Assembly (NCBI GenBank): GCA_017552965.1
Contig: JAFZNQ010000062.1
Span: forward strand, 1-60,894
DNA from: Abditibacteriota bacterium
Lineage (GTDB): Bacteria; Armatimonadota; UBA5829
Length of the DNA: 60,894 bases
Direction: 5' to 3'
This document shows positions 1 through 60,894 of this stretch, piece after piece (the first letter of the stretch is position 1; each line of letters opens with the position of its first letter). The position numbers and the translations under genes are program-made. Under the pieces are notes generated by a model. That model searched no databases. It worked only from the letters and a program-made list of their open reading frames with translations, and was not told where the DNA came from.

Positions 1-633
1 ATCATCCGCAAGAGGCCGGACGTGAAGTTTTTTCTCCTGACCAAGAGGCCCCACCGGGTCCGGGAGCACCTGCCTCCGGACTGGGGAGACGGCTGGGAAA
101 ACGTGATGCTGAACGTGAGCTGCGAAAATCAGCGGCGGGCCGATGAGCGGATACCCCTGCTGCTGGAGCTGCCGGCCAGGCACAAGGGCATCATGTGCGC
201 TCCCCTCATAGGCAGCGTATCCATAGACAGATATCTCGCCTGCGGACAGCTGGAACAGGTGCTGTGCGACGGGGAAAACTACGGGGGAGCCCGCCCCTGC
301 CGCTATGAATGGGTCAAGGCCCTCAGCGAAGAGTGCAGGCAGCGCAACGTGACCTTCGTGTTCTGCGGCACGGGCCGGCGCTTCATCAAGGACGGCAGGC
401 TGTATGAGATAGAAGAAAACGCCCGCCAGAGCCGGCAGGCTTTCCTGTCCGGCCTGAGCTTTGAGGGCAAGCCCATAGAGTGGCGCCTGACCTTTCCCAT
501 GGGAGGTCTGCTGGACGACCGGGAGCTATACGCGCCATATTTCGGCAGGCGGTGCGGGACCTGCGGCATGCGGCCTGCCTGCAACGGCTGCAGCCGCTGC
601 GGCAGATGCGGCGGGGAAGAGGAGCAGCTCTGA
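1..633 (+). CDS. DUF5131 (phage Gp37/Gp68-like) family protein, 5' truncated
   Basis: The reading frame is open from base 1, so the gene starts outside the window; the first internal ATG is at 22. The product matches the DUF5131 pattern in order: an FLLTKRPHR block, NVMLNVSCENQ with ADERIP, the C-A-P-L-I-G stretch, an arginine-proline/W-V-K-A-L block and a C-terminal FVFCGTG block. The family occurs in phages and bacterial chromosomes and has no settled biochemical role. The C-terminus is unusual: a short tail with six cysteines in CxxC-like spacing (540-620), which could bind metal. No other phage gene is visible, so phage origin cannot be argued from this window. Confidence 0.75.
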   Translation: MIRKRPDVKFFLLTKRPHRVREHLPPDWGDGWENVMLNVSCENQRRADERIPLLLELPARHKGIMCAPLIGSVSIDRYLACGQLEQVLCDGENYGGARPCRYEWVKALSEECRQRNVTFVFCGTGRRFIKDGRLYEIEENARQSRQAFLSGLSFEGKPIEWRLTFPMGGLLDDRELYAPYFGRRCGTCGMRPACNGCSRCGRCGGEEEQL

Positions 634-723
634 GTATGGTATTGCGTTCCCTTTACGACAGTCCGGCCCCTCGCCGAAGGCGCGGACCGGGCAGAGCCCC
701 GCGTGACACACAAGGCTGATATT

Positions 724-1257
724 ATGGCTGACAGACCCTTTCAGAACACCTGCGACTGCTATGACAAAAAACAGTGCCCTCATTGCGGCGGCCCCATCAC
801 CCGGGACATGTCCTATTGCCCGGAGTGCGGCTGGGACCTCTCGACCTATGCGCTGCTGGAAAGGCTCGGCTCCGTTGCCGCCGGCCAACGTCGGCAAAAG
901 GCGGAGGAAGAAGAGGCGGCCCGCAGGCAGCAGCAAAAAGCAGAGACGCGGCAGGGCCTTTTGGGGCTCCTCTATATCCTGCTCTTCATCAGCGTCCCCG
1001 TCCTGCTGTATTTTCTCATGACCCGCTATGACTCCCGGCTGCTGCGCAGCTGCGGGTGGACCGTCATATTCGGCTGGGTGGCTTTTGTCGGCTGCTTTAT
1101 ACGCGAGAGCCTCATCGGCTTTTGGATGGTGGTTTTCGGTCTGGCGGTCCTGGCCCTCTGGCTGATCAATTATACCACGGCCACCCTCATAGTCCTGGGC
1201 CTTATGGTCGTCGGCTTCATCATATATGAGCTCCTGCCCCACCGCAGAAAAGACTGA
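724..1257 (+). CDS. Small zinc-ribbon membrane protein, unknown function
   Basis: This 177-residue protein begins with a zinc ribbon (CPHCGG, then CPECGW about 17 residues later). A charged Q/K/E-rich linker and about four hydrophobic segments follow in the C-terminal half. The ATG at 724 has AAGG about nine bases upstream; an in-frame GTG at 703 is the alternative. The zinc-ribbon-plus-membrane design resembles the two proteins at 7636-9060, but sequence similarity outside the ribbon is not evident. The function is unknown. A hairpin at 1264-1289 follows the stop codon. Confidence 0.7.
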   Translation: MADRPFQNTCDCYDKKQCPHCGGPITRDMSYCPECGWDLSTYALLERLGSVAAGQRRQKAEEEEAARRQQQKAETRQGLLGLLYILLFISVPVLLYFLMTRYDSRLLRSCGWTVIFGWVAFVGCFIRESLIGFWMVVFGLAVLALWLINYTTATLIVLGLMVVGFIIYELLPHRRKD

Positions 1258-1263
1258 CAAAAT

Positions 1264-1289
1264 GCCTGCGCCGCAAAAGCGGCGCAGGC
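1264..1289. terminator. Terminator-like hairpin between convergent genes
   Basis: There is a perfect 11-bp stem (GCCTGCGCCGC and its complement) with an AAAA loop. Read leftward, the stem is followed by ATTTTG, so it could end the uxu operon after a 150-base trailer. Read rightward there is no T-run. Bases 1290-1437 show no other feature. Confidence 0.55.
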
Positions 1290-1437
1290 TCGCTGTATCG
1301 TCAAACAGCCTTCAGCGCAAGTCTTTTCCCCGTCATCCCGGGGGATACTTCAGCATGCCAAACGCATCGGCATTTGCCGGTTTTCTCAAAGAGGCCGAGG
1401 GCATCTTCCGGAGTGAGAAGAGGCCCTATACCGGGAC

Positions 1438-2871
1438 TTAACGGGAAGCTTGATCATTGTCCCCGGCAGGCCGGACGCTTTGGTCCTCAAGGCCGAAAAA
1501 ACGGGCGGCATTGCGGAAGCAGATGCCTTCCGTAATAGCGCGCAGGGCTGCCTCGTCACAGGGGTATTCGCCGTCCTCCACCCATTTTCCCAGCATATCG
1601 CAGAGTATGCGGCGAAAATATTCGTGCCTTGTGTAGCTGAGGAAGCTGCGGGAATCGGTAAGCATCCCCACAAAGCCCGCCAGATAGCCTTCGTTGGCAA
1701 GACTGGTCATCTGGTCGATCATACCGCGCTTGTGGTCATTGAACCACCAGGCAGTGCCATGCTGCAATTTGCTCACCGCTTCGCCGGTCTGGAACGCGCC
1801 CATGACCGTTTCGATGGCAGCGTTGTCATTGGGATTCAGGGAATAGAGTATGGTCCTGGGCAGCTCTCCGGTCTCGTCCAATGAGCCGAGGAAGCCGGCC
1901 AGAGCCTTGACGGAAACCTGATCGCCGATGGAATCAACGCCTGCGTCGGGGCCCAGGGCCCTGAAGAGGCGCCGGGAGTTGTCGCGCATCACGCCAAAGT
2001 GGATCTGCATCACGACCCCCTGACGGGCATATTCACGCCCCAATTCCGTCAGCAGCGCAGTCTTGAACCGGGCTTCTTCCCGAGGAGTGGGAAGCGCGCC
2101 CTCAAGACGCCGCCGGAAGATGGCGCTGACTTCCTCCTCCGAAGCCGGCGCAAACGGCACCGCCTCCATGCCGTGATCGGAGACACGGCAGCCCAGCTCC
2201 GCGAAGGCCCTCAGCCTGCTTTTGAGAGCCTCCACCAGCTCCCCGTAGCTGCCGATACGGCCCAGTTTTTTCAGATACTCCGTATAATCCGCCTTTTCTA
2301 TGCCTAAGGCCTTGTCGGGACGGAAGCCGGGCAATACACGCGTCTTAAAGCTCTTGTCCCCGGCGATCTTCCTGTGCCATTCCAGCGTATCCGCAGGATC
2401 GTCAGTGGTACAGAGCGCAAAGACGTTGGAGCGTTCGATGAGTCTTCTGGCGCTCATGTCCGGGCTATGCAGCGCCCGGCCGGTCAGCTGCCAGACTTCC
2501 TCTGCGGTGCTGCCGTTCAGGATACCCTCATAGCCAAAATAGTTCCGCAGCTCAAGATGGCTCCAGTGATACAGCGGATTGCCGATGGCAAGCGCCAGGG
2601 TCTCCGCCCATTTTTGGAACTTGGCCCTGTCCGGCGCGTCCCCGGTAATATAGCGTTCCTCCACACCGGCAGAGCGCATCAGCCTCCACTTGTAGTGGTC
2701 GCGGGCCAGCCAGAGCTGGGTGATGTTGTCGAACTGCCGATCCTCGCAGATCTCGCAGGGATCCAAATGGCAGTGGAAATCGATGATGGGCAAGGATGCC
2801 GCAAGATCATGATAAAGGCGCCTCGCCGTTTCGGTGGACAGCAAAAAATCCCTGTCCATAAAAGACTTCAT
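1438..2871 (-). CDS. uxaC: Glucuronate (uronate) isomerase
   Basis: UxaC interconverts D-glucuronate/D-fructuronate and D-galacturonate/D-tagaturonate in the cytoplasm. The 477-residue product has the usual family length and the N-terminal DFHCHLDP motif (residues 31-38) of this amidohydrolase-superfamily enzyme. It also has the expected TDDPADTLEWH and SLNPNDN blocks. The ATG at 2871 is preferred because GAGGTAGG lies just upstream; an in-frame ATG at 2892 has no such site. It is the last gene of the operon uxuA-uxuB-uxaC, 55 bases after uxuB. Confidence 0.95.
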   Translation of the reverse strand: MKSFMDRDFLLSTETARRLYHDLAASLPIIDFHCHLDPCEICEDRQFDNITQLWLARDHYKWRLMRSAGVEERYITGDAPDRAKFQKWAETLALAIGNPLYHWSHLELRNYFGYEGILNGSTAEEVWQLTGRALHSPDMSARRLIERSNVFALCTTDDPADTLEWHRKIAGDKSFKTRVLPGFRPDKALGIEKADYTEYLKKLGRIGSYGELVEALKSRLRAFAELGCRVSDHGMEAVPFAPASEEEVSAIFRRRLEGALPTPREEARFKTALLTELGREYARQGVVMQIHFGVMRDNSRRLFRALGPDAGVDSIGDQVSVKALAGFLGSLDETGELPRTILYSLNPNDNAAIETVMGAFQTGEAVSKLQHGTAWWFNDHKRGMIDQMTSLANEGYLAGFVGMLTDSRSFLSYTRHEYFRRILCDMLGKWVEDGEYPCDEAALRAITEGICFRNAARFFGLEDQSVRPAGDNDQASR

Positions 2872-2926
2872 ATACCCTACCTCAGTATTCATCCGGAGCA
2901 CAGGCCCGGACTGTTCGCCCTTGCGC

Positions 2927-3781
2927 TTATACGCCGCTGTAGGCGGAAAAACCGCCGTCAATGGGTATGGTCACGCCGGTGATGAAGCCGGCGGCTTCGT
3001 TGTTCAGCAAAAACAGGACTGCGCCCGATAGCTCCTTTTCCGGATCGCCAAAGCGGCCCATAGGCGTGGCTGCAAGGATCTTGTGAGTACGCTCGGTGGG
3101 GGTGCCGTCGGGGTTGAACAGCAGCGCGTGGTTCTGACTGCTGGCAAAAAAGCCGGGAGCGATGGCATTCACCCGGATGCCGGCTTTGGAGAAATAGACC
3201 GCCAGCCACCGGGTAAAGTTGGTGACGGCCGCTTTTGCTCCGGAATACGCAGGGATCTTGGTCAGGGGCGTATAGGCATTCATGGAGCTGATATTCAGGA
3301 TAGAGCAGCCTTCTCTGCCCACCATTTGCCGGGCAAAGGCTTGAGTGGGAATGAGAGTGCCTATGAAGTTCAGGTCAAACACGAATTTCACGCCATCCTT
3401 GTCCAGGTCGAAAAAGCTCTTGATATCGGCCTCGATATCGCCCTCTTCATAGTATTCCTTGTCCGTAGTGGCCCGGGGATTGTTGCCCCCTGCCCCGTTG
3501 AGCAATATATCGCAGGGACCGAGATCGGCCAGCACGGCGTCCGCAACTGCATAACAGGAATCACGATCCAGCACGTTACAGGCGAAGGCTTTCGCGCAGC
3601 CGCCTTCCGCTGCTATCTCTGCCGTGACTTGCTGCGCCTTATCATAGTTCAGGTCCAGCAAAGCGACCTTTGCGCCGGCCCGCGCCAGCACCTTTGCGAA
3701 TGCAGAACAGAGTACTCCGGCAGCTCCGGTGACCACGGCGACCTTGCCGGTGAGATCGGTGTTCAGGATATTCTTTTGCAT
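2927..3781 (-). CDS. uxuB: SDR-family fructuronate reductase (D-mannonate oxidoreductase)
   Basis: This 284-residue short-chain dehydrogenase has the nucleotide-binding TGAAGVLC motif (18-25), NGAGG (95-99), a catalytic Ser near 165 and Tyr179/Lys183 in YSGAK. Its C-terminus (PMGRFGDPEKE and DGGFSAYSGV) is typical of SDR enzymes in mannonate operons. It should reduce D-fructuronate to D-mannonate with NAD(P)H. Its ATG lies one base after the uxuA stop, so the two are probably translationally coupled. Substrate assignment rests on the operon, because SDR substrates are hard to read from sequence alone. Confidence 0.9.
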   Translation of the reverse strand: MQKNILNTDLTGKVAVVTGAAGVLCSAFAKVLARAGAKVALLDLNYDKAQQVTAEIAAEGGCAKAFACNVLDRDSCYAVADAVLADLGPCDILLNGAGGNNPRATTDKEYYEEGDIEADIKSFFDLDKDGVKFVFDLNFIGTLIPTQAFARQMVGREGCSILNISSMNAYTPLTKIPAYSGAKAAVTNFTRWLAVYFSKAGIRVNAIAPGFFASSQNHALLFNPDGTPTERTHKILAATPMGRFGDPEKELSGAVLFLLNNEAAGFITGVTIPIDGGFSAYSGV

Positions 3782-3782
3782 A

Positions 3783-4877
3783 TCACCTGCCCTCCCCGGC
3801 CAATTTGTCCATCAGATCCCAGGCGCCCAGCATGTACATAATGCCCAGAGCGCGGTCATAGAGCCCGTAGCCGGGACGCACGCTGCCCGGCTTCTCGTCC
3901 CACAGATGCCGCCCGTGATCGGGCCGGATGTAGCCTTCAAAGCCGCAGTCGTGGTAGGCCCGGAGGATATCCAGGATACCCGTCTCGCCGTCGCAGTCCC
4001 GATGGGACGCCTCGGCAAAATCTCCGTTGGGGAAATGCCTGATGTTGCGGATGTGGGCAAAGGCGATGCGGTCGCAATGTCTGCGCACGATATCTGCCAC
4101 ATTGTTCCGGGGATCGGCGTTCAGACTCCCGGAGCAGAGAGTCAGACAGTTGCAGGGATCGTCCACCATACTCAAAAACCGGGCGATGCCGGCCTCGTCC
4201 ACCAACAGCCGGGGCAGCCCGAAAATATCCCAGGGGGGATCGTCCATGTGGATGGCCATCTTGATATCACACTCATGGCAGACGGGCATGAGCTTCTCCA
4301 GAAAATACTGCAGGTTGCCCCACAGCATTTCCTTTGTCACAGGCTTGTATGCGGCAAAGAGCTCGTCCAGCCTGGCCATGCGTTCCGGTTCCCAGCCGGG
4401 GAAGGTCATATGATACTTTTCGGTAAAGGACATCACGTATTCCGCCATCTGCTTCGGATCATCCTGGATCATGTCCTTCTGATAATACAATGAGGTGGAG
4501 CCGTCGTCCGCGGGATGGAACAGTTCGCTGCGGGTCCAGTCAAAGACAGGCATGAAATTATAGCAGATGACCTTCACGCCAAAAGGCCGGAGATTGCGGA
4601 TGGTCAGTATGTAGTTGTCGATATACTTGTCTCTCGTCGGCAGACCGATCTTGATATCGTCGTGCACGTTCACAGATTCCACTACGTCGGCGTTGAAGCC
4701 CGCGGCGCGTATCGGTCCGACAGCCTCCGCGATCTCGTCCTGCTGCCAGATCTCCCCGGGGAGTTTGTCGTGCAGCGCCCACACGATAGTACTCACCCCC
4801 GGGATCTGCCGGATATCCGACAGACTGATCTTATCATTCCCCACACCATACCAGCGAAAGCCCATTTGCATCGGCAT
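3783..4877 (-). CDS. uxuA: Mannonate dehydratase
   Basis: UxuA dehydrates D-mannonate to 2-keto-3-deoxy-D-gluconate. The 364-residue product begins MPMQMGFRWYG and carries the YNFMPVFDW, MAIHMDDPPW and RPDHGRHLWDE blocks typical of this TIM-barrel family. The start is supported by AAAGGAGA seven bases upstream. It is the first gene of a compact hexuronate operon. No KDG kinase or aldolase, transporter or regulator is adjacent, so the pathway must be completed elsewhere. AT-rich DNA at 4900-4925 contains a TATAAT on the minus strand and is the likely promoter. Confidence 0.95.
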   Translation of the reverse strand: MPMQMGFRWYGVGNDKISLSDIRQIPGVSTIVWALHDKLPGEIWQQDEIAEAVGPIRAAGFNADVVESVNVHDDIKIGLPTRDKYIDNYILTIRNLRPFGVKVICYNFMPVFDWTRSELFHPADDGSTSLYYQKDMIQDDPKQMAEYVMSFTEKYHMTFPGWEPERMARLDELFAAYKPVTKEMLWGNLQYFLEKLMPVCHECDIKMAIHMDDPPWDIFGLPRLLVDEAGIARFLSMVDDPCNCLTLCSGSLNADPRNNVADIVRRHCDRIAFAHIRNIRHFPNGDFAEASHRDCDGETGILDILRAYHDCGFEGYIRPDHGRHLWDEKPGSVRPGYGLYDRALGIMYMLGAWDLMDKLAGEGR

Positions 4878-5201
4878 GTTTCTGTCTCCTTTGTTTCTGT
4901 GTATAATTCAATTATATATAGATCCGCGGCTTTTTTTCAAGCTTCCCCGCCCGGGCAGCCGAAACAGGGAATACCGCCATCTTCCGCAGCAAACCCGGAA
5001 TCCGAAGCTTAGCATATCGGTCCCGGGACAAAAAGCCTGCGCAGCAGGCCTGTGTGTCGTGGTCCTATTTTATCAGGTTTTCCTTCAGGGATCCCTTTAT
5101 ATTAGTTCTTGGTTTTCTATGGCGCTCTCTCCTTCATCGGAACAGCCGTAATGGGCTCTGTCCGACACTTTCGATCTCTTTCGGGTCAGTCGATGCCAAA
5201 C
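4878..5201. other. Intergenic region upstream of uxuA
   Basis: This holds the AT-rich uxuA promoter region (4900-4925) and an orphan hairpin followed by a U-run at 5030-5049. No convincing gene was found on either strand. Confidence 0.5.
5030..5049 (-). terminator. Orphan hairpin plus T-run
   Basis: On the minus strand GCCTGC, a TGC loop and GCAGGC are followed by TTTTTG. It lies about 150 bases beyond the proper terminator of the gene at 5242-6543, with no ORF between. It may be a back-up terminator or the 3' end of a small RNA. Confidence 0.4.
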
Positions 5202-5226
5202 AAAAAAAGCGCCGCAAAAGCGGCGC
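5202..5226 (-). terminator. Rho-independent terminator of the beta-helix gene
   Basis: A perfect 7-bp stem GCGCCGC/GCGGCGC (arms 5209-5215 and 5220-5226) is followed on the minus strand by seven T (5202-5208). It begins 15 bases after the stop codon at 5242. Confidence 0.85.
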
Positions 5227-5241
5227 CCGGGTCTTGTCCCG

Positions 5242-6543
5242 TCACTTCTTGTCTTTTTTGGCCTTCAGGCCCCACACGTTGTTCTGCTCCCTGATCTCGG
5301 TCGTGATGTCGCTCTTGATACGTTTGGAGCCCTTGACTATGTTGCCCGTGAACACCAGGGCCTCGCAGGTCCCTCCCACGTGGACGGGAGTGCCGTCGGA
5401 CTGGAAGCGGCAGGCGTCCACGATCACGTTGCCTCCCAGGGCCTCCACGGAAGCGGCGCCCGTGTCGGTCTCGTCCCACTTTTCCCGGTCCCAGTTCACG
5501 AAGTTGCAGTTTTGGAGGGTCACGTCTCCCGACCGGGTCAGCACGTTGTGCTTGCAGGGCCCCCAGAAGGAGCAGTTGCTGAGCATCACTGTCCCCTCGC
5601 CGTTGGACTTGTTTATCTCCAGCATCACCGGGTCCTCTCCTATCATGGCCACGAATTCGCCGTTGGTGATGAGGATGCCCAGGTTGCTCACGGCGTCCAC
5701 CAGCACCGACTTGTTGCAGCAGTCGGCGCCTATGCCCAAAAACTGACCGTTGCAGGCTCCGTGCCCGTTGTCTATGAAGTGATAGCCGGCCTTGTAGCCC
5801 AGGGCAAAGGTGTCCACCACGTATTGCCAGTCGCTTTTGGCCAGGATAAAGCCCTCTCCGTGCTCCTGCTGCCAGGTGTAGAGAGGCTCGTTCATGCTGA
5901 ACCAGGGATTCCAGTGGATGTTTTCCCAGCGGCCTATGTCGTATATCTCGTCGGTGAAAATGCCCCGCCTGAGGGGCTGCCCCGAGATATTGCGGACCAG
6001 ATGCCTTTCGTTCTGGCTGCAGTCTATGCCGTTGAAGGGATTGAGGAGCTCACAGTCCAGGAGAGCCGGGTTTTTGCCCCTCATGGCCACGCACCAGGGG
6101 TAGGCAAAGGGCGCGTTCTTGTTGGTCTGGTCGGGGTAAAAGAACACGAAGCCCCGGACCGTGGAATTGGTGTTGATGGTCAGGAAGGGCTCGCCCTTCT
6201 CGTTGTTTTTGTCCGCCGTGGGCATCAGGCAGGAGCCTCCGCCGTCGGGCCGGGGCCAGCCGGGATTTCTGACGCCTATGTTGGCGGGCACCGACTTGTA
6301 GGTGCCCTCCAGGGTGACTCCGTTGGGCACTCTTATCTGTCCCTTGAAGAGATAGTTGCCGTTGTCCACCTTCACGGTGGCAAACCTGGCCTCGGCAGCG
6401 GCATCCAGAGCCTTCTGAAAGGCCTCGGTGTTGTCGGTCTTGCCGTCCCCCACCGCGCCGAAATCCGCCACGTTGATCTCACCGGCAGCGGCGGCGCAGG
6501 CAAGGGAAATGAGGGCTATGAGCAATAGAATAATACGTTTCAT
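5242..6543 (-). CDS. Secreted right-handed beta-helix (pectate lyase/GH28-like) protein
   Basis: This 433-residue protein has a Sec signal peptide (MKRIILLLIALISLACAAAA, likely cut near residue 20). Next comes the DFGAVGDGKTDNT motif (27-39) that opens many pectate-lyase-superfamily and GH28-like beta-helix domains. Later segments alternate short hydrophobic strands with N/D-rich turns, as in a parallel beta-helix. No polygalacturonase catalytic motif (NTD, DD, GHG, RIK) is clear, so it may bind or cleave an unidentified polysaccharide. GGAG lies before the ATG. A strong own promoter (6578-6607) and terminator make it monocistronic. Confidence 0.75.
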   Translation of the reverse strand: MKRIILLLIALISLACAAAAGEINVADFGAVGDGKTDNTEAFQKALDAAAEARFATVKVDNGNYLFKGQIRVPNGVTLEGTYKSVPANIGVRNPGWPRPDGGGSCLMPTADKNNEKGEPFLTINTNSTVRGFVFFYPDQTNKNAPFAYPWCVAMRGKNPALLDCELLNPFNGIDCSQNERHLVRNISGQPLRRGIFTDEIYDIGRWENIHWNPWFSMNEPLYTWQQEHGEGFILAKSDWQYVVDTFALGYKAGYHFIDNGHGACNGQFLGIGADCCNKSVLVDAVSNLGILITNGEFVAMIGEDPVMLEINKSNGEGTVMLSNCSFWGPCKHNVLTRSGDVTLQNCNFVNWDREKWDETDTGAASVEALGGNVIVDACRFQSDGTPVHVGGTCEALVFTGNIVKGSKRIKSDITTEIREQNNVWGLKAKKDKK

Positions 6544-6577
6544 CTGTGTCTCCGGTGCTAATGATATCGTTATTCTT

Positions 6578-6607
6578 ATTATACCAACAAGGTCCTTTTT
6601 TTGTCAA
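6578..6607 (-). promoter_or_regulatory. Sigma-70 promoter of the beta-helix gene
   Basis: On the minus strand TTGACA is followed after 18 bases by TATAAT, about 35 bases before the ATG at 6543. Confidence 0.8.
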
Positions 6608-6697
6608 CACAGACAGACCTCCGGCAGTTGTAATATATGAACGCTTTTTGCAATATGGTACCTTTTGCAATATTTAACGAGAAAGCAGACAAACAAC

Positions 6698-6727
6698 TTG
6701 CATTGTTGCCTACATACAGGGTATAAT
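6698..6727 (+). promoter_or_regulatory. Sigma-70 promoter of the pseudopilin gene
   Basis: TTGCAT (6698-6703), an 18-base spacer and TATAAT (6722-6727) lie 36 bases before the ATG at 6764. Confidence 0.75.
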
Positions 6728-6763
6728 AGAGCTGTAAAACAAAATCATCAAGGAGATCAAAGC

Positions 6764-7501
6764 ATGAAAAGAGGTTTTACACTCATCGAACTCTTGGTAG
6801 TGATCGCTATCATCGCCATCCTGGCAGCCATCCTCTTCCCTGTGTTCGCCCAGGCCAGAGAAAAGGCCCGCCAGACCCAGTGCCTTTCCAACTTCAAGCA
6901 GATAGGCACTGCCACCCATATGTATTGCGAGGACTGGGACGAGACCATGCCTTCCTTCTACGCGGGTCTGTATCCCTACTTCTCCTCCACTATGCCTGCT
7001 CCCTGCGGCAACGGGACTGCCAACGAGCCCTACGTGGCCAGCATGCACGGCTATTCTCTGCACTATCTCATCGTGCAGAACGCCATGATGCCCTACGTCA
7101 AGAACATCAATCTGTGGTTCTGCCCCTCCGCCGACTGGAAAGCCTCCAATCTGGGCAAGGGCATCAATGACGCCACCACCACCGCCTATCGCTTCTGCCT
7201 GTGCCAGGACACCTACAGGACCAACGTGCCCGTAGGCACCTTTGTCAAGCCCAGCCAGTTCGTTATCTGGCATGAGTGGAAGGCCTATCACCGCAACAAG
7301 GAAGGCAACACCGTGACCAACAACGGCAGAGACCCGCTGGCTGTCAACGCCGCCTTTGCGGACGGCCACGCCTCCCTGTGGAAGTGCGAGACCTCCAACG
7401 GCACCACCTGGGACTTCAACTGGCCCGCTCACTATATTGACGGCGCTCAGGTCTGGGTCGACACCTTTGCTTCCTGCAGCTGGGACGTGGGCAACAACTA
7501 A
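6764..7501 (+). CDS. Type II secretion-type pseudopilin (DUF1559-like)
   Basis: This 245-residue protein starts MKRG and then [16 protein letters not shown], a class III prepilin signal cut between Gly and Phe by a prepilin peptidase. The hydrophobic helix leads into [16 protein letters not shown], which I associate with Armatimonadota. The globular part is rich in Trp, Tyr, Cys and Asn and ends near FADGHASLW, like the C-terminal H/DG motif of DUF1559 proteins. AAGGAG precedes the ATG. It stands alone with its own promoter and terminator, and no secretion-system gene is nearby. It may form surface fibres or bind a ligand; the exact role is unknown. The frame extends upstream to 6665, but signal and RBS fix the start here. 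Confidence 0.88.
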
Positions 7502-7513
7502 GATCACACTTGC

Positions 7514-7539
7514 AAAAAGCCGGCCTTTGCCGGCTTTTT
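7514..7539 (+). terminator. Rho-independent terminator of the pseudopilin gene
   Basis: AAAAAGCCGGC and GCCGGCTTTTT pair around a CTTT loop, 12 bases after the stop codon. The symmetric A/T flanks would also allow termination on the minus strand. Confidence 0.9.
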
Positions 7540-7635
7540 GATATGGCGCGCCGTGCCCGGGGCCTCATTGCGCGTCTTTTTCGCCCCGTATGTGATATAA
7601 TGACATCGTAATCCGATACAAGGAGGATCAGGAAT

Positions 7636-8361
7636 ATGCAGCCGAATTACTGCGCTTTCTGCGGCAGCCGCCTGCCCGGCAACGCCGCTTTCTGCCCCGT
7701 CTGCGGCAAAGCCGTTTCCCTCCCGGCAGAAGCTGCCGGCGAAGAGCCCTGCGACGGCCCGGACATATACGCCTTTCTGAGCCCCGGCGACGAAGCATAC
7801 AGAAACAAGTTCGGCATCTGCGGCTGCACAGGCCTCCGGGCCTCCTGGAACTGGGCCGCCTTCTTTTTCGGCTGGCTGTGGTTCGGCTACAGGAAGATGT
7901 ATATCCAGGCTGTATGCGCTTTACTCGCAACCCTCTTTGTCGGTCCTCTGCCCATCATCTTTACGCTTCTGCTGGCGGGCGGTTTCAATTGGGACCATTT
8001 CCAGGTCAACAGCTTCGCGGCGACAGTGATGCTGGTCAGCCTTTTTGCCAGCCCGGCGCCCATACTTTGCGGCGTGCTGGCCAACGGGCTTTATCTCCGG
8101 GACCTCAGTGAGCGTATGTCCGTAGCCCGCAGCTTCCGGAGAGACGATCCGGACAGGAAAAAGTATATAGACGCCAATTCCGGAGTCAACACACTCTTTG
8201 TACTCATAGCCATTTTGCTGGTGCTGGTCCCGATCATGGCGATCACGTTTTACTATGCATACGGCAGTGATCCCGTGTGGCAAACGAGGTTCTTTCTTGA
8301 AAGGCACTGTCCGGAGCTGTTCCCTTACTCCGGTCCCGTAAGCGCGTATATGGGCTTCTGA
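7636..8361 (+). CDS. Zinc-ribbon/DUF2628-like membrane protein, first tandem copy
   Basis: This 241-residue protein opens with a zinc ribbon (CAFCGSRL, then CPVCGK). The SWNWAAFFFGWLWFGYRKMY segment of DUF2628-like proteins and three or four hydrophobic helices follow. ANGLYLRDLSER is shared almost exactly with the next gene. AGGAGG sits ten bases before the ATG and TATAAT (7596-7601) lies upstream. DUF2628 proteins are small membrane proteins of unknown function, and the ribbon suggests metal binding or protein contact on the cytoplasmic face. Only 18 bases separate it from its paralogue, so they are co-transcribed. Confidence 0.75.
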   Translation: MQPNYCAFCGSRLPGNAAFCPVCGKAVSLPAEAAGEEPCDGPDIYAFLSPGDEAYRNKFGICGCTGLRASWNWAAFFFGWLWFGYRKMYIQAVCALLATLFVGPLPIIFTLLLAGGFNWDHFQVNSFAATVMLVSLFASPAPILCGVLANGLYLRDLSERMSVARSFRRDDPDRKKYIDANSGVNTLFVLIAILLVLVPIMAITFYYAYGSDPVWQTRFFLERHCPELFPYSGPVSAYMGF

Positions 8362-8379
8362 CGCAGGGGAGGTTCCGAA

Positions 8380-9060
8380 ATGCAAACCTGTTCTGACTGC
8401 GGCGCTCTGCTGCCGGACAAGGCCGCCTTCTGCCCCGCCTGCGGCAAAGACCTTGGCGGCGGAGAAGGGTCCGGCGACGGTCTCGGCGTATTCTCCTTTC
8501 TGAGGCCGGAAGACAAGGTCTACCGCAACAAATTCAGGGCTTACGGCAACACAGGCCTTTGGATCTCCTGGAACTGGGCCGCTTACTTTTTCGGCTGGCT
8601 GTGGTTCGGCTTCAGGAAGATGTATCTCCACGCCGCCATGGCGCTCATCGCATATTTCTTTGCGGGGCCTCTGCCCGTTTATATGATCATACTGACGACC
8701 TCGCGCTATCCCAGGATAAACTTTTGTGCGGCGGCCCTGTTGCTGAGCCTTTTTGCCGGTCCGGCGCCGCTCCTTTTCGGCATATTGGCCAACGGGCTTT
8801 ATCTCCGGGATCTCAGGGAGCGCCTGTCCGCGGCCCGCAGCTTCCCGGACGGCGACCACAAAAAGCAGGAATATATCTGCCGCCTTGCCGGAGTTGACAG
8901 GCGGTATGTTCTCATAGGCCTTGCGTTGTGTATCGCCGGATTCCTTGCCCTGATGTATTACCTGGCCACCACCTGTGATCCCGTGGGAGTGTTCAGGCTG
9001 CGCCTGCACCGGTATCTGCCGGATATATTTTCCAGACCCCAGAACGTGTATCACTCCTGA
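8380..9060 (+). CDS. Zinc-ribbon/DUF2628-like membrane protein, second tandem copy
   Basis: This 226-residue paralogue of the preceding gene has CSDCGALL and CPACGK, then SWNWAAYFFGWLWFGFRKMY, ANGLYLRDLRERLSAARSF and a C-terminal membrane helix. Identity is highest around the membrane entry segment and the YLRDL loop, and low in the linker and C-terminus. That pattern suggests an old rather than recent duplication. GGGGAGG is near the start. Function is unknown. A clear terminator follows. Confidence 0.75.
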   Translation: MQTCSDCGALLPDKAAFCPACGKDLGGGEGSGDGLGVFSFLRPEDKVYRNKFRAYGNTGLWISWNWAAYFFGWLWFGFRKMYLHAAMALIAYFFAGPLPVYMIILTTSRYPRINFCAAALLLSLFAGPAPLLFGILANGLYLRDLRERLSAARSFPDGDHKKQEYICRLAGVDRRYVLIGLALCIAGFLALMYYLATTCDPVGVFRLRLHRYLPDIFSRPQNVYHS

Positions 9061-9066
9061 CCACAA

Positions 9067-9096
9067 GGGCAAAGCGCCGGCTTTGCCCGTTTTTTT
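9067..9096 (+). terminator. Rho-independent terminator of the DUF2628-like pair
   Basis: GGGCAAAGC and GCTTTGCCC pair around a GCCG loop, followed by seven T (9090-9096). Confidence 0.9.
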
Positions 9097-9107
9097 GCCA
9101 AAACTCA

Positions 9108-9136
9108 TTGACACGCCCCCTGCGATATCTTATAAT
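9108..9136 (+). promoter_or_regulatory. Consensus sigma-70 promoter of the alpha-mannosidase gene
   Basis: TTGACA (9108-9113), a 17-base spacer and TATAAT (9131-9136) are a perfect consensus match. The TTG start at 9175 follows about 38 bases later. Confidence 0.9.
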
Positions 9137-9174
9137 AATATAGAACTATCATCCCATGAACTACGAGGTATCAG

Positions 9175-12045
9175 TTGAAAAACATCACACAGGGCCTTGA
9201 CCTGCTTTCCAAAAGGGTGACGGCCCCCATAGAGCGCTTCAGGGCGGAGGCGGCTTTTGCGGAAAAATTTGCCCGTGTCTCCGGGCGGGAGGACTGGCTG
9301 CCCCTCATAAGGCAGGCGGTGTCCCATGCGGAGAAGGCGGACGCCGGGAACGCGGCCCGCAGGATAGAGCAGGCGGAGGACATGCTCTCCCCCATAGGCG
9401 CTGCCGCCAAGCAGCACACCATACACCTGCTGGGCCACGCCCACATAGACATGAATTGGACCTGGAGCACCCTGGAGACGGTCACCGACTGTCACGACAC
9501 CTTTGCCACGGCGCTCAGGCTCATGGAGGAATATCCGGACTGGGTCTTTGCCCAGAGCCAGGTGTCCGTGTATAAATATATAGCGGAATACTACCCCGAG
9601 CTGACAGAGCCCATCAAAGAGAGGATACGGGAAGGGCGCTGGGAGGTGACGGCGGCCTGCTGGACGGAGATCGACGACAATCTCATATCCGGCGAGAGCT
9701 ACTGCCGCAACCTGCTCTATTCCAAGCGCTGGATGCGGGAGCACTACGGCGTCCCTTTTGAGGATATATCCATAGACTGGAAGGCGGACACCTTTGGCCA
9801 CGCCTGGACCCTGCCCGGGCTCATGCTGGAGGGAGGCGTCACGGAGTTTTATCACATGAGGCCCGGCGGGCAGCGCTGGCTGGCCCGGTGGCAGTCTCCC
9901 GACGGCAGCGAGGTGCTGGAGTTTGACGACGGCAAGGGCTGCTACGTGTCCCCGGTCACTCCCGCCATGGCGGACGTGATGCTGGACTACCTGCAGGAGA
10001 CGGGCCTCCGGGACTTTCTCTTCGTCTTTGGCGTAGGCGACCACGGCGGCGGCCCCACCCGCCGGCATCTGGACGCCGCTCTGGACATGATGACCTGGCC
10101 CGTGTTTCCCACGATACGCTTTTCGTCCTCCCGGGAATACTTTGACAGGATCAGGGCCTCCCGGGACCGGATCCCGGTCCACCGGGACGAGATCAACTTC
10201 ATATTCCGGGGCTGCTACACCTCCCAGAGCAAGGTTAAGCGCGTCAACCGGGCTGCCGAAAACCTCATTCCCGAAGCGGAAGCGGTCTGCGCCCTGCTGG
10301 GCGGGACCGCGGGCATAGCCTATCCCCACTCCGGCTTTCACAGAGCCTGGGAGCACACCATGTACAATCAGTTCCACGACATACTGGCGGGCTCCAGCGA
10401 GCACGCGGCCATGGAGGACGCGGACTGCCGCTTCAGAGAAACGGAGGCCCTGGCGGGCACTGCCCGGCACCGGGTGCTGCGAAACGTCGCAGCCCTGCTG
10501 GACACCAGGTCCGCCTTCGGCGATCTTCCCTGGGACCAAAAGGGCGTGGAGGCGGGCTTTGGCGAAGTGAGGCTGCCGGGCAGGCTGTCCTCCCACGGTG
10601 GCTCCAGCAGCGTCAGCGACATATTCATGGTCTTCAATCCCACTCCCCGGCCCGTCACGGGCACGGTCTTTACCAAGCTGTGGAACAAGGCTCTCGACCC
10701 CTCGCGGCTGACGGCCCGGGACTCCGGCGGCAGCGAGACGCCGGTGCAGGTCACCGGCTCCAGTCAGTACGTGGAGCACACCGGCATCAACGCAGCCTTC
10801 ACGGCCCGGGAGGTGCCTCCCTTCGGCTGGAAGACCTACTGCATCTACGAGGCAGAGGAGCCCGTGACCTCCTCGCCGGAATACCACCCCAACCTGTTTT
10901 CGTTCCTGCCTGCCGCCGGCAGCTCCACCGGAGTGCGGCAGACCGGCCCCTTTGCCATGGAAAACGACTTTGTCTCCATAGAGATAGACCCCTCCACCGG
11001 AGGTCTGACGCACTACACGGACAAAAAGACCGGCAGGGATCTGGTGCCGCCGGGCAAGGTGCTGGGCTATCTGGAAATGGCCTGTGAGGTCCCCCACTTC
11101 ATGACCGGCTGGTTCACGGCCCAGGAGGTGACCGCCGAACCTGTCACGGGAGGGCGTCTGGTGGACGACAACGACCCGGCCCAGAGCTTTGACGCGGACG
11201 TGCTGTCCATGGTATCCTCCCGCAGAGCGCCTATGAGAGGCCCGGTCATCGGCTCCATCAGGACCATCCGCGCCGTGGGCGGCTCCCGGGTGATCACAGA
11301 GGTCATCCTCCACGCCGATTCCGGAGCGGTGGACTTTAGGATAGAGGCCCGCTGGCGGGAGACCGGAGACGGCGAAAAGGGGGTGCCTGTCCTGAAGCTG
11401 GTGTTCCCCATGGGCGCAGAGGACTCCCGGGCCGTCTATGAGATACCCAACGGCTGCATGGAGAGGCCCCGGAGCCGGGAGGACGTGCCGGCTCTCAGAT
11501 GGGTGGACGTGGGCGACGACCGGGAAGGCTTCACCCTCCTCAATGACTCAAAGAGCGGCTTTTCGGTGTATGACGGCGTGCTGCGGGCCGCTCTCATACG
11601 CTCCAGCTATGACCCGGACCCCCTGCCGGAAACGGGGAGCCACGCCATGAGCTTCAGGCTGATACCCCGGGGGGCCTTTGACCCTCAGGCAGCCTGCTCT
11701 GCGGCCGAAGAGTTTTGCAAGCCCCTGAGCCCCGTGCCCGCGGGCATGCGCTCCGGTCCCCTGGCCTGCGAGCACTCCGAAGCCAAGCTCCTGGAGGGCA
11801 CAGTTCAGATAGGGGCTGTCAAGCGGGCGGAGGAGGGAGACTCCATAGTGATACGCCTGTGGGAGACCTCGGGCAAAGACTCCCGTATACGCCTGTGGGT
11901 AAACGGGGCGGAGCGCTGGCGCTTCTGCAACACTCTGGAAGAAGATACAGGCGCAGCCGCCGATGCCCCGGAGGGCGTGATATCCGCCGTGATACCCGCC
12001 TTTGCCACCAGGACCATCAAGGTATATCGCAAGGGCCAAGGATAA
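9175..12045 (+). CDS. Alpha-mannosidase, GH38 family
   Basis: This 956-residue enzyme has the GH38 zinc site GHAHIDMNW (87-95) and the nucleophile Asp205 in ADTFGHAW. The family removes terminal alpha-mannose by a retaining mechanism. There is no signal peptide, so it is cytoplasmic. The C-terminal half looks like the GH38 beta-sandwich domains. The start is TTG: GAGG lies seven bases upstream, and the nearby ATG at 9156 is in another frame that soon stops. It shares an operon with the secreted protein that follows six bases later. Confidence 0.92.
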   Translation: MKNITQGLDLLSKRVTAPIERFRAEAAFAEKFARVSGREDWLPLIRQAVSHAEKADAGNAARRIEQAEDMLSPIGAAAKQHTIHLLGHAHIDMNWTWSTLETVTDCHDTFATALRLMEEYPDWVFAQSQVSVYKYIAEYYPELTEPIKERIREGRWEVTAACWTEIDDNLISGESYCRNLLYSKRWMREHYGVPFEDISIDWKADTFGHAWTLPGLMLEGGVTEFYHMRPGGQRWLARWQSPDGSEVLEFDDGKGCYVSPVTPAMADVMLDYLQETGLRDFLFVFGVGDHGGGPTRRHLDAALDMMTWPVFPTIRFSSSREYFDRIRASRDRIPVHRDEINFIFRGCYTSQSKVKRVNRAAENLIPEAEAVCALLGGTAGIAYPHSGFHRAWEHTMYNQFHDILAGSSEHAAMEDADCRFRETEALAGTARHRVLRNVAALLDTRSAFGDLPWDQKGVEAGFGEVRLPGRLSSHGGSSSVSDIFMVFNPTPRPVTGTVFTKLWNKALDPSRLTARDSGGSETPVQVTGSSQYVEHTGINAAFTAREVPPFGWKTYCIYEAEEPVTSSPEYHPNLFSFLPAAGSSTGVRQTGPFAMENDFVSIEIDPSTGGLTHYTDKKTGRDLVPPGKVLGYLEMACEVPHFMTGWFTAQEVTAEPVTGGRLVDDNDPAQSFDADVLSMVSSRRAPMRGPVIGSIRTIRAVGGSRVITEVILHADSGAVDFRIEARWRETGDGEKGVPVLKLVFPMGAEDSRAVYEIPNGCMERPRSREDVPALRWVDVGDDREGFTLLNDSKSGFSVYDGVLRAALIRSSYDPDPLPETGSHAMSFRLIPRGAFDPQAACSAAEEFCKPLSPVPAGMRSGPLACEHSEAKLLEGTVQIGAVKRAEEGDSIVIRLWETSGKDSRIRLWVNGAERWRFCNTLEEDTGAAADAPEGVISAVIPAFATRTIKVYRKGQG

Positions 12046-12051
12046 AGCAAT

Positions 12052-15000
12052 ATGTATATCACATCACGAGGAAATACGATCATGATCATCACTCTGCTGG
12101 CAGCCGCTATGCTGCTTGTGTGCGCCGCCCGGGCTTTTGCAAAGCCCCTGTATATAGGCGGCGGCGAAAAGGGCTGGGAGGGCTGGCAAAAGGACCCCTG
12201 CTGGTCCCTGACCGACATGAAAAGAGGCGGCAACAAATACGCCTCCTTCCCCCACTTTGAAAGCACCGAGGAGGGCATGGGCTCTCTCAGGTCTCCGGAA
12301 TTCGTTGTAGAGGGCACCCATCTCACCGCCAACTGCGGCGGCTGGGAGGGCTCGGCGGTGCACCCCAGCGCCTTTACCCTCCGCAGAGCCTCCGACGGAA
12401 AGGTCCTGAGGCAGTATCTCCCCGGCAACGTGGGCAACGATATGAGCATCATCAGGTGGAGCGTGGCGGAGCTGAAGGGCGAAAGAGTGTATTTTGAGGC
12501 CCGGGACTCCTACGGCGCCGAGGGCTACGCCTGGCTGCAGCTGGCTGCGGTGTATCTCACCTCGGAGGGGGAGACGGACAACGGCATCTTTTATACCCCC
12601 CTGGCCGCAGACGAAGGGACAGGCCGCTGGACCGTAAAGGAGGGCTGCCTCACCTATGAGGGGCGCGCAGCCGGAGAAGACTGCCGCATCACCTCTCCCG
12701 CCTTTCCCGCAGCGGACACCCTCAGGCTCACGGTAAAGGGCTTTGACGGAAAGGGCTCCGCAGAGGAGGACGAGTTCAAGTTCTCCAGCGGCTTCAACGC
12801 CTGGTATGACAAAAAGGGTCTGGCGGGCACCGTGCAGATAGAGGTTTTCGAAGCGGAGACCGGACGGCTGGCGGGCAGGATTGGCGCCCCCGATTCCGAC
12901 GATCCCGTTTCCGTAGATATAGACACCTCCTCCCTCAGAGGCAGGGACCTCCGCGTATCCGTCACGGACTCCGGCGAAGAATACTGGATCGGCCTCTGCA
13001 AAATAGAGGCGGGAGAGTATACCATAGATTTCACATCGGACTCCCTCGAGGGCTGGGAGATCCCCGAAGCGCCGGAGCAGCTCTCGGATCAGGCCGGCAT
13101 CCCCTTCAGAACAGCCTCTCAGCCCGCAGTGCTGGGAACAAAGACCTTCACCTGCGGCTTCAAAACGGACGCCCTGTATATACTGGGCCTGGACCACTGC
13201 GAGGACGCCTGGAGCTGGCTGGGGGACAAAATGGGCGATATCACCCTGCGCTACGCCGACGGCAGCAGAGTCTCCTACCCTGTGGTGCTGGGGGAAAGCT
13301 GCTGGTGGGGCAAGAAGTTCAGGATATATATCCAGCCCTTTGACCACGGCCAATACGCTCCCCTGTTCAGGGACACAGTCAATCTGTATCCCCAGGGCCC
13401 CTCGGAAAGCGGGACCTACGTGAGCGTCATCAAGCCCGATCCGGACAAGGTCCTGGAAGCCGTCACCGTGGAAAACGACCCCGGGACTGCGGCCCACTTC
13501 AACGTCTACGGCATAACCGCCGCCAATGGGGAGAAGGGCTTAAGGGGGCTGGTCCACAGCGGGGAATTCGCCGCCTTTGCCAAGAACCGCCCTCTCAGGA
13601 GCGAACAGGACGGCCCTGCGCCTGCCAACGTGGAAAAGCTGGCGGACGTGATGTATGCCACCACGAATTCCTTCCCCAAGGACTTTGTCATAGAAAGACC
13701 CAAGGACTACCGGGGCCCCATAGTGGAATTTGAGGGAGACAGCTGGGCCCGGCTCATGAGCAACGTGTTCAGCCACAACGCTCTGGATATGTCCAAAAAG
13801 GTCACCGACGACGGCGTGTATCACACCTCTACCTACGGAGCCCCCTGGTACGGCTACGACGGCGTGGGGCTCTTTACCGACAACCCGGACCCCGCCGTAA
13901 GCAGGAACCACGCGGGCCACTACTTCGACGAGGGCTGGAGCCGGGACGAAGGCAGGTGCCTCATGGAGCTGGTTTATCTGGGCTATTACGACAAGGCCCG
14001 GGACTGCGCCGGCTTCACCTTTGACTGCGCCCGCAGCTGGCAGAGACACCCGGAGATCACCGTGGCGGGGAGCCCCCTGCCCCCTCACGTAGCCCGCATC
14101 CTGCAGGTCAACATGGTTTACGAGGGAGGCGGCTGCTTTGAGAACGACGGCCACGGACAGGTGGCCTCCTGGATATACAATATGTGGAAGCGTATGACCC
14201 ACGAGGAAAGAAAGGAGTGGGAAAAGGCCAACTGGCAGGACGTCAAATACCTGGGCGACTGGCCCCAGTGGCAGCTGGACCACCCGGAGGTAAGCCGGGC
14301 AAAGGACGGCAACCTGTGGTCGGACTCCGAGGGCTCCGGCTGGGATATCACCACCGGCTGGTCCATATTCTGCGACCTGGCCCAGGTGGAGGGGCTCATA
14401 GGCCTCAGCGAGATCGCCGCCTCGGCGGGGCACCCGGAGGAAGCCCGGGCCTGGCTCACCACGGCGGAGGGGCTGAAGGAGGCCATAGAGCGAAACTACG
14501 TCACAGACGACCCCGCCTACGGCAGGGTGTGGACCATGAAATACGCCGGCTTCGGCGGCAGCTCCACCCTGGCCCCCATACTGTTCTCCACGGACCGCAC
14601 GGGCTTTGACATACGGAAGAGCTATCCCGAGTGGGCTCAGATGAACAGGGCTGCCTGGCAGCGCACCCTGGACCATTTCCGCCCCAACGCCTTCGGCTAC
14701 GGACAGGGCTATATGCTCATCAGCACCCTGATGTATGACGAGATGGAAAAGGCGGAGGAGCTCCTGAGGGTCTCGGGCAGGTGCCTCTACAATCCCACCT
14801 ACGAGCCCTATATAGTGCCGGAAAACGTGATCTACACCGAAGACTTTTCCAGGACCGCCCGCATGGGCGACCTGGGCAACTGCGTGCAGCAGGCCGAGAT
14901 GGTGAAGGCCCTGCGCATCATGGGCGGCGTGGACGACAACGACCAGGAGCATATCAGGCTCATGCCCCGGCTCCCCAAGGGGTGGACCGGCATCAGAGTG

Positions 15001-15246
15001 GAGGATATGCCAGTGGTGTGGAGCGACCGGGGCAGGATCACCCGGTCAAAGATCAGCTATACCTTCCGCCGCAGCGGCGGCAAGGGCGAGCTGGAGATAA
15101 AGTTTGAAGGCAAGGCCCCCGCTCTGGACATCAGACTGGGCGCCTTTGACGAGCCCGTAGAGAGCATCACCGTCAACGGCCAGCCTGCGGAGTTCACCGA
15201 GACACAGTCCGGAGACAGCCGCTGGGCCCGAGTGGAATACAAATAA
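12052..15246 (+). CDS. Large secreted protein, probably an (alpha/alpha)6-toroid glycosidase
   Basis: This 1064-residue protein has a Sec signal (hydrophobic residues about 11-28, cut near AFA). The N-terminal half is beta-rich and may hold one or two carbohydrate-binding-like modules. From about residue 600 it is alpha-helical with Trp/Asp/Glu-rich blocks (HYFDEGWSRDEGR, SDSEGSGWDITTGW). Those fit a six-hairpin toroid like that of GH78, GH95 or GH116 enzymes. I cannot name the family. The ATG at 12052 gives a basic N-region and has AAGGA nine bases upstream; ATG 12082 with GAGGAA is the alternative. Its place after a GH38 gene supports a role in glycan breakdown. Confidence 0.6.
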   Translation: MYITSRGNTIMIITLLAAAMLLVCAARAFAKPLYIGGGEKGWEGWQKDPCWSLTDMKRGGNKYASFPHFESTEEGMGSLRSPEFVVEGTHLTANCGGWEGSAVHPSAFTLRRASDGKVLRQYLPGNVGNDMSIIRWSVAELKGERVYFEARDSYGAEGYAWLQLAAVYLTSEGETDNGIFYTPLAADEGTGRWTVKEGCLTYEGRAAGEDCRITSPAFPAADTLRLTVKGFDGKGSAEEDEFKFSSGFNAWYDKKGLAGTVQIEVFEAETGRLAGRIGAPDSDDPVSVDIDTSSLRGRDLRVSVTDSGEEYWIGLCKIEAGEYTIDFTSDSLEGWEIPEAPEQLSDQAGIPFRTASQPAVLGTKTFTCGFKTDALYILGLDHCEDAWSWLGDKMGDITLRYADGSRVSYPVVLGESCWWGKKFRIYIQPFDHGQYAPLFRDTVNLYPQGPSESGTYVSVIKPDPDKVLEAVTVENDPGTAAHFNVYGITAANGEKGLRGLVHSGEFAAFAKNRPLRSEQDGPAPANVEKLADVMYATTNSFPKDFVIERPKDYRGPIVEFEGDSWARLMSNVFSHNALDMSKKVTDDGVYHTSTYGAPWYGYDGVGLFTDNPDPAVSRNHAGHYFDEGWSRDEGRCLMELVYLGYYDKARDCAGFTFDCARSWQRHPEITVAGSPLPPHVARILQVNMVYEGGGCFENDGHGQVASWIYNMWKRMTHEERKEWEKANWQDVKYLGDWPQWQLDHPEVSRAKDGNLWSDSEGSGWDITTGWSIFCDLAQVEGLIGLSEIAASAGHPEEARAWLTTAEGLKEAIERNYVTDDPAYGRVWTMKYAGFGGSSTLAPILFSTDRTGFDIRKSYPEWAQMNRAAWQRTLDHFRPNAFGYGQGYMLISTLMYDEMEKAEELLRVSGRCLYNPTYEPYIVPENVIYTEDFSRTARMGDLGNCVQQAEMVKALRIMGGVDDNDQEHIRLMPRLPKGWTGIRVEDMPVVWSDRGRITRSKISYTFRRSGGKGELEIKFEGKAPALDIRLGAFDEPVESITVNGQPAEFTETQSGDSRWARVEYK

Positions 15247-15255
15247 GCATATACT

Positions 15256-15292
15256 AAAGAGCCGGAAAGCCCCGGGGGCTTTCCGGCTCTTT
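15256..15292 (+). terminator. Rho-independent terminator after the glycosidase operon
   Basis: A 16-bp stem (15256-15271 with 15277-15292) has a five-base loop and A/T flanks, so it can work on both strands. Confidence 0.9.
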
Positions 15293-15306
15293 TCTGCCCG
15301 GATATG

Positions 15307-15315
15307 TGCTATAAT
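15307..15315 (+). promoter_or_regulatory. Extended -10 promoter before the beta-helix/GDPD gene
   Basis: TGCTATAAT is an extended -10 element 35 bases before the ATG at 15351. No good -35 is seen. The same TGCTATAAT recurs at five other promoters in the window. Confidence 0.55.
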
Positions 15316-15350
15316 AAAGATAGCACTACACATCCGACAAAGGAAACCAC

Positions 15351-17147
15351 ATGTCTTCATACGCACTGACCATAGCCGCGGCAGACTCTGCCGACGAAGC
15401 CAAGCGCAGCGCAGACATAGTCTGCTCCGGCTCCCATGATGAGACACAGATCAACGAGGCTCTGGCCTCTCTGGAACACCGCTCCGGCAAGGTATATTTC
15501 CGAAGCGGCACCTACAACATAGATGCGCTGACACCGCACCCCACGGCGGGCCTGGGCGGCGTCTGCATCACCGGCGCCGACGCCCACAGGGCCATCTCTT
15601 TGGAGGGAGAAAATCAGACCTGGTTTGCGAATTTTCCCTCCTATGACATCAGCGGAGGCGTCATATTCAACGTGACGGACAAGGCCCTCGCGGGCGCAGA
15701 CGAAGCTGTCCCCGTGTCGGGCCTCATTGCATTTCCGGACAATGAAGGCAGAGAGCCCTTTCCCGGCAGGGTCGTCTCCGTCACCAATATAGCTCTGCGG
15801 CTGCCCACCAATCAGCGCCCCAACACCTGCGGCGTCAACCTGCACCACGTCAGCGGCCTGACCCTTGCCAACGTGTTTGTCACCACGGCGGATCCCTTTG
15901 ACAGCATGCAGCTGCCGGCTCCGGGCACCCGGGGCATCTACGGCCTCTCGGGGAGCAAGATATGCGAATACCGCCTCACCTTGTGCATCGTCCGGGGCTT
16001 TGAGCGGGGCTTTGACCTGCCCGGAGAGCACATAGTGGCCGACGGCTGCTACGCCACCTACTGCAAATATCCCTACTATCTGGCCGGCGACGGCACCTAC
16101 ACCTATCACACCTCTGTGTTTTTGAAGTGCGGCCATGAGGACTGTTTGTACGGCCCCTATTTCGGGGAGTTCGCCAGAGAGGGCTCTCTCTACGAATTCA
16201 TAGCCTACGACTCCGAGTTCAGCGTCGGGGCTCTGTTCAGTCAGAGGGGAGGAGCCATAGAGGCCCGGCCCGGCTTCAGCCGGGGACACGTGAGCCACAC
16301 GGCCACCCTGGAAGGCGTGGGTATCAGGCCCTGCCCCTTCTGGGAAAAGGGCAGCGGCTCGGGCTTCGTCACCCGGCAGAGCCTCGAAGGGATGGGCGGC
16401 GCTCAGCCCGACCTGAACTCCACTCCCTGGCTCAACGAGATACACCGGGGCATCGTCACGGACACAGTCCGCGAAAACACCCTGTCCGCCTTCCGTCTGA
16501 CGGGCGAGCTGGGCTACAAATATCTGGAGTGCGACCTGCGGACCACCCGGGACGGCGTGCCCGTCATGAGCCACGACGACACCATACCGGACGCGGAGGG
16601 CCGGCCCTTCACCATATCTCAGCTGACCTATGAAGAGCTGAAGGACTATCCCCTCACCGCCTCCGGAGAAACGGTGCCTTCCTTCGAAGACGCCCTGCGC
16701 GCCGTGTATCCCTTCGGCATCACCCTCAACGCGGAGATGAAGACCCGGACGGCAGAGTTTTACCGCAGTGCGGCGGAGCTGGTCATCGAGCAGGGCATGT
16801 CCGGCAGGACCGTGTACAATCTCAACACCGCGGACAGGGCCATGGTGGATATGGTGGCGGAGATCGACAAGCGGGCCCGCTTCCTCTTCCCCTACGACCC
16901 GGCGACCCTCATGAGCTTTCAGGACCTCTATGAGGACAGGACCCGGGTGTGGATAGTGATCCCCGATCACAGGATCACTCCGGAGATAGCCCGGGAGATA
17001 CGACGCAGCGGCCATATGTTCATGATATACCACGTCAACGATCCGGCCTATTTTGACTACAGGCCCGACATCATCGAATACCGCACTGACCTGGGAGCCC
17101 GGGTGGGCGACCTGATCCGGGACTACCTGGGGAGGGCAGGACGTTGA
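15351..17147 (+). CDS. Fusion of a beta-helix domain and a glycerophosphodiester phosphodiesterase domain
   Basis: The 598-residue product has two parts. Residues 1-350 look like a pectate-lyase-type beta-helix, with an opening that alternates ADIVCSGSHDETQINEAL and KVYFRSGTYNI. Residues 360-598 carry GDPD motifs in order: HRG (365-367), ENT (375-377), E393/D395, HDD (408-410) and a later NAEMK glutamate. GDPDs hydrolyse glycerophosphodiesters, including teichoic-acid or phospholipid head groups. There is no signal peptide, which is odd for a beta-helix protein. AAAGGAA precedes the ATG. The stop overlaps the TTG start of the flavodoxin gene by four bases. Confidence 0.75.
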   Translation: MSSYALTIAAADSADEAKRSADIVCSGSHDETQINEALASLEHRSGKVYFRSGTYNIDALTPHPTAGLGGVCITGADAHRAISLEGENQTWFANFPSYDISGGVIFNVTDKALAGADEAVPVSGLIAFPDNEGREPFPGRVVSVTNIALRLPTNQRPNTCGVNLHHVSGLTLANVFVTTADPFDSMQLPAPGTRGIYGLSGSKICEYRLTLCIVRGFERGFDLPGEHIVADGCYATYCKYPYYLAGDGTYTYHTSVFLKCGHEDCLYGPYFGEFAREGSLYEFIAYDSEFSVGALFSQRGGAIEARPGFSRGHVSHTATLEGVGIRPCPFWEKGSGSGFVTRQSLEGMGGAQPDLNSTPWLNEIHRGIVTDTVRENTLSAFRLTGELGYKYLECDLRTTRDGVPVMSHDDTIPDAEGRPFTISQLTYEELKDYPLTASGETVPSFEDALRAVYPFGITLNAEMKTRTAEFYRSAAELVIEQGMSGRTVYNLNTADRAMVDMVAEIDKRARFLFPYDPATLMSFQDLYEDRTRVWIVIPDHRITPEIAREIRRSGHMFMIYHVNDPAYFDYRPDIIEYRTDLGARVGDLIRDYLGRAGR

Positions 17148-17809
17148 AGCTGAAGACCCTGCGTCCTGCCATGGGCGTCTTTGCCGCCCTGCTCGCGGTA
17201 TACCTGTGGGCCGCCGCGCTGGCAGGCTGCTCTCTCAAAGGAAAAGCCTCCGAAGAAGCCTCCCCCGCTGCCCGGTCCGGCAACGGCGCCCTGGTGGTAT
17301 GCTTTTCCCTGCCCGGGGAACAGCAGGGAGCGGGTATGATCGACAACGGCAACACGGAGGTCGTGGCGGAGATCATAGCCCGGCAGACCGGCGCCGATAT
17401 ATTCCGCATCAATCCGGTCCGCAACAACTACTACGACAAGTCCTATGACGAGCTCAACGAGACAGCCCGCAGGGAAAAAGAGGCGGCAGCCCGTCCCGGA
17501 TACACCGGCAATCCGGACCTGTCCAAATACGACACGGTCTTCATAGGCTCCCCCGTATGGTGGAACGACTGGCCCATGATCGTGTATTCCTTCTTCGACA
17601 AGAATGCCGAAGGCCTGAAGGGCAAGACCCTCGTTCCTTTTTGCACTCACGAGGGGCCGGGGCTTGGGGGCCTGGACTCCGCGCTGCGGGGGGCCTGCCC
17701 CGACAGCAAGGTGAAGACAGGCCTGGGGGTAAGGAGCTCCGACGTCCTCAGGGACCCCGGGAAGACAGAACGGACCGTCAGGACCTGGCTGGAGGGGCTG
17801 GGCTACTGA
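17144..17809 (+). CDS. Flavodoxin-like lipoprotein
   Basis: This 221-residue protein has a lipoprotein signal ending ALAGC (Cys29). A flavodoxin-like domain follows, with strand ALVVCFSLPG, the GNTEVVAEII phosphate-loop helix, YDTVFIGSPVWWNDWP and LVPFCTHEGPGLGG. Such domains bind FMN and carry electrons, here probably outside the cytoplasmic membrane. The TTG start overlaps the upstream stop (TTGA) and has GGAGGG before it, indicating translational coupling. The next gene encodes a DUF4405-like membrane protein, and the two may form an electron-transfer pair. The upstream coupling to a GDPD fusion is unexplained. Confidence 0.8.
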   Translation: MKLKTLRPAMGVFAALLAVYLWAAALAGCSLKGKASEEASPAARSGNGALVVCFSLPGEQQGAGMIDNGNTEVVAEIIARQTGADIFRINPVRNNYYDKSYDELNETARREKEAAARPGYTGNPDLSKYDTVFIGSPVWWNDWPMIVYSFFDKNAEGLKGKTLVPFCTHEGPGLGGLDSALRGACPDSKVKTGLGVRSSDVLRDPGKTERTVRTWLEGLGY

Positions 17810-17810
17810 G

Positions 17811-18437
17811 ATGACATACAAGAGGAGCATCCTCGACCTGGCCATGATAGCCCTGATGCCCTTGCTGATGGCCTTTGCCCTCACGGGCTTCGGCCTTCAC
17901 GAGCTGCTGGGCACCATTCTCTTCGTCCTGGTCATCCTGCACAACATCCTCAACAGGAGCTGGTACGCCGCCCTGTTCAGGGGCCGCCTGACTGCCGGGC
18001 GAGCCTTCGGCACGGCGGTCAACCTGTGCCTCGTCCTCGCCATGGTCCTGCTGGCCCTCAGCGGCTACACCCTGACGGGACGCCTGAGCCTGCCCCTGCA
18101 CGCGGCCCGGCGCATTCACCTCATAGTGTCCTACTGGAGCTTCGTCCTCATGTGCCTCCACGCAGGCATCCATCTGCGGGTCCCCTTTGACCGGCTGCGC
18201 TCGCAGCGGCCGGCGGCAGCCCGGGGCCTGACGGCGGCCCTGTGCGCCGCTGCCCTCTGGGGCCTGTGGGCCTTTGTGCGGCAGGGCTATCCCGGCTATA
18301 TGTTCGGCGCCGTGGCCTTTGCCGACTTTGACTTGGGCAGCCCCCTGCGCTTCTTTGGCGAGCTGGCGGGCATCATGGTCCTGTTTATGCTGCTGGGAGC
18401 CCTGGGCGCCTGCCTGCCCGGACGAAAGACCACATAA
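17811..18437 (+). CDS. DUF4405-like integral membrane protein, possible heme cytochrome
   Basis: This 208-residue protein has about five hydrophobic segments. Histidines lie near helix ends (LVILHNILN, HAARRIHLIVSYW, CLHAGIHLRV), an arrangement seen in DUF4405 proteins thought to bind b-type heme. It begins one base after the flavodoxin stop codon. An electron path from membrane heme to an extracytoplasmic flavodoxin is a plausible inference, not shown by sequence alone. Confidence 0.7.
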   Translation: MTYKRSILDLAMIALMPLLMAFALTGFGLHELLGTILFVLVILHNILNRSWYAALFRGRLTAGRAFGTAVNLCLVLAMVLLALSGYTLTGRLSLPLHAARRIHLIVSYWSFVLMCLHAGIHLRVPFDRLRSQRPAAARGLTAALCAAALWGLWAFVRQGYPGYMFGAVAFADFDLGSPLRFFGELAGIMVLFMLLGALGACLPGRKTT

Positions 18438-18441
18438 AACA

Positions 18442-18477
18442 AGGCGCCAATGCGGTCGCATTGGCGCCTGTCTTTTT
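18442..18477. terminator. Bidirectional terminator between convergent genes
   Basis: A perfect 13-bp stem (18442-18454 with 18457-18469) is followed by TCTTTTT on the plus strand and by TTGTTTTA on the minus strand. It serves the DUF4405 gene and the HtrA gene. Confidence 0.9.
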
Positions 18478-18483
18478 GAGTAT

Positions 18484-19860
18484 CTACACAGCCAGGTCGC
18501 AGGCGTAGGTGCTGCCCTGACGCCACACTATCACGGTGATATGGCTGCCCTTTTTCAGGGACGCGGCTATCCTGTTGAAGGCGTTCACGTCCTTGATCTC
18601 GTCGCCGTCTATCTCCAGTATCACGTCGCCGGCCTTGATGCCCGCCTGAGCGGCGGCTCCGCCGTTCAGCAGCTGCTGCACCAGCACGCCTCCCTCAAAG
18701 TCTGACGGCAGCTTCAGCTTGTTTCTCACCTCGGGGGTCAGCTCCGCCACCTTCATGCCCAGATCGATCTTGCCTGTGATGGTCTTGTTGTCATCGCCGG
18801 AATGCAGCAGGCCCACGGTCACCTTCACAGTCTGCTTTTCGCCCTTGCGGACCAGGTCCACGTTCACCGTGGTGTCCGGCTTGGCAGCCTGTATGGCCCT
18901 GCGGAGCTCTATGGCGGAGGTCACCTTTTTGCCGTCAAAGGCGGTGATGACGTCCTCCACCTTGATGCCGGCTCTGCCCGCGGGACTGTCGTCGGTCACG
19001 CTGGCCACATAGACTCCCTCGGACACCTTGAGCCTTTCCTTGTGATAAGGGGTCATGTTGGCGGGCGCCAGGCCCAGGAAGCCTCTGACCACCTTGCCCT
19101 CCGAGAGCAGCCTTTCCATCACAAATTTGGCCGTGTTGGCAGGGATGGCAAAGCCTATGCCTATGCTGGCGCCGGTGGTGGAAGCGATGGCCGCATTCAC
19201 CCCGATCACCTGACCGGAGGTGTTGATGAGAGGGCCGCCGGAGTTGCCGGGGTTGATGGTGGCGTCCGTCTGGATGGCGTCCGGATAAAAGGTGCCGGAG
19301 TCCCCTTCTCCCACGCTGAATTCCCGGGTCAGACCGCTGACCACGCCTACGGTGACAGTGTTTTCAAAGCCCATGGGGTTGCCTATGGCCATGACCCACT
19401 GGCCCACCTTCAGCTTGTCCGAGTCGGCAAAGGCCAGAGGAGTCAGCCCTGTGGCGTCTATCTTCACCAGCGCCAGGTCGGAAAAGCTGTCCAGCAGCAC
19501 GGTGCCGTCGTATTCCTTGCCGTTGTAGAGCGTCACGGTCACCTTGGACGAGTCCGCCACTACGTGGGCGTTGGTCATGATGTAGCCGTCCTGACGCACC
19601 ACAAAGCCGGTGCCGGAGCTGACGGTCTTGCGGACCTCCTTCCGGGGGTTGGTAAAGGGAGCGAACAGGTCTCCCAGGCCAAAATCAAAGCCTCCGAAGG
19701 GCGAGCCTCCGGCGGACACCGTGGCCTCTCCCTCGGACTGTATCAGCACCGTGGAAGGCGCCGTTTTTTCTGCCAGATCCTCAAACACGGTTTCCATATC
19801 CGCCGCGCACAGCACGGCAGAGCAGCACAAAAGTATGAGGACCGCTGTTATCTTTTTCAT
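18484..19860 (-). CDS. HtrA/DegP-type serine protease with two PDZ domains
   Basis: This 458-residue protein has a signal peptide (about residues 1-20) and a trypsin-like domain with His99 (TNAHV), Asp128 (SDLAL) and Ser207 (GNSGGP). Two PDZ domains follow (about 265-350 and 370-455). It degrades or refolds damaged envelope proteins outside the cytoplasmic membrane. The ATG at 19860 has AGGAGAAG upstream; the frame extends to 19920, but signal and RBS support 19860. It lies downstream of an ECF sigma and anti-sigma pair, like MucD/DegP in other stress loci, though a terminator-like hairpin at 19880-19907 may limit read-through. Confidence 0.93.
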   Translation of the reverse strand: MKKITAVLILLCCSAVLCAADMETVFEDLAEKTAPSTVLIQSEGEATVSAGGSPFGGFDFGLGDLFAPFTNPRKEVRKTVSSGTGFVVRQDGYIMTNAHVVADSSKVTVTLYNGKEYDGTVLLDSFSDLALVKIDATGLTPLAFADSDKLKVGQWVMAIGNPMGFENTVTVGVVSGLTREFSVGEGDSGTFYPDAIQTDATINPGNSGGPLINTSGQVIGVNAAIASTTGASIGIGFAIPANTAKFVMERLLSEGKVVRGFLGLAPANMTPYHKERLKVSEGVYVASVTDDSPAGRAGIKVEDVITAFDGKKVTSAIELRRAIQAAKPDTTVNVDLVRKGEKQTVKVTVGLLHSGDDNKTITGKIDLGMKVAELTPEVRNKLKLPSDFEGGVLVQQLLNGGAAAQAGIKAGDVILEIDGDEIKDVNAFNRIAASLKKGSHITVIVWRQGSTYACDLAV

Positions 19861-19879
19861 TTTCTTCTCCTGATCACAA

Positions 19880-19907
19880 TAAAAGAAGCCGTCTCTCAAC
19901 GGCTTCT
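19880..19907 (-). terminator. Terminator overlapping the anti-sigma stop codon
   Basis: On the minus strand AGAAGCCGT, a TGAGAG loop and ACGGCTTCT are followed by TTTTATTG. The stop codon TGA (19896-19898) lies in the loop. It would separate sigma/anti-sigma transcription from htrA, or act as an attenuator. Confidence 0.65.
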
Positions 19908-20489
19908 GTATGCCACGCAATATAGCTTGTATGTATCCGAGGATACCCCCGACTGCATCAGCAGCCTCTCGCGCATTCTGTATCTCGTCTCGCCGTTTTC
20001 CGCCTTTACCGCTGTCAGTCCCGCGCGTCTCAGCGCTATCTCCGGCAGCTCCGCCTCCGGAGAACAGCTCATGGTATATACCGCCCTTCCGGGAGCGCTG
20101 CGTCCCGCAGTGATCCCTGCGGACATGGCTCCTGCGCAGGCGGCCGCCAGGGCCACCGCCGCCACCGCGATAAAAGCGGTGGAGTGACGCCGGAAAACCG
20201 AGAGGTCAAAGGCATGCCTGTGACGGCATATGCATTTGACGCGTTTCAGCTCCTCCTGCAGTGCTTCGTCATCCTCAAACAGGCCCTTCAGCCTGTTGCA
20301 AAACGCTTCGCTGGGCTGCGCCTCTTTGACGTTGGCCACAGCAGCCTTGACGCTCACAAAGGACAGATATTCGTGATAGCACTTATCGCAGTCCACCAGG
20401 TGAGTCCTGACTGCGGTCTCGGTCCTGGGGTCCAGCTCTCTGTCTATGTAGGCGTTCAGCAGGTTCTTGACTCTGTGACAATCCATCAT
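19896..20489 (-). CDS. Membrane anti-sigma factor with a zinc (zf-HC2) domain
   Basis: This 197-residue protein has the ZAS motif His30-x3-Cys34-x2-Cys37 near the N-terminus. One transmembrane helix (about 104-126) precedes an extracytoplasmic C-terminal domain. It should bind and hold the sigma factor encoded 15 bases upstream until an envelope signal triggers its release or proteolysis. The first of two adjacent ATGs (20489) is chosen because GAGG is about seven bases upstream. Its membrane topology fits regulated intramembrane proteolysis of the RseA/RsiW type, which is inferred. Confidence 0.88.
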   Translation of the reverse strand: MMDCHRVKNLLNAYIDRELDPRTETAVRTHLVDCDKCYHEYLSFVSVKAAVANVKEAQPSEAFCNRLKGLFEDDEALQEELKRVKCICRHRHAFDLSVFRRHSTAFIAVAAVALAAACAGAMSAGITAGRSAPGRAVYTMSCSPEAELPEIALRRAGLTAVKAENGETRYRMRERLLMQSGVSSDTYKLYCVAYRSR

Positions 20490-20504
20490 GTTACTGCCTC
20501 ACAA

Positions 20505-21119
20505 TCACACGTTGTCGGGAACATCTTTGTCCAGACCGGCCTTGACCAGCTTTTCCCTGAGCAGCTTTCTGCCTCTGTGGATGCGGCTGCGGACCGTGCC
20601 CACGTTGGTCCGGGTGACCTCGGCTATCTCCTCATAGCTCAGGCCCTCGGCGTCTGCCAGCAGCACCATGGTCCTGAAATGCTCGGGCATGGTGTTGACC
20701 ACTGCCATGACCTTTTCGGAATAATCGTTGCTGATGGCGTTGTCCTCTACGGTCGGCTGATCTTCGTCGGCAAAGTTGTATCTCTCCCCTCCGCTGTCAT
20801 AAGTGTCGTCATCCACAGACTTCACGGTAAAGCCGGGATTTCTCCGGACCTTGTCTATCTGGATGTTCCTCATTATGGTCAGCAGCCAGTTGTCAAAAGG
20901 CTTTTGGGGGTCGTATTTATCGAAGAAACGATAGGCTCTCAGAAAGGCTTCCTGCACCAGATCCTCGGCCTCGTCTCTGTTCTGAAGCGTCATGTTGTAA
21001 GCTACTGCAAAGGCCTTGTCACGATAAATCTCTACCAGCTCGGCAAACTGCTGCTGCTTTTCTTTTTCGGTGGCAACAGAGTCAACTCTTCTCATAGAGA
21101 GGATGTTTTGATTTGTCAT
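20505..21119 (-). CDS. ECF RNA polymerase sigma factor (sigma-E/SigW-like)
   Basis: This 204-residue protein has region 2 (YRDKAFAVAYNMT through DAEDLVQEAFLRAYRFF and FDNWLLTIMRN). Region 4 follows (MPEHFRTMVLLADAEGLSYEEIAEV, with TVRSRIHRGRKLL as the recognition helix). The linker (about 95-135) is acidic and longer than usual. GGAGG lies seven bases before ATG 21119. The frame extends upstream to 21395, but that part has no sigma-like sequence. It is co-transcribed with its anti-sigma gene. Confidence 0.93.
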   Translation of the reverse strand: MTNQNILSMRRVDSVATEKEKQQQFAELVEIYRDKAFAVAYNMTLQNRDEAEDLVQEAFLRAYRFFDKYDPQKPFDNWLLTIMRNIQIDKVRRNPGFTVKSVDDDTYDSGGERYNFADEDQPTVEDNAISNDYSEKVMAVVNTMPEHFRTMVLLADAEGLSYEEIAEVTRTNVGTVRSRIHRGRKLLREKLVKAGLDKDVPDNV

Positions 21120-21167
21120 ATCAGGACCTCCGTAAGTATTTGCCGCTGCGCGGCGTGTTCTCACTAT

Positions 21168-21197
21168 ATTATACGCAGATACGGGGGAAAAAGTTTC
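21168..21197 (-). promoter_or_regulatory. Candidate promoter of the sigma/anti-sigma operon
   Basis: On the minus strand GAAACTT is followed after 17 bases by TATAAT. GAAACTT resembles the GGAACTT -35 element of ECF promoters, but the -10 is housekeeping-like. Autoregulation is therefore only a suggestion. Confidence 0.4.
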
Positions 21198-21233
21198 TTG
21201 TCCCCCGGGAAGGGGCGCAAAAAGGCGTTTTCC

Positions 21234-21286
21234 GGCTCCGGACAGGAGCCGGGGGCAAAGGGGCGGAGCGGCGGGGCCGCTCCGCC
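21234..21286. other. Two GC-rich hairpins between GH38 and the sigma operon
   Basis: GGCTCC/GGAGCC (21234-21250) and a perfect 11-bp stem GGCGGAGCGGC/GCCGCTCCGCC (21262-21286) follow the GH38 stop. Neither has a strong T-run, so termination is possible but not assured. Confidence 0.5.
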
Positions 21287-21292
21287 GAGCGG

Positions 21293-24280
21293 TCATTTGA
21301 AGAGGACGCTGATCACTTTGAAGGGCGAGGCCGTCAGGGCCACGGCGCCGCCGGTGACCTCCAGCTCTTCCACAGGTCTTTCCAGCAGGTCGCACAGCCA
21401 GGCCTTTTTGAAGCCGAATCCGGGCTTCAGGGTAAAGGCTCCGGAGGTCTCGCAGGATTCGTACATACGTATCACGATGCCGTCTCCGTCCTCCGCCTTC
21501 TTGACCGTATCTATGAGCACCGCCGGCGAGGAGGTGACGGCAAAGGACTGCTCCGCCGGCAGCGCGCCCTCATGGACGTCCATATCGTACACCTGCAGAG
21601 GGACGTTGAAGCCGTAGGCCTCCCGGACCACGTCGCCCTCCGCATAGTCTCCCCTGTGGGGATACAGGGCGTAGGACCAGGTGTGGACGGCTCTGTCTGC
21701 CGCCGTGTCCGGATAGGTGGTGGCCCTCAGCAGGTTCAGGCTGACGGTGTTGCCCAGAGCCCTGTGCCCGTATTTGCAGTCGTTGATGATGCTGACGCCG
21801 TAGCTGCGGTCGCTCATATCTATCCACTTGTGGGCGCAGGTCTCAAACCGGGCCGTATCCCAGCTGGTATTGAGATGATTGGGCCGCTTGATGTTGCCGA
21901 ACTGTATCTCGGACCTGGCGTGGTCCGTGTGCACACTGATCTCCGTCAGGCTCCTGAGCATCTTCATATTTTCCTTCCAGTCCGCCCGGGCGGATATGTC
22001 CACCCGCTTGCTGCCCGCAGTGACCGTGATGGTCCTGGTGATGACGGACTCGTTGAAACGGTAGGTCTGCCGGCACACGGCGGTGGGACCGTCGGTATAT
22101 ACGGCGCTCTCCGTCAGCTCGGGATAGTAGGACTTGCGTCTGTCATAGTCGTGATACATATCCCAGGCGTCGTTGGAGTCCTCGTGGACTATGAGCCGGG
22201 CCGCTTCGCCGGTGGCGTATCTGCCTGCTTCCTTGTCGTATATGGTCAGGGAGCCCCCGGGGTTCAGCTCCACTCTGACGAGCTCGTTCTCCAGACAGCT
22301 GTCGGAGGCGGAGGGAGCGGCGTAGTCGGCGGGCCGGGCCTCCTGGATGCGCCACCCCAGAGCGGGGGCGGACACCCTCAGCCACTCTCCGCCGCGCTTC
22401 ACCAGAGCGCTCCTGTCAAAGGACAGGGTGTTCACCGCCGCCACCGGCTTTTTGCAGCCGGAGGTGTCTATGCGGGAGCCTATGGAGCGCAGCCTCTCCC
22501 GTTTGATGTCGGCCAGACGGCCGTCCATTATCTCGTATCGGGCCCGGGATTCGTCATACACTCTGCCTATGGAGCTGCCGGGCAGTATGTCGTGGAACTG
22601 ATAGAGCAGGGTCTCCTTCCATATCTCCTCCAGCTCCCCGGCGGGATAGGCCGTCCCGGCCAGGGTCTCGGCCATGACGCCCAGGAGCTCGGCGTCTCTC
22701 AGGGAGAGCTCCATCCTGCGGTTCCACTTCTTGTTTCTGGCCTGGGTGGTCAGAGTCCCCTGATGGTATTCCAGATACATTTCCCCGGTCCAGCAGGGCA
22801 GCCGGTCCTCCTCGCGGGCCAGCTTGGCAAAGAAGTCCGAGGTGGTCTCCTGCACGATGGGTATCTGCTCCGGCATATTGAGCTGGCGCTTGATCCTCTC
22901 CAGGTGCTCCTCGCCGGGACCGCCGCCGCCGTCGCCTATGCCAAACAGCATGAGGGCGTGGGACGACTTGCCCTTTTCATAATAGTTTTCCTCGTTCATC
23001 TTGATGGCTCTGGGCATAGCCGAGGACAGATAGTTCTGCTCCGGCAGCATATGGGCCAGCACCCGGCTGCCGTCAAGCCCCTGCCAGACAAAGGACTGAT
23101 AGGGAAATCTGTTCACAGAGTTCCAGCTCATCTTCTGGGTGGTAAAGTATCTGACCCCCACGCCCCTGAGTATCTGGGGCAGAGCGGCGGAATAGCCGAA
23201 GGTGTCCGGCAGGAAGCACACGTCGCAGTATTTGCCGAATTCGTCTCTGAAAAATCTCTGGCCGTACAGGAACTGCCGCACGAAGGATTCGCCGGAGGGC
23301 ATGTTGCAGTCGGGCTCCACCCACATGGAGCCGTTGGGCTCCCATCTCTTTTCCGCGGCTCTCGCCTTCACTTTGGCATACAGGGCGGGATGCTCCTTCC
23401 TGATCCAGTCATAGAGCTGGGCCTGGCTCTGCACGAACTGAAAGTCGGGATAGAGGTCCATGTAGTGGAGCACCGTGGCAAAGGTGCGGGCCCCCTTGCG
23501 CTTGGTCTCGCGCACGGGCCACAGCCAGGCCAGGTCCAGATGCGAGTGGCCTATGGCCGACAGGGTCAGGGCAGTGTCGCCGCCTTTGGCTTCCAGACAG
23601 GGCTTCAGGGTCTCCCTGGCCCACAGGGCCTCCTCCTCGGTGAACTCGGTCATCCGGGTGGCCACCTCATACAGGGTCTCCCTGATATAGCAGGCCCGGG
23701 CTCTGTTCTGAGGCAGCACCCGGCTCAGCTCCTCCAGCACCTCCACGTCATAATACAGGGCCAGCAGCGTGTTGTTGCGGATGGCTATATCCGCCTCCAG
23801 TATGGCGCCGTTGTCGTGGACCCGGCCAAACAGGTCGTTGAGACCCGCGTCCATCCACAGGTCCACCGTTTCGCCGCCGGAGGCGGGCAAAAACATGGGA
23901 TACACCCTCTTGCCGGGCTCCCCGTGGCTCCTGTCAAAATCCGAGGCCTTGTTGGTGATGCCCATCTGAGGGACTCCGTCCCGGTCCACCACGCAGCCCT
24001 CGCCGCTCACGTCTATGAGCAGGACCACGTCGCAGCCGGCGGCCTCAGCGGGGACCTGCCCGGTGAAATGAAACCAGCCGCAGTCAAACAGCTTGCCCCA
24101 GCTGTCGCCCTTGCGGAGGACCAGTCTTTCTCCCCGGGTCCTCTCCTCAAAGCTCAGGGGCTCCGCGGAACGATAGACCTCTATGCCCAGAGGCTCGCCT
24201 ACGACCCGGTAGGCCTTTTGGTGCAGTGTATTCAGCAGCTGCCGGTTGGCTCGCTGCATCAGATTTACAGTGGCGGGCAT
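21293..24280 (-). CDS. Alpha-mannosidase, GH38 family, second type
   Basis: This 995-residue enzyme has an N-terminal beta domain (1-235), the zinc motif GHSHLDLAW (244-252) and nucleophile Asp359 in LPDTFGYS. The long N-terminal domain and the FGYSAALPQ signature match the broad bacterial/vacuolar GH38 group rather than the gene at 9175. The two are therefore not recent duplicates. No signal peptide is seen, so it is cytoplasmic. AAGGAG precedes ATG 24280. An extended -10 (TGCTATAAT, 24331-24339) lies upstream. It is a single-gene unit beside the sigma operon. Confidence 0.92.
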   Translation of the reverse strand: MPATVNLMQRANRQLLNTLHQKAYRVVGEPLGIEVYRSAEPLSFEERTRGERLVLRKGDSWGKLFDCGWFHFTGQVPAEAAGCDVVLLIDVSGEGCVVDRDGVPQMGITNKASDFDRSHGEPGKRVYPMFLPASGGETVDLWMDAGLNDLFGRVHDNGAILEADIAIRNNTLLALYYDVEVLEELSRVLPQNRARACYIRETLYEVATRMTEFTEEEALWARETLKPCLEAKGGDTALTLSAIGHSHLDLAWLWPVRETKRKGARTFATVLHYMDLYPDFQFVQSQAQLYDWIRKEHPALYAKVKARAAEKRWEPNGSMWVEPDCNMPSGESFVRQFLYGQRFFRDEFGKYCDVCFLPDTFGYSAALPQILRGVGVRYFTTQKMSWNSVNRFPYQSFVWQGLDGSRVLAHMLPEQNYLSSAMPRAIKMNEENYYEKGKSSHALMLFGIGDGGGGPGEEHLERIKRQLNMPEQIPIVQETTSDFFAKLAREEDRLPCWTGEMYLEYHQGTLTTQARNKKWNRRMELSLRDAELLGVMAETLAGTAYPAGELEEIWKETLLYQFHDILPGSSIGRVYDESRARYEIMDGRLADIKRERLRSIGSRIDTSGCKKPVAAVNTLSFDRSALVKRGGEWLRVSAPALGWRIQEARPADYAAPSASDSCLENELVRVELNPGGSLTIYDKEAGRYATGEAARLIVHEDSNDAWDMYHDYDRRKSYYPELTESAVYTDGPTAVCRQTYRFNESVITRTITVTAGSKRVDISARADWKENMKMLRSLTEISVHTDHARSEIQFGNIKRPNHLNTSWDTARFETCAHKWIDMSDRSYGVSIINDCKYGHRALGNTVSLNLLRATTYPDTAADRAVHTWSYALYPHRGDYAEGDVVREAYGFNVPLQVYDMDVHEGALPAEQSFAVTSSPAVLIDTVKKAEDGDGIVIRMYESCETSGAFTLKPGFGFKKAWLCDLLERPVEELEVTGGAVALTASPFKVISVLFK

Positions 24281-24330
24281 AATGCTCTCCTTGATATACA
24301 AACTTGCGGCAGCAAAGGGACTGCCACCTT

Positions 24331-24339
24331 ATTATAGCA
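24331..24339 (-). promoter_or_regulatory. Extended -10 promoter of the second GH38 gene
   Basis: GTGTGCTATAAT on the minus strand lies 50 bases before the start. No clear -35 is visible. Confidence 0.55.
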
Positions 24340-24394
24340 CACCCGGGCAGAGTTTGCGCAGGCTTTTTGGGCGGAGTGAAGAAGAGAGCTCAAT

Positions 24395-24424
24395 TTGATT
24401 TTGACCCTCTGTTTTTGGTATAAT
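24395..24424 (+). promoter_or_regulatory. Sigma-70 promoter of the etf operon
   Basis: TTGATT (24395-24400), an 18-base spacer and TATAAT (24419-24424) lie 34 bases before the TTG start at 24459. Confidence 0.7.
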
Positions 24425-24458
24425 TATATATATACCGACGATCGAGAGGTAAGCTTCA

Positions 24459-25256
24459 TTGAATATAGCAGTCTGTATCAAACAAGTCCCCGGGACCACC
24501 GAGGTCAGGATCAACCCCGAGACCAACACCCTGGTCAGAGAAGGGGTGGAGACTCAGATCAACCCCTTTGATCTCTACGCTCTGGAAGAGGCGGTGCGGA
24601 TCAAGGAACAGAGAGCCAAAGAAGGCGCCGAGACCGCGGTGACAGTGGTCACCATGGGGCCTCCCCAGGCGGACTCGGCCCTCCGGGAGGCCATCAGCCT
24701 GGGCGCCGACAAGGGCGTCCTGCTCTGCGACCGGGCCTTTGCCGGCGCGGACACCTGGTGCACCTCCTTTGCCCTTTCCCTGGCCTGCAAGAGGCTGGAG
24801 GCGGACCTGGTCATCTGCGGCCAGCAGGCCATAGACGGCGACACGGGCCAGGTGGGCCCCGGCATCGCCACCCATCTCTCCTGGGCCCAGGCCAGCTATC
24901 TGGCAGAGATCAGGGAGATAGACGACCGCCACATGACGGTCCGGCGCCTGGTGGAGGACGGCTACGAGGTGTGCCGTCTGCAGCTGCCCTGCGTGGTCAC
25001 GGTGGTCAAGGAGATCAACGAGCCCCGCACTCCTTCCCTGAGGGGCAGGATGGCCAGCAAAAAAGCAGTGTTCGACGTGTGGACCGCTGCGGATCTGCAG
25101 GCGGACCCGGACAAGCTGGGTCTGGCAGGCTCCCCCACCCGGGTGGTAAAGATCATGACTCCCCCCTCCAGGACCGGAGGCGACAAATACGAAGGCGACA
25201 CGGAAGAGCTGGCAGACAAGCTGTTTGACACTCTGTCATCCATGGAGGTGATATAA
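24459..25256 (+). CDS. etfB: Electron transfer flavoprotein beta subunit
   Basis: This 265-residue protein has the EtfB order: N-terminal IAVCIKQVPGT, NPFDLYALEEAVRIKE, VTMGPPQAD, LREAISLGADKGVLLCD, and the CGQQAIDGDTGQVGPGIA signature. With EtfA it forms an FAD-containing heterodimer that passes electrons between dehydrogenases and acceptors; some versions bifurcate. The start is TTG with GAGAGG nine bases upstream, and no in-frame ATG fits better. The next gene, etfA, begins directly after its stop codon. Confidence 0.95.
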   Translation: MNIAVCIKQVPGTTEVRINPETNTLVREGVETQINPFDLYALEEAVRIKEQRAKEGAETAVTVVTMGPPQADSALREAISLGADKGVLLCDRAFAGADTWCTSFALSLACKRLEADLVICGQQAIDGDTGQVGPGIATHLSWAQASYLAEIREIDDRHMTVRRLVEDGYEVCRLQLPCVVTVVKEINEPRTPSLRGRMASKKAVFDVWTAADLQADPDKLGLAGSPTRVVKIMTPPSRTGGDKYEGDTEELADKLFDTLSSMEVI

Positions 25257-26447
25257 ATGTTAAGGATAGATCCCGAGCTGTGCAAGGGCTGCGGCCTGTG
25301 TATCAAGGCCTGTCCCTCGGCTGCCTTGTCCCTGCAGGACAAAAAGGCCGTCGTGGATCAGGACAAGTGCACCCTGTGTTCCTCCTGCGTGTCCGCCTGC
25401 CGCTTTGAGGCCATGTCCATAGAGATCTCGAAGCAGGCGGCCGAAGACCTTTCCGCCTACAAGGGCGTATGGGTGTTCGGCGAACAGAGAGGCGGCAGGG
25501 TCGCCGAGGTGGTGTTTGAGCTCATAGGAGCCGGCCGCAGGCTGGCAGACAAGAGGGGCTGCAGCCTCAGCGTGGTCCTGCTGGGCGACCGTATGGAGGC
25601 CGCTGCCAAAGAGCTGGCGGCATATCCCGTGGACCGGGTGCTGGTATATGACCATCCCCTGCTGAAAGACTATGACGCCGAGCGCTATTCCCGCATCCTC
25701 ACCGACGCGGTGCGCGCCGAAAAGCCTGAGATCCTGCTGGCGGGAGCCACCACCACCGGCCGTTCCTTCATGAGCGGCGTGGCCATCAGCCTGTACACGG
25801 GTCTCACGGCAGACTGCACCGGACTGGAGATCAGCGACGAAGGCCTGCTGCTCCAGACCCGCCCCGCCTACGGCGGCAACATCATGGCCACCATCACCTG
25901 CGAATACTCCAGGCCCCAGATGGCCACCGTGCGGCACAAGGTATTTCCCGTCTCTCCCAAGCGGGAGTCCGGCGAGGCGGAGATAGTCTCCATGCCTGTG
26001 AGCGAGCCCCTGCTCTCCAGCAGGAGCGAGATACTCGAATTCATAGAAAACGTGGGCGAAACGGTCAATCTGACGGACGCCAACATCATCATATCCGGCG
26101 GACGCGGTCTGGGCTCTCCCGAAAACTTTGACATCCTGAAGGAGCTGGCCGGCGAGATAGGAGCCGCCGTGGGGGCCAGCAGAGCCGCCGTTGACGCGGG
26201 CTGGATACCCTATCCCCATCAGGTGGGCCAGACCGGCAAGACCGTATGCCCCAAGCTGTATATAGCCTGCGGCATTTCCGGCGCGGTGCAGCACCTGGCG
26301 GGCATGTCCTCCTCGGACACCATCATAGCCATCAACAAGGACAAGGACGCTCCCATATTCCAGTATGCCGACTACGGCTTCGTGGGCGACTGCCTGGAGA
26401 TACTGCCCTTGCTCATCAAGAAGATCAAATCCATGAGAGGCGCCTGA
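25257..26447 (+). CDS. etfA: Electron transfer flavoprotein alpha subunit with N-terminal 2[4Fe-4S] ferredoxin domain
   Basis: This 396-residue EtfA carries two CxxCxxCxxxC clusters (Cys9/12/15/19 and Cys38/41/44/48) before the EtfA domain. The C-terminal FAD-binding block is [13 protein letters not shown], then [23 protein letters not shown] and [14 protein letters not shown]. Ferredoxin-fused EtfA subunits occur in anaerobes, including lactate and acyl-CoA dehydrogenase systems. A near-perfect GGAGGTGA lies at the end of etfB. No flavin dehydrogenase such as GlcD or Acd is adjacent, so the electron donor is not known. Confidence 0.95.
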
Positions 26448-26449
26448 TC

Positions 26450-27520
26450 ATGAACACATACCACATCGCTGTATATGCCGGAGACGGCATCGGAATAGAG
26501 GTCACCCGGGAAGCCGTCAAGGCCCTGCAGGCCTGTCAGGAAGTATTCGGAGACTTTGCATTTGAATTCACCGAGTTCGACTGGGGCAGCCGTTATTGGA
26601 AAAAGACAGGCCGGATCACCCCCGAGGGCTATCTCAGGACTCTGGAGGGCTTTGACTGCATACTGCTGGGCGCCGTGGGCGACCCCGCCAATATCCCCGA
26701 CAGGATAGCGGTGACCCCCCTCATAGAGATGCGCCAGACCTTTGACCAGTATATAGGCCTCAGGCCCGCCACCCTCATGCCCGGCATCAAAAGCTGCCTG
26801 GAGGGCAAGGACTACGGGGATATAGACATCTACTGCGTCCGGGAAAACTCCGAGGGCGAATACATCAATTGCGGCGGCCGCTTCAAGCCCGGCACCGCCG
26901 ACGAAGTGGCCATACAGACCAACATACACACCCGCAAGGGAGTGGAGCGCATCCTGCGCTACGGCTTCGGCGTGGCGGCCCGGCGGGGCGGCCATCTGAC
27001 TCTGGCCACCAAGTCCAACGCCCTGAAGTTCGGCATGACCTTCTGGGACGACGTGCTGGAGGAGATAAGGGGAGAATATCCCGGCATCACCGTGGACAAG
27101 TGCTACATAGACGCCCTCTGCATGGGACTGGTGCAGAAGCCGGAGTTTTACGACACGGTGGTGGCCTCCAATATGTTCGGCGACATCATCTCCGACCTGG
27201 CGGGAGCCGTCACCGGCTCCATAGGCCTGGCCCCCTCGGGCAACGTCAATCCCGAAAAACGGTATCCCTCCATGTTTGAGCCGGTCCACGGATCCGCCCC
27301 CGACATAGCCGGCAAAAACATTGCCAATCCCATAGCGGCCATCCGTTCGGGAGCCATGATGCTGGATCACTTCGGTCACAGGGAAGCCTTCAGGCTCATG
27401 GAAAACACCGTGGTGGACGTGCTGAAGGAGCGCAGGGTGCTCACCCGGGATATAGGCGGCAGTGCCGGCACCCGGGAAATGGGCGACTACGTGGCGGAAA
27501 AGATACTGGCAGCCAGATAA
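26450..27520 (+). CDS. Decarboxylating 3-hydroxyacid dehydrogenase (D-malate/tartrate or isopropylmalate type)
   Basis: This 356-residue protein belongs to the isocitrate/isopropylmalate dehydrogenase family: YAGDGIGIEVTREAV, the substrate arginine block RPATLMPG, RENSEGEY, ATKSNALKFGM and NMFGDIISDLAG. EPVHGSAPDIAGKNIANP forms the NAD site. The GLRPATLMPGIKS and YINCGGRFKPGT stretches resemble D-malate/tartrate dehydrogenases more than LeuB, and no leucine gene is nearby. It begins two bases after etfA, so it is in the same operon. The substrate is inferred and could also be 3-isopropylmalate or homoisocitrate. Confidence 0.8.
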   Translation: MNTYHIAVYAGDGIGIEVTREAVKALQACQEVFGDFAFEFTEFDWGSRYWKKTGRITPEGYLRTLEGFDCILLGAVGDPANIPDRIAVTPLIEMRQTFDQYIGLRPATLMPGIKSCLEGKDYGDIDIYCVRENSEGEYINCGGRFKPGTADEVAIQTNIHTRKGVERILRYGFGVAARRGGHLTLATKSNALKFGMTFWDDVLEEIRGEYPGITVDKCYIDALCMGLVQKPEFYDTVVASNMFGDIISDLAGAVTGSIGLAPSGNVNPEKRYPSMFEPVHGSAPDIAGKNIANPIAAIRSGAMMLDHFGHREAFRLMENTVVDVLKERRVLTRDIGGSAGTREMGDYVAEKILAAR

Positions 27521-27529
27521 CACGGACGC

Positions 27530-27568
27530 AAAAAGCCGGCAGACCGAATATGTCTGCCGGCATTTTTT
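27530..27568. terminator. Bidirectional terminator
   Basis: A 10-bp stem GCCGGCAGAC/GTCTGCCGGC with a seven-base loop has AAAAA on the left and TTTTTT on the right. The TAA stop of the minus-strand gene (27567-27569) lies in the T-run. Confidence 0.92.
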
Positions 27569-28034
27569 ACTTCCCGTCCCGGTCTATGACAAACAGCTCC
27601 GGCCGCATGAGCCTGATGATGCGGAGCAGATATCTCCTGACCGGCAGCAGACCGATCCAGAGTGACACCCAGAGCCTGTAGCCCGGAGAAGAGACCGGTA
27701 TTTTTTTGCCGTTTCTGACGATGCCCACGGCCACGGCCAGTATGTTGCCGTCCGTAATGCCGCGCTCGCAGGCCGCCTGTCCGTCGCCGCACATCATGTA
27801 TTCGCCGCCGCTGACGCCTACCACCCTGTGCAGTATGAACTTGCCGTTATCCCGTCTGTAAAGAGGCAGATCCCCCTTTTTCAGGGGCCCGGAGGGCTTT
27901 GTGACGGTCACCTGGTCCCGGCCGTGCCGCAGGGTAGGCGCCATGCTCCTGCCGGTGATGGTAAAGGTCACTTCCTTGCCCTGCCGGAGATACTCTTCCA
28001 TCACGGGATACAGGGTGTCCAGATCGACTGTCAT
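27567..28034 (-). CDS. S24/S26-family peptidase (SipW-like Ser-His dyad), cassette 1
   Basis: This 155-residue protein has the S26 nucleophile block TGRSMAPTL (Ser30) and a second block HRVVGV in which His69 stands where bacterial signal peptidases have Lys. That is the Ser-His arrangement of ER/SipW-type enzymes. CGDGQ corresponds to the conserved GDN box. The C-terminus is hydrophobic and basic, so it may be membrane-attached. Its ATG overlaps the upstream pqqD-like stop (ATGA). The pairing with PqqD and HPrK-like genes suggests cleavage of a modified peptide or leader, which is inferred. Confidence 0.8.
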   Translation of the reverse strand: MTVDLDTLYPVMEEYLRQGKEVTFTITGRSMAPTLRHGRDQVTVTKPSGPLKKGDLPLYRRDNGKFILHRVVGVSGGEYMMCGDGQAACERGITDGNILAVAVGIVRNGKKIPVSSPGYRLWVSLWIGLLPVRRYLLRIIRLMRPELFVIDRDGK

Positions 28035-28297
28035 GGCTCGGCAAGGCCGTTTTTGACCAGCTCCGCTGCGAAGCCGCCCACGTCCTGCCGCGCTTTTTCG
28101 ATGTCTATGGAATACTTCTCCGCCGCCAGCTGCGCCGTTTCCTCCGGCGAATTGCCGTCGGCTATCTGCTGCCACATCCAGGCGGCCGTATCGTTGAGCT
28201 TGATCACCTTGCTGAAATCGGCAGACGCGGGCCCGGTATTGATGAGCAGGTTCTCACCGGCCACCTTTTTCAGCATATATCCGTCCTTGATCCTCAT
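28031..28297 (-). CDS. PqqD family protein, cassette 1
   Basis: This 88-residue protein matches the PqqD pattern: GYMLKKVAGENLLINTG, KVIKLNDTAAWMWQQI and an ATAQ/YSIDIEKARQDVGGFAAEL helix. PqqD domains (RiPP recognition elements) bind leader peptides and present them to modifying enzymes. Both ends overlap neighbours by four bases (ATGA), so the three genes are tightly coupled. No precursor peptide was found within this cassette. Confidence 0.85.
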   Translation of the reverse strand: MRIKDGYMLKKVAGENLLINTGPASADFSKVIKLNDTAAWMWQQIADGNSPEETAQLAAEKYSIDIEKARQDVGGFAAELVKNGLAEP

Positions 28298-29166
28298 ATT
28301 ATCCCGTCCTTTGCAAGCGCTTCTCTCAGGAGAAGCGGCGTTTGTATATCCATTGTGCAGTCCAGCATATATACCGGCGTTCTTTCCAGCAGAAGGCCCA
28401 GCAGGTCATACACCTTTTCGGCAGCCTGCCTGTTGACGTGGGAAACGCACAGCTCCCGGTATATGGGCCTGAAGACCCCGGCCGGTTTCAGCCTTTCGAT
28501 CCCCGGCGCAGTCCCTCTGCGTATCAGGACCAGAGCTCCGAAGGGCACGCTCGTATTCAGATTTATGGGCACCGAGCCGCTCCAGGGAATGCCCCGCAGC
28601 GTAGCGCCGCCGTCCTCAAAGCTCAAGACGGGCCTGTCTTCGTTGATGCGCACCGTTTCTTCGGGCCACAGATCCTTCCACAGGGCAGCCTGAGTGGACT
28701 TGCCCACTCCGGGGCGGGCGCAGAAAATGATGCCCCTGCCCTTATAGCTGATGGCGGCTCCGTGAAGGGCCAGCATGCCGGCCAGCACGAGCCTGTCCGC
28801 AAAGCCCAGGAAGCTGTGACCGTATTCCATACCGGTGCGGGTCAGCAGCCTGTAGGTGTGATCCTCCAGAAAATACAGATGCATCTCCGAGGCGTCGTCG
28901 GTCAGCGACCAGGCAAACACCCTGCCGCCGCTCTTGTCACAGCCCAGCACAGTGACGAGCCCCGGCGAATAAAACACTGTCCTGGTGGGGCTTGTCTTCA
29001 CCGCAGAGCCTTCGGGAACGGGGATCTCCTTCACCAGATGGGACACACAGCAAAAGTCGGGCCTGCCGTCAAAATCCCGGCAAAACTCCTCAAAACGCTC
29101 CCGGAAGAAATCCCGGTGCAGCAAGTCCAGCGCGATATTCAGACCTGCGCTCCTCAACTTCAGCAC
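28294..29166 (-). CDS. HPr-kinase-like (HprK-related) kinase, cassette 1
   Basis: This 290-residue protein has a Walker A loop RPGVGKST (151-158) after an LHGAA stretch. An INEDRPVL acidic block, RGIPWSG and a C-terminal helical part with VFRPIYREL follow. These features match HPrK-related proteins of peptide clusters rather than full HPr kinase, which has a separate N-terminal domain. A relative in paeninodin biosynthesis phosphorylates a serine of the precursor. The start is GTG at 29166 with AGGAGG nine to ten bases upstream; the ORF extends further but without support. The promoter at 29197-29225 precedes it. Confidence 0.75.
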   Translation of the reverse strand: MLKLRSAGLNIALDLLHRDFFRERFEEFCRDFDGRPDFCCVSHLVKEIPVPEGSAVKTSPTRTVFYSPGLVTVLGCDKSGGRVFAWSLTDDASEMHLYFLEDHTYRLLTRTGMEYGHSFLGFADRLVLAGMLALHGAAISYKGRGIIFCARPGVGKSTQAALWKDLWPEETVRINEDRPVLSFEDGGATLRGIPWSGSVPINLNTSVPFGALVLIRRGTAPGIERLKPAGVFRPIYRELCVSHVNRQAAEKVYDLLGLLLERTPVYMLDCTMDIQTPLLLREALAKDGII

Positions 29167-29196
29167 TATACAAAGCCTCCTTTGCGGGCTATTTTT

Positions 29197-29225
29197 ATTA
29201 TAGCACACCCGGCCCCCCTTGGCAA
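29197..29225 (-). promoter_or_regulatory. Sigma-70 promoter of the kinase-pqqD-S26 cassette
   Basis: TTGCCA, a 17-base spacer and an extended -10 TGCTATAAT lie on the minus strand, about 30 bases before the GTG at 29166. Confidence 0.75.
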
Positions 29226-29231
29226 TCTGCC

Positions 29232-29261
29232 TTGAAAACAAGCTCCGTGTTATAGTATAAT
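29232..29261 (+). promoter_or_regulatory. Sigma-70 promoter of the ftsEX operon
   Basis: TTGAAA (29232-29237), an 18-base spacer and TATAAT (29256-29261) lie 24 bases before ATG 29286. It diverges from the cassette promoter. Confidence 0.75.
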
Positions 29262-29285
29262 ATTATTTAGAAACAGGTGACAGTT

Positions 29286-29969
29286 ATGATCAAATTTGAA
29301 GACGTCAGCGTGGAATACGAAAACGGCATCCCCGCTCTGAACAATATATCCTTTGAGATCGCAAAGGGAGAGTTTGTATTTCTGATAGGCTCTACCGGCA
29401 GCGGCAAATCCACTTTGCTCAAAACCATTTACAAGCAGGTAAATCCCTCTTTCGGCGCCATATATCTGGACAACATCAACATAGGCAGGCTCAGGGAAAA
29501 GCAGATCCCCATGCTGCGGCAGCAGCTGGGCATAGTCTTTCAGGACTACAAGCTGCTCCCCACCAAGAACCTGTGGGAAAACCTGGCCTTTGTCCTGAGG
29601 TCCGTGGGCAGAGACCGCCGGGAGATCGGCGGACTCATATCGGAGATACTGGACTTTGTGGGCCTTGCCTCAAAGCCGGACGCTTTTCCCAGGGAGCTGT
29701 CCGGAGGCGAGCAGCAGCGGGCGGCCATAGCCCGGGCCCTGGTCAACAAGCCCAGGATCCTCATCGCCGACGAACCCACCGGCAATCTGGACCCCACCAC
29801 CAGCATGGAGATCATGGAGATACTGGACATCATCAACAGGGAGACGGGCATGACCATGATCATAGCCACCCATGACAAAAACATAGTCAACACCATGCGC
29901 AAGAGAGTGATCCAGCTGGAAAAGGGCAAGATCATCAGGGACGAAAAGGAGGGCGCTTACGATGAATAA
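29286..29969 (+). CDS. ftsE: Cell division ATP-binding protein FtsE
   Basis: This 227-residue ABC ATPase has Walker [10 protein letters not shown] (35-43), the Q-loop VFQDYKLLP, the signature LSGGEQQR and Walker [34 protein letters not shown] is characteristic of FtsE. With FtsX it transduces ATP hydrolysis across the membrane to murein hydrolase activators at the division site. ATG 29286 has AGGTGA upstream; GTG 29277 is an alternative. The gene overlaps ftsX by eight bases. Confidence 0.95.
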
Positions 29970-30876
29970 GACCCTGCGGCTCATCGAGTATTCCCTGACG
30001 GAGGCTCTGGAAAGCATCCGGCGCAACGGTTATTCGGGTCTGGCGGTGGTCAGCACCGCTGCCTTTACCCTGTGCATCCTGTGGTCCTTTGTGATGGTGA
30101 GCGTAGCGGCCGCCAACTACACCAAGGGGCAGGTGGACAGATTTGAGATCAGCGTGTTCATGAAGGCGGACGCCACTCTGGAGGACGCCAAGGCCCTGGC
30201 AGCCAAAATAGAAGACCTGCCGGGAGTGGCAAAGGTGACCCTCAAGCAAAAGGACCGGGAGTGGGAGAACTTCAAGATCAAGCACTCCTATCTGGACGCG
30301 GGCGGCCTCCCCAACGACACCCTGCCCTACGCCATGTCCGTGCAGCCCGGGTCCTCCGAGGACACTGTCAAGGTGGCCGAAGCCATCCGGAAGATGGGCA
30401 ACATAGACGCCGTGTTTGAGCGGCAGGAGTTCTACGCCAGGATACTGGCCATCTCCAAGGTCATCAAGTGGACCGGCATCATAGGCGCCATAGTGCTGTT
30501 CTTCGTGTGCGCCGCCATCATAGGCAACGCCATCAAGCTCTCCATCTACGCCCGGCGGCTGGAGATACAGACCATGCAGCTGGTGGGGGCCACCTCGGCC
30601 TTCATCCGGTCTCCCTTTGTGTATGAGGGCATGTTCTTCGGCGCCTGCGGCGCCATAGTGGGAGCCCTGGTGATCATAGTGGGCAACAATCTCATATCCT
30701 CGAACCTGCGGACCTTTTTGAAGATGACCGAGATGCTGCAGTCTCCCATGCCCGCGGGCACCGTGTTCTGGGGCATGCTCCTGTGCGGCATAGTCATAGG
30801 AGCCTGCGGCAGCATCAGCGCCCTGAACCGCTTCATCACCAAATACGCCACCCAAAAGGATCCGGCAGATGGATAG
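29962..30876 (+). CDS. ftsX: Cell division protein FtsX
   Basis: This 304-residue membrane protein has an N-terminal helix (25-50) and an extracytoplasmic domain (EISVFMKADATLEDAKAL). Three C-terminal helices follow around YARRLEIQTMQLVGAT and GMFFGACGAIVGALV. These are hallmarks of FtsX. The partner hydrolase activator is encoded by the next gene, overlapping by eight bases, as in other FtsEX-PcsB/EnvC arrangements. Confidence 0.95.
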   Translation: MNKTLRLIEYSLTEALESIRRNGYSGLAVVSTAAFTLCILWSFVMVSVAAANYTKGQVDRFEISVFMKADATLEDAKALAAKIEDLPGVAKVTLKQKDREWENFKIKHSYLDAGGLPNDTLPYAMSVQPGSSEDTVKVAEAIRKMGNIDAVFERQEFYARILAISKVIKWTGIIGAIVLFFVCAAIIGNAIKLSIYARRLEIQTMQLVGATSAFIRSPFVYEGMFFGACGAIVGALVIIVGNNLISSNLRTFLKMTEMLQSPMPAGTVFWGMLLCGIVIGACGSISALNRFITKYATQKDPADG

Positions 30877-31987
30877 ACGCCTGTGGGTTTTATTGGCGCT
30901 GATAGTCTGTCTTGCCGCCTCTCCCTTGTCGGCCGACACCCTGAACAGTCAGCTGAAGAGGGTGGAGGGCAAGATCCACAAGCTGTCGGGGCAGATAAAG
31001 CAGAAAAAGATCGAAAAGAGCGCCGCCGTCTCCCGGCTGCGGGAGCAGGACAAGGAGCTGGAAAAGGCTCAGTCCAGAGTGGCCAAGAGCCAGCTGAAGG
31101 TGGCTCAGGAAAAGGCCGAGCTGGACGCCATCAACTCCCGGCTGGCCATAGCCCAGCGCAATCTGGACCGGCGGGAAAAGCTGCTCCGCAGGCGCATCAT
31201 AGACATCTACGAGGGCGGCGACATAGACTATCTGAACGTGTTTCTGGGCACCACGGATATGTGGGACTTCGTCACCCACACCTACTACATCAAAAAGATG
31301 ATCGAATACGACGCTCACCTTATCCGGGAGATAAAGACAGAGCGCAACAACATCATCGCCGAGAAGGCCAAAAAGGAAGCGGTCATCCTGCAGCTGCGCT
31401 CCACTGAGCAGCAGCTCATAGGCGAGCGCAACAAGGTGGCCCGGGTCTCCAAGCAAAAGAGGGACGCCGTCCAGAAGATAGAGAACGACAAGCATCAGCT
31501 GGAGCTGGCCCTCCGGGCCATGGAGCAGGAGTCCAACCGCATCGAAAAAAAGATACAGGCCTATCTCCGCAGCCAGAAGGGCAAGAGCTACTACTATTCC
31601 GGCCCCCAGATCAAGGGCAAGCTCCCCCTGCCGGTCTCCGGCCGCATCTCCAGCAAGTTCGGCATGAGGTTCCACCCCATCAGAAAGCGCACCAAGCTCC
31701 ACACCGGAGTGGATATAGCGGCTCCCACGGGCACCCCCATCCGGGCCTCCGCCGCGGGAGTGGTCATATCCGCCGGCTGGGCGGGAGCCTACGGCAACGC
31801 CGTCATACTGCAGCACGGTGGAGGCATATCCACTCTGTACGGGCACTGCTCCAGAGTGCTGGTCAAAAAGGGACAAAAGGTCAGCAAGGGGCAGGTCATA
31901 GCCAAGGTAGGCAGCACGGGCTACTCCACCGGGCCTCACTGTCATTTTGAAAAAAGGGTCAACGGCAAGCCCGTGAACCCCCTGTAA
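30869..31987 (+). CDS. Murein hydrolase activator, EnvC-like (coiled coil plus M23 domain)
   Basis: This 372-residue secreted protein has a signal peptide (1-22) and two long coiled-coil stretches (about 24-110 and 150-235). A C-terminal M23/LytM domain follows. That domain keeps HTGVDIAAP and GPHCHFE, so the zinc ligands appear intact, unlike degenerate E. coli EnvC. It may therefore cut peptidoglycan itself. The gene order ftsE-ftsX-envC supports activation through the FtsX extracytoplasmic domain. It overlaps ftsX by eight bases. Confidence 0.9.
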   Translation: MDRRLWVLLALIVCLAASPLSADTLNSQLKRVEGKIHKLSGQIKQKKIEKSAAVSRLREQDKELEKAQSRVAKSQLKVAQEKAELDAINSRLAIAQRNLDRREKLLRRRIIDIYEGGDIDYLNVFLGTTDMWDFVTHTYYIKKMIEYDAHLIREIKTERNNIIAEKAKKEAVILQLRSTEQQLIGERNKVARVSKQKRDAVQKIENDKHQLELALRAMEQESNRIEKKIQAYLRSQKGKSYYYSGPQIKGKLPLPVSGRISSKFGMRFHPIRKRTKLHTGVDIAAPTGTPIRASAAGVVISAGWAGAYGNAVILQHGGGISTLYGHCSRVLVKKGQKVSKGQVIAKVGSTGYSTGPHCHFEKRVNGKPVNPL

Positions 31988-31990
31988 GAC

Positions 31991-32785
31991 ATGAAAAAGA
32001 CGGACTATCACATACACACGGCTCTCTCCGGAGACAACACCCAGAGCCGGGAGGCTCTGGCAGACGCGGTCCTGCGCCTGGGCCTGGATGAGATCTGCAT
32101 CACCGAGCACGTGGATTTCAATCCGGAGGACACCTGCTACGGCGCCTTTGACCCGGCAGTCCACAGGCAAAACGGCGCATATATGGCCTCCCGGGGCATC
32201 TGCTGCCGGCTGGGCTGCGAGATAGACTACCAGCCCCAATACAGACGGCAGATCGAGGAGGTCATCGCCCGGTGCGGCTTTGACTTCGTCATGGGCTCCG
32301 CTCACTACGTGGACAACCTGGTGGTCTTTCACCACGACGAATATTTTGCAGGCAAGTCCGAACGGGAGGCCTACTCCCGCTATTTCGAGACCGAGCTGGA
32401 GGCCATCAGGACCGGGCTCTTTGACTGCGTCGCCCACTTTGACCTTATCAAGCGCTGGGGCAGCCGCTTTTACGGCAGCTTTGACCCGGCCCCCTATATG
32501 GACCTCATCGAAGAGTGCCTGCGGGAGCTCATAGCCCGGGGCATGGCCCTGGAGATCAATTCCGCCGGCACCCGGCAGGACCCCGGGGATTTTTATCCCC
32601 ACCGGGACATCCTGGCCCTCTACAGGGAGCTGGGAGGCGAGCTCATCACCTTTGGCTCCGACTGCCACAGGCCCGACCATCTGGCCCTCCGATACGACGA
32701 GGCTTGCAGCCTGCTCCGGAGTCTGGGCTTCCGCCGGCTCTGCACCTACGCTGACAGACAGCCCCATTTCTACGACCTCGGGTGA
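31991..32785 (+). CDS. PHP-domain phosphatase, histidinol-phosphatase (HisK) type
   Basis: This 264-residue protein has PHP metal motifs: DYHIHTALSGD at the N-terminus, ITEHVDF, GSAHYV, VAHFDLIKRW and FGSDCHRP near the end. HisK-type enzymes hydrolyse L-histidinol phosphate to histidinol. It starts three bases after the envC stop codon. No other his gene is in view, so its place in a division and riboflavin operon is unexplained and another phosphoester substrate is possible. Confidence 0.85.
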   Translation: MKKTDYHIHTALSGDNTQSREALADAVLRLGLDEICITEHVDFNPEDTCYGAFDPAVHRQNGAYMASRGICCRLGCEIDYQPQYRRQIEEVIARCGFDFVMGSAHYVDNLVVFHHDEYFAGKSEREAYSRYFETELEAIRTGLFDCVAHFDLIKRWGSRFYGSFDPAPYMDLIEECLRELIARGMALEINSAGTRQDPGDFYPHRDILALYRELGGELITFGSDCHRPDHLALRYDEACSLLRSLGFRRLCTYADRQPHFYDLG

Positions 32786-32789
32786 CACT

Positions 32790-34394
32790 ATGAAAACCAC
32801 ACTGCTTTCGCTCTTGCTGCTCATATTCTCCGCCGCCTGCTTCGGCAGCCTGCTGGCCCCCGCGGGCAGCGCCGACGCCGAGCCCGGCTTTGACGGCGCC
32901 ATGACAGCCGGACGGGCCTACAGGATATCCCGTCCCGGCCTTTACAGCGGCCTGCTGACTTACGAATACCCCGACGGGAAAAAGGGCAGCCGGCAGCTCT
33001 TTTTCAGGGACGAGTGCTATTTCATCCCCTACGCCAACCTCTCAGGCGTCACGGCGGAGGCAGGGGTCACCATAGAGCGCCTCCAGCAGGAAAACCTCAT
33101 GGTCTACAACGGGAGCATCTACTCCAAGCCCTCCGTCAAAAAGGAGCAGGCCAAGCCGGACAAGGTGTGGAAGACCTCCGACGGACGGCTGGGCCTGGGA
33201 GTACTTAAAAACGGCAGCCTCACCCTGAACGCAGATTTCAGGAGACGGTATTTTCACGGCGAATCCGGCCTGCTCTGTCAGGCGCCGGGAGGCCTTTACA
33301 AGCTGGACTCCGCCGAGACGGGAGACGACCTGCGCTTTTCGGCGCCGGAGATCAACGCTCTGGTCACTCTCGAGGTGACCTCCATGGGGCAGCATCTCCG
33401 CATCCGGGGGACTCTGGGCCCTCTGGACCCCGCCAGGCCCTGCGCGGCGGAGACCGTGGCCCTGCACGTACCCGTGGGAGCGTCGGCGTCCTCTCCCTGG
33501 GGCTGGATGGACAGCCTGAACACGGTCACAGCGGCCGACGGCCTCCTGCAGGAGCTGCAGGAGCGCCCCCGGGACGCCGGATATTTTCTCCCTCTGGCCT
33601 TCATGTTCAGCAGCAAGGAAGACATGGGTCTGGCCCTGGCTCTGGAGCCGGGACCGGAGGCCGCCGGCGCCAATCTGAGCTACAACGGCGCTCTGGGCTC
33701 CATGTATGCGGTGTTCCCGGCTGAGGCAGGCCGCGCCGGCTTTGCCCTGGACCTGTCGGAACACCCCTGCGAATGGGGCATGCGGGAAGCCCTGGACTAC
33801 TACGTGAGCTCTCACAAGTCCTCTTTTGAGGCGGCCTCAGGCTCCCCTGACTCCATAGAGCCCTCGCGTATATCCCTCGTTGACAACTCCTCCTACCGGA
33901 CGGTCAGAGGCAGTCTTGACCGGCTCTCGGACCGGGAGCTGCTCTTTGTGAGAGTCATGGCAGGCAGGCGCCCGGTGTATTACGTGCCGGACCGGCCCGA
34001 CGATGAAGAAGCGGCGGCCCGGGCTCTGGCTCTGGGCTTCATCACCGCTCCCGCCGGAGAAGCCTCCGCCGCAGTGAGGCGCTATGGGGCTCTGGCCGAA
34101 CAGATCGGCGCCCTGCCCTGGCAGCGGGTCCCCGGCGCATCCACCAACAACCCGGCGGTCACAGTGGAACGCTTTGGCGGCGACGAAGACGACAAATACT
34201 ACATAGTCTGCAGGAACACCCGCCCCACCTCCCAGCCCGCGGTGGTCACCATATTCACCCTGCCCATGGCAAAGGTCACGGTAAAGGAGATAGTCAACGA
34301 TCTGGACAAGACCGCCGACAGCGGCGTCATCAAGGCAGTGTTCCTGCCCGGCGAGGTGCTCATATACGAGGTGGAAAACAAGTGGCGGAAATGA
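32790..34394 (+). CDS. Secreted protein of unknown function
   Basis: This 534-residue protein has a signal peptide (about 1-24) followed by mostly beta-strand-like sequence. Several Trp/Tyr-rich blocks occur (SSPWGWMDSLN, YVSSHKSSFEAA). No known domain was recognised. The central part (DAGYFLPLAFMFSSKEDMGLALALEPG) resembles carbohydrate-recognition sandwich proteins only in a general way. It begins four bases after the PHP gene stop and ends overlapping ribF by four bases, so it belongs to the long operon. Confidence 0.75.
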   Translation: MKTTLLSLLLLIFSAACFGSLLAPAGSADAEPGFDGAMTAGRAYRISRPGLYSGLLTYEYPDGKKGSRQLFFRDECYFIPYANLSGVTAEAGVTIERLQQENLMVYNGSIYSKPSVKKEQAKPDKVWKTSDGRLGLGVLKNGSLTLNADFRRRYFHGESGLLCQAPGGLYKLDSAETGDDLRFSAPEINALVTLEVTSMGQHLRIRGTLGPLDPARPCAAETVALHVPVGASASSPWGWMDSLNTVTAADGLLQELQERPRDAGYFLPLAFMFSSKEDMGLALALEPGPEAAGANLSYNGALGSMYAVFPAEAGRAGFALDLSEHPCEWGMREALDYYVSSHKSSFEAASGSPDSIEPSRISLVDNSSYRTVRGSLDRLSDRELLFVRVMAGRRPVYYVPDRPDDEEAAARALALGFITAPAGEASAAVRRYGALAEQIGALPWQRVPGASTNNPAVTVERFGGDEDDKYYIVCRNTRPTSQPAVVTIFTLPMAKVTVKEIVNDLDKTADSGVIKAVFLPGEVLIYEVENKWRK

Positions 34395-35320
34395 TCAGGA
34401 TCACCTATTACGGCCAAAAGCCCTCGGGCCCCACTGTCTGCGCCATGGGCTTTTTTGACGGAGTCCACAAGGGGCACAAAAAGATCATCGGGGAGTGCCT
34501 CAGCCAGAAGAAGGACGGTCTGCAGACCGTGGCTCTGACCTTTGACAAGCACCCCCTGAAGACCGTGGCCCCCTCCAGAGCCCCCCTTCTGATCAACACC
34601 TTCCCTCAAAAGGTGGACAATCTGCTGGCCCTGGGAGTGGATACCGTGGCGGCGGTGCACTTCAACGGAGAGGTGGCCAACCTGCTGCCCGAGGACTTCA
34701 TGTGGTTCGTGCTGAAGGAACGGCTTTCGGCGGCCTCGGTGGTGGCCGGCAACAATTTCCGCTTTGGCAGAGACCGGCAGGGCAACGGCGACACCCTGAA
34801 AAAATACGGTCAGGAATACGGCATCGCCGTGAGCATCATAGCCCCCCTGCGCATCAAGGGAGGCCCCGTGTCCAGCACCCGCATCAGGGCTGCGGTCCAG
34901 TCCGGCCGCATGGAGGACGCCGCCGCCTTTCTGGGCAGCCCCTTTACCATCAGGGGCACCATTGCCACCGGCTACAGGATAGGCACCAAGCTGGGCTACC
35001 CCACCGCCAATCTGGCGGCCGCTCAGGGGCAGCTGCTGCCGGGCAACGGAGTCTATCTGGTCAAAAGCGAGATAGACGGCCGCCCCTATTTCGGCGGCTG
35101 CAACGTGGGCGTCAGGCCCACCTTCGGCATCCATGACGTCAGCATCGAAGCCCATTTTGTGGACTGGGAGGGCAATCTCTACGGCAGGGACATGTCCTTT
35201 GCCTTCCTCGGGAAGATACGGGACGAGATGGAATTCGAATCCCCCGAAGCCCTTATAGAGAGACTGAGAAAAGACCTGGAGGCGGTGAGAGCCGCCGGAG
35301 AACGGTACGCAGAAAAATGA
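34391..35320 (+). CDS. ribF: Bifunctional riboflavin kinase/FAD synthetase
   Basis: This 309-residue protein has the FAD synthetase half with FDGVHKGHKK and LTFDKHPLK. The riboflavin kinase half has GTIATGYRIGTKLGYPTANL, GVYLV and NVGVRPTF. The enzyme phosphorylates riboflavin to FMN and adenylylates FMN to FAD, which suits a segment rich in flavoprotein genes. The ATG at 34391 overlaps the upstream stop (ATGA); GTG 34382 is an alternative. Its own stop overlaps the start of the next gene by four bases. Confidence 0.95.
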   Translation: MIRITYYGQKPSGPTVCAMGFFDGVHKGHKKIIGECLSQKKDGLQTVALTFDKHPLKTVAPSRAPLLINTFPQKVDNLLALGVDTVAAVHFNGEVANLLPEDFMWFVLKERLSAASVVAGNNFRFGRDRQGNGDTLKKYGQEYGIAVSIIAPLRIKGGPVSSTRIRAAVQSGRMEDAAAFLGSPFTIRGTIATGYRIGTKLGYPTANLAAAQGQLLPGNGVYLVKSEIDGRPYFGGCNVGVRPTFGIHDVSIEAHFVDWEGNLYGRDMSFAFLGKIRDEMEFESPEALIERLRKDLEAVRAAGERYAEK

Positions 35321-37800
35321 AGCTCTTACTCATCATATTGCTCTTCGCCCTTACGGCATTGCCCTCTGCGGCAGAGCTCGCCAACCTGTGGTCCCGGGAC
35401 AACGTGGTCATAGGAGACTACAGCCCCATCCTGGACCTGGAGGGCCACAGGATAGACAACGTGTTTACGGACAAGACGGGCATGTTCTACAACAGGGACA
35501 ACCTGGTCATATTTGACCGGAACTCCGAGGACCGATACTTCATCAGCTGGCAGACCAGGGGCCCGGCGGATATAGGCTGGGTGGAGATATGCGCCAATTG
35601 CGACATACCCTCCACCAACCGCAAGGCGGGCCGTTTTGAGATATGCGGCAAAAAGGCTCCGGAGGACCCCTGGACCACTCTCTATGAGTGGACCCCTCCC
35701 GGAGGAGTGTACAAATTCCTGGACCCGGCGGAGCATATGGTGGCGGCGGGCAGGGTGAGCGCCCGGGGCTTCAGGTATTTTATGGCCCGTATAGACGGCA
35801 ACCCGGAGGAATCCCCGAACGCCGGCCCTATCCTTTACGGCCTCAGGGCCTATGAGTCGGACCCCCGCCGGCCTGCGGCGGCGGCCCGGGGCGACAAATA
35901 CGTCACCTATCTCCTCCACGATCAGGGGCCCTACGGCTATAAGGGCATGCAGGCCTTTATACGGGGCGCCAAAGAGCGGGGCAGCTATTACAGGGCCCGC
36001 TTCACCATCCTGCTGAACGGCTCCGAGCCGGAGACCATCCCGGAAAGCAAAGAGTTCTGGAAGGGGCTTTACGCCGACGGCCACGAGATCTGCTGCGAGT
36101 ATGCGTGGCAGGCAGACAAGATAGCCGCCTGGCTGGACATGGACCCCTCGGAGATCACCACCGTGGGGGGCCAGCTCTTCGCCGACTGCGACCCGGAATA
36201 TGAGGTGCTCCAGAACGAAAAGGGCATCACCGCCGAGGTCAACAGCTGCGTGGAGGGCAACTCCCTGGCGGAGTTCTGGGACATACCCCACAATTGGGAA
36301 GGAGCTCCCATCATGCCCTACTACGTGCAGTGGGACTCCGCCAACCCTCTGGCCACCGCCCGGGTGAACCGGGAGCTGGACAAGCATTCGGCGGTGCTGG
36401 AGCTCAGCTGGGGCACCCGCACTCCCTGGCACAACTACGACCGTTTTCCCATACCCCAGTGCTGGCACACGGGAGAGCCATCCAAGCCGGGACAGTGGCG
36501 GGTAGGACAGCTGGTCCGCAAGGACACTCAGGGCGGCTGGTGGAACACGGAATGCAGCCAGCTGGAGAAAAATCTTGAGGCCGGGAGGACCCCCTTCCTG
36601 TATCTCTCCGTCACCATAGAGACCTGCTGGTTCACCCCGGAGGTGCAGACCGGCGCCGTGTGGGACGAATGCCTCTCCAACAGCCTGGACCTGGTGGATA
36701 TGTTCCTGAGACGGGGCTGGAAGATCACCACCTGCCGGGATTTTGTCCGGTGGTATGGGGAAAAATGGCCCTGCCCCGAGGCTCCGGCCATGATATACCT
36801 GCTGGAGGACACTCTGGCCAACCGGGAGGACCGGGACGGACTGGTCATAGAGGGCAACGGCCATCTGGTCCACGCCGAGACCAAATATTTTCAGATCACC
36901 GATTCGGACAACAGGCTGGCTCCCGAGCTGGTCATAGCCTACGGCTGCAGGACCCCCAACCTGCTGAGAGGCGGCTACACCTTTGCGGACCCGGCCAAAT
37001 ACCCCGGGCCGGAGGTCAAGACCGGCCACTACGCCTCCACCACGGGCAACGCCATTTTCTGGAGCCCCTCCAAGCCTCTGACGGACGTCAACGGCAGCGA
37101 GTATTTCCCCTCCTACAAAGCGAAGGAATGCAGCGAAAGGGCCTTTACCTTCTATCTGGGTGACGACTACAGGGACTACATGTTCGTCCCCGGCGAATTC
37201 AGCCGGGTGCGCCGCATTTCCGACGACGAGGTCACCTGGACCAAGGAGCAGGTGAGCCCCGTCCCCGGCGCGGACGTCAGAGTAAAATACGTCCACACCA
37301 TCAAGGGGCCCAGGCACATCATCACCGTTTCGGCAGAGGGTGACGACGCCGAAGGCCTGCCCGCCCGTTTCCGTCTGTGCCCTTACTTCCATCAGGGCTG
37401 GGATATGGCGCCTTTGGACACTCCCGAAGGAGTGCCCGACCCCCGGACCGCGGGACAGGAGCGGAACGTGTTTGCCACTCTGGGCAGAGAGACCTTTGCC
37501 TGGTCCGAAGAGAACAAGGAGACCGTGACTTTCACCTTTGCTTCGGACAAGGTGAAGCTGGACGTCTTCAACCGCAACCCGGGCAAGGGCGCCGGCATCG
37601 ACGACAACCCCCTGATGAACAGGGGCTTTACCCTCACCTGCCGGGAGAAGGGACAGGTCACCTGCACGGACCCGGCAGGAGCCAACGAATACGTGGTCTG
37701 CGAGATAGATCTCGGCGCATACAAAAAGGGCAAGACCTACACTCTGGAATTTGAATACTGGAACGAGCAGGACCGCGTCCGCAAAACGGAGCGGCCTTAA
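35317..37800 (+). CDS. Large secreted protein of unknown function, possible polysaccharide-deacetylase-like core
   Basis: This 827-residue protein has a signal peptide (about 1-19). The first 180 residues look beta-rich, perhaps a discoidin-like carbohydrate-binding module. Residues 190-480 have a distant flavour of a NodB/polysaccharide-deacetylase barrel (YVTYLLHDQGPYGYKG, DGHEICCEYAWQADKIAAWL), but no clear metal-ligand set was confirmed. The C-terminal third is beta-rich. The start overlaps the ribF stop (ATGA). Function is unknown. Confidence 0.7.
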   Translation: MKLLLIILLFALTALPSAAELANLWSRDNVVIGDYSPILDLEGHRIDNVFTDKTGMFYNRDNLVIFDRNSEDRYFISWQTRGPADIGWVEICANCDIPSTNRKAGRFEICGKKAPEDPWTTLYEWTPPGGVYKFLDPAEHMVAAGRVSARGFRYFMARIDGNPEESPNAGPILYGLRAYESDPRRPAAAARGDKYVTYLLHDQGPYGYKGMQAFIRGAKERGSYYRARFTILLNGSEPETIPESKEFWKGLYADGHEICCEYAWQADKIAAWLDMDPSEITTVGGQLFADCDPEYEVLQNEKGITAEVNSCVEGNSLAEFWDIPHNWEGAPIMPYYVQWDSANPLATARVNRELDKHSAVLELSWGTRTPWHNYDRFPIPQCWHTGEPSKPGQWRVGQLVRKDTQGGWWNTECSQLEKNLEAGRTPFLYLSVTIETCWFTPEVQTGAVWDECLSNSLDLVDMFLRRGWKITTCRDFVRWYGEKWPCPEAPAMIYLLEDTLANREDRDGLVIEGNGHLVHAETKYFQITDSDNRLAPELVIAYGCRTPNLLRGGYTFADPAKYPGPEVKTGHYASTTGNAIFWSPSKPLTDVNGSEYFPSYKAKECSERAFTFYLGDDYRDYMFVPGEFSRVRRISDDEVTWTKEQVSPVPGADVRVKYVHTIKGPRHIITVSAEGDDAEGLPARFRLCPYFHQGWDMAPLDTPEGVPDPRTAGQERNVFATLGRETFAWSEENKETVTFTFASDKVKLDVFNRNPGKGAGIDDNPLMNRGFTLTCREKGQVTCTDPAGANEYVVCEIDLGAYKKGKTYTLEFEYWNEQDRVRKTERP

Positions 37801-37813
37801 GGAGCGCATCTAC

Positions 37814-39475
37814 ATGAGCAAAACATATACCATGAAAAAACTGCTGGCCAATCTGACGGCGGCAGCCTTTATCCTCATTCTGGCCGCGGCGGCCATGAAT
37901 TCCCGTGGGCCCCTGCCGGAGGGGTATTCCCCCGCCTGCTACGGCACCTTTCTCTCTCTGGTGCCACCCCTGGTGGCCATTACCCTGGCCCTCATCACCA
38001 AGGAGGTGTACAGCGCCCTTTTCGCCGGCATCACGGTAGGCGCCCTGATGTATTCCGGCGGAGACCCGGAGGCGGCCTTCTCCGTCATGCTGTATCACGA
38101 AGAGGCGGGACTGGTGCCCAATCTCACGGACATATCCCACGCAGGGGTGCTGGTGTTCGTCATACTGCTGGGCACCTTTGTGGTGCTCATCAACAGGGCG
38201 GGAGGCGCCCGGGCCTTCGGTGAATGGGCCCAAAAGCATATCAAGTCCCCCGTGGGAGCCCAGCTGGCCACCATGCTCATGGGCATCCTCATATTCGTGG
38301 ACGACGGCTTCAACTGTATGTCAGTGGGGTCCATCATGCGCCCCGTCACCGACGCCCACAGGGTCAGCCGGGCCAAGCTGGCCTACATACTGGACAGCAC
38401 CGCCGCCCCCATATGCATCATCGCTCCCATCTCCTGCTGGGCAGCGGCTGTCAGCTATTCCGTGCCCGAGCAGTATCACATCAACGGCTTCAGGATGTTC
38501 ATCCAGACCATCCCCTACAACATGTACGCTCTGGCCACCATGCTTTTGCTGCTGCTGGTGATCCTCACCCGGACGGACTACGGCCCCATGAAGAAGCACG
38601 AGGACAACGCCCGCAAGGGCGACCTGTGGACCACCGGAGAGGAATACTACGAAGAAAATGAGAAGAAGATAGTCTCCGACAAGGGCCGCCTGTCCGATCT
38701 GACGGCGCCGGTCATAGTGCTGGTGGCCTTCTGCATACTGGGCATAGCCTACACGGGAGGGCTCTTTCAGGGGGCCGGCATAGTGAACTCCTTTGCGGAC
38801 GCCGATTCGGCCCGGGGTCTGGTCATGGGCAGCGTGGGAGCCATACTCTTTACCTTCTGGATGTATATGAACCGGCAGTGCGTCAGCTTCAAGGACTTCA
38901 TGTCCTCCTTTCCCGCCGGCTTCCGCAGCATGTGCGCCCCCATGATCATACTGGTCCTTGCCTGGAACCTGTCCGGCGTCACCGGACTTCTGGGAGCGGG
39001 CGACTTTGTCCACGAGGCCGTGGAGGCCTCCGCCTCCGCCCTGCAGATGTTCGTGCCGGCGGTGATATTTGCTGTGTCCGTGTTCCTGGCCTTTTCCACA
39101 GGCACCAGCTGGGGCACCTTTACCATTCTGATACCCATAGTCTGCGCCGTGTTCCCCGCCGACTCTCAGATGTTCGTCATATCCATATCAGCCTGTCTGG
39201 CAGGCGCCGTGTGCGGCGACCACTGCTCTCCTGTGTCCGACACCACCATCATGTCTTCGGCGGGAGCGAGGTGCAACCACATCAACCACGTGACCACCCA
39301 GCTGCCCTACGCCCTCACGGGAGCCGCAGTGAGTCTGGCAGGCTATCTGGCAGCCGGCATCATCGCCTATCACAGCGGCGGCGCCCTGCCCCTTGCGGGC
39401 ACCCTGCTGGCCCTGCTGCTGGCGGCGGCAGCGGTATTGGTGATACGGCGGAGAGAGAGAGCCGCCCGCAGCTGA
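37814..39475 (+). CDS. NhaC-family Na+/H+ antiporter
   Basis: This 553-residue protein has about 11 hydrophobic segments. NhaC-type blocks include SLVPPLVAITLALITKEVYSALFAGI, ILIFVDDGFNCMSVGSIMRPVTD, AYILDSTAAPICIIAPISCW and SDTTIMSSAGARCNHINHV. Members exchange Na+ for H+ or transport organic acids. AAGGAG is nine bases before the ATG. It is the last gene of the ftsE operon; no strong terminator follows before the RiPP-like cluster. Confidence 0.9.
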   Translation: MSKTYTMKKLLANLTAAAFILILAAAAMNSRGPLPEGYSPACYGTFLSLVPPLVAITLALITKEVYSALFAGITVGALMYSGGDPEAAFSVMLYHEEAGLVPNLTDISHAGVLVFVILLGTFVVLINRAGGARAFGEWAQKHIKSPVGAQLATMLMGILIFVDDGFNCMSVGSIMRPVTDAHRVSRAKLAYILDSTAAPICIIAPISCWAAAVSYSVPEQYHINGFRMFIQTIPYNMYALATMLLLLLVILTRTDYGPMKKHEDNARKGDLWTTGEEYYEENEKKIVSDKGRLSDLTAPVIVLVAFCILGIAYTGGLFQGAGIVNSFADADSARGLVMGSVGAILFTFWMYMNRQCVSFKDFMSSFPAGFRSMCAPMIILVLAWNLSGVTGLLGAGDFVHEAVEASASALQMFVPAVIFAVSVFLAFSTGTSWGTFTILIPIVCAVFPADSQMFVISISACLAGAVCGDHCSPVSDTTIMSSAGARCNHINHVTTQLPYALTGAAVSLAGYLAAGIIAYHSGGALPLAGTLLALLLAAAAVLVIRRRERAARS

Positions 39476-39573
39476 CGGAAAAGAGGCGGCATGCAAGTAG
39501 TTTCACGAATCATGCCGTTTGCCGCTCCGACGAGGGAACCAATTTCTGCCGATAGAGTCATATCCCTGGAAAA

Positions 39574-40332
39574 ATGTATAGCCGGCGCGCGGGAGACACC
39601 TTGGAAAAAGCACCATACTCATTGACGGCGGAGATCGCAGGCATACCGGTGTTAGTCAGATGCCGGTTCGCCTCCAACGCGGAGCGACTGGAGGACTACC
39701 GGACGGACCGGGAGCCCCTTATCACGGCAGAGGCCCTGCCGGAGGATACGGCTCTCGCTCTCGGGAGCCAGCCTGCGGCGGCCCCCCGGCGTGAGGAAGA
39801 AGCCGAAAGTCTGGCCCTGCTCCTGTGCCTTTGCAGGAGACTGATGGACTACGGCGTCCTGCTGCTCCACGGCTCCGCCCTGACTCTGGACGGGCAGGGC
39901 TACGTGTTCACCGCCCCTTCCGGGACGGGCAAAAGCACCCACGCCCGGCTGTGGCGGGAGACCTTTGGAGACAGGGTCCGCATGCTGAACGACGACAAGC
40001 CCCTGCTCCGCATATCCCGGGAGGGAGTCGAGATATTCGGCACCCCCTGGATGGGCAAGCACGGCCTGGGCTGTCCCGGCCGGGCGCCCCTGAAGGCCAT
40101 AGTCTGCCTGAAAAGAGGCGAGGACAACACCCTGGAGCCCATGGACCCCAAAAGGGCCTTTTCGGTGCTGCATTCCCAGGCCTTCGGCATGAAGGACCCC
40201 CGGGTCATGGCCGGGTCCCTGCCCCTGAAAAAGGCCCTGGCGGAAAGGGTCCCCTTTTTCCGCCTGAATATGAACAACCTGCGGGAGGACGCGGCCCTCA
40301 GATGCCTGGAGGGGCTCAATAAATACGTATAA
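39574..40332 (+). CDS. HPr-kinase-like (HprK-related) kinase, RiPP-like cluster
   Basis: This 252-residue protein has LLLHGSALTL, Walker A APSGTGKST (114-122), LNDDKPLLRI (138-147) and GTPWMGKHG (156-164). Those are the features of HPrK-related kinases in peptide clusters. In paeninodin biosynthesis such a kinase phosphorylates a serine of the precursor; here the encoded peptide has a Ser three residues from its end. The start could be ATG 39574 or TTG 39601, the latter with GGGAG seven bases upstream. The gene is 60 bases before the small peptide gene. Confidence 0.75.
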   Translation: MYSRRAGDTLEKAPYSLTAEIAGIPVLVRCRFASNAERLEDYRTDREPLITAEALPEDTALALGSQPAAAPRREEEAESLALLLCLCRRLMDYGVLLLHGSALTLDGQGYVFTAPSGTGKSTHARLWRETFGDRVRMLNDDKPLLRISREGVEIFGTPWMGKHGLGCPGRAPLKAIVCLKRGEDNTLEPMDPKRAFSVLHSQAFGMKDPRVMAGSLPLKKALAERVPFFRLNMNNLREDAALRCLEGLNKYV

Positions 40333-40333
40333 T
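40328..40333 (+). promoter_or_regulatory. Possible internal promoter (-10) before the precursor peptide
   Basis: TATAAT overlaps the kinase stop codon, 61 bases before the peptide ATG. No convincing -35 is visible, so this is a weak call. Confidence 0.3.
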
Positions 40334-40377
40334 ACGGAGCGGCGCCGCTCCGTGTATCGTAAAATTCGCGAATTTTA
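40334..40377. repeat. Two consecutive perfect palindromes upstream of the peptide gene
   Basis: ACGGAGCGGC is followed directly by its reverse complement (40334-40353). Six bases later lies an AT-rich 18-base palindrome (40360-40377) centred on TTCGCGAA. They fill most of the gap between the kinase and the ribosome-binding site AAGAGGAGGAG (40377-40387). Roles as an operator, processing site or mRNA-stabilising hairpin are all possible. Confidence 0.75.
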
Positions 40378-40393
40378 AGAGGAGGAGTTTTTC

Positions 40394-40534
40394 ATGGAAA
40401 AGTATGAAGAGCCGATCATGGAAGTAGAAGAAGTTGCGGAAGACGTTCAGACGGTCTTTCCGGGAGGCCACGGCGGCAACGACGACCAGTCTGCCTGCTA
40501 TGACGCTTCTGCCGTCATGGACAGCAACGGCTAA
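40394..40534 (+). CDS. Candidate RiPP precursor peptide (46 residues)
   Basis: This short ORF has an exceptional Shine-Dalgarno (AAGAGGAGGAG, seven bases before the ATG). It encodes an acidic leader (MEKYEEPIMEVEEVAEDVQT), then VFPGGHGGNDDQSACY and a tail DASAVMDSNG. The split between acidic leader and Gly-rich, Cys/Tyr/Ser-containing core, with a GG that could mark cleavage, is typical of ribosomal peptide precursors. The opening MEKYEEPIMEV resembles short peptides seen beside radical SAM enzymes in anaerobes. It lies between the kinase and radical SAM genes. It is too short for usual gene-calling cutoffs. Translation and modification are inferred. Confidence 0.7.
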   Translation: MEKYEEPIMEVEEVAEDVQTVFPGGHGGNDDQSACYDASAVMDSNG

Positions 40535-40557
40535 GCTGCTGCCGAAAATTTGCGTTC

Positions 40558-40588
40558 TCGCTGCGTATGACGCCGTCATACGCAGCGA
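40558..40588. repeat. 15-bp perfect inverted repeat between peptide and radical SAM genes
   Basis: TCGCTGCGTATGACG (40558-40572) and its exact complement (40574-40588) flank one base. As RNA this makes a strong hairpin with no T-run. It could protect the upstream peptide mRNA or partly block read-through, raising peptide-to-enzyme ratio. ATG 40567 lies inside the left arm. Confidence 0.85.
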
Positions 40589-40599
40589 ACCGTTTAGTG

Positions 40600-41967
40600 A
40601 TGCGCCAAATATGGAAGCAGGACCCACAGGTCCTCTCGGTACTGCGGGCCGCGCCTCTGCGCCCCGGCAGGACCTACAGATGGTCCCAATACGCCCTTTC
40701 CTTTGAGGAAGGGGGCGCCGGGTACCTCTGCAGCTTTCTCACCCGGGAGTGCCTGGCCTGCGGCCTTGAGCCGGGAGACCGGCGGTTTGCAGCCGAAGAG
40801 ATAGCCGGGAACAAGGACCTCAGTTATCTGGCGGAGAACCGGTTTCTGGTGCCGGAGGACGCGGACGAGTACAAGACCTACGAGGGTCTCCTGCGGATAC
40901 TGAGGGCCCTGGACAGGCCCGAGGGGCTCACCGGCTGCACCATCCTCCCCACCCTGAAGTGCAACGCCCGCTGCGTCTACTGCTACGAAGCGGGGCGGGA
41001 GGAGACGTCCATGTCCCCGGACACCGCGGACCATACTGCAGCCTACATCCTGCAACACGCCCGGCGAAGCGCCCCGGTCAGGCTCCACTGGTTCGGGGGA
41101 GAGCCCCTGCTGCGGCCGGATATCATAGACCGCATCTGCCAAAGGCTCCGGGAGGAAGGCCTGGAATATCACTCCGCCATGACCTCCAACGGCTCTCTCA
41201 TCACGGAGGAGCTGGCGGACAGGCTGGTCCGGGACTGGCGCCTGGAGAGCATCCAGATAGCCCTGGACGGCCCGGAGGAGGAATATATCCGCCGCAAGGC
41301 TTACCCCCGCTACCGGGACTACTATCGCGCCGTGCCCCGCAGCGCGGCAGCGCTGGCGGCCCGGGGAGTCAGAGTGACCCTGAGGATCAATACGGACAGG
41401 GGGAACGCGGCCTCCATACCGGAGTTTCTCCGGGAGCTGTCGGACCTGATACCGGACAAGACAGGGGTGAAGATCTATTTTTGCGTGCTCAACGAGGAGC
41501 GGGCCCGGCCGGAAGCCCGGGAGGTCTGGGACAGGATCTTCGAGGCAGACAGCCTCATAGAACGCTATGGCTTCCTGCCGGACTACAACCGCAGGCTCCA
41601 TCGGTTCAAGACGTTCAACTGTATGGCGGACAACACGGGCCGCAGTGTGCTCATCGCTCCGGACGGCCTGCTCTATTCCTGCGAGATGTGCCTCCCCGGC
41701 ACCTCCTTCGGCAACGTGTGGGAGGGGGTCACCGACCGGGCCCTGTTTGACCGCCTGTCCCGGCCGGAGCCGGCGCCGGACAAATGCCGCAGCTGTCCCC
41801 TGCTGCCGGAGTGCACCCCCTTTACCGGGTGCCCCGTCAGGGACTACGACTGTTTCGGACTGACAAAGAGGCATCTTATCCGGAGCCTGAAGCTCAGCGT
41901 GAGGAGCATATCGGACGCCCGGGACACGGCAGAGGACAGGCCCTGCGGCTCCCCCTCCGATGAATGA
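40600..41967 (+). CDS. Radical SAM/SPASM peptide-modifying enzyme
   Basis: This 455-residue enzyme has the radical SAM CxxxCxxC motif CNARCVYC (Cys121/125/128 from ATG 40600). HWFGGEPLL and MTSNGSLI follow. A C-terminal SPASM-like region has many cysteines (SCEMC, FGNVWEG, then CRSCPLLPECTPFTGC and DC). SPASM enzymes modify ribosomal peptides, for example with thioether or C-C crosslinks, or mature enzymes. The substrate is probably the peptide just upstream. ATG 40567 is in frame but sits in the hairpin; 40600 is preferred although no strong RBS precedes it. Confidence 0.85.
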   Translation: MRQIWKQDPQVLSVLRAAPLRPGRTYRWSQYALSFEEGGAGYLCSFLTRECLACGLEPGDRRFAAEEIAGNKDLSYLAENRFLVPEDADEYKTYEGLLRILRALDRPEGLTGCTILPTLKCNARCVYCYEAGREETSMSPDTADHTAAYILQHARRSAPVRLHWFGGEPLLRPDIIDRICQRLREEGLEYHSAMTSNGSLITEELADRLVRDWRLESIQIALDGPEEEYIRRKAYPRYRDYYRAVPRSAAALAARGVRVTLRINTDRGNAASIPEFLRELSDLIPDKTGVKIYFCVLNEERARPEAREVWDRIFEADSLIERYGFLPDYNRRLHRFKTFNCMADNTGRSVLIAPDGLLYSCEMCLPGTSFGNVWEGVTDRALFDRLSRPEPAPDKCRSCPLLPECTPFTGCPVRDYDCFGLTKRHLIRSLKLSVRSISDARDTAEDRPCGSPSDE

Positions 41968-41988
41968 GGACAATAAAAGGTGACGCTC

Positions 41989-42882
41989 ATGACTGACCAC
42001 AGAGAACCAAGGCCCGTCAGGATAGCCTATTGCGGCTGCGACCTCTTCGCCGGCTGCCTCAGGCTCCTGCTGGACAGCGGCAGGGCGGAGGTCCTGCATA
42101 TCTTTTGCGAAATAAAAGGCTGCGAGGAAGTGCAGGCCCTGGCCCTGGAGCGGCGCATACCCATTTCATTTCGGCCCATAAGCGAAAGGGATATGGAGGA
42201 GCTGTTTGACCGCCGGGGCTGCGACTACGTGGTCTCCGCCTGCTATCGGTGGAAGATACCCATAGGGGACCGCAGGGGAGTCAACCTGCACCCCACCCTG
42301 CTGCCCATGGGCAGAGGCCCCTGGCCCTTCCCCCATATCATTCTGGAGGGCCACCGGGACAGCGGGGTCACTCTCCACCGGCTCACGGACCGGTTTGACG
42401 CCGGGGACATACTGCTGCAGCAGTCTTTTCCCCTGGACCCCGGGGAGACCCATCAGACTCTGGTCCTGAAAAGCGTTATCACGGCCCCGGAGCTGCTCCG
42501 GGAATGGCTGGAGGACCCGGAGACCCTGTGGCAGAATGCCCGGCCTCAGGGGGAAGGCGTTTACCTGAAACGGCTGCCTCAGGAAAGCGCCCGGATAAAC
42601 GTCCATGACACTCCCGAGGAGGCCCGGCTGAAAATACGGGCCTTCGGCTACGGAGATATCATAGTCCCCGGCACAGGGGAAAGATACGCCTCCGCTCAGG
42701 CCTTTTGCCAGCGTGACGACCGGGCCCCGGCGGAAGGGACAGTGCTCTGCAAGAGCCGCCGGGATCTGGCTATAGCCATCAGGGGCGGAGTGCTGTATAT
42801 CGCCAATGCGCAGGTCCGCCGCCGCAGAAGCCTGGGGGCAAGGATAACAGGCAGGCTCAAAAGGCTTTTCGGCGCCAGGTGA
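41989..42882 (+). CDS. Formyltransferase-family protein in RiPP-like cluster
   Basis: This 297-residue protein has the N10-formyl-THF formyltransferase core: VNLHPTLLPMGRGPWP (Asn/His catalytic residues) and HRLTDRFDAGDIL (Asp). The C-terminal EGTVLCKSRRDLAIAI and GVLYIANAQV resemble the OB-like Fmt C-terminal domain. It differs from housekeeping Fmt because no def gene is near and it lies inside a peptide cluster. It may formylate the peptide or an attached sugar. AAGG precedes ATG 41989. Function is inferred from fold and context. Confidence 0.75.
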   Translation: MTDHREPRPVRIAYCGCDLFAGCLRLLLDSGRAEVLHIFCEIKGCEEVQALALERRIPISFRPISERDMEELFDRRGCDYVVSACYRWKIPIGDRRGVNLHPTLLPMGRGPWPFPHIILEGHRDSGVTLHRLTDRFDAGDILLQQSFPLDPGETHQTLVLKSVITAPELLREWLEDPETLWQNARPQGEGVYLKRLPQESARINVHDTPEEARLKIRAFGYGDIIVPGTGERYASAQAFCQRDDRAPAEGTVLCKSRRDLAIAIRGGVLYIANAQVRRRRSLGARITGRLKRLFGAR

Positions 42883-42933
42883 CCGATCATGCTCCCGCAG
42901 CAAGCGGCGGGACCACAGCGACAAGGAACACCC

Positions 42934-43194
42934 ATGAAACTCAAACAGCAATTTCTGACTCAGGAAATAGAAGACACCACCTTTCTGGTGCCCGTAGGCC
43001 GAGGCAGCTTCGGCGGCCTCATCCGCAGCAACAGGACTGCCGCCTTTATAGCAAAGTGCCTCACCGAGGACACCACCCGGGACGGGATCGTGGACGCCAT
43101 GTGCCGCAAATATGACGCCCCCCGGGAGGTCATAGCAGACGGAGTGGACAGGATCCTGGATATACTGCGCTCCATAGACGCTCTGGAAGAATGA
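42934..43194 (+). CDS. PqqD family protein, RiPP-like cluster
   Basis: This 86-residue protein has a PqqD-like pattern: DTTFLVPVGRG, SNRTAAFIAKCL and DGIVDAMCRKYDAPREVIADGVDRILDIL. It should bind the peptide leader and serve as RiPP recognition element. AAGGAA precedes the ATG; the frame extends to 42889 without support. The stop overlaps the S26 gene (ATGA), exactly as in cassette 1. Confidence 0.75.
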   Translation: MKLKQQFLTQEIEDTTFLVPVGRGSFGGLIRSNRTAAFIAKCLTEDTTRDGIVDAMCRKYDAPREVIADGVDRILDILRSIDALEE

Positions 43195-43652
43195 GCTCCC
43201 TTGAAGAGCTGCTCCGGCGGGACGGGGTGCTGGTTTATAAGACCAGGGGGGCCAGCATGGCTCCCATGCTCCGCGAGGACAGGGACCTGGTGATCATAGC
43301 CCCTCCTAAGGAGCCCCCACGGAAAGGGGACGTGATCCTGTTCAGGCAGGGCTCCCTTTACGTGCTGCACCGGATAGTCGGCAGACAGGACGGCTGTTTT
43401 ATCACCCGGGGAGACAACAATTACACCCCGGAGACAGCCCCGGAGGAAGCGGTGGTGGGCGTTCTCACCGGCTTCAAGCGCAAGGGGCGTGAATACGGCG
43501 TCCGGCACCCGGGCTACAGGCTCTACGCCTTTTTGTGGACCTTCTTCTTTCCTCTGAGGCGCAGCGCGTTCCGGGCCGGCAGAAGGCTCCGGCGCATCCT
43601 GCAACGCTCCGGGCTCCTGCCCCTGGCAAAAAAGCTTCTGCGCAAAAAATAA
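43191..43652 (+). CDS. S24/S26-family peptidase (Ser-His dyad), RiPP-like cluster
   Basis: This 153-residue protein has RGASMAPML (Ser22), LHRIVG (His60) and TRGDNN (74-76), the S26 boxes with His in place of Lys as in SipW/ER-type enzymes. The basic C-terminus has one hydrophobic stretch (YAFLWTFFFPL), which suggests membrane attachment. It is a paralogue of the peptidase at 27567 and is likewise fused by overlap to a PqqD gene. A peptide-processing role is inferred. Confidence 0.8.
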   Translation: MSSLEELLRRDGVLVYKTRGASMAPMLREDRDLVIIAPPKEPPRKGDVILFRQGSLYVLHRIVGRQDGCFITRGDNNYTPETAPEEAVVGVLTGFKRKGREYGVRHPGYRLYAFLWTFFFPLRRSAFRAGRRLRRILQRSGLLPLAKKLLRKK

Positions 43653-43687
43653 CAGCGGATATCGTCGGATATCCGCTGCGTTTTTTT
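43653..43687. terminator. Bidirectional terminator at the end of the RiPP-like cluster
   Basis: CAGCGGATAT/ATATCCGCTG with a six-base loop is followed by seven T on the plus strand. The minus strand reads into TTATTTTTTG, serving the convergent pseudopilin gene. Confidence 0.9.
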
Positions 43688-43692
43688 GCCAA

Positions 43693-44436
43693 TTATTCGG
43701 CGTCGGGGAGATAGAGCCTCTTTTCGGCTCTGCCCAGAGTCTTGATCTGGTTGTTCACCAGCACGTTGGGGTTGCTCATGCCGGCGGCATGGCCGTCGGC
43801 GTAAACGATGTTGGCCACCTTGTCGTTGTGTCTGAAATGCAGATAACCGTAGGGTCCCATGTTATCATCGGAATACATGGTGTTGTTGCCATAGACCACT
43901 CCGCCGGAATTGCAGGCGGTGTCGCCGAAGAGGATGGTCTCCGCAGGCTTCACTATAGCCCCCACCCTGGCAAGAGGAGGGTTGTAATAAGCGCCGTCGG
44001 CGCCCCAGCCGCCGTAGTCGCCGCCTATGTGCACGTTGTAGCCGTAGCCGGTGACCTTGCGGTCAAAGGACTGTCCGTGGAAGGAGGGGCAGCCTGTGAT
44101 CTGTCCGTTCTTGGTGTAGGGGCTCAGATAGCCCTGGTCGCTGTAGAAGTTGCCGTCCACCCAGGTGTTGTCCTTGCCGTCCCACCAGATGCAGAAGGTG
44201 TCCAGGTCGTAGGTGGGGCAGGCGGTCTCGTCCCAGTCCTGAGTGTACATCATCCAGGCGGTGCCCACCTGCTTGATGTTGGAGAGGCACTGGGTCTGGC
44301 GGGCCTTTTCCCGGGCCTGAGCGAACACGGGGAACAGAATGGCCGCCAGAATGGCGATGATGGCTATGACCACCAGCAGTTCGATAAGGGTAAAGGCCTT
44401 GTTTTGAGAGACGGCCGGTCTCTGTGTGGTTGTCAT
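43693..44436 (-). CDS. Pseudopilin (DUF1559-like) downstream of a cobalamin riboswitch
   Basis: This 247-residue pseudopilin has a 14-residue leader ending NKA before [16 protein letters not shown], so Ala rather than Gly sits at the cleavage site. [16 protein letters not shown] follows. The rest is rich in Trp, Tyr, Asn and Gly and ends with [10 protein letters not shown], a DUF1559-type DG motif. GAGGT lies before ATG 44436. It shares the N-terminal helix with the pseudopilin at 6764 but diverges beyond it. The upstream leader is a cobalamin riboswitch plus terminator, which would make this gene B12-controlled. Confidence 0.88.
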
Positions 44437-44469
44437 TGCAAATACCTCGTTTGCATGCCGCAGACGGGT

Positions 44470-44499
44470 AAAAACAAAGGCCCCCGCACGTATGCGGGG
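44470..44499 (-). terminator. Terminator in the riboswitch expression platform
   Basis: On the minus strand CCCCGCA, TACG and TGCGGGG are followed by GCCTTTGTTTTTAC. It lies 35-65 bases before the pseudopilin ATG and after the cobalamin aptamer. Confidence 0.8.
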
Positions 44500-44534
44500 A
44501 CCCGTATTTGTCCTCAGAAAAAACCCAGTCCGCG

Positions 44535-44684
44535 AGGTTTTATTTAACGGCAGGTATTCCGGCTCGCAGCTCGGACCTACTTGCCGGCCTTCCCGGGCAT
44601 ACTGCCCAGTGACCACTGTGGCTTTCGTCGCTGCTTACGGCGGCGGGACCGCTCCGGATTCGCACCGGATTCCCTGATTCGTCC
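44535..44684 (-). promoter_or_regulatory. Cobalamin riboswitch
   Basis: The minus strand reads GGGAATCCGGTGCGAATCC, then GAGCGGTCCCGCC, CGTAAGC, GCCACAGTGG, a GGGAAGGC stretch and finally ACCTGCC, with CCTCGCGG just beyond. This is the conserved order of adenosylcobalamin-type riboswitches. High B12 normally ends transcription or blocks translation. Here the next gene is a pseudopilin rather than a B12 transport or synthesis gene. Confidence 0.9.
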
Positions 44685-44690
44685 ACCATT

Positions 44691-44719
44691 ATTATAGCAA
44701 AATAAGCCCCGTCCGTCAA
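44691..44719 (-). promoter_or_regulatory. Promoter of the riboswitch transcript
   Basis: TTGACG, a 17-base spacer and TATAAT with an extended TGC lie on the minus strand. The -35 element is within the loop of the hydG terminator. Confidence 0.8.
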
Positions 44720-44736
44720 CAGGCGGCACGGGGCTT
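44697..44736 (-). terminator. hydG terminator
   Basis: On the minus strand AAGCCCCGT pairs with ACGGGGCTT around a 15-base loop, followed by ATTTTGC. It begins five bases after the hydG stop codon. Confidence 0.75.
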
Positions 44737-44740
44737 TCGG

Positions 44741-46195
44741 TCAGAATCTGAAATCTCTTTTTTCGCTGTTTTTGATGGCCCTGATGTTGTCCTCGGCTAT
44801 CTGCCGCACCTTTTCCTTGGGTATATTCTGCAGCTCCCGCTCCAGCATGTCGTAGCCCAGCTTTTGGGTCTCCGGCGAAGCGTAGTCCGTGAGATATTCC
44901 GTCAGGGTCATGAGAGCGTTGGGGTGGCAGCAGTTCTGTATCTGCCCCTTCTTGCACAGGCTCATGAACCGGTCGCCGGTCCTGCCCTCTCTGTAGCAGG
45001 CGGTGCAGAAGGAGGGTATATGGCCGCTCTCCATGAGCCACCGCACCACCTCGTCCAGAGTGCGCTGGTCGGACACGTCAAACTGCTCCGTGTCATGGGG
45101 CCTCTCTTCCTGAGTGTAGCCTCCCACGGAGGTCCTGGAGCCTCCGCTGACCTGGCTGACTCCGCACTGGAGCAGCCGGGACCGCACCTCCTCCGTCTCT
45201 CTGGTGGAGATGATCATGCCCGTGTAGGGCACGGCTATGCGGATACAGGCGGCTATCTTGGCAAAGGTGTCGTCGGAGATGGAGTTGTCAAAGGCGTCCG
45301 GGTCTATGTCGTCGGCCTTCTTCACCCGAGGCACCGATATGGTGTGAGGGCCCACTCCATAGACGGCTTCCAGATGCTCCGCATGCATGATCAGGCCGGC
45401 AAACTCGTATTTGTAGAGCTCCAGGCCAAACAGGACTCCCAGTCCCACGTCGTCGATACCGCCCTCCATGGCTCTGTCCATGGCCTCGGTGTGATAGTTG
45501 TAGTCATGCTTGGGGCCCGTGGGGTGCAGCTTGAGATAGCTCTCCTTGTGATAGGTCTCCTGAAACAGTATATAGGTGCCTATGCCCGCCTCCTTCAGGC
45601 GCCGGTAGTTGTCCACGGTGGTGGCGGCTATGTTCACGTTGACCCTTCTGATGGCTCCGTTCTTGTGCTTGACGGAATATATGGTGTGGATGCAGTCCAG
45701 TATGTATTCCAGAGGGTTGTTCTTCGGGTCCTCCCCCGCCTCTATGGCCAGACGCTTGTGCCCCATATCCTGCAGGGCTATGACCTCCGCCTTCACCTCT
45801 TCCTGAGTGAGCTTTTTCCGGGGGATGGTCTTGTTTTTCATGTGATAAGGGCAGTATATGCAGCCGTTGACGCAGTAGTTGGACAGATACAGCGGCGCAA
45901 ATATCACTATGCGGTTGCCATAAAAGGCCAGCTTTATCTCCCGGGCCGTCTCGAATATCCGTTCGTTCAGGTCCGGCAGCTCGCAGGCGAGCAGCACCGA
46001 AGCCTCTCTGTGGTCAAGGCCTTCGCAGTGCCAGCCGTCCTCCGTCTTCCGGGGCCGGGCCTTGTCGAGGATCGCTTCTATCAGCGCCCTGTCCCTGCTG
46101 TGCTCCCGGGCGTAGTCCAGAGTCTCCCTGATCTCGCCGTCATGTATGAATTCGTCCGCCACGTGGGACCCGGGGTCATATTTGTATTCTGCCAT
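44741..46195 (-). CDS. hydG: [FeFe]-hydrogenase maturase HydG (radical SAM)
   Basis: This 484-residue enzyme has CVNGCIYC (Cys108/112/115) for the radical SAM cluster and a C-terminal second-cluster region (FCTACYREGRTGDRFM, then CKKGQIQNCCHPNALMTL). HydG cleaves tyrosine to make the CO and CN ligands of the hydrogenase H-cluster. KLHPTGPKHDYNYHTEAMDR and SGGSRTSVGGY are further family blocks. AAGGAAGG precedes the ATG. hydE, hydF and the hydrogenase are not in the window. It follows a TM1266-type regulator by four bases. Confidence 0.96.
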   Translation of the reverse strand: MAEYKYDPGSHVADEFIHDGEIRETLDYAREHSRDRALIEAILDKARPRKTEDGWHCEGLDHREASVLLACELPDLNERIFETAREIKLAFYGNRIVIFAPLYLSNYCVNGCIYCPYHMKNKTIPRKKLTQEEVKAEVIALQDMGHKRLAIEAGEDPKNNPLEYILDCIHTIYSVKHKNGAIRRVNVNIAATTVDNYRRLKEAGIGTYILFQETYHKESYLKLHPTGPKHDYNYHTEAMDRAMEGGIDDVGLGVLFGLELYKYEFAGLIMHAEHLEAVYGVGPHTISVPRVKKADDIDPDAFDNSISDDTFAKIAACIRIAVPYTGMIISTRETEEVRSRLLQCGVSQVSGGSRTSVGGYTQEERPHDTEQFDVSDQRTLDEVVRWLMESGHIPSFCTACYREGRTGDRFMSLCKKGQIQNCCHPNALMTLTEYLTDYASPETQKLGYDMLERELQNIPKEKVRQIAEDNIRAIKNSEKRDFRF

Positions 46196-46199
46196 GCTG

Positions 46200-46460
46200 T
46201 TATCCTTCCTTTGTAATGAGAGACGAGTAGGCGGTCTTCACCGACACTCCCTCCAGCTTGCCTATCTGTCCTGCCAGGGCGGCTATGACGTCCTGGGGAG
46301 CGTCCAGAGCAATGCTCACGATGCTCACGTTCTTTTGCTTGTAGGGGATGCCCATCCTCCCTATGATCCACTGTCTGCTGCGGTGAAACAGCTCGTTGAG
46401 GCGGGGGGCGGCCTCCTCCTTTTCCACTATGACGCTGATGACAGCCACTCTCGTTTCCAT
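46200..46460 (-). CDS. TM1266-family iron-only hydrogenase system regulator
   Basis: This 86-residue ACT-like protein begins METRVAVISVIVEKEEAAPRLN. It contains GRMGIPYKQKNVSIVSIALDAPQDVI and ends KTAYSSLI, matching the small regulator often encoded beside HydG/HydE/HydF. Its ligand and target are not established. ATG 46460 has GGGAG six bases upstream; a TTG at 46472 is less likely. The mRNA leader contains a hairpin with a U-run directly before this site. Confidence 0.88.
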   Translation of the reverse strand: METRVAVISVIVEKEEAAPRLNELFHRSRQWIIGRMGIPYKQKNVSIVSIALDAPQDVIAALAGQIGKLEGVSVKTAYSSLITKEG

Positions 46461-46470
46461 ATATACTCCC

Positions 46471-46500
46471 AAAAAACTGCCGCCCCAAAAGGGACGGCAG
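46471..46500 (-). promoter_or_regulatory. Attenuator-like terminator in the leader of the regulator-hydG operon
   Basis: A 10-bp stem with one G-U pair (arms 46477-46486 and 46491-46500) and a TTTT loop is followed by six T, then GGGAG and the ATG. Its position directly before the first gene suggests conditional termination. Confidence 0.65.
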
Positions 46501-46566
46501 CGTCATTGACACGATCTCTTGCTGTCGCCTTTCAGTCAGGAACACCTTTGTGTCAGGCTCAGTATT

Positions 46567-46595
46567 ATTATAGCACTTTCCGGCCGTGGTTTCAA
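46567..46595 (-). promoter_or_regulatory. Promoter of the regulator-hydG operon
   Basis: TTGAAA, a 17-base spacer and TGCTATAAT lie on the minus strand. The -35 overlaps the stop codon of the upstream permease gene. The leader to ATG 46460 is about 100 bases. Confidence 0.75.
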
Positions 46596-47803
46596 TCGGC
46601 CCGGGTATATTTTCGTATGACTCCCATAAAGAGCACCGCCAGCAGCAGCGCGCCCCACAGGGCGCTCGGGGAGCTCTCGTGACAGGCCTCGCCGGCGCCG
46701 CCGGACAGGCTGAGAAAGCCGTTGAGCAGTATGCCGCACAGGCAGGCCGTGATTATCACGGTGGCCAGATAGATGCAGAGCCCCTTGCCTCCCAGCAGTC
46801 TGGAGAGCACCGGGAAGGCGGCCAGATTGGTTTCCGGGCCCGTCACCATGAACACCAGAGCGGCTCCGGGCTCAAAGCCGGCAGCCACCAGCGAAAAGGC
46901 CAGAGGTATGGAGGCCGTGGAGCAGACGTACATAGGCAGCCCCAGCAACACGCATATCCCTATCTGACCGAAGAGGCCGCCGAAGGCGTGGCGAAATGAC
47001 CCCGGGTCACACAGGGCGGAAAACACGCCGGCCAGCACAAGGCCCAGCAGCAGATGACCGCCTATCTCCCCGGGCAGGTCGCGAAAAGCGTACAGCAGCG
47101 CGGCCGCCGCAGGGTGCTGTTTTTTCACCTCGCCGCAGCAGCATGAGGGCTCGGAAGTCTTTTCCTTCTCGCAGCAGCATGAGGGCTCCGGCTCCTTTTC
47201 CTTCTCACAGCAGCAAGAGGGCTCCGGCTCCTTTTCCTTCTCACAGCAGCACGAAGGCTCCGGAGCCTTTTCCTTCTCGCAGCAGCACGAGGTCTCCGGG
47301 GCCTTTTCTTTCTCGCAGCATGAGGGCTCCGGGGCTTTTTCCTTCTCGCAGCAGCACGAGGGCTCCTCTGTCCCGCCGGCTGGAGCCTCTTTGTCAAACA
47401 GGTCAATGAGGGTCCCGCCCAGGAGCCCCATCAAAAAGGCCTGCACGGGGCGCCACAGAGCGAAGGCCCAGCCCATCATTCCGTAGGTGGCGATGATGTT
47501 GTCCACGCCGGTCTGAGGAGTGGACAGCAAAAAGGAAGCCACCGCTCCCCTGGAGGCGCCTCCGCTTCTCAGGGACGCCGCCACGGGCAGGATGCCGCAG
47601 GAACACAGCGGAAGGGGCACCCCCAGCAGGGCCGCCCACAGGACTGCCAGGGGATTGTCCTCCCCCAGATAGCGCCTTACCTTGTCCACCGACAAAAACA
47701 GCCTGAGTATGCCGGCCATGAGATAGCCGAACAGTATATAGGGGGCCATCCGGACCGTGACCTCCCAGGTCTTCAGGACCACCAGCCTCACCAGATCTTC
47801 CAT
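46592..47803 (-). CDS. SO_0444/DUF318-like metal efflux permease with a Cys-rich tandem repeat
   Basis: This 403-residue permease has about eight hydrophobic segments. The family blocks are VPLPLCSCGILP (62-73), SFLLSTPQTGVDNIIATYG and CVLLGLPMYVCSTASIPLA with VFMVTGPETNLAAFP. Members are predicted Cu/Zn or other metal exporters. The loop between helices (about 147-228) holds seven repeats of a 12-residue unit EPSCCCEKEKAP, with about 20 cysteines, probably a cytoplasmic metal-binding region. The ATG directly follows the stop of the GH116-like gene, with AAGGAGAAGG upstream. Confidence 0.88.
   Translation of the reverse strand: MEDLVRLVVLKTWEVTVRMAPYILFGYLMAGILRLFLSVDKVRRYLGEDNPLAVLWAALLGVPLPLCSCGILPVAASLRSGGASRGAVASFLLSTPQTGVDNIIATYGMMGWAFALWRPVQAFLMGLLGGTLIDLFDKEAPAGGTEEPSCCCEKEKAPEPSCCEKEKAPETSCCCEKEKAPEPSCCCEKEKEPEPSCCCEKEKEPEPSCCCEKEKTSEPSCCCGEVKKQHPAAAALLYAFRDLPGEIGGHLLLGLVLAGVFSALCDPGSFRHAFGGLFGQIGICVLLGLPMYVCSTASIPLAFSLVAAGFEPGAALVFMVTGPETNLAAFPVLSRLLGGKGLCIYLATVIITACLCGILLNGFLSLSGGAGEACHESSPSALWGALLLAVLFMGVIRKYTRAD
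47120..47365 (-). repeat. 36-bp coding tandem repeat, seven units
   Basis: Seven near-identical units encode EPSCCCEKEKxP. Unit 2 has lost one Cys codon and the last unit is degenerate (CCCGEVKK). The nucleotide repeats are close to identical, so length could vary between strains by slippage. Confidence 0.85.
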
Positions 47804-50800
47804 CTATTCCTTCTCCTTTCGAAGCTCGATGGTCTTCACGTTGAAGAGATAGCCTGAGCCTCCTGCAAATTCCAGCAGCAGGGGCCCGGAGCTTCCCTCC
47901 GTATCAAAGGCGGCAGTCTGCTCCCGGAAGGAGGTCCAGCCGCCGGTGTTTTTCACATCTATAGCGCAGAGGGTCCTGTCACCGGACTTCACGGTCAGGG
48001 TCCCGCCCTCCGTGGCGCTGGACACCTCCGCCGCCAGCGTGTAGCGGCCGGCGGGTATGTCTATAGGCGGCAGCAGGGCGTGGCAGCCGTTTTCTATAAA
48101 TCCCAGATGTCCGTCCTCCACCCGCACCGGTCCCGTCAGCTCCGTGGCGTCCGCGCAATACACGGGCATACCCACCTCCACCGGGGGATAGAGGCGGCTC
48201 GCGGGCACCTTTTCCCTGGTCAGAGAAAAGCTCTCCCACTCCAGACGGACCCGGGAAGCCTTTTCTGCGGTCAGCCTGAAGGCGTATTTTTTCCTCTGGT
48301 CAAAGAGATACCTGCCGCCGGCCCCCAGGTCCCTGCCGTTTATCTCCAGCCGGGCTGCGCCGTCGGTGACCACACAGAGCTCATATTCCTCCATATATTT
48401 CGGCAGCAGATAGCCGGAATACACGGTCCTGTCTCCGGTGAGGCTACCGTCTATGTCGGCAACTATCACGCTCTCTGCGGGAGCGCCCTCCGAAAAGGTC
48501 TCTTTTTTCGCTCCGCGGCCCTCGGGCTCCAGCTCGGGATAGTAGGTCCTGTATTCCGGGGCCGGCTTCAGCAGGGCCGGGTCCCCCTCGCAGGCGGTCA
48601 GAGCCCCGAACCAGGGAGTCAGATCCAGCATGGCGCCCTTTTCGGTCCTGAAGGCTGCAGGCAGGACCGCGGTCTCCCGGCGGTCGTCCCCGGTCCGGAT
48701 CTGCAGGGTCTCAAAGACGTGGACCCGGCGGCTCCGGGTGATCTTCAGCTGAGCCCGCCTCTCGGGATAATTGATATACAGCTCCGCCCAGAAATCCGGG
48801 AAATACAGGGGCAGCATGGTGTTGTCCGCCGTCCTTGCGGGCCCCAGGGTCAGGGTCCGGCCGGGGACGTCCACGGAGGCCCCCGCCAGGGTCTGGGTCA
48901 CGTACCAGCTCACGGGAGCGGTCATGTAGGTGAGGAACGCCGGGGTCCACAGGCTCTGAGTCCACAGAAAGCCCTTGTCCGCATGGACCTTCTGGGTGGC
49001 CTCCAGCAGAGTGAGGCCGTCCCTGACCATGCCCATCTGAATGGCCGCCATGGCTACGTAGCTGTCCTGATAAAAGGGCCAGCAGGCAGAAGACTGCATA
49101 TCCAGATACCGGTCGTCCTCCACGTCGTAGGCCTTGGGGCTGTAATACCCGGGAGCCCGTCCGATGGCGGTGGACAGGGTGAAGGCCAGAGACGACTTGG
49201 CCCTGTCATAGGGCAGGTTGTCCCAGCCCAGGAGCCGGCTGATAAATTGGCCGGCCAGAGCGCCCGTGTGGATCTGGCTCTTCACCGGCTCATCCTTGCC
49301 GAAGTCGTAGCCGTAGGCGTAATAGCCTCCATCTTCCACAAAGAGGGCTTCCGCCCCTTCCAGAGCCTTTTGGCGCATGGCCGCATATTTTGCGGCTCCC
49401 TCCCCGTCTCCGCACAGGACGGCAGCCCTGCGGGCCGCCTCCAGCATGACGGGATACAGCACGGCGGTATATACGAACCCCTTGGGATGGGGATGATCGT
49501 CATAGGTGGTGTTGTAGTCGGGAAAGCCCAGAGAGTTGTGCCGCTGCTCCATGAAGGCCATGGCCGCTTTGATGCGGGGATAGTATCGCCTGATCAGGCT
49601 GCCGTCGCCGGTCTGCTCATAGGTCTTCACCAGCTGCAGGAGCCAGGTGCCCGTGTTGTCCACCATGCTCCCCTGGGTGCCCGCAGCCCTGGCCATATCG
49701 CTGTTTTGCCCTATGCCCCCGTCCTCCTTTTTGACGTGGGTGTTGATGCCGTCGTAGTAGTGCACGTCAAAATGGCTGATCTCGCCTCCGGGCTCCGGAT
49801 AGTTGCCGAACTGCATGTTTTCGTTTCTGTCCAGCTGAGGCAGAAGGGCATACACGAAGGGGTTGGAGGACAGCTTCTGGTCCATGGTGCCTCCCAGGCC
49901 TCCCATGCCTCCCTCCAGAGAGGTGTAGTCGCCGTCCCGGGTCAGCACTCCGTTGGTATATACGGTGTAGCCGCTGTTGATGATCTTGAATTTCAGCCAG
50001 CCCGGCAGAGAGCTGCGCAAGATGGGCAGCTGCCAGGCAAGGGTCTCCCCGAGCAGCCTTTCCCTCCGGTCAATGGCGTAGGCCAGCAGGGAGCCTATGC
50101 TGTCAAAATAGTTGTGATAATACTTGTCATAGCTCATCCCGGAGTGGCGCTTGGCGGCAGCCAGGGTCTCCGGAGATACGGGGTCTGCGAACCAGGCCAG
50201 GGCAAAGAAGACCCTTTTGGTCTCCCCCGGCAGGAGCTCCACCTGTCTGGCGACAGCCAGAGCCTTTGCCGGCTTGTCGGCAGGCTCCGGGGCCGGCTCC
50301 ACCGGACAGGGCTTCATGGCGCCGGTCTCCCGAAAGGCGTCAAAGGCGCCCTTGTCCGCCAGCATATATTCACCCCAGGAGGTCTCCCCGTCGGAGAGCA
50401 GGGCTATATGCCCGTTGTAGTTCTGCAGGGTGAGCTTGGAAGGCCTGAAGGGAGCGGCGGCGTCCAGGGAGGCGCCGGTCCAGCCCTTTACGCTCATGGG
50501 GGAAGCCTTGGTGTCGGGAGGGGTCATAAAATGCCAGAAGGAGGAGTTGCCGTCCATGCGAAAGCCCTCTTCGGCCCATCTCTCCGTGTCTTTGATGCCC
50601 CTGCCTATCACGTCGGCAAAGGAAAAGAGCAGGCTCAGCTCCGCCTTATTTGCGGAGTCATTGGTCAGACTGAAGTCAAAAAACACCACCGGCAGAGCGC
50701 TGTCCCCGGGGCTGTAGGGGACCAAAAAGGAATAGGAGGTCATGCGCGCCCGGGTGGCCAGGGGGCCGCAGGTATATACGCTGTCTGCCACGGGGAACAT

Positions 50801-51154
50801 GCCGGAGTAGTCTATGTCCTCTGCTCCCTTCATGCCCCAGAGGACGTCGTCGTCCTTTTGCAGCCGGACCGTCCGGGTCCGTCCGCCGGTCTTTTCCCTG
50901 ATGGCAAAAAAGGAGCCCCGGGGGTCCCCTATGTAGGACTCGTGGATGTTGTTCATGCAGTTGCGGACGAGAAACCCTTCCGGGCCAAGCTCCACGTAGC
51001 CGCAGCCTATGCCTCCCATGGGCACTCCCGAGGGGCCCTTTTCCACCGGCAGCCCCTCCGGGCGGCACAGGCTCCTCCACAGCTCCAGATCCCCGGCCCT
51101 GACCAGAGAGGCGGCAAGGACCGACAGAAACAGGCACAGCAAGAGATAACGCAT
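47804..51154 (-). CDS. Secreted GH116-like glycoside hydrolase with C-terminal accessory domains
   Basis: This 1116-residue protein has a signal peptide (about 1-20) and an N-terminal GBA2-like opening (PSGVPMGGIGCGYVELGPEG). A helical catalytic-type domain follows (about 380-780; YDGINTHVKK, NTGTWLLQLVKTYEQTGD, ACWPFYQDSYVAMA). The last 200 residues look like PA14- and CBM6-type modules. GH116 includes beta-glucosidases and xylosidases acting through Glu and Asp residues, which I did not pinpoint. AGGAGAG precedes ATG 51154. The next gene begins right after its stop codon. Confidence 0.7.
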   Translation of the reverse strand: MRYLLLCLFLSVLAASLVRAGDLELWRSLCRPEGLPVEKGPSGVPMGGIGCGYVELGPEGFLVRNCMNNIHESYIGDPRGSFFAIREKTGGRTRTVRLQKDDDVLWGMKGAEDIDYSGMFPVADSVYTCGPLATRARMTSYSFLVPYSPGDSALPVVFFDFSLTNDSANKAELSLLFSFADVIGRGIKDTERWAEEGFRMDGNSSFWHFMTPPDTKASPMSVKGWTGASLDAAAPFRPSKLTLQNYNGHIALLSDGETSWGEYMLADKGAFDAFRETGAMKPCPVEPAPEPADKPAKALAVARQVELLPGETKRVFFALAWFADPVSPETLAAAKRHSGMSYDKYYHNYFDSIGSLLAYAIDRRERLLGETLAWQLPILRSSLPGWLKFKIINSGYTVYTNGVLTRDGDYTSLEGGMGGLGGTMDQKLSSNPFVYALLPQLDRNENMQFGNYPEPGGEISHFDVHYYDGINTHVKKEDGGIGQNSDMARAAGTQGSMVDNTGTWLLQLVKTYEQTGDGSLIRRYYPRIKAAMAFMEQRHNSLGFPDYNTTYDDHPHPKGFVYTAVLYPVMLEAARRAAVLCGDGEGAAKYAAMRQKALEGAEALFVEDGGYYAYGYDFGKDEPVKSQIHTGALAGQFISRLLGWDNLPYDRAKSSLAFTLSTAIGRAPGYYSPKAYDVEDDRYLDMQSSACWPFYQDSYVAMAAIQMGMVRDGLTLLEATQKVHADKGFLWTQSLWTPAFLTYMTAPVSWYVTQTLAGASVDVPGRTLTLGPARTADNTMLPLYFPDFWAELYINYPERRAQLKITRSRRVHVFETLQIRTGDDRRETAVLPAAFRTEKGAMLDLTPWFGALTACEGDPALLKPAPEYRTYYPELEPEGRGAKKETFSEGAPAESVIVADIDGSLTGDRTVYSGYLLPKYMEEYELCVVTDGAARLEINGRDLGAGGRYLFDQRKKYAFRLTAEKASRVRLEWESFSLTREKVPASRLYPPVEVGMPVYCADATELTGPVRVEDGHLGFIENGCHALLPPIDIPAGRYTLAAEVSSATEGGTLTVKSGDRTLCAIDVKNTGGWTSFREQTAAFDTEGSSGPLLLEFAGGSGYLFNVKTIELRKEKE

Positions 51155-51255
51155 AACTACTCTCCTATCGATATACTTCCAGGTCAAGTATAGCACCATA
51201 CGGATAAAATAGCAAAAGCAGGGGGGAAGGAAAAAGGCGGGGAGACAATAAAAAA

Positions 51256-51328
51256 AGCAGGAGACGAGGCTCGAACTCGCGACATCCAGCTTGGGAAGCT
51301 GACGCTCTGCCAACTGAGCTACTCCTGC
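51256..51328 (-). tRNA. tRNA-Gly (CCC)
   Basis: The cloverleaf has acceptor GCAGGAG/CTCCTGC, D stem GCTC/GAGC, anticodon stem TCAGC/GCTGG with loop TTCCCAA (anticodon CCC) and T stem GCGAG/CTCGT with loop TTCGAGC. The discriminator base is T, as usual for tRNA-Gly. No CCA is encoded. Confidence 0.95.
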
Positions 51329-51345
51329 ATAGTGCAGAAAAATGG

Positions 51346-51418
51346 AGCAGGAGACGAGGTTCGAACTCGCGACATCCAGCTTGGAAGGCTAGCGCTCTAC
51401 CAATTGAGCTACTCCTGC
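51346..51418 (-). tRNA. tRNA-Gly (TCC)
   Basis: The same scaffold is repeated 17 bases away, with anticodon stem CTAGC/GCTGG and loop CTTCCAA (anticodon TCC). Acceptor, T stem and variable loop are identical to the neighbour, pointing to local duplication followed by anticodon divergence. Confidence 0.96.
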
Positions 51419-51503
51419 CCGTTTGACATATTTATTATATTACATCACGGCGGGTTTTGTCAAGCAAGGGCCGGCATTTTTCCGGAGCCCCCCGGCCCGG
51501 GGG

Positions 51504-53075
51504 CTAATAGGTGAGGTTCGTAAAGACGTTGATGCTCTCCTTTTTCAGCACCGCCTCGGCCCCGGAGGGTGCGGAGTATATCCTGTCCCTGCACTCATCG
51601 GTCACGTAGAGATGCCTGCAGCCGGCATACTCCCGGGGGAGGGTCAGCCGGGCTTCATCGCCGTCGTTCACCACCAGCAATGTCCGGGCCTTGCCCTTCT
51701 TCACTCCGCAGCACCACACCCTCTGGACTCCCTTGTCGTCCAGACAGCCCTTGACCCGGGTCTCAAACACGTCGGAGCCCCCGGGAATATATCTCATCAC
51801 CAGAGCCATGGGATAATAGCTCACCGGGTCGGGACAAAAATGGCCGTCCTTGTCAAAGGTGAGCAGCCTCCAGGCCTTGTGATAGTTGGTGTTGTACACC
51901 CAGTAGGCCACGGCCTTGACCCCCTGATTGAAGGCCCGGGCCGTATATTCGGCGCTGTGGAGCCTCTGGATAAAGAGGGCGTCGCCGGTCTCCGTGGGGC
52001 TGTAGGCAAAGGCGCCCAGCTCCCCTATCACAAAGTTTATATCCCTGCCGTGGGTCCTGTTGTATTCGGCTATCTGCTCCATGGCGGGCCCGTTTTCCTT
52101 GTCCTCGCTGAAGGTCCTGATGGTGCCGTGGGCCTTGTTTGAGGACGGGTCGTCATATTCGAAGCAGGACCAATAATCGTGGCAGGACACTAAGTCTATG
52201 TTTTTGCCCGCCCGGTCCAGGAGCTGCTTCACTCCGTCCTCGGGCCAGCCCTTTTCCCGGCTGTAAAACACGGCTCCGTCAAATCCCTGTATCCCGATGA
52301 GGTCCCGGACCCCCAGGCGCTCCAGCTGGGCTCCCAGAGTGCCGTAAACCTCCGTGAGGGTGTCGTAATACCGGTCAAAGCCTTCGGGCTCGTTGTAAAA
52401 GGAGACTCCCTTTACGCAGGTAAAGCCCTTGTCCCGCCTCAGGTGGCGGCAAATGGCCGCCAGAGACTCGGTGAGCTCGGGGATACTGCAGTAGAGGCCC
52501 CTTCTGTCCTTGGGGGAGTCGGGGCTCTTGAGCCAGTTGCCCAGAGGGCCGGCGAAATTGCCGTTGTCCTCGTCCCAGTTGCCCAGCACCACGTATTTGT
52601 TCTGCCGGCTCCAGCGGCCCAGCAGGGTGTAGAGGGCGTCCATGTAGGCCTTGTCGTTCAGATAGTTGGCCTCCGGCAGCTCAGGATGGGCCTTCCGGTA
52701 GCCCGGGGAGAAGACAAAGCCGCCCTCCAGGTCCGTGTCCCAGGGGTCGGAGTTGTCGTTCACCGGCTCCCACTGGTTGACTCCCACGCACAGGCGTATA
52801 TAGGAAAAGCCGGCGTAGTCCATGAGGGCGTTGAAGCGGTCCCACTCCTTTGTGTCCCCGGGAAAAGGCACGTGGCGGCTCTCGATACCGTCCCACTGGT
52901 CCCCGGTGATCATGTTGAAATATTCATAATCGGAAAAGCTGAAGTTGACCCCGGGCCCTATGATGCCCGGATTGATGATGTTCTCTTCGTCGGCCTCGAT
53001 ACTGCCCTCCAGGGCCCACAGGGGCAGACAGCACAGCAACGCCATCAGCGCCGCCCATACAGCTTTAGTCTTCAT
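51504..53075 (-). CDS. Secreted clan GH-A glycoside hydrolase (GH5-like)
   Basis: This 523-residue protein has a signal peptide (1-22) and a TIM-barrel hydrolase pattern. The likely acid/base is Glu229 in YNEPEG, the nucleophile is Glu352 in VIGELGAF, and CHDYW lies on an intermediate strand. A short beta domain ends the protein. The exact GH family (GH5, GH39 or other GH-A) cannot be fixed by eye. GGAGAAG precedes ATG 53075, which lies within the last codons of the HD-GYP gene (11-base overlap). Confidence 0.75.
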   Translation of the reverse strand: MKTKAVWAALMALLCCLPLWALEGSIEADEENIINPGIIGPGVNFSFSDYEYFNMITGDQWDGIESRHVPFPGDTKEWDRFNALMDYAGFSYIRLCVGVNQWEPVNDNSDPWDTDLEGGFVFSPGYRKAHPELPEANYLNDKAYMDALYTLLGRWSRQNKYVVLGNWDEDNGNFAGPLGNWLKSPDSPKDRRGLYCSIPELTESLAAICRHLRRDKGFTCVKGVSFYNEPEGFDRYYDTLTEVYGTLGAQLERLGVRDLIGIQGFDGAVFYSREKGWPEDGVKQLLDRAGKNIDLVSCHDYWSCFEYDDPSSNKAHGTIRTFSEDKENGPAMEQIAEYNRTHGRDINFVIGELGAFAYSPTETGDALFIQRLHSAEYTARAFNQGVKAVAYWVYNTNYHKAWRLLTFDKDGHFCPDPVSYYPMALVMRYIPGGSDVFETRVKGCLDDKGVQRVWCCGVKKGKARTLLVVNDGDEARLTLPREYAGCRHLYVTDECRDRIYSAPSGAEAVLKKESINVFTNLTY

Positions 53076-55734
53076 TGTTCGTCTTCTCCGTGATGTTTCG
53101 AAACTCTTCCAGGGAGGCCTCAAAGCACCGCAGCAGCCGGTCCGAAAAGACCCCGCATTGGCCTCCCAGTATCATGTCCGCAGCCTTTCGATGGCTGACG
53201 GCGCTCTTGTACACTCTTTCCGAAGTCAGGGCGTCGTAGGCGTCCACCACCGACACTATCTGGGCCCCTATGGGTATATCGTCCTCCTTCAGCCCGTCGG
53301 GGTAGCCCCGGCCGTCCCACCGCTCGTGGTGCGAGCGGCATATATCCATGCTCAGCCGGAGATAATCGGGATCCCAGTAGCCCTTCATGCCCGTCAGCAG
53401 GGCGCTGCCCTTTTCCGAGTGGGTCTTCATGAGCTCAAATTCTTCCGGCGTGAGGGAGCCGGGCTTCAGCAGCACCGTGTCGGGAATGGCTATCTTGCCC
53501 AGGTCGTGCAGGGCCGAGGCCGAGGTGATGCTGTCCACGAGCTCCTCCGTCAGGCCGTATTCGGGGCAGGACTTCATGACCTGGGTGGCCAGTATGCGGG
53601 TCAGTCTCCGCACCCGGCGCACGTGCTGGCCGCTGGAGAGGTCGCGGCTTTCCACCACGTTGCCCAGCAGGTCCACGATGCCGGTGCTCATGCGCTTCAG
53701 GGCCTCGCTCTGACTGCGCAGGGCGGAGGTGCGCTCCTCCACCAGCCGCTCCAGCCGCTCCTTTTCCCGGGCCTCCCGCTCAAATTCGTCGTTGACGTCC
53801 ATAAAGGCAGCGGCGGCGTGGAGCCTGTCGGAGCCCCGCTTGACCCGGAGCCGGTGATAGGTGACCTGCCCCGACAGGGTCTCCCGGAACACCGCGGAGA
53901 AGCCGTCGGCTTTTTCCAGCTGCTTTTTGATGTTTTCCCTCTTGCACACCTCCAGCATATAGGGCCTGTCCTGCTCATAGACCACGTTGCCTATGTAGGC
54001 GCCCATGGCGGCCTCAAAGTCGGAGATGGAGAGGACCCCCTCCAGCTGGGGCTGTATCTTGTATGCCGTGAAGGTGCCGTCGTCCAGATTGATGTAGAAG
54101 GCCGAGACGTAATCGGCTGCGAACAGGTTGAAAAAGTCGTTCTGCCGCACGGTCTCTTTTTCCAGACGGCGGTTCTGCTCTATGATGTTCACCTCACGGT
54201 CAGTGTTTCTGAAGCCGCACACCAGACCCGCGGGCTCCGTCTCCGAGCGTATATATTTCACCTGCCAGTTCTGGGCCATGCCCCTGATGATCATGTGGAA
54301 GTTGTAATAATAGGTCTTGTAGCGGTCCAGCTGGATCTTCACGTTTTCCAGACGGGTGGCGTTGCTGAAGCCCAGCCGGTCCTCGGGAGCCACGAATTCG
54401 TCCTTTATCAGCTCCATCCTGTCGGCATAGGGCATGGAGGCAGGCCAGAAGTCTCCGGGGAGCCCCAGGTCCACGGTAATGGTGTAGAGGGTGTCGGCGC
54501 CGTTGTCGGTGTCTATCTGCAGCACGCAGGCAAAGTCCTCCGCCAGACCGTAGAACACCTTCATCATCTCCAGAGTATTCCGCTGCTTTTCGCTCTCTAT
54601 CTCCTTGGTGATCTCGGGGTCAATGTTTTTGATGCCCACCACAAAATAGTCCGGGTCGTCCCCCCGGGCCAGCTTCATGCGGTTGTAGTAGCTCTTGCCG
54701 TCCTTTACGGTGCGATATACCAGGGAAAAGCTCTGCTGGAGCCTGAGCCTGGTCTCCACGTTTGCCGGGGCCAGCTGCCGGGCGACGAAGTCTCTGTCCT
54801 CCGGGTGTATGTTGCGCCGGATGCCGTCCTCAACGCGCTTGTAAAAATCCTGCTCCTCCGGCAGCCTCTCCACCAGACTGTCGTATTCGGCGGTGAGCCT
54901 CAGAGTGGTGAGGGTGTGAGCATGAGAGTTCACCACGAACACTGAGTCATAATCCGCGGCCAGTATCCTGGCGGTCTGTTCTCTGAGGATGGCCTGCTTT
55001 TCCTGCTGGGACAGGGACTCGCTCATCCGGGTCAGGCTGCGCTGCTGCTCACTGTGGGCGGCGGAGAACCTCATCATCTCCCCCCAGAACATGACGAAGA
55101 GCATGAGCATAAAGCCTATGGAAGCGTAGTTGACGTGGAGCACCACGTGCAGCAGGGCTATGCCCAGCACGGGGATGGTGGCCAGAAAGATGACCGCTCC
55201 CCTCTTTCTGTGAAAGGCGGCCGCCAGACCTGCCAGGGCGCTGACCACCAGGTAGCCGTAGTTGATGACCGCAAACAACGGGAACAAGGAGCCCCTTTCG
55301 TATTTGCCGGCGTCGGAGAGGTAAAACAGCAGCCCGTTGGATTGGGCCGTCACTGCCAGATACACCACTGCCAGAGAGGGCAGCGCCAGAAGTATCAGCA
55401 GGGGACGCCTTTGGATCCACTTGCGGCCCAGAGCGCCCATGGAATACACGAACCAGCAGGCAGAGCCTGCGATGAGGGTGATGAAGTATATGGAGTTTGC
55501 CGCATAAAAGGCCGGAGCGGACATGGCTCCGGAGCTCTCGCCCAGGGCCCAGGCGGCGTCGCAGATCAAATTGACGGAGTAGCAGACGCTCAAGGTATAT
55601 ATGACCCATTCCGCCCCGGTGGAGATACCCTTGAGGTAGTATCTTCGCAGTATCCCCACAGACAGTATTATGAATACACATATCAGATCCAGCCCCGCAT
55701 AGCTGACGGCGCCCAATGAGTTCAGATCATACAT
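53065..55734 (-). CDS. Membrane HD-GYP phosphodiesterase with three PAS-like repeats
   Basis: This 889-residue protein has about seven transmembrane helices (1-225). Three similar PAS-like segments follow, each with an LAxDYxS-type opening (RILAADYDSVFVVN, LAEDFACVLQID, LFAADYVSAFYINL). The C-terminal HD-GYP domain has ALHDLGKIAIPD and HHERWDGRGYPDG. HD-GYP enzymes hydrolyse c-di-GMP or related dinucleotides. The upstream TGCTATAAT (55767-55775) is its promoter. The overlap with a GH-A gene suggests the two are co-expressed. Confidence 0.9.
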   Translation of the reverse strand: MYDLNSLGAVSYAGLDLICVFIILSVGILRRYYLKGISTGAEWVIYTLSVCYSVNLICDAAWALGESSGAMSAPAFYAANSIYFITLIAGSACWFVYSMGALGRKWIQRRPLLILLALPSLAVVYLAVTAQSNGLLFYLSDAGKYERGSLFPLFAVINYGYLVVSALAGLAAAFHRKRGAVIFLATIPVLGIALLHVVLHVNYASIGFMLMLFVMFWGEMMRFSAAHSEQQRSLTRMSESLSQQEKQAILREQTARILAADYDSVFVVNSHAHTLTTLRLTAEYDSLVERLPEEQDFYKRVEDGIRRNIHPEDRDFVARQLAPANVETRLRLQQSFSLVYRTVKDGKSYYNRMKLARGDDPDYFVVGIKNIDPEITKEIESEKQRNTLEMMKVFYGLAEDFACVLQIDTDNGADTLYTITVDLGLPGDFWPASMPYADRMELIKDEFVAPEDRLGFSNATRLENVKIQLDRYKTYYYNFHMIIRGMAQNWQVKYIRSETEPAGLVCGFRNTDREVNIIEQNRRLEKETVRQNDFFNLFAADYVSAFYINLDDGTFTAYKIQPQLEGVLSISDFEAAMGAYIGNVVYEQDRPYMLEVCKRENIKKQLEKADGFSAVFRETLSGQVTYHRLRVKRGSDRLHAAAAFMDVNDEFEREAREKERLERLVEERTSALRSQSEALKRMSTGIVDLLGNVVESRDLSSGQHVRRVRRLTRILATQVMKSCPEYGLTEELVDSITSASALHDLGKIAIPDTVLLKPGSLTPEEFELMKTHSEKGSALLTGMKGYWDPDYLRLSMDICRSHHERWDGRGYPDGLKEDDIPIGAQIVSVVDAYDALTSERVYKSAVSHRKAADMILGGQCGVFSDRLLRCFEASLEEFRNITEKTNNED

Positions 55735-55766
55735 ATCTGCGTCCTTCCCGTAGTATTTATACTCAC

Positions 55767-55775
55767 ATTATAGCA
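55767..55775 (-). promoter_or_regulatory. Extended -10 promoter of the HD-GYP gene
   Basis: TGCTATAAT lies on the minus strand about 33 bases before ATG 55734. No clear -35 is present. Confidence 0.55.
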
Positions 55776-55827
55776 TACCGGGATGAAAAAAGAGCCTTCC
55801 TGCGGGGATTTTTCAAAAAATATTTCG

Positions 55828-55857
55828 TTGACGGCCTCCCTGAGATTATGCTATATT
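55828..55857 (+). promoter_or_regulatory. Promoter of the URO-D-like gene
   Basis: TTGACG, an 18-base spacer and TATATT lie 60 bases before ATG 55917. Confidence 0.65.
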
Positions 55858-55877
55858 CATAGTGACTATATTTTGTT

Positions 55878-55898
55878 CTGCCCGGGTTTGCCGGGCAG
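55878..55898 (+). promoter_or_regulatory. Hairpin touching the ribosome-binding site
   Basis: CTGCCCGG, GTTTG and CCGGGCAG form an 8-bp stem. Its last bases begin the AGGAGGAG ribosome-binding site of the URO-D-like gene, so folding could limit translation. Confidence 0.5.
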
Positions 55899-55916
55899 GA
55901 GGAGTGACAGCGCGCT

Positions 55917-57068
55917 ATGAAACCTATGGATTTTTCGGAGCACAACGCAGAGGTCCGGGCCGTGTGGGAAGCTTACCGCGCCGGAAGGCCCGTCAGGGTC
56001 CCCATGATACTCGGGGTCAATCCGCGCATCATTATGGACGACCCTTCCGTCAACACTAAGGGATACACCTTCCGGGATTATTTTGAGGACCCGCAGACGC
56101 TCCTTGAATGTCAGCTGCTCATGCAGTATTATTCACGGCACAAGCTGTTCTGCGATCAGGAGATGGGAGTCCCTGCCGCGTGGCCCGTGTTCATAGATCT
56201 TATGAACATCCACGAATGCTCATGGCTGGGAGGACAGCCCGTGTTTCCGCCGGGACAGGTGCCCTACTGCGGGCCCTTCCTGTCGGAGGACAACAAAAGG
56301 AGCATCTTTGACAGAGGCATCCCCGAAGTCTTTACGGGCATATACGCCAGGGTGGCGGAATTTCGGGAATATATAGAAAAGAAAGCCGGGACCTTCGAAT
56401 ATATGGGCAGCCCCGTGTATATATCCGGCTGCACGGGCATGGGCACCGACGGGCCTCTCACCGTGTGCTGCGACATACGGGGCGCAGGAGAATTCATGAC
56501 AGATCTCATGGCCGACACCGATTATGCTCTGGAGCTCCTGGATCTTGTCACGGAAGCCATCATCAGGCACCTGAAGGCCTTCCGCAGCTACATGTTCGGC
56601 GACAACGCCCACCTGCCGGTGATGGGCTTTGCCGACGATTCCATCCAGCTCATCGGCGAGAAGACCTACAAGGAGCTGATACTGCCCTTCCACAAAAGGA
56701 TAGTGGACGCCCTCCGATACGATTCGCCGGTGGTGTCCATGCACGTGTGCGGCAACGCCCAGAGGCACCATCGGACACTGGTAGAGGAGCTGGGGGTAAA
56801 TTCCATAGACACAGGCTTCCCCATGGATTTTGCAGCGGAGCGCAGTCTTGTGGGAGACCGGTGCGAGATACTGGGCGGACCCTCCGTCCCCTTTCTCGAG
56901 ACCCACAGCCCGGAGGAGGTGTACAGCCACACCCGGGATATACTTACCAGCGGCATAGCCGATTCGGGCCGGTTTGTACTGAGGGAGGGCAACAACCTGC
57001 CTCCCACGGTGCCCGTGGAAAACACCTTCGCCATGTACAAAGCCTGCCGCGCCACCCGGATCTACTGA
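55917..57068 (+). CDS. Uroporphyrinogen decarboxylase-like protein (MtaA/corrinoid methyltransferase type)
   Basis: This 383-residue protein has URO-D fold blocks: PMILGVNPRI, CGPFLSEDN, GADSIQL-like FADDSIQLIG, HVCGN (zinc/metal site) and GGPSVPFLETHSPEEV with REGNNLPPTVPVENTFAM. HVCGN and the overall pattern resemble methyl-transfer relatives of UroD, often acting on corrinoid-bound or methoxylated substrates. True UroD lacks such a zinc site. It could use methyl groups from carbohydrates or methylamines, which is not decided. AGGAGGAG precedes the ATG. Confidence 0.75.
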   Translation: MKPMDFSEHNAEVRAVWEAYRAGRPVRVPMILGVNPRIIMDDPSVNTKGYTFRDYFEDPQTLLECQLLMQYYSRHKLFCDQEMGVPAAWPVFIDLMNIHECSWLGGQPVFPPGQVPYCGPFLSEDNKRSIFDRGIPEVFTGIYARVAEFREYIEKKAGTFEYMGSPVYISGCTGMGTDGPLTVCCDIRGAGEFMTDLMADTDYALELLDLVTEAIIRHLKAFRSYMFGDNAHLPVMGFADDSIQLIGEKTYKELILPFHKRIVDALRYDSPVVSMHVCGNAQRHHRTLVEELGVNSIDTGFPMDFAAERSLVGDRCEILGGPSVPFLETHSPEEVYSHTRDILTSGIADSGRFVLREGNNLPPTVPVENTFAMYKACRATRIY

Positions 57069-57096
57069 CGGAGAGCGATACTTCGGCTTTTGCCCG

Positions 57097-57125
57097 TTGC
57101 AATAGGCGGGCTATTGTTCTATAAT
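57097..57125 (+). promoter_or_regulatory. Sigma-70 promoter of the GH2 gene
   Basis: TTGCAA (57097-57102), a 17-base spacer and TATAAT (57120-57125) lie 32 bases before ATG 57158. Confidence 0.8.
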
Positions 57126-57157
57126 AGTATTGAAATACACCTGTTTTGAGGAACGCC

Positions 57158-60100
57158 ATGAAATTACTTTTTGCAGCCGCGCTCTTTCTCTTTGTCTGCG
57201 GGAGCGCCTTTGCCTCAGCCCTGTTTCACGGAGCCTACGCTCCGGACCTGGGTGTTTTTGAGCCCTCTGCGGGCATAGGAGAGCTGTGTCTCAACGGAGC
57301 TTGGCAGTTCATGGGCGCGGAGGACTCCTCCGCCGACCCCGGGGAGCTGGAGCCCGACCCAACGCCTATCTCCATCCCTTCCCCCTGGAACGTGAATTCC
57401 TTTTCCTCGGGCAACGGGGGCGACTTCCGCTGCTATCCCTCCTATCCCAAGGAGTGGGAAAGCTATAAGCTGGGGGTCATGACCAAAGAGTTCACCCTGC
57501 CCTCCTCCTTTGAGGGCAAGGAGATATTTATCTGCTTCAAGGGCATCGCCGGAGGCTTTGAGGCCTTTATGAACGAAGAGCAGTTCGGCGAGGGCTTTGA
57601 CTCCTTTATGCCCTTTTATTTCGACGTGACCAAATACGTGAAGCCCGGCGTGAACACCCTCACGGTGAGGGTGGTGCCGCCTCAGGATTTCAACAAGCAG
57701 GGACCCCGGGGCAATATCACCTACCCCTCCGGCTCCTTCTGGGGCATGCACATCAGGGGCATCTGGCAGGACGTGATACTGTACGCCCGGGAAAAGGTGA
57801 GCATACAGGACGTGTATCTGGACCCCTCCGTCTCCTCGGGCCGGGTCACCGCCGAGGTCACGGTGGCCAACTACACGGACAGCGCCAAACAGGTGGACCT
57901 GTCGGGCAGCGTTTACAGATGGATCACCGGCAAGAACGGCGCCCCGGACCCCGCCGACAGGGGCCGGGCGGACTTTGGCAAGGCCCTGGCGGAGTTTTCC
58001 TCGGCCTCGGTGACGGTGCCCGCCGGCGGGATGACCACAGCCACAGTGACCTGCTCCGGCGCGGGCCTGCCCCTCTGGAGCATGGACAAGCCCTCCCTGC
58101 TGCTGGCCTCCTTTACCCTGTCCGGGGACTCCGGAGACCGGCTGGACCGGCGCTTCGGCTACAGAGAGTATGAGATCAAAGGCAGGGACCTGCTCCTCAA
58201 CGGCAAAAAGATAGTCCTGAAGGGAGACTCCTGGCACTTCATGGGCATCCCTCAGATGACCCGCCGCTACCCCTGGGCCTGGTACACCGCCATCAAGGCC
58301 GCCAACGGCAACGCCGTGCGGCTCCACGCCCAGCCCTATCCCGAGTTTTACATGGATATGGCCGACGAGATGGGCATAGCGGTGCTGGACGAAAGCGCCA
58401 TATGGGAGAGCCACTGCGCCTTCAACTTCATGGTGGACGAATTCTGGACCAGAGCCCGGGACCACGTGAGAAGGCTGGTGCTGCGGGACCGCAACCATCC
58501 CTCGGTGTTCGGCTGGTCCATAGAGAACGAGGTCGCCGCCGGCATGGGCGTGGCGGGGCACACGGAAGAGGAAAGGTCCATGGTGTATGAGAAATGCGGC
58601 GCCCTGTACGATATCTGCCGGGAGCTGGACCCCTCCCGGGTGTGGGTCTCCGGCGACGGCTGCGAGGACCTGGGCGGACAGCTCCCCGTCAATATGCTCC
58701 ACTACGGCGGCGGGGACTACTACAAGACCATAGCCGCCAAGTCCAAGCCCTGGGGCGTAGGCGAGTGCACCGCCGCCTACTACGGCACTCCCAAGGAGGT
58801 GTCCAAGTGGAACGGCGACCGGGCCTACGAGAGCATGCTGGGCAGGATGGAAGCCCTGGCCTACGAAAGCTGGGCCAATCTGGCTCTGGACCAGAGGGCC
58901 AACGGCGCCACCTATATGTGCGTGTTCAATCTGGCCTGGTACGCCCTGCAGCCCCTGCCTCTGGGTCTGGCGAACACAGCCAAAGCCCCCGCCCTCAGGG
59001 ACGGCATCTTCTTTGACAGGCAGCAGGAAGGGCAGCTGGGCGTGCAGCCCGAAAGGCTGGGCCCCTACACCACTACCTTCAACCCGGGCTACGACCCCTC
59101 CCTGCCTCTCTACAGGGAATGGCCCATGTTCGAGGCCATCAAAGACGCCTTCGAGCCGGCGGGAGCCAAAAAAGGCAAGTGGTCCGCCCCTCCCGAGGAA
59201 AAGGTCAAATACCGGTATCCCGCTCCCTGGATAGACAAGGTGTGCTACGCGGGTGACAAGGGCAGCAAGCTGTATTCGGTGCTGCGGCTGGCGGGCTGGG
59301 ACCTGACAGGCGGCGACGACGCCCGGATGCTCCTTGTGGACGGCTCAAGCCTGGACCAGAGCAATATCGACGCTGTACAACGGAAGGCCGACGCCTTTAC
59401 CAGGGCGGGGAAAATAGTGTGCGTGTGGGGCCTTGACAAGGGCAACGCTCCTCTGGTGAGCCGCATAGCCGGCGCCGGAGTGCAGTCCGTGGAGCGCCGG
59501 GCCACCTCCATGGTGAGCAGGTATATCCCCAACGCCAAGCTGTATTTCACCGAGTCCTCCAACAAGGAAATAATGAGCAGCGGCATAGGCGGCGACATCC
59601 TGACCAGGGGCAACCGGGTCATAGACCCCTGCAACACCGAATGGGACGCCTGGAACTACCGGGGCGAGAACGTGAAGACCGCCGCCGTGTTCCGCACGGA
59701 GCAGGAGCAGAAGCCCGACGCCGCGGCTCTGGTGTCCGTGCCAAAGGACAAGGGCAAGGTGCTGGTGTGCAGCATAGACGTAATGGCCCCCACCAAGGAC
59801 AAGATACTCCTCTATTCCGAGCTGGCTGCCTTCCTGGGAGTGAAGAACGCCCCCCTGGAGACGGACGACAATGCGGCAGCCTCGGCTCTGGGAGACATAC
59901 AGCATCTGAAACAGAGCCCCTTCTTTGACTGCGCCGACTTCACGGAAGCCAACGAGAAGGACTTCGTCGGCATGTCCGACAGCGTGGACACTGCAGATTG
60001 GAAGCCGGCGTCCGCCAACGACAAGCAGCTGTTTGACTTTGACGGCACCAAGCACACGGACAAGGCCGTGTATCTCTCTATGTGGATGTATTCCCCCAAG

Positions 60101-60394
60101 GCTCTGGACGAGCTGCTGGCGGACCCCAACGTGCCCAAGATCACCTTCTCCGGCGGCTCCGACGACGGCCTGCAGGTCTTCGTCAACGGCCAGAAGGTAT
60201 TTGAGGACAACAGGATACACCCCTGCCAGGCCAACCAGTTCTCCACGGGCCCCCTGCCCATCCGCAAGGGCTGGAACCAGATCATCTTCAAGGTGAGCCA
60301 GCACGACGGACAGTGGCAGTTCATGGGAGGCTTCAACTGCACCGACATGGACTACTGGTCCACGGTGGTGTGCTCCGTGGACAAGGGAGAATAA
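57158..60394 (+). CDS. Secreted GH2 family glycoside hydrolase
   Basis: This 1078-residue protein has a signal peptide (1-20) and GH2 sugar-binding and immunoglobulin-like domains (40-340). The catalytic barrel contains Asn457-Glu458 (SIENEV) and Glu536 in GVGECTAAYY as likely acid/base and nucleophile. The last 250 residues form a further region that may be a carbohydrate-binding or PA14-like module. GH2 includes beta-galactosidases, mannosidases and glucuronidases; the hexuronate operon in this window makes a uronate substrate attractive, but this is not proven. GAGGAA precedes the ATG. Confidence 0.88.
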   Translation: MKLLFAAALFLFVCGSAFASALFHGAYAPDLGVFEPSAGIGELCLNGAWQFMGAEDSSADPGELEPDPTPISIPSPWNVNSFSSGNGGDFRCYPSYPKEWESYKLGVMTKEFTLPSSFEGKEIFICFKGIAGGFEAFMNEEQFGEGFDSFMPFYFDVTKYVKPGVNTLTVRVVPPQDFNKQGPRGNITYPSGSFWGMHIRGIWQDVILYAREKVSIQDVYLDPSVSSGRVTAEVTVANYTDSAKQVDLSGSVYRWITGKNGAPDPADRGRADFGKALAEFSSASVTVPAGGMTTATVTCSGAGLPLWSMDKPSLLLASFTLSGDSGDRLDRRFGYREYEIKGRDLLLNGKKIVLKGDSWHFMGIPQMTRRYPWAWYTAIKAANGNAVRLHAQPYPEFYMDMADEMGIAVLDESAIWESHCAFNFMVDEFWTRARDHVRRLVLRDRNHPSVFGWSIENEVAAGMGVAGHTEEERSMVYEKCGALYDICRELDPSRVWVSGDGCEDLGGQLPVNMLHYGGGDYYKTIAAKSKPWGVGECTAAYYGTPKEVSKWNGDRAYESMLGRMEALAYESWANLALDQRANGATYMCVFNLAWYALQPLPLGLANTAKAPALRDGIFFDRQQEGQLGVQPERLGPYTTTFNPGYDPSLPLYREWPMFEAIKDAFEPAGAKKGKWSAPPEEKVKYRYPAPWIDKVCYAGDKGSKLYSVLRLAGWDLTGGDDARMLLVDGSSLDQSNIDAVQRKADAFTRAGKIVCVWGLDKGNAPLVSRIAGAGVQSVERRATSMVSRYIPNAKLYFTESSNKEIMSSGIGGDILTRGNRVIDPCNTEWDAWNYRGENVKTAAVFRTEQEQKPDAAALVSVPKDKGKVLVCSIDVMAPTKDKILLYSELAAFLGVKNAPLETDDNAAASALGDIQHLKQSPFFDCADFTEANEKDFVGMSDSVDTADWKPASANDKQLFDFDGTKHTDKAVYLSMWMYSPKALDELLADPNVPKITFSGGSDDGLQVFVNGQKVFEDNRIHPCQANQFSTGPLPIRKGWNQIIFKVSQHDGQWQFMGGFNCTDMDYWSTVVCSVDKGE

Positions 60395-60401
60395 ACCGAC
60401 A

Positions 60402-60429
60402 AGCGGGCCCGCGGGCCCGCTGTTTTTTT
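60402..60429 (+). terminator. Rho-independent terminator of the GH2 gene
   Basis: AGCGGGCCC, GC and GGGCCCGCT form a 9-bp stem followed by TGTTTTTTT, eight bases after the stop. Confidence 0.9.
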
Positions 60430-60894
60430 GCGCCGGGAGCGCGGGAGCGCATGAAGCTTTTTCATACAGCGCAGGTGACCCCGGCCGGCAATATACCGCC
60501 GGGAAAAGGCGCCTTGAGCGGGCGCGGGAGCGCCCGCTCAGGGCTTAATAAAACAAAGGGTGTTGCCGCCCGGCAACACCCACCCACCGCCGGGATGGCA
60601 CATAGTCTTTCTGCCCTGCAAAGCCTGTGGCTTTGCAGGAGGAAAACCATGCCGCCCGATCGAAGAAAAACGCAAGCCGACACCACACCCCGAAAGAACC
60701 GCGAGCCGCGGCCACGGACCAAGCCGGGGTGGGAGGGGCGTTATCCGGGGTCCCCGAAAAATCGCAGATTTTTTGGGGTATAAAGCCCCTGCTCAAGCCG
60801 AAGGGCAAGCGTCGCCGTCAGGCGCAAGGCGGAAAAGGCAGAAATGCAGCTTCTTTTCTGCCCCGTCGCAGAGCGCAGACCTGAGGCGCAGACG
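60430..60894. other. Hairpin-rich region with no certain gene
   Basis: Four further stem-loops occur: 60515-60540 (perfect 11 bp), 60558-60581 (perfect 11 bp), 60615-60639 (perfect 11 bp) and 60752-60778 (12 bp with one G-T). No protein family was recognised in any frame. Confidence 0.7.
60649..60783 (+). CDS. Possible 44-residue basic peptide
   Basis: A short ORF (MPPDRRKTQ start) has a strong AGGAGGAAAA ribosome-binding site. That site is partly paired in the hairpin at 60615-60639, so translation could be controlled. The peptide is rich in Arg, Pro and Lys, and its end runs through the hairpin at 60752-60778. It may equally be non-coding DNA. Confidence 0.25.
   Translation: MPPDRRKTQADTTPRKNREPRPRTKPGWEGRYPGSPKNRRFFGV

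Follow-up and report, generated by a model that had tools for sequence, protein, structure and literature searches.

A window of 60,894 nucleotides, by which we mean the whole stretch of Abditibacteriota DNA analysed here, carries at 39574-43652 of the plus strand six co-directional ORFs in the order kinase, peptide, radical SAM (rSAM), formyltransferase, PqqD and S26. This cassette is probably a RiPP gene set, in which a core related to the linear polyphosphorylated peptides (LPPs) has been extended by an rSAM/SPASM maturase and a formyltransferase. It has intact active-site motifs and a conserved leader, and its parts are co-inherited across two phyla. From the genes we infer crosslinking, phosphorylation, cleavage and formylation of the peptide, as well as the order of these steps.

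Gene content and layout

The features are collected in Table 1. An earlier note on this DNA had described six same-direction genes (a kinase, a 46-residue peptide, an rSAM/SPASM enzyme, a formyltransferase, a PqqD protein and a Ser-His S26 peptidase), and all of them were found in that order.

Table 1. Features of the cassette and of a second kinase/RRE/peptidase trio (trio B) in the window
Feature	Position	Strand	Basis or remark
HprK/LppK-like peptide kinase	39574..40332	+	weak TIGR04249/TIGR04352 matches; motifs; cassette clade
Perfect palindrome ACGGAGCGGCGCCGCTCCGT	40333..40357	+	sequence; immediately 3' of kinase stop
Precursor peptide MEKYEEPIMEVEEVAEDVQTVFPGGHGGNDDQSACYDASAVMDSNG, 46 aa	40394..40534	+	leader common to G291, G589 and G595 precursors
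14-bp perfect hairpin, precursor/rSAM gap	40558..40588	+	RNA fold
Radical SAM/SPASM peptide maturase	40600..41967	+	PF04055 1.3e-15
10-formyl-THF-type formyltransferase, GTG start	41980..42882	+	PF00551, E 7.5e-13; Fmt/ArnA profile and fold matches
PqqD-family discrete RRE (LppB-like)	42934..43194	+	PF05402, E 5.3e-12
S26 archaeal/SipW-type signal-peptidase-like leader peptidase (LppS-like)	43191..43652	+	TIGR02228-like
Second S26-type leader peptidase (trio B)	27567..28034	-	adjoins ftsEX
Second PqqD-type RRE (trio B)	28031..28297	-	PF05402 3.6e-13
Second HprK-like kinase (trio B)	28294..29166	-	trio also in G002

All six ORFs are intact, with their catalytic residues conserved, and the PqqD and S26 genes share 4 bp at the PqqD stop. 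The enzyme genes have 57-65% G+C against 60% for the window, so that composition gave no strong signal of recent transfer. The rSAM start was set at 40600 by alignment to relatives; a TTG at 39601 is a possible alternative start for the kinase, and a PqqD start at 42889 is probably too early. The palindrome behind the kinase is possibly an attenuator or processing hairpin (RNA fold z -1.8, alone not significant), and the hairpin before the rSAM gene folds at -26.4 kcal/mol (z -3.2), equal stability being reached in 2 of 200 shuffles. No exporter is encoded in the cassette. The host is a gut bacterium of a little-known phylum.

Precursor peptide

The precursor has a strong ribosome-binding site (AGAGGAGGAG), a YxxP leader (YEEPIM) and an acidic, Cys-containing core. 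Its leader aligned with that of a precursor from a Planctomycetales MAG (G291) with a score of 72, which none of 2000 shuffles reached, and the G291 precursor occupies the same slot between kinase and rSAM. Y..P was present in the precursors of all cassette relatives, the leader being conserved and the core variable. The earlier note had allowed that the peptide ORF might not be conserved; the leader proved to be so in three Planctomycete genomes. A chance or spurious ORF is ruled out by this leader together with the shared gene position. Only three short ORFs of the window displayed the YxxP/WxxP pattern, and the two besides the precursor look spurious.

Cys was found in the core of all six precursors (1-7 each, and 3-7 in five of them) with Asp or Glu close by, a vicinity that for Asp carries no statistical information, the cores being acidic. 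The window core has a single Cys, and a multi-ring ranthipeptide pattern is therefore impossible for it. It has no Lys and only two of the six cores have one, so that the N-terminus is the sole amine common to all six.

Kinase, RRE and leader peptidase

The kinase yielded no Pfam match and only weak NCBIfam matches of HprK type (all NCBIfam assignments of cassette proteins fall below cut-off). Its motifs are nevertheless intact (P-loop APSGTGKST, NDDKP and GTPWxGK), and it shares 44-45% identity with the G291 cassette kinases. The PqqD protein exceeds the PF05402 cut-off, is 63% identical to the RRE of a related Planctomycete (G595) and has the lasso RREs TbiB1 and TfuB1 as nearest solved structures. 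The S26 protein scored 43.2 bits with TIGR02228 (cut-off 51.85); its candidate triad Ser22/His60/Asp75 is invariant in five homologues and its GDNN aligns with SEC11. Its earlier description as a membrane peptidase could not be confirmed: no transmembrane anchor is clear by eye, and the protein resembles LppS.

The LPPs (LppA/K/B/S/D/N, Paenibacillus alginolyticus) are said to be restricted to Bacillota and have as core machinery a kinase, an RRE, a signal peptidase and a YxxP leader; LppB cooperates with LppS, an RRE-dependent Ser-His-Asp leader peptidase (Popov et al. 2026, PMC13381572). The cassette is like them in its HprK-like kinase, discrete PqqD-type RRE, archaeal-type Ser-His-Asp signal peptidase and short YxxP-leader precursor, and a fusion of PqqD and S26 in one intact ORF of a third Planctomycete (G589) matches the published cooperation. 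In contrast to the LPPs, it adds an rSAM/SPASM enzyme and a formyltransferase, has Cys in the core and lies outside Bacillota. Its leader is without the LxHQ...FETxxS consensus: YEEPIMEVEEVAEDVQTV departs from the full YxxPxVLxHQxIxFETxxS, with no LxHQ and no FET, and the window peptide does not have the conserved Ser that LPPs carry at the third core position. A scan of seven window neighbours showed neither the LPP-type NTP-transferase (PF14907) nor an MsbA-like transporter. Thus, the earlier view that no described pathway joins these genes stands only in part: the kinase/RRE/signal-peptidase/YxxP core is that of the LPPs (PMC13381572), while its extension by rSAM and formyltransferase is undescribed, and our literature search found no RiPP pathway that brings a formyltransferase together with rSAM and PqqD. 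The assignment to a RiPP-type cluster was borne out by the conserved leader and by kinase, RRE and peptidase going together.

Paeninodin-type lasso peptides resemble the cassette in their HprK-like kinase, discrete RRE and [Y/W]xxP leader, but the cassette has S26 instead of B2 and YxxP rather than WxxP. In agreement with the earlier note, which had found lasso cyclase and transglutaminase-like protease absent, neither an Asn-synthetase-type macrolactam cyclase nor a B2 protease was found in the cassette or the neighbours scanned, and a lasso peptide was rejected accordingly. The SynChlorMet set (TIGR04249/04250) also has an HprK-like protein (ScmC) and rSAM/SPASM proteins in one cassette. Its models scored below cut-off (ScmC, against the kinase, 22.8 of 125 bits; ScmE 44.5 of 400), and the matches included neither a formyltransferase nor a signal peptidase from that set.

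Relatives in Planctomycetes and spread

We found one complete relative of the cassette. Contig CAMZEO010000053.1 of G291 carries it in tandem, with one copy complete (kinase-peptide-rSAM-PqqD / formyltransferase-kinase-peptide-rSAM-PqqD-S26), and every cassette enzyme is 39-52% identical to that of the window. The two related Planctomycetes, G589 and G595, have rearranged pieces (precursor plus rSAM; kinase plus precursor plus PqqD) with further Cys-bearing precursors. The kinase, RRE and peptidase trees each disclosed one cassette clade across both phyla (SH-aLRT 96, 99 and 100, with 96 for the kinase), separate from the trio B proteins. Since the copies of both phyla fall in one clade per tree, the parts have travelled together, and chance adjacency of the six genes is ruled out by their recurrence with congruent clades.

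These results bear on two other readings. An ordinary LPP cluster, making a linear phosphopeptide beside an rSAM and a formyltransferase that are chance neighbours, would account for the kinase/RRE/S26/YxxP core and for the trio without rSAM in the same window. We find it quite improbable, because a second phylum has the rSAM again, together with precursors, RRE, S26 and the cassette type of kinase, the rSAM adjoins a YxxP precursor in G595, the cassette clades are separate from trio B, and the precursors depart from the LPP consensus. Degenerate Planctomycete copies (the PqqD of G291 copy 1 contains a TAG, and G589 has cassette fragments) would suit an island that has decayed or is silent and makes no product; the intact window ORFs, their conserved catalytic residues and near-host G+C make this very improbable.

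Among 291 Abditibacteriota genomes, the formyltransferase was found in two and the rSAM group in the window genome only (with four weaker matches of 27-36% identity), and phylum-wide spread is rejected on these counts. The 297 relatives of the Planctomycete included three with the rSAM and one with the formyltransferase, and an evenly drawn Planctomycete sample contributed nothing more. Carriage by phages or plasmids was also rejected: plasmids and viral contigs held no close homologue of rSAM or formyltransferase, phage records no close rSAM homologue, and the rSAM matches in viral contigs were not accompanied by a convincing kinase, RRE, peptidase or precursor.

Radical SAM/SPASM enzyme

The CNARCVYC (CX3CX2C) motif and the SPASM cysteines are conserved in five homologues, the enzyme is 35-42% identical to cassette homologues, and its N-terminal region is probably a built-in RRE. 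The nearest NCBIfam models were TIGR04463, Clo7bot, geopeptide, CefB and PapB, all far below cut-off (for the thioether-maturase models, PapB 80.5 of 340 bits and Clo7bot 97.8 of 600; SCIFF was not among the best 25). The best structural match was the thioether maturase CteB (5WHY/5WGG), which is also nearest by sequence, followed as second-best type by TigE (8VPO), the maturase of a poly-cyclopropylglycine peptide. The structure models are of moderate confidence (mean pLDDT 66-68). Like CteB/PapB (ranthipeptide/SCIFF) and TIGR04463/Clo7bot/CefB, the enzyme combines rSAM and SPASM parts beside Cys-containing precursors; unlike them, it is accompanied by a kinase, S26 and a formyltransferase.

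Scores far short of each functional NCBIfam cut-off, the TigE match and the lone Cys of the window core would also fit a reaction other than a Cys thioether, such as a C-C crosslink, epimerisation or cyclopropanation. We regard this as unlikely, although less so than the readings above, because Cys is present in every core, mostly several times, and the nearest families (TIGR04463, Clo7bot, CefB and PapB) and CteB act on Cys-containing peptides. An anti-phage system was rejected, the core domain giving viperin-type matches only and a defence context being absent.

Formyltransferase

The formyltransferase scored 49.1 bits with PF00551 (cut-off 26.1) and has conserved active-site residues Asn102, His104 and Asp140. 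With its nearest structures, Fmt, ArnA and the sugar formyltransferase WbkC, it shares the Formyl_trans_N domain, an Fmt-like C-terminal stretch and the Asn-His-Asp active site, but it is below all equivalog cut-offs and sited in a RiPP cassette. It is 46-48% identical to the homologues in G291 and in the same-genus G002 (assembly about 84% complete), where the gene directly adjoins an S26 leader peptidase, without rSAM, precursor or cassette kinase. It was truncated to a fragment in G589 and not found in G595, and its Gammaproteobacteria relatives (31-34% identity) have no RiPP genes nearby. The earlier note had raised the occurrence of rSAM or formyltransferase relatives without the peptide, and for the formyltransferase this is in part what we observed. 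The enzyme may be accessory, and its role is less certain than that of any other cassette part.

The nearest structures, the Gammaproteobacteria relatives, the failure to find the gene in G595 and its truncation in G589 are in line with an enzyme for an amino sugar or other small amine, leaving a RiPP pathway of peptide, rSAM, kinase, RRE and S26 only. This, too, appears unlikely, since the 46-48% group adjoins cassette genes in two phyla and in differing gene orders, and there are no glycan genes among the cassette neighbours scanned.

Proposed pathway

In the proposed pathway, the discrete PqqD RRE, probably with the RRE-like N-terminal part of the rSAM, would bind the leader at its YEEP motif. 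The rSAM would install a core crosslink, the likeliest being a thioether that joins Cys to an Asp close by, and the HprK-like kinase would phosphorylate at least one core Ser. The RRE would then present the leader to S26, predicted to cut after a small residue just beyond the conserved D-A/V-I/Q and to free about 25 residues, whose N-terminus the formyltransferase might cap. N-terminal formylation is the least certain step, and we advance it with reservation.

We tentatively suggest a new RiPP class, in which radical crosslinking, HprK-type Ser phosphorylation, RRE-guided signal-peptidase-like release and N-terminal formylation would act on one peptide, the module having moved between Abditibacteriota and Planctomycetota; the same genome also holds a plain trio of LPP type and, apart from it, an array of orphan YxxP precursors. 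The LPP-type kinase/RRE/signal-peptidase machinery extends to both phyla, combined with rSAM and formyltransferase. The cassette is a compact system for asking how a single RRE serves several enzymes, and it bears on the sequence of radical chemistry, phosphorylation and leader cleavage and on whether RiPP N-termini are open to formylation by a folate-dependent enzyme.

Trio B and other precursors

Trio B (27567-29166) is plainer than the cassette, with kinase, RRE and S26 but without rSAM, and is syntenic beside ftsEX in G002. Planctomycete trio-B loci have an NTP-transferase (L105 and L110) and an ABC exporter (L105). The array found elsewhere in the genome consists of six YxxP mini-precursors.

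Organization of the cassette and its precursor peptide

The six genes described in the earlier note are confirmed here to lie head-to-tail on one strand (table). Their upstream neighbour is a Na+/H+ antiporter gene, and two genes were noted downstream, one encoding a DUF1559 prepilin-like protein and the other a HydG-like radical SAM/BATS protein. Among the scanned neighbours there was neither a lasso cyclase nor a B2 protease, as that note had claimed, and no exporter or NTP-transferase was seen there either. Two palindromes, ACGGAGCGGCGCCGCTCCGT and AAAATTCGCGAATTTT, separate the kinase stop from the precursor ribosome-binding site, and a perfect 14-bp hairpin (z -3.2) occupies the gap between the precursor and radical SAM/SPASM (rSAM) genes. 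Hairpins between precursor and enzyme genes in RiPP operons can favour precursor over enzyme expression, and by analogy we infer such a role for this one with respect to the rSAM gene.

Features of the window, with corrected coordinates for the six cassette genes
Feature	Position	Strand	Remark
Kinase	39574-40332	+	
Precursor peptide	40394-40534	+	
rSAM	40600-41967	+	
Formyltransferase	41980-42882	+	
PqqD	42934-43194	+	
S26 peptidase	43191-43652	+	
First palindrome	40333-40357		
Second palindrome	40363-40380		
Hairpin	40558-40588		
Trio B (kinase-PqqD-S26)	27567-29166	-	beside ftsE/ftsX
ArsP-type permease	46592-47803	-	
36-bp tandem repeat	47134-47366		in permease

The window peptide, MEKYEEPIMEVEEVAEDVQTVFPGGHGGNDDQSACYDASAVMDSNG, carries a YxxP motif and is preceded by a strong ribosome-binding site. 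With the formyltransferase as query against 84,980 genomes, we found the whole set in tandem on a Planctomycetales contig (L076, genome G291), in the order kinase-peptide-rSAM-PqqD (copy 1) and formyltransferase-kinase-peptide-rSAM-PqqD-S26 (copy 2). The G291 peptides (MKKYVAPVMEVEEIKNDAIRAFCLHC... and MKKYVSPVMEIEEIKNDAIRAFPCFG...) have their leader in common with the window peptide (score reached by 0/2000 shuffles) and differ from it in their cores. Since a constant leader with a variable core is the classic RiPP pattern, the 46-residue peptide is, as judged from this comparison, a RiPP precursor. Two related Planctomycete genomes, G589 and G595, hold pieces of the cassette, one being kinase, MKKYIVPSMEILDIRNDAIYTECYLD... 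and PqqD, and the other an rSAM gene, 42% identical to the window's, with MEAYKKPFIEIVELLKEDAILTSCSDDSCAFDNGCEWDEPGA lying about 500 bp upstream. The first PqqD copy in G291 (L076:2202-2462) has an in-frame TAG with no S26 gene after it, and is a decaying duplicate.

Relation to linear polyphosphorylated peptides

The published set for linear polyphosphorylated peptides (LPPs) consists of the HprK-like LppK, which phosphorylates core Ser3, a discrete recognition element (RRE) LppB, the archaeal-type signal peptidase LppS (S29/H68/D93), which in vitro cleaves only with LppB present, the NTP-transferase LppN, the MsbA-like LppD and a precursor of consensus YxxPxVLxHQxIxFETxxS (PMC13381572). Kinase, RRE and S26 of the cassette belong to the LppK/LppB/LppS type; however, the cassette has an added rSAM and formyltransferase and lacks LppN, LppD and the full leader consensus, and for these reasons we do not classify it among the LPPs. 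The RiPP interpretation of the earlier note was right in outline, but the core now matches a published family (PMC13381572): the cassette appears to be a known LPP-type core varied by rSAM and formyltransferase, with predicted chemistry, and by analogy it probably works like the LPP pathway with extra steps. The plain order kinase-peptide-PqqD-S26, plus ABC and NTase genes, was found on a Butyrivibrio plasmid.

LPPs were considered restricted to Bacillota (Popov et al. 2026, PMC13381572). Kinase-PqqD-S26 loci were retrieved from Planctomycetes (L087, L104, L105 and L107-L110), with no recognisable YxxP precursor beside them. Several have ABC transporter-like genes and genes for proteins of 400-420 aa as neighbours, with PF14907 (NTP_transf_5) shown in L105 and L110, so that, by gene content, LPP-like sets do exist outside Bacillota.

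Trio B, a second and plainer kinase-PqqD-S26 set in the window, has no precursor, rSAM or formyltransferase beside it, and is syntenic (beside ftsEX) in G002 (L069), a genome of the same genus. Contig C39 of the window genome carries six tandem ORFs of 30-34 aa (~44107-44965; L066:6108-6966) that adjoin leuS, with no local modification enzymes. They have MYEEPKIEIEDLEVADVIS-type leaders in common (MYEEPxIExExxExxDVIS-type) and acidic, variable tails, and they are similar to the precursor in the window, with 0-4 of 2000 shuffles scoring as high. They are probably orphan RiPP precursors, on which, we infer, trio B would act in trans.

Predicted roles of the enzymes

The CNARCVYC motif and SPASM cysteines of the rSAM are invariant in 5 homologues. 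By both sequence and fold it is closest to CteB (5WGG/5WHY) and TigE (8VPO), and its top NCBIfam models, all far under cut-off, are Cys-rich-peptide maturases. Cys occurs in all six precursor cores (3-7 residues in five of them), and PapB forms Cys-Xn-Asp thioethers with n = 0-6 (PMC9413430). Taken together, these analogies make installation of a Cys thioether the leading guess for the rSAM.

Ser22, His60 and Asp75 of S26 are invariant across homologues. The window PqqD and S26 genes overlap by 4 bp and, in G589 (L111:13197-13982), a cassette-type PqqD RRE and S26 are naturally fused in one intact 261-aa ORF, which is consistent with the published RRE-peptidase cooperation also operating in the cassette.

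The formyltransferase matches the folds of Fmt, ArnA and WbkC, and its Asn102, His104 and Asp140 align with Fmt. As Lys is found in only two of the six cores and not in that of the window, the sole amine that all of them share is the N-terminus exposed by S26 cleavage; this, and the retention of formyltransferase (a 46% match to the window enzyme) and S26 as an adjoining pair in G002, hint that the enzyme might cap the N-terminus after cleavage. Against such capping count the absence of the cassette kinase, rSAM and precursor from the G002 assembly and the lack of RiPP context around formyltransferase relatives of 31-34% identity. The wider family (28-34% identical to the window enzyme) includes L077-L080 and Alteromonas plasmids (hits H3-H8); no cassette homologues were found near the four Gammaproteobacterial loci.

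Inheritance across phyla

Every enzyme of the window cassette is 39-52% identical to its counterpart in the complete G291 copy. In kinase, PqqD and S26 trees, which were small and quick and had two long-branched Bacillota/Bacteroidota rows, the cassette proteins of both phyla formed one clade each (SH-aLRT 96, 99 and 100), distinct from the trio-B proteins that these genomes also encode, and window trio B clustered with that of G002. Horizontal movement of the cassette as a module would best explain these topologies; its G+C content gave no sign of recent transfer.

Two minor observations concern other loci. A ~380-aa protein with a (CHSA)n Cys/His repeat as C-terminal tail is conserved in two species with an rSAM/SPASM gene directly after it (L002:2-2469, contig C91 of the window genome; L006:11-2472, contig C311 of G002), possibly a separate rSAM-target pair. 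The in-frame repeat of the ArsP-type permease (~6.6 copies) encodes mid-protein PSCCCEKEKAPE-like Cys-rich units that are possibly metal-binding.

Follow-up and report, generated by a model that had tools for sequence, protein, structure and literature searches.

The window, i.e. the whole 60,894-nucleotide stretch of Abditibacteriota DNA analysed here, carries on its + strand an operon with short gaps or overlaps between the genes, encoding in order an HprK-like kinase, a short peptide, a radical SAM/SPASM protein, a formyltransferase-like protein, a PqqD-type RRE and a SipW-like peptidase, followed by a terminator. The peptide gene (40394..40534, + strand) starts with the ATG at 40394, 61 bp from the kinase gene, ends with a TAA stop at 40534 and encodes 46 aa (MEKYEEPIMEVEEVAEDVQTVFPGGHGGNDDQSACYDASAVMDSNG), of which approximately residues 1-20 form the leader and residues 21-46 the core. 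Residues 1-20 are acidic, GG pairs are positioned at 24-25 and 27-28, the tail holds one Cys (35), one Tyr (36) and three Ser (33, 39, 44), and the core is devoid of Lys; thus the acidic leader-like half, the GG and the Gly/Asp-rich tail behind a Shine-Dalgarno sequence, as given in a preliminary description of this DNA, are confirmed. The codon-position GC of the ORF (0.66/0.34/0.64) is coding-like. The Shine-Dalgarno sequence AAGAGGAGGAG (40377..40387, + strand) places AGGAGG 8 nt before the ATG. While the very strong ribosome-binding site stressed in the preliminary description is present, it is not diagnostic in itself: the window contains five instances of AGGAGG followed after 4-10 nt by ATG and an ORF of at least 35 codons, compared to 2.4 on average (maximum 8) in 40 first-order shuffles of the window, and a Shine-Dalgarno sequence with a short ORF is, taken alone, near chance here. 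A further such ORF, at 60649, lacks the leader motif.

Upstream of the peptide gene, the HprK-like kinase gene (39574..40332, + strand) encodes the P-loop APSGTGKST and an NDDKPLL motif, with weak matches to ScmC and HprK-related kinase A below the cut-offs. Downstream, the radical SAM/SPASM peptide maturase (40567..41967, + strand) was assigned by Pfam and NCBIfam, its best scores being to RiPP maturase families in NCBIfam. Within the family of the source genome nothing matched it at 1e-20, and its relatives within the phylum are only 25-36% identical. The cysteines of its CxxxCxxC motif (C121, C125, C128) and of the SPASM domain (C341, C361, C396, C399, C405, C411, C418) are conserved in the alignment, numbered from an ATG at 40600, which is the likelier start since 40567 falls within a hairpin; residues 1-107 are not resolved in the AlphaFold model. 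The formyltransferase-like protein (41980..42882, + strand; PF00551), a relative of Fmt and ArnA, carries the N-x-H and D catalytic residues. It is followed by the discrete PqqD-type RRE (42889..43194, + strand; PF05402) and the SipW/Sec11-type peptidase (43191..43652, + strand; PF00717 and sigpep_I_arch), in whose sequence the candidate residues Ser22, His60 and Asp75 are in place. A strong intrinsic terminator (43653..43678, + strand) closes the operon, which contains no transporter. Scans of the genome_contigs collection gave no relatives of the radical SAM protein or the kinase, and neither the scan of viral contigs nor a tblastn search of plasmids yielded any relatives.

Two perfect palindromes lie in tandem upstream of the Shine-Dalgarno sequence (40334-40377), one of 20 bp between the kinase and peptide genes (40334..40353) and one of 18 bp, TAAAATTCGCGAATTTTA, abutting the Shine-Dalgarno sequence (40360..40377), and might be a regulator site or an RNA element. 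Furthermore, a strong hairpin of approximately 14 bp (40558..40588, + strand) stands between the peptide and radical SAM genes. The arrangement would be compatible with high expression of the precursor and lower expression of the enzymes, the hairpin possibly acting as a step-down.

The leader contains YEEPIM at residues 4-9 (Y4-E-E-P7-I-M9). We counted it as a [Y/W]xxPx[L/V/I/A/F/Y] leader, although the Met at the last position, a conservative exchange, is not among the published residues. In different RiPP classes, lasso and PqqD-type RREs bind recognition sequences of the W/Y/LxxP class (PMC12710340), and a discrete RRE of this kind is encoded in the same operon: besides the PF05402 match, its AlphaFold model (pLDDT 87) has a lasso-B1-like predicted fold, with the lasso RRE TbiB1 in complex with a leader peptide, another lasso B1 protein with leader and PqqD as the best PDB matches. 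The YxxP leader, the discrete RRE with a lasso B1 fold and the HprK-like kinase are likewise found in paeninodin clusters, and the peptide could accordingly be read as the precursor of a lasso peptide of the paeninodin kind. We consider this reading highly improbable, for the operon encodes no asparagine-synthetase-like macrolactam synthetase and PF13471 (B2) is absent from the whole genome; without the B2 protease, a lasso fold is unlikely. Similarly, the GG in the peptide would fit a bacteriocin or signalling peptide of the double-glycine type, in which a C39 transporter-peptidase cleaves behind the GG. Since the genome, at 97% completeness, gave no match to Peptidase_C39 (PF03412), and the operon encodes a SipW-like peptidase in its stead, cleavage at the GG is improbable, and with no ABC transporter in the operon either, little credence can be given to a double-glycine peptide.

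A search of the own genome with the peptide gave a weak match at a second site, which proved to be six small ORFs arrayed in tandem (L003 4108-4963; C39:44107-44963 of the own genome), located between leuS and a phosphoglycerate-mutase-like gene. The six ORFs are 30-34 aa each and have no maturation enzymes alongside. Each of them starts with [M/V]YEEPxIE and each ends in a different acidic tail, and one such ORF is present in the same leuS/mutase interval of the congener G009. Leader identity among the seven copies is 77% (pN/pS 0.21), whereas that of the tails is approximately 36% by a generous alignment. Using a profile of the array-type leaders, built from these seven only and with the window ORF excluded, we screened the 1397 six-frame segments of the window, and the window ORF was the single match (E 0.0013); it is raised above chance because the leader profile singles out only this ORF in the window. 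No direct orthologue of the ORF, and no orthologue of the window radical SAM protein, was found in the same-family genomes (14 genomes for the ORF), so the comparison of leader and tail is confined to the leader family. Thus the conserved leader and variable tail expected among homologous loci in the preliminary description hold for the paralogous family sharing the leader of the window ORF, but direct orthologues of the ORF are missing. YEEP peptides and HprK-like kinases occur together only in G000 and G009, i.e. two of the 15 family genomes, and a third congener, G008, gave no match to the peptide, the kinase or PqqD.

These data also bear on the reading of the ORF as a chance frame with a fortuitous Shine-Dalgarno sequence, or as a leader/attenuator ORF through which the radical SAM gene is regulated. 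The near-chance count of Shine-Dalgarno sequences with short ORFs and the hairpins flanking the ORF would agree with it; however, the leader of the ORF is related to that of the array, the leader family is under purifying selection and the YxxP motif is accompanied by an RRE of the cognate type in the operon, and we regard a chance or attenuator ORF as very unlikely. On the grounds of context and family, the gene for the 46-residue peptide is thus very probably genuine. Moreover, its reading as a precursor gene, lying where one would be expected, is supported by the operon content, the YxxP leader, the lasso-B1-like RRE fold and the related leader family.

A second, related kinase/RRE/peptidase set is encoded on the - strand of the window (27567-29241) and has no precursor alongside. 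It comprises an HprK-like kinase (28294..29241), a PqqD-type RRE (28031..28297) and an SpI-like peptidase (27567..28175), the true start of which is probably further in. G009 carries an orthologous kinase/RRE/peptidase set (L077). The second set may serve the orphan array in trans. In another region of G009 (L118 1792-3206), a formyltransferase-like gene lies directly before an SpI-like gene, with no radical SAM, RRE, kinase or peptide gene. The products are 46% (formyltransferase-like protein) and 60% (SpI-like peptidase) identical to those of the window, and the pair is located between ribF and a homologue of the 827-aa gene at 35317-37800 of the window. As the ribF and 827-aa genes are neighbours in the window as well, L118 corresponds to the window neighbourhood with fewer genes, which links the formyltransferase to the peptidase. 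In addition, G009 encodes at L119 3688-6587 a 525-aa protein with a CHSA-type Cys repeat tail (CHDACHSACHSAC...) and, directly after it, a radical SAM protein whose N-terminus resembles PqqD; the two are likely another peptide-maturation pair.

Within the wider phylum, HprK-like kinase matches were found in 37 of 291 genomes. Many of these kinase loci carry PqqD, radical SAM, S26-like and NTP-transferase genes, which are adjoined by small ORFs whose leaders contain [Y/W]xxP, frequently as [Y/W]xxPx(I/V)xx(V)xLxxEExVLxxC. A motif derived from these ORFs was matched twelve times within 3 kb of the kinase and not once farther out over approximately equal length, a count for which the motif was chosen after these ORFs had been seen. 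The published [Y/W]xxPx[LVIAF] motif is also commoner near kinase and PqqD loci (16.8 vs 6.2 per 100 kb, p 0.007). With a profile of the distant phylum [Y/W]xxP leaders, neither the window ORF nor the array scored above noise, and the likeness of the window ORF to these peptides is at the level of the motif only (YxxP and hydrophobic/acidic spacing). One distant cluster (L086) encodes two paralogous ORFs with YEAP leaders (8151-8545), one of them with a GQGGGGC core, and downstream of these PqqD, radical SAM, HprK, an S24/S26-GNAT acetyltransferase fusion and NTP_transf_5 (PF14907).

The published system closest to the window operon is that of the linear polyphosphorylated peptides (LPP; Popov et al. 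2026, PMC13381572), which is reported to be restricted to Bacillota and in which HprK/RRE/SpI peptide processing was shown experimentally (PMC13381572). The two have in common a YxxP leader, a discrete PqqD-type RRE, an HprK-like kinase and a SipW-like leader peptidase with Ser/His/Asp, and the LPP core set of HprK-like kinase, RRE, SpI-like peptidase and precursor is complete in the window operon. LPP also combines a conserved leader with a variable C-terminus, as does the window leader family. While LPP has an uncharacterised NTP transferase and an MsbA-like exporter, the window operon encodes neither. Conversely, LPP has neither the radical SAM protein nor the formyltransferase of the window operon, and neither term appears in the text of the LPP paper (PMC13381572). 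Furthermore, the LPP leader motif is YxxPxVLxHQxIxFETxxS with Ser at core +3 (PMC13381572), of which the window leader matches only YxxP and the Thr at Y+16, and Pro stands in place of this Ser if the peptide is cut after Thr20. The window system would in part work like LPP, but we did not file it under that name, as two core genes are absent and the leader motif that defines LPP is matched only in part.

Other known systems share parts of the set. Paeninodin-type lasso peptide clusters share the [Y/W]xxP leader, the discrete RRE and the HprK-like kinase, but differ by the macrolactam synthetase and B2 protein that the window operon and genome, respectively, lack. The SynChlorMet system (SCM in NCBIfam: ScmC, the PqqD-like ScmD and the radical SAM proteins ScmE/F) also combines HprK-like, PqqD and radical SAM/SPASM proteins, yet the window proteins remain far below its cut-offs (22.8 of 125 bits for ScmC, 45 of 400 for ScmE), and the window operon has a single radical SAM gene and in addition the peptidase and formyltransferase genes. 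Maturases of ranthipeptides and sactipeptides (TIGR04463, Clo7bot, geopeptide, PapB) have the same radical SAM/SPASM architecture and act on peptides with Cys in the core; the window protein reaches a best score of 109 against a cut-off of 525, and its operon differs in the one core Cys and the separate RRE and kinase. We call the window cluster an LPP-like RiPP cluster variant with a radical SAM protein and a formyltransferase.

With the gene, the operon, the leader motif, the RRE fold and a related leader family with variable tails in place, we are confident that 40394-40534 encodes a RiPP precursor modified with the help of the RRE, radical SAM protein, kinase, peptidase and formyltransferase of the operon. 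By homology to LPP, lasso and radical-SAM RiPP systems, from which each chemical step and the order of the steps are taken, the YEEPIM segment of the leader would dock on the operon RRE (42889-43194), which would then present the peptide to the radical SAM/SPASM enzyme and the HprK-like kinase. The radical SAM enzyme would modify the core, most likely by forming a thioether at Cys35 or by crosslinking it to a nearby residue through a C-C bond; the kinase would phosphorylate Ser 33, 39 or 44. By analogy with the T-1 site of LPP, the SipW-like peptidase would cut off the leader near Thr20, which lies 16 residues after the motif Tyr, compared to 15 in LPP. Finally, the newly exposed N-terminus, the sole amine in the Lys-free core, may receive a cap from the formyltransferase-like enzyme. 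A fuller scheme, in which the RRE guides crosslinking by the radical SAM enzyme, Ser is phosphorylated, an SpI-type peptidase removes the leader and a dedicated N-formyltransferase caps the N-terminus, with the second set serving the six-precursor array in trans, is conceivable but less likely than not.

The precursor might instead be used only by an LPP-like phosphopeptide pathway, with the radical SAM protein and the formyltransferase acting elsewhere, e.g. on a sugar or cofactor. The kinase, RRE and SpI-like peptidase make up the core of LPP, G009 keeps the formyltransferase/SpI pair with no radical SAM gene beside it, and relatives with the Fmt fold include sugar N-formyltransferases. On the other hand, other genomes repeatedly have radical SAM genes next to RRE, kinase, S26 and [Y/W]xxP ORFs, and the highest scores of the window radical SAM protein are to RiPP maturase families, which makes a pathway confined to phosphorylation rather unlikely.

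With a precursor matured by the whole operon, the peptide pathways of HprK-kinase, RRE and signal peptidase described of late would be extended and joined to radical SAM chemistry and a formyltransferase. The combination of a radical SAM protein and a formyltransferase with kinase, RRE and signal peptidase was met in no paper found, a weak negative given that most subscription journals were outside the coverage of the search. Moreover, the orphan array, with its shared leader and divergent acidic tails, represents a natural substrate library, and the three congeners, which differ in gene content, provide a ready test of the pairing between enzymes and precursors.
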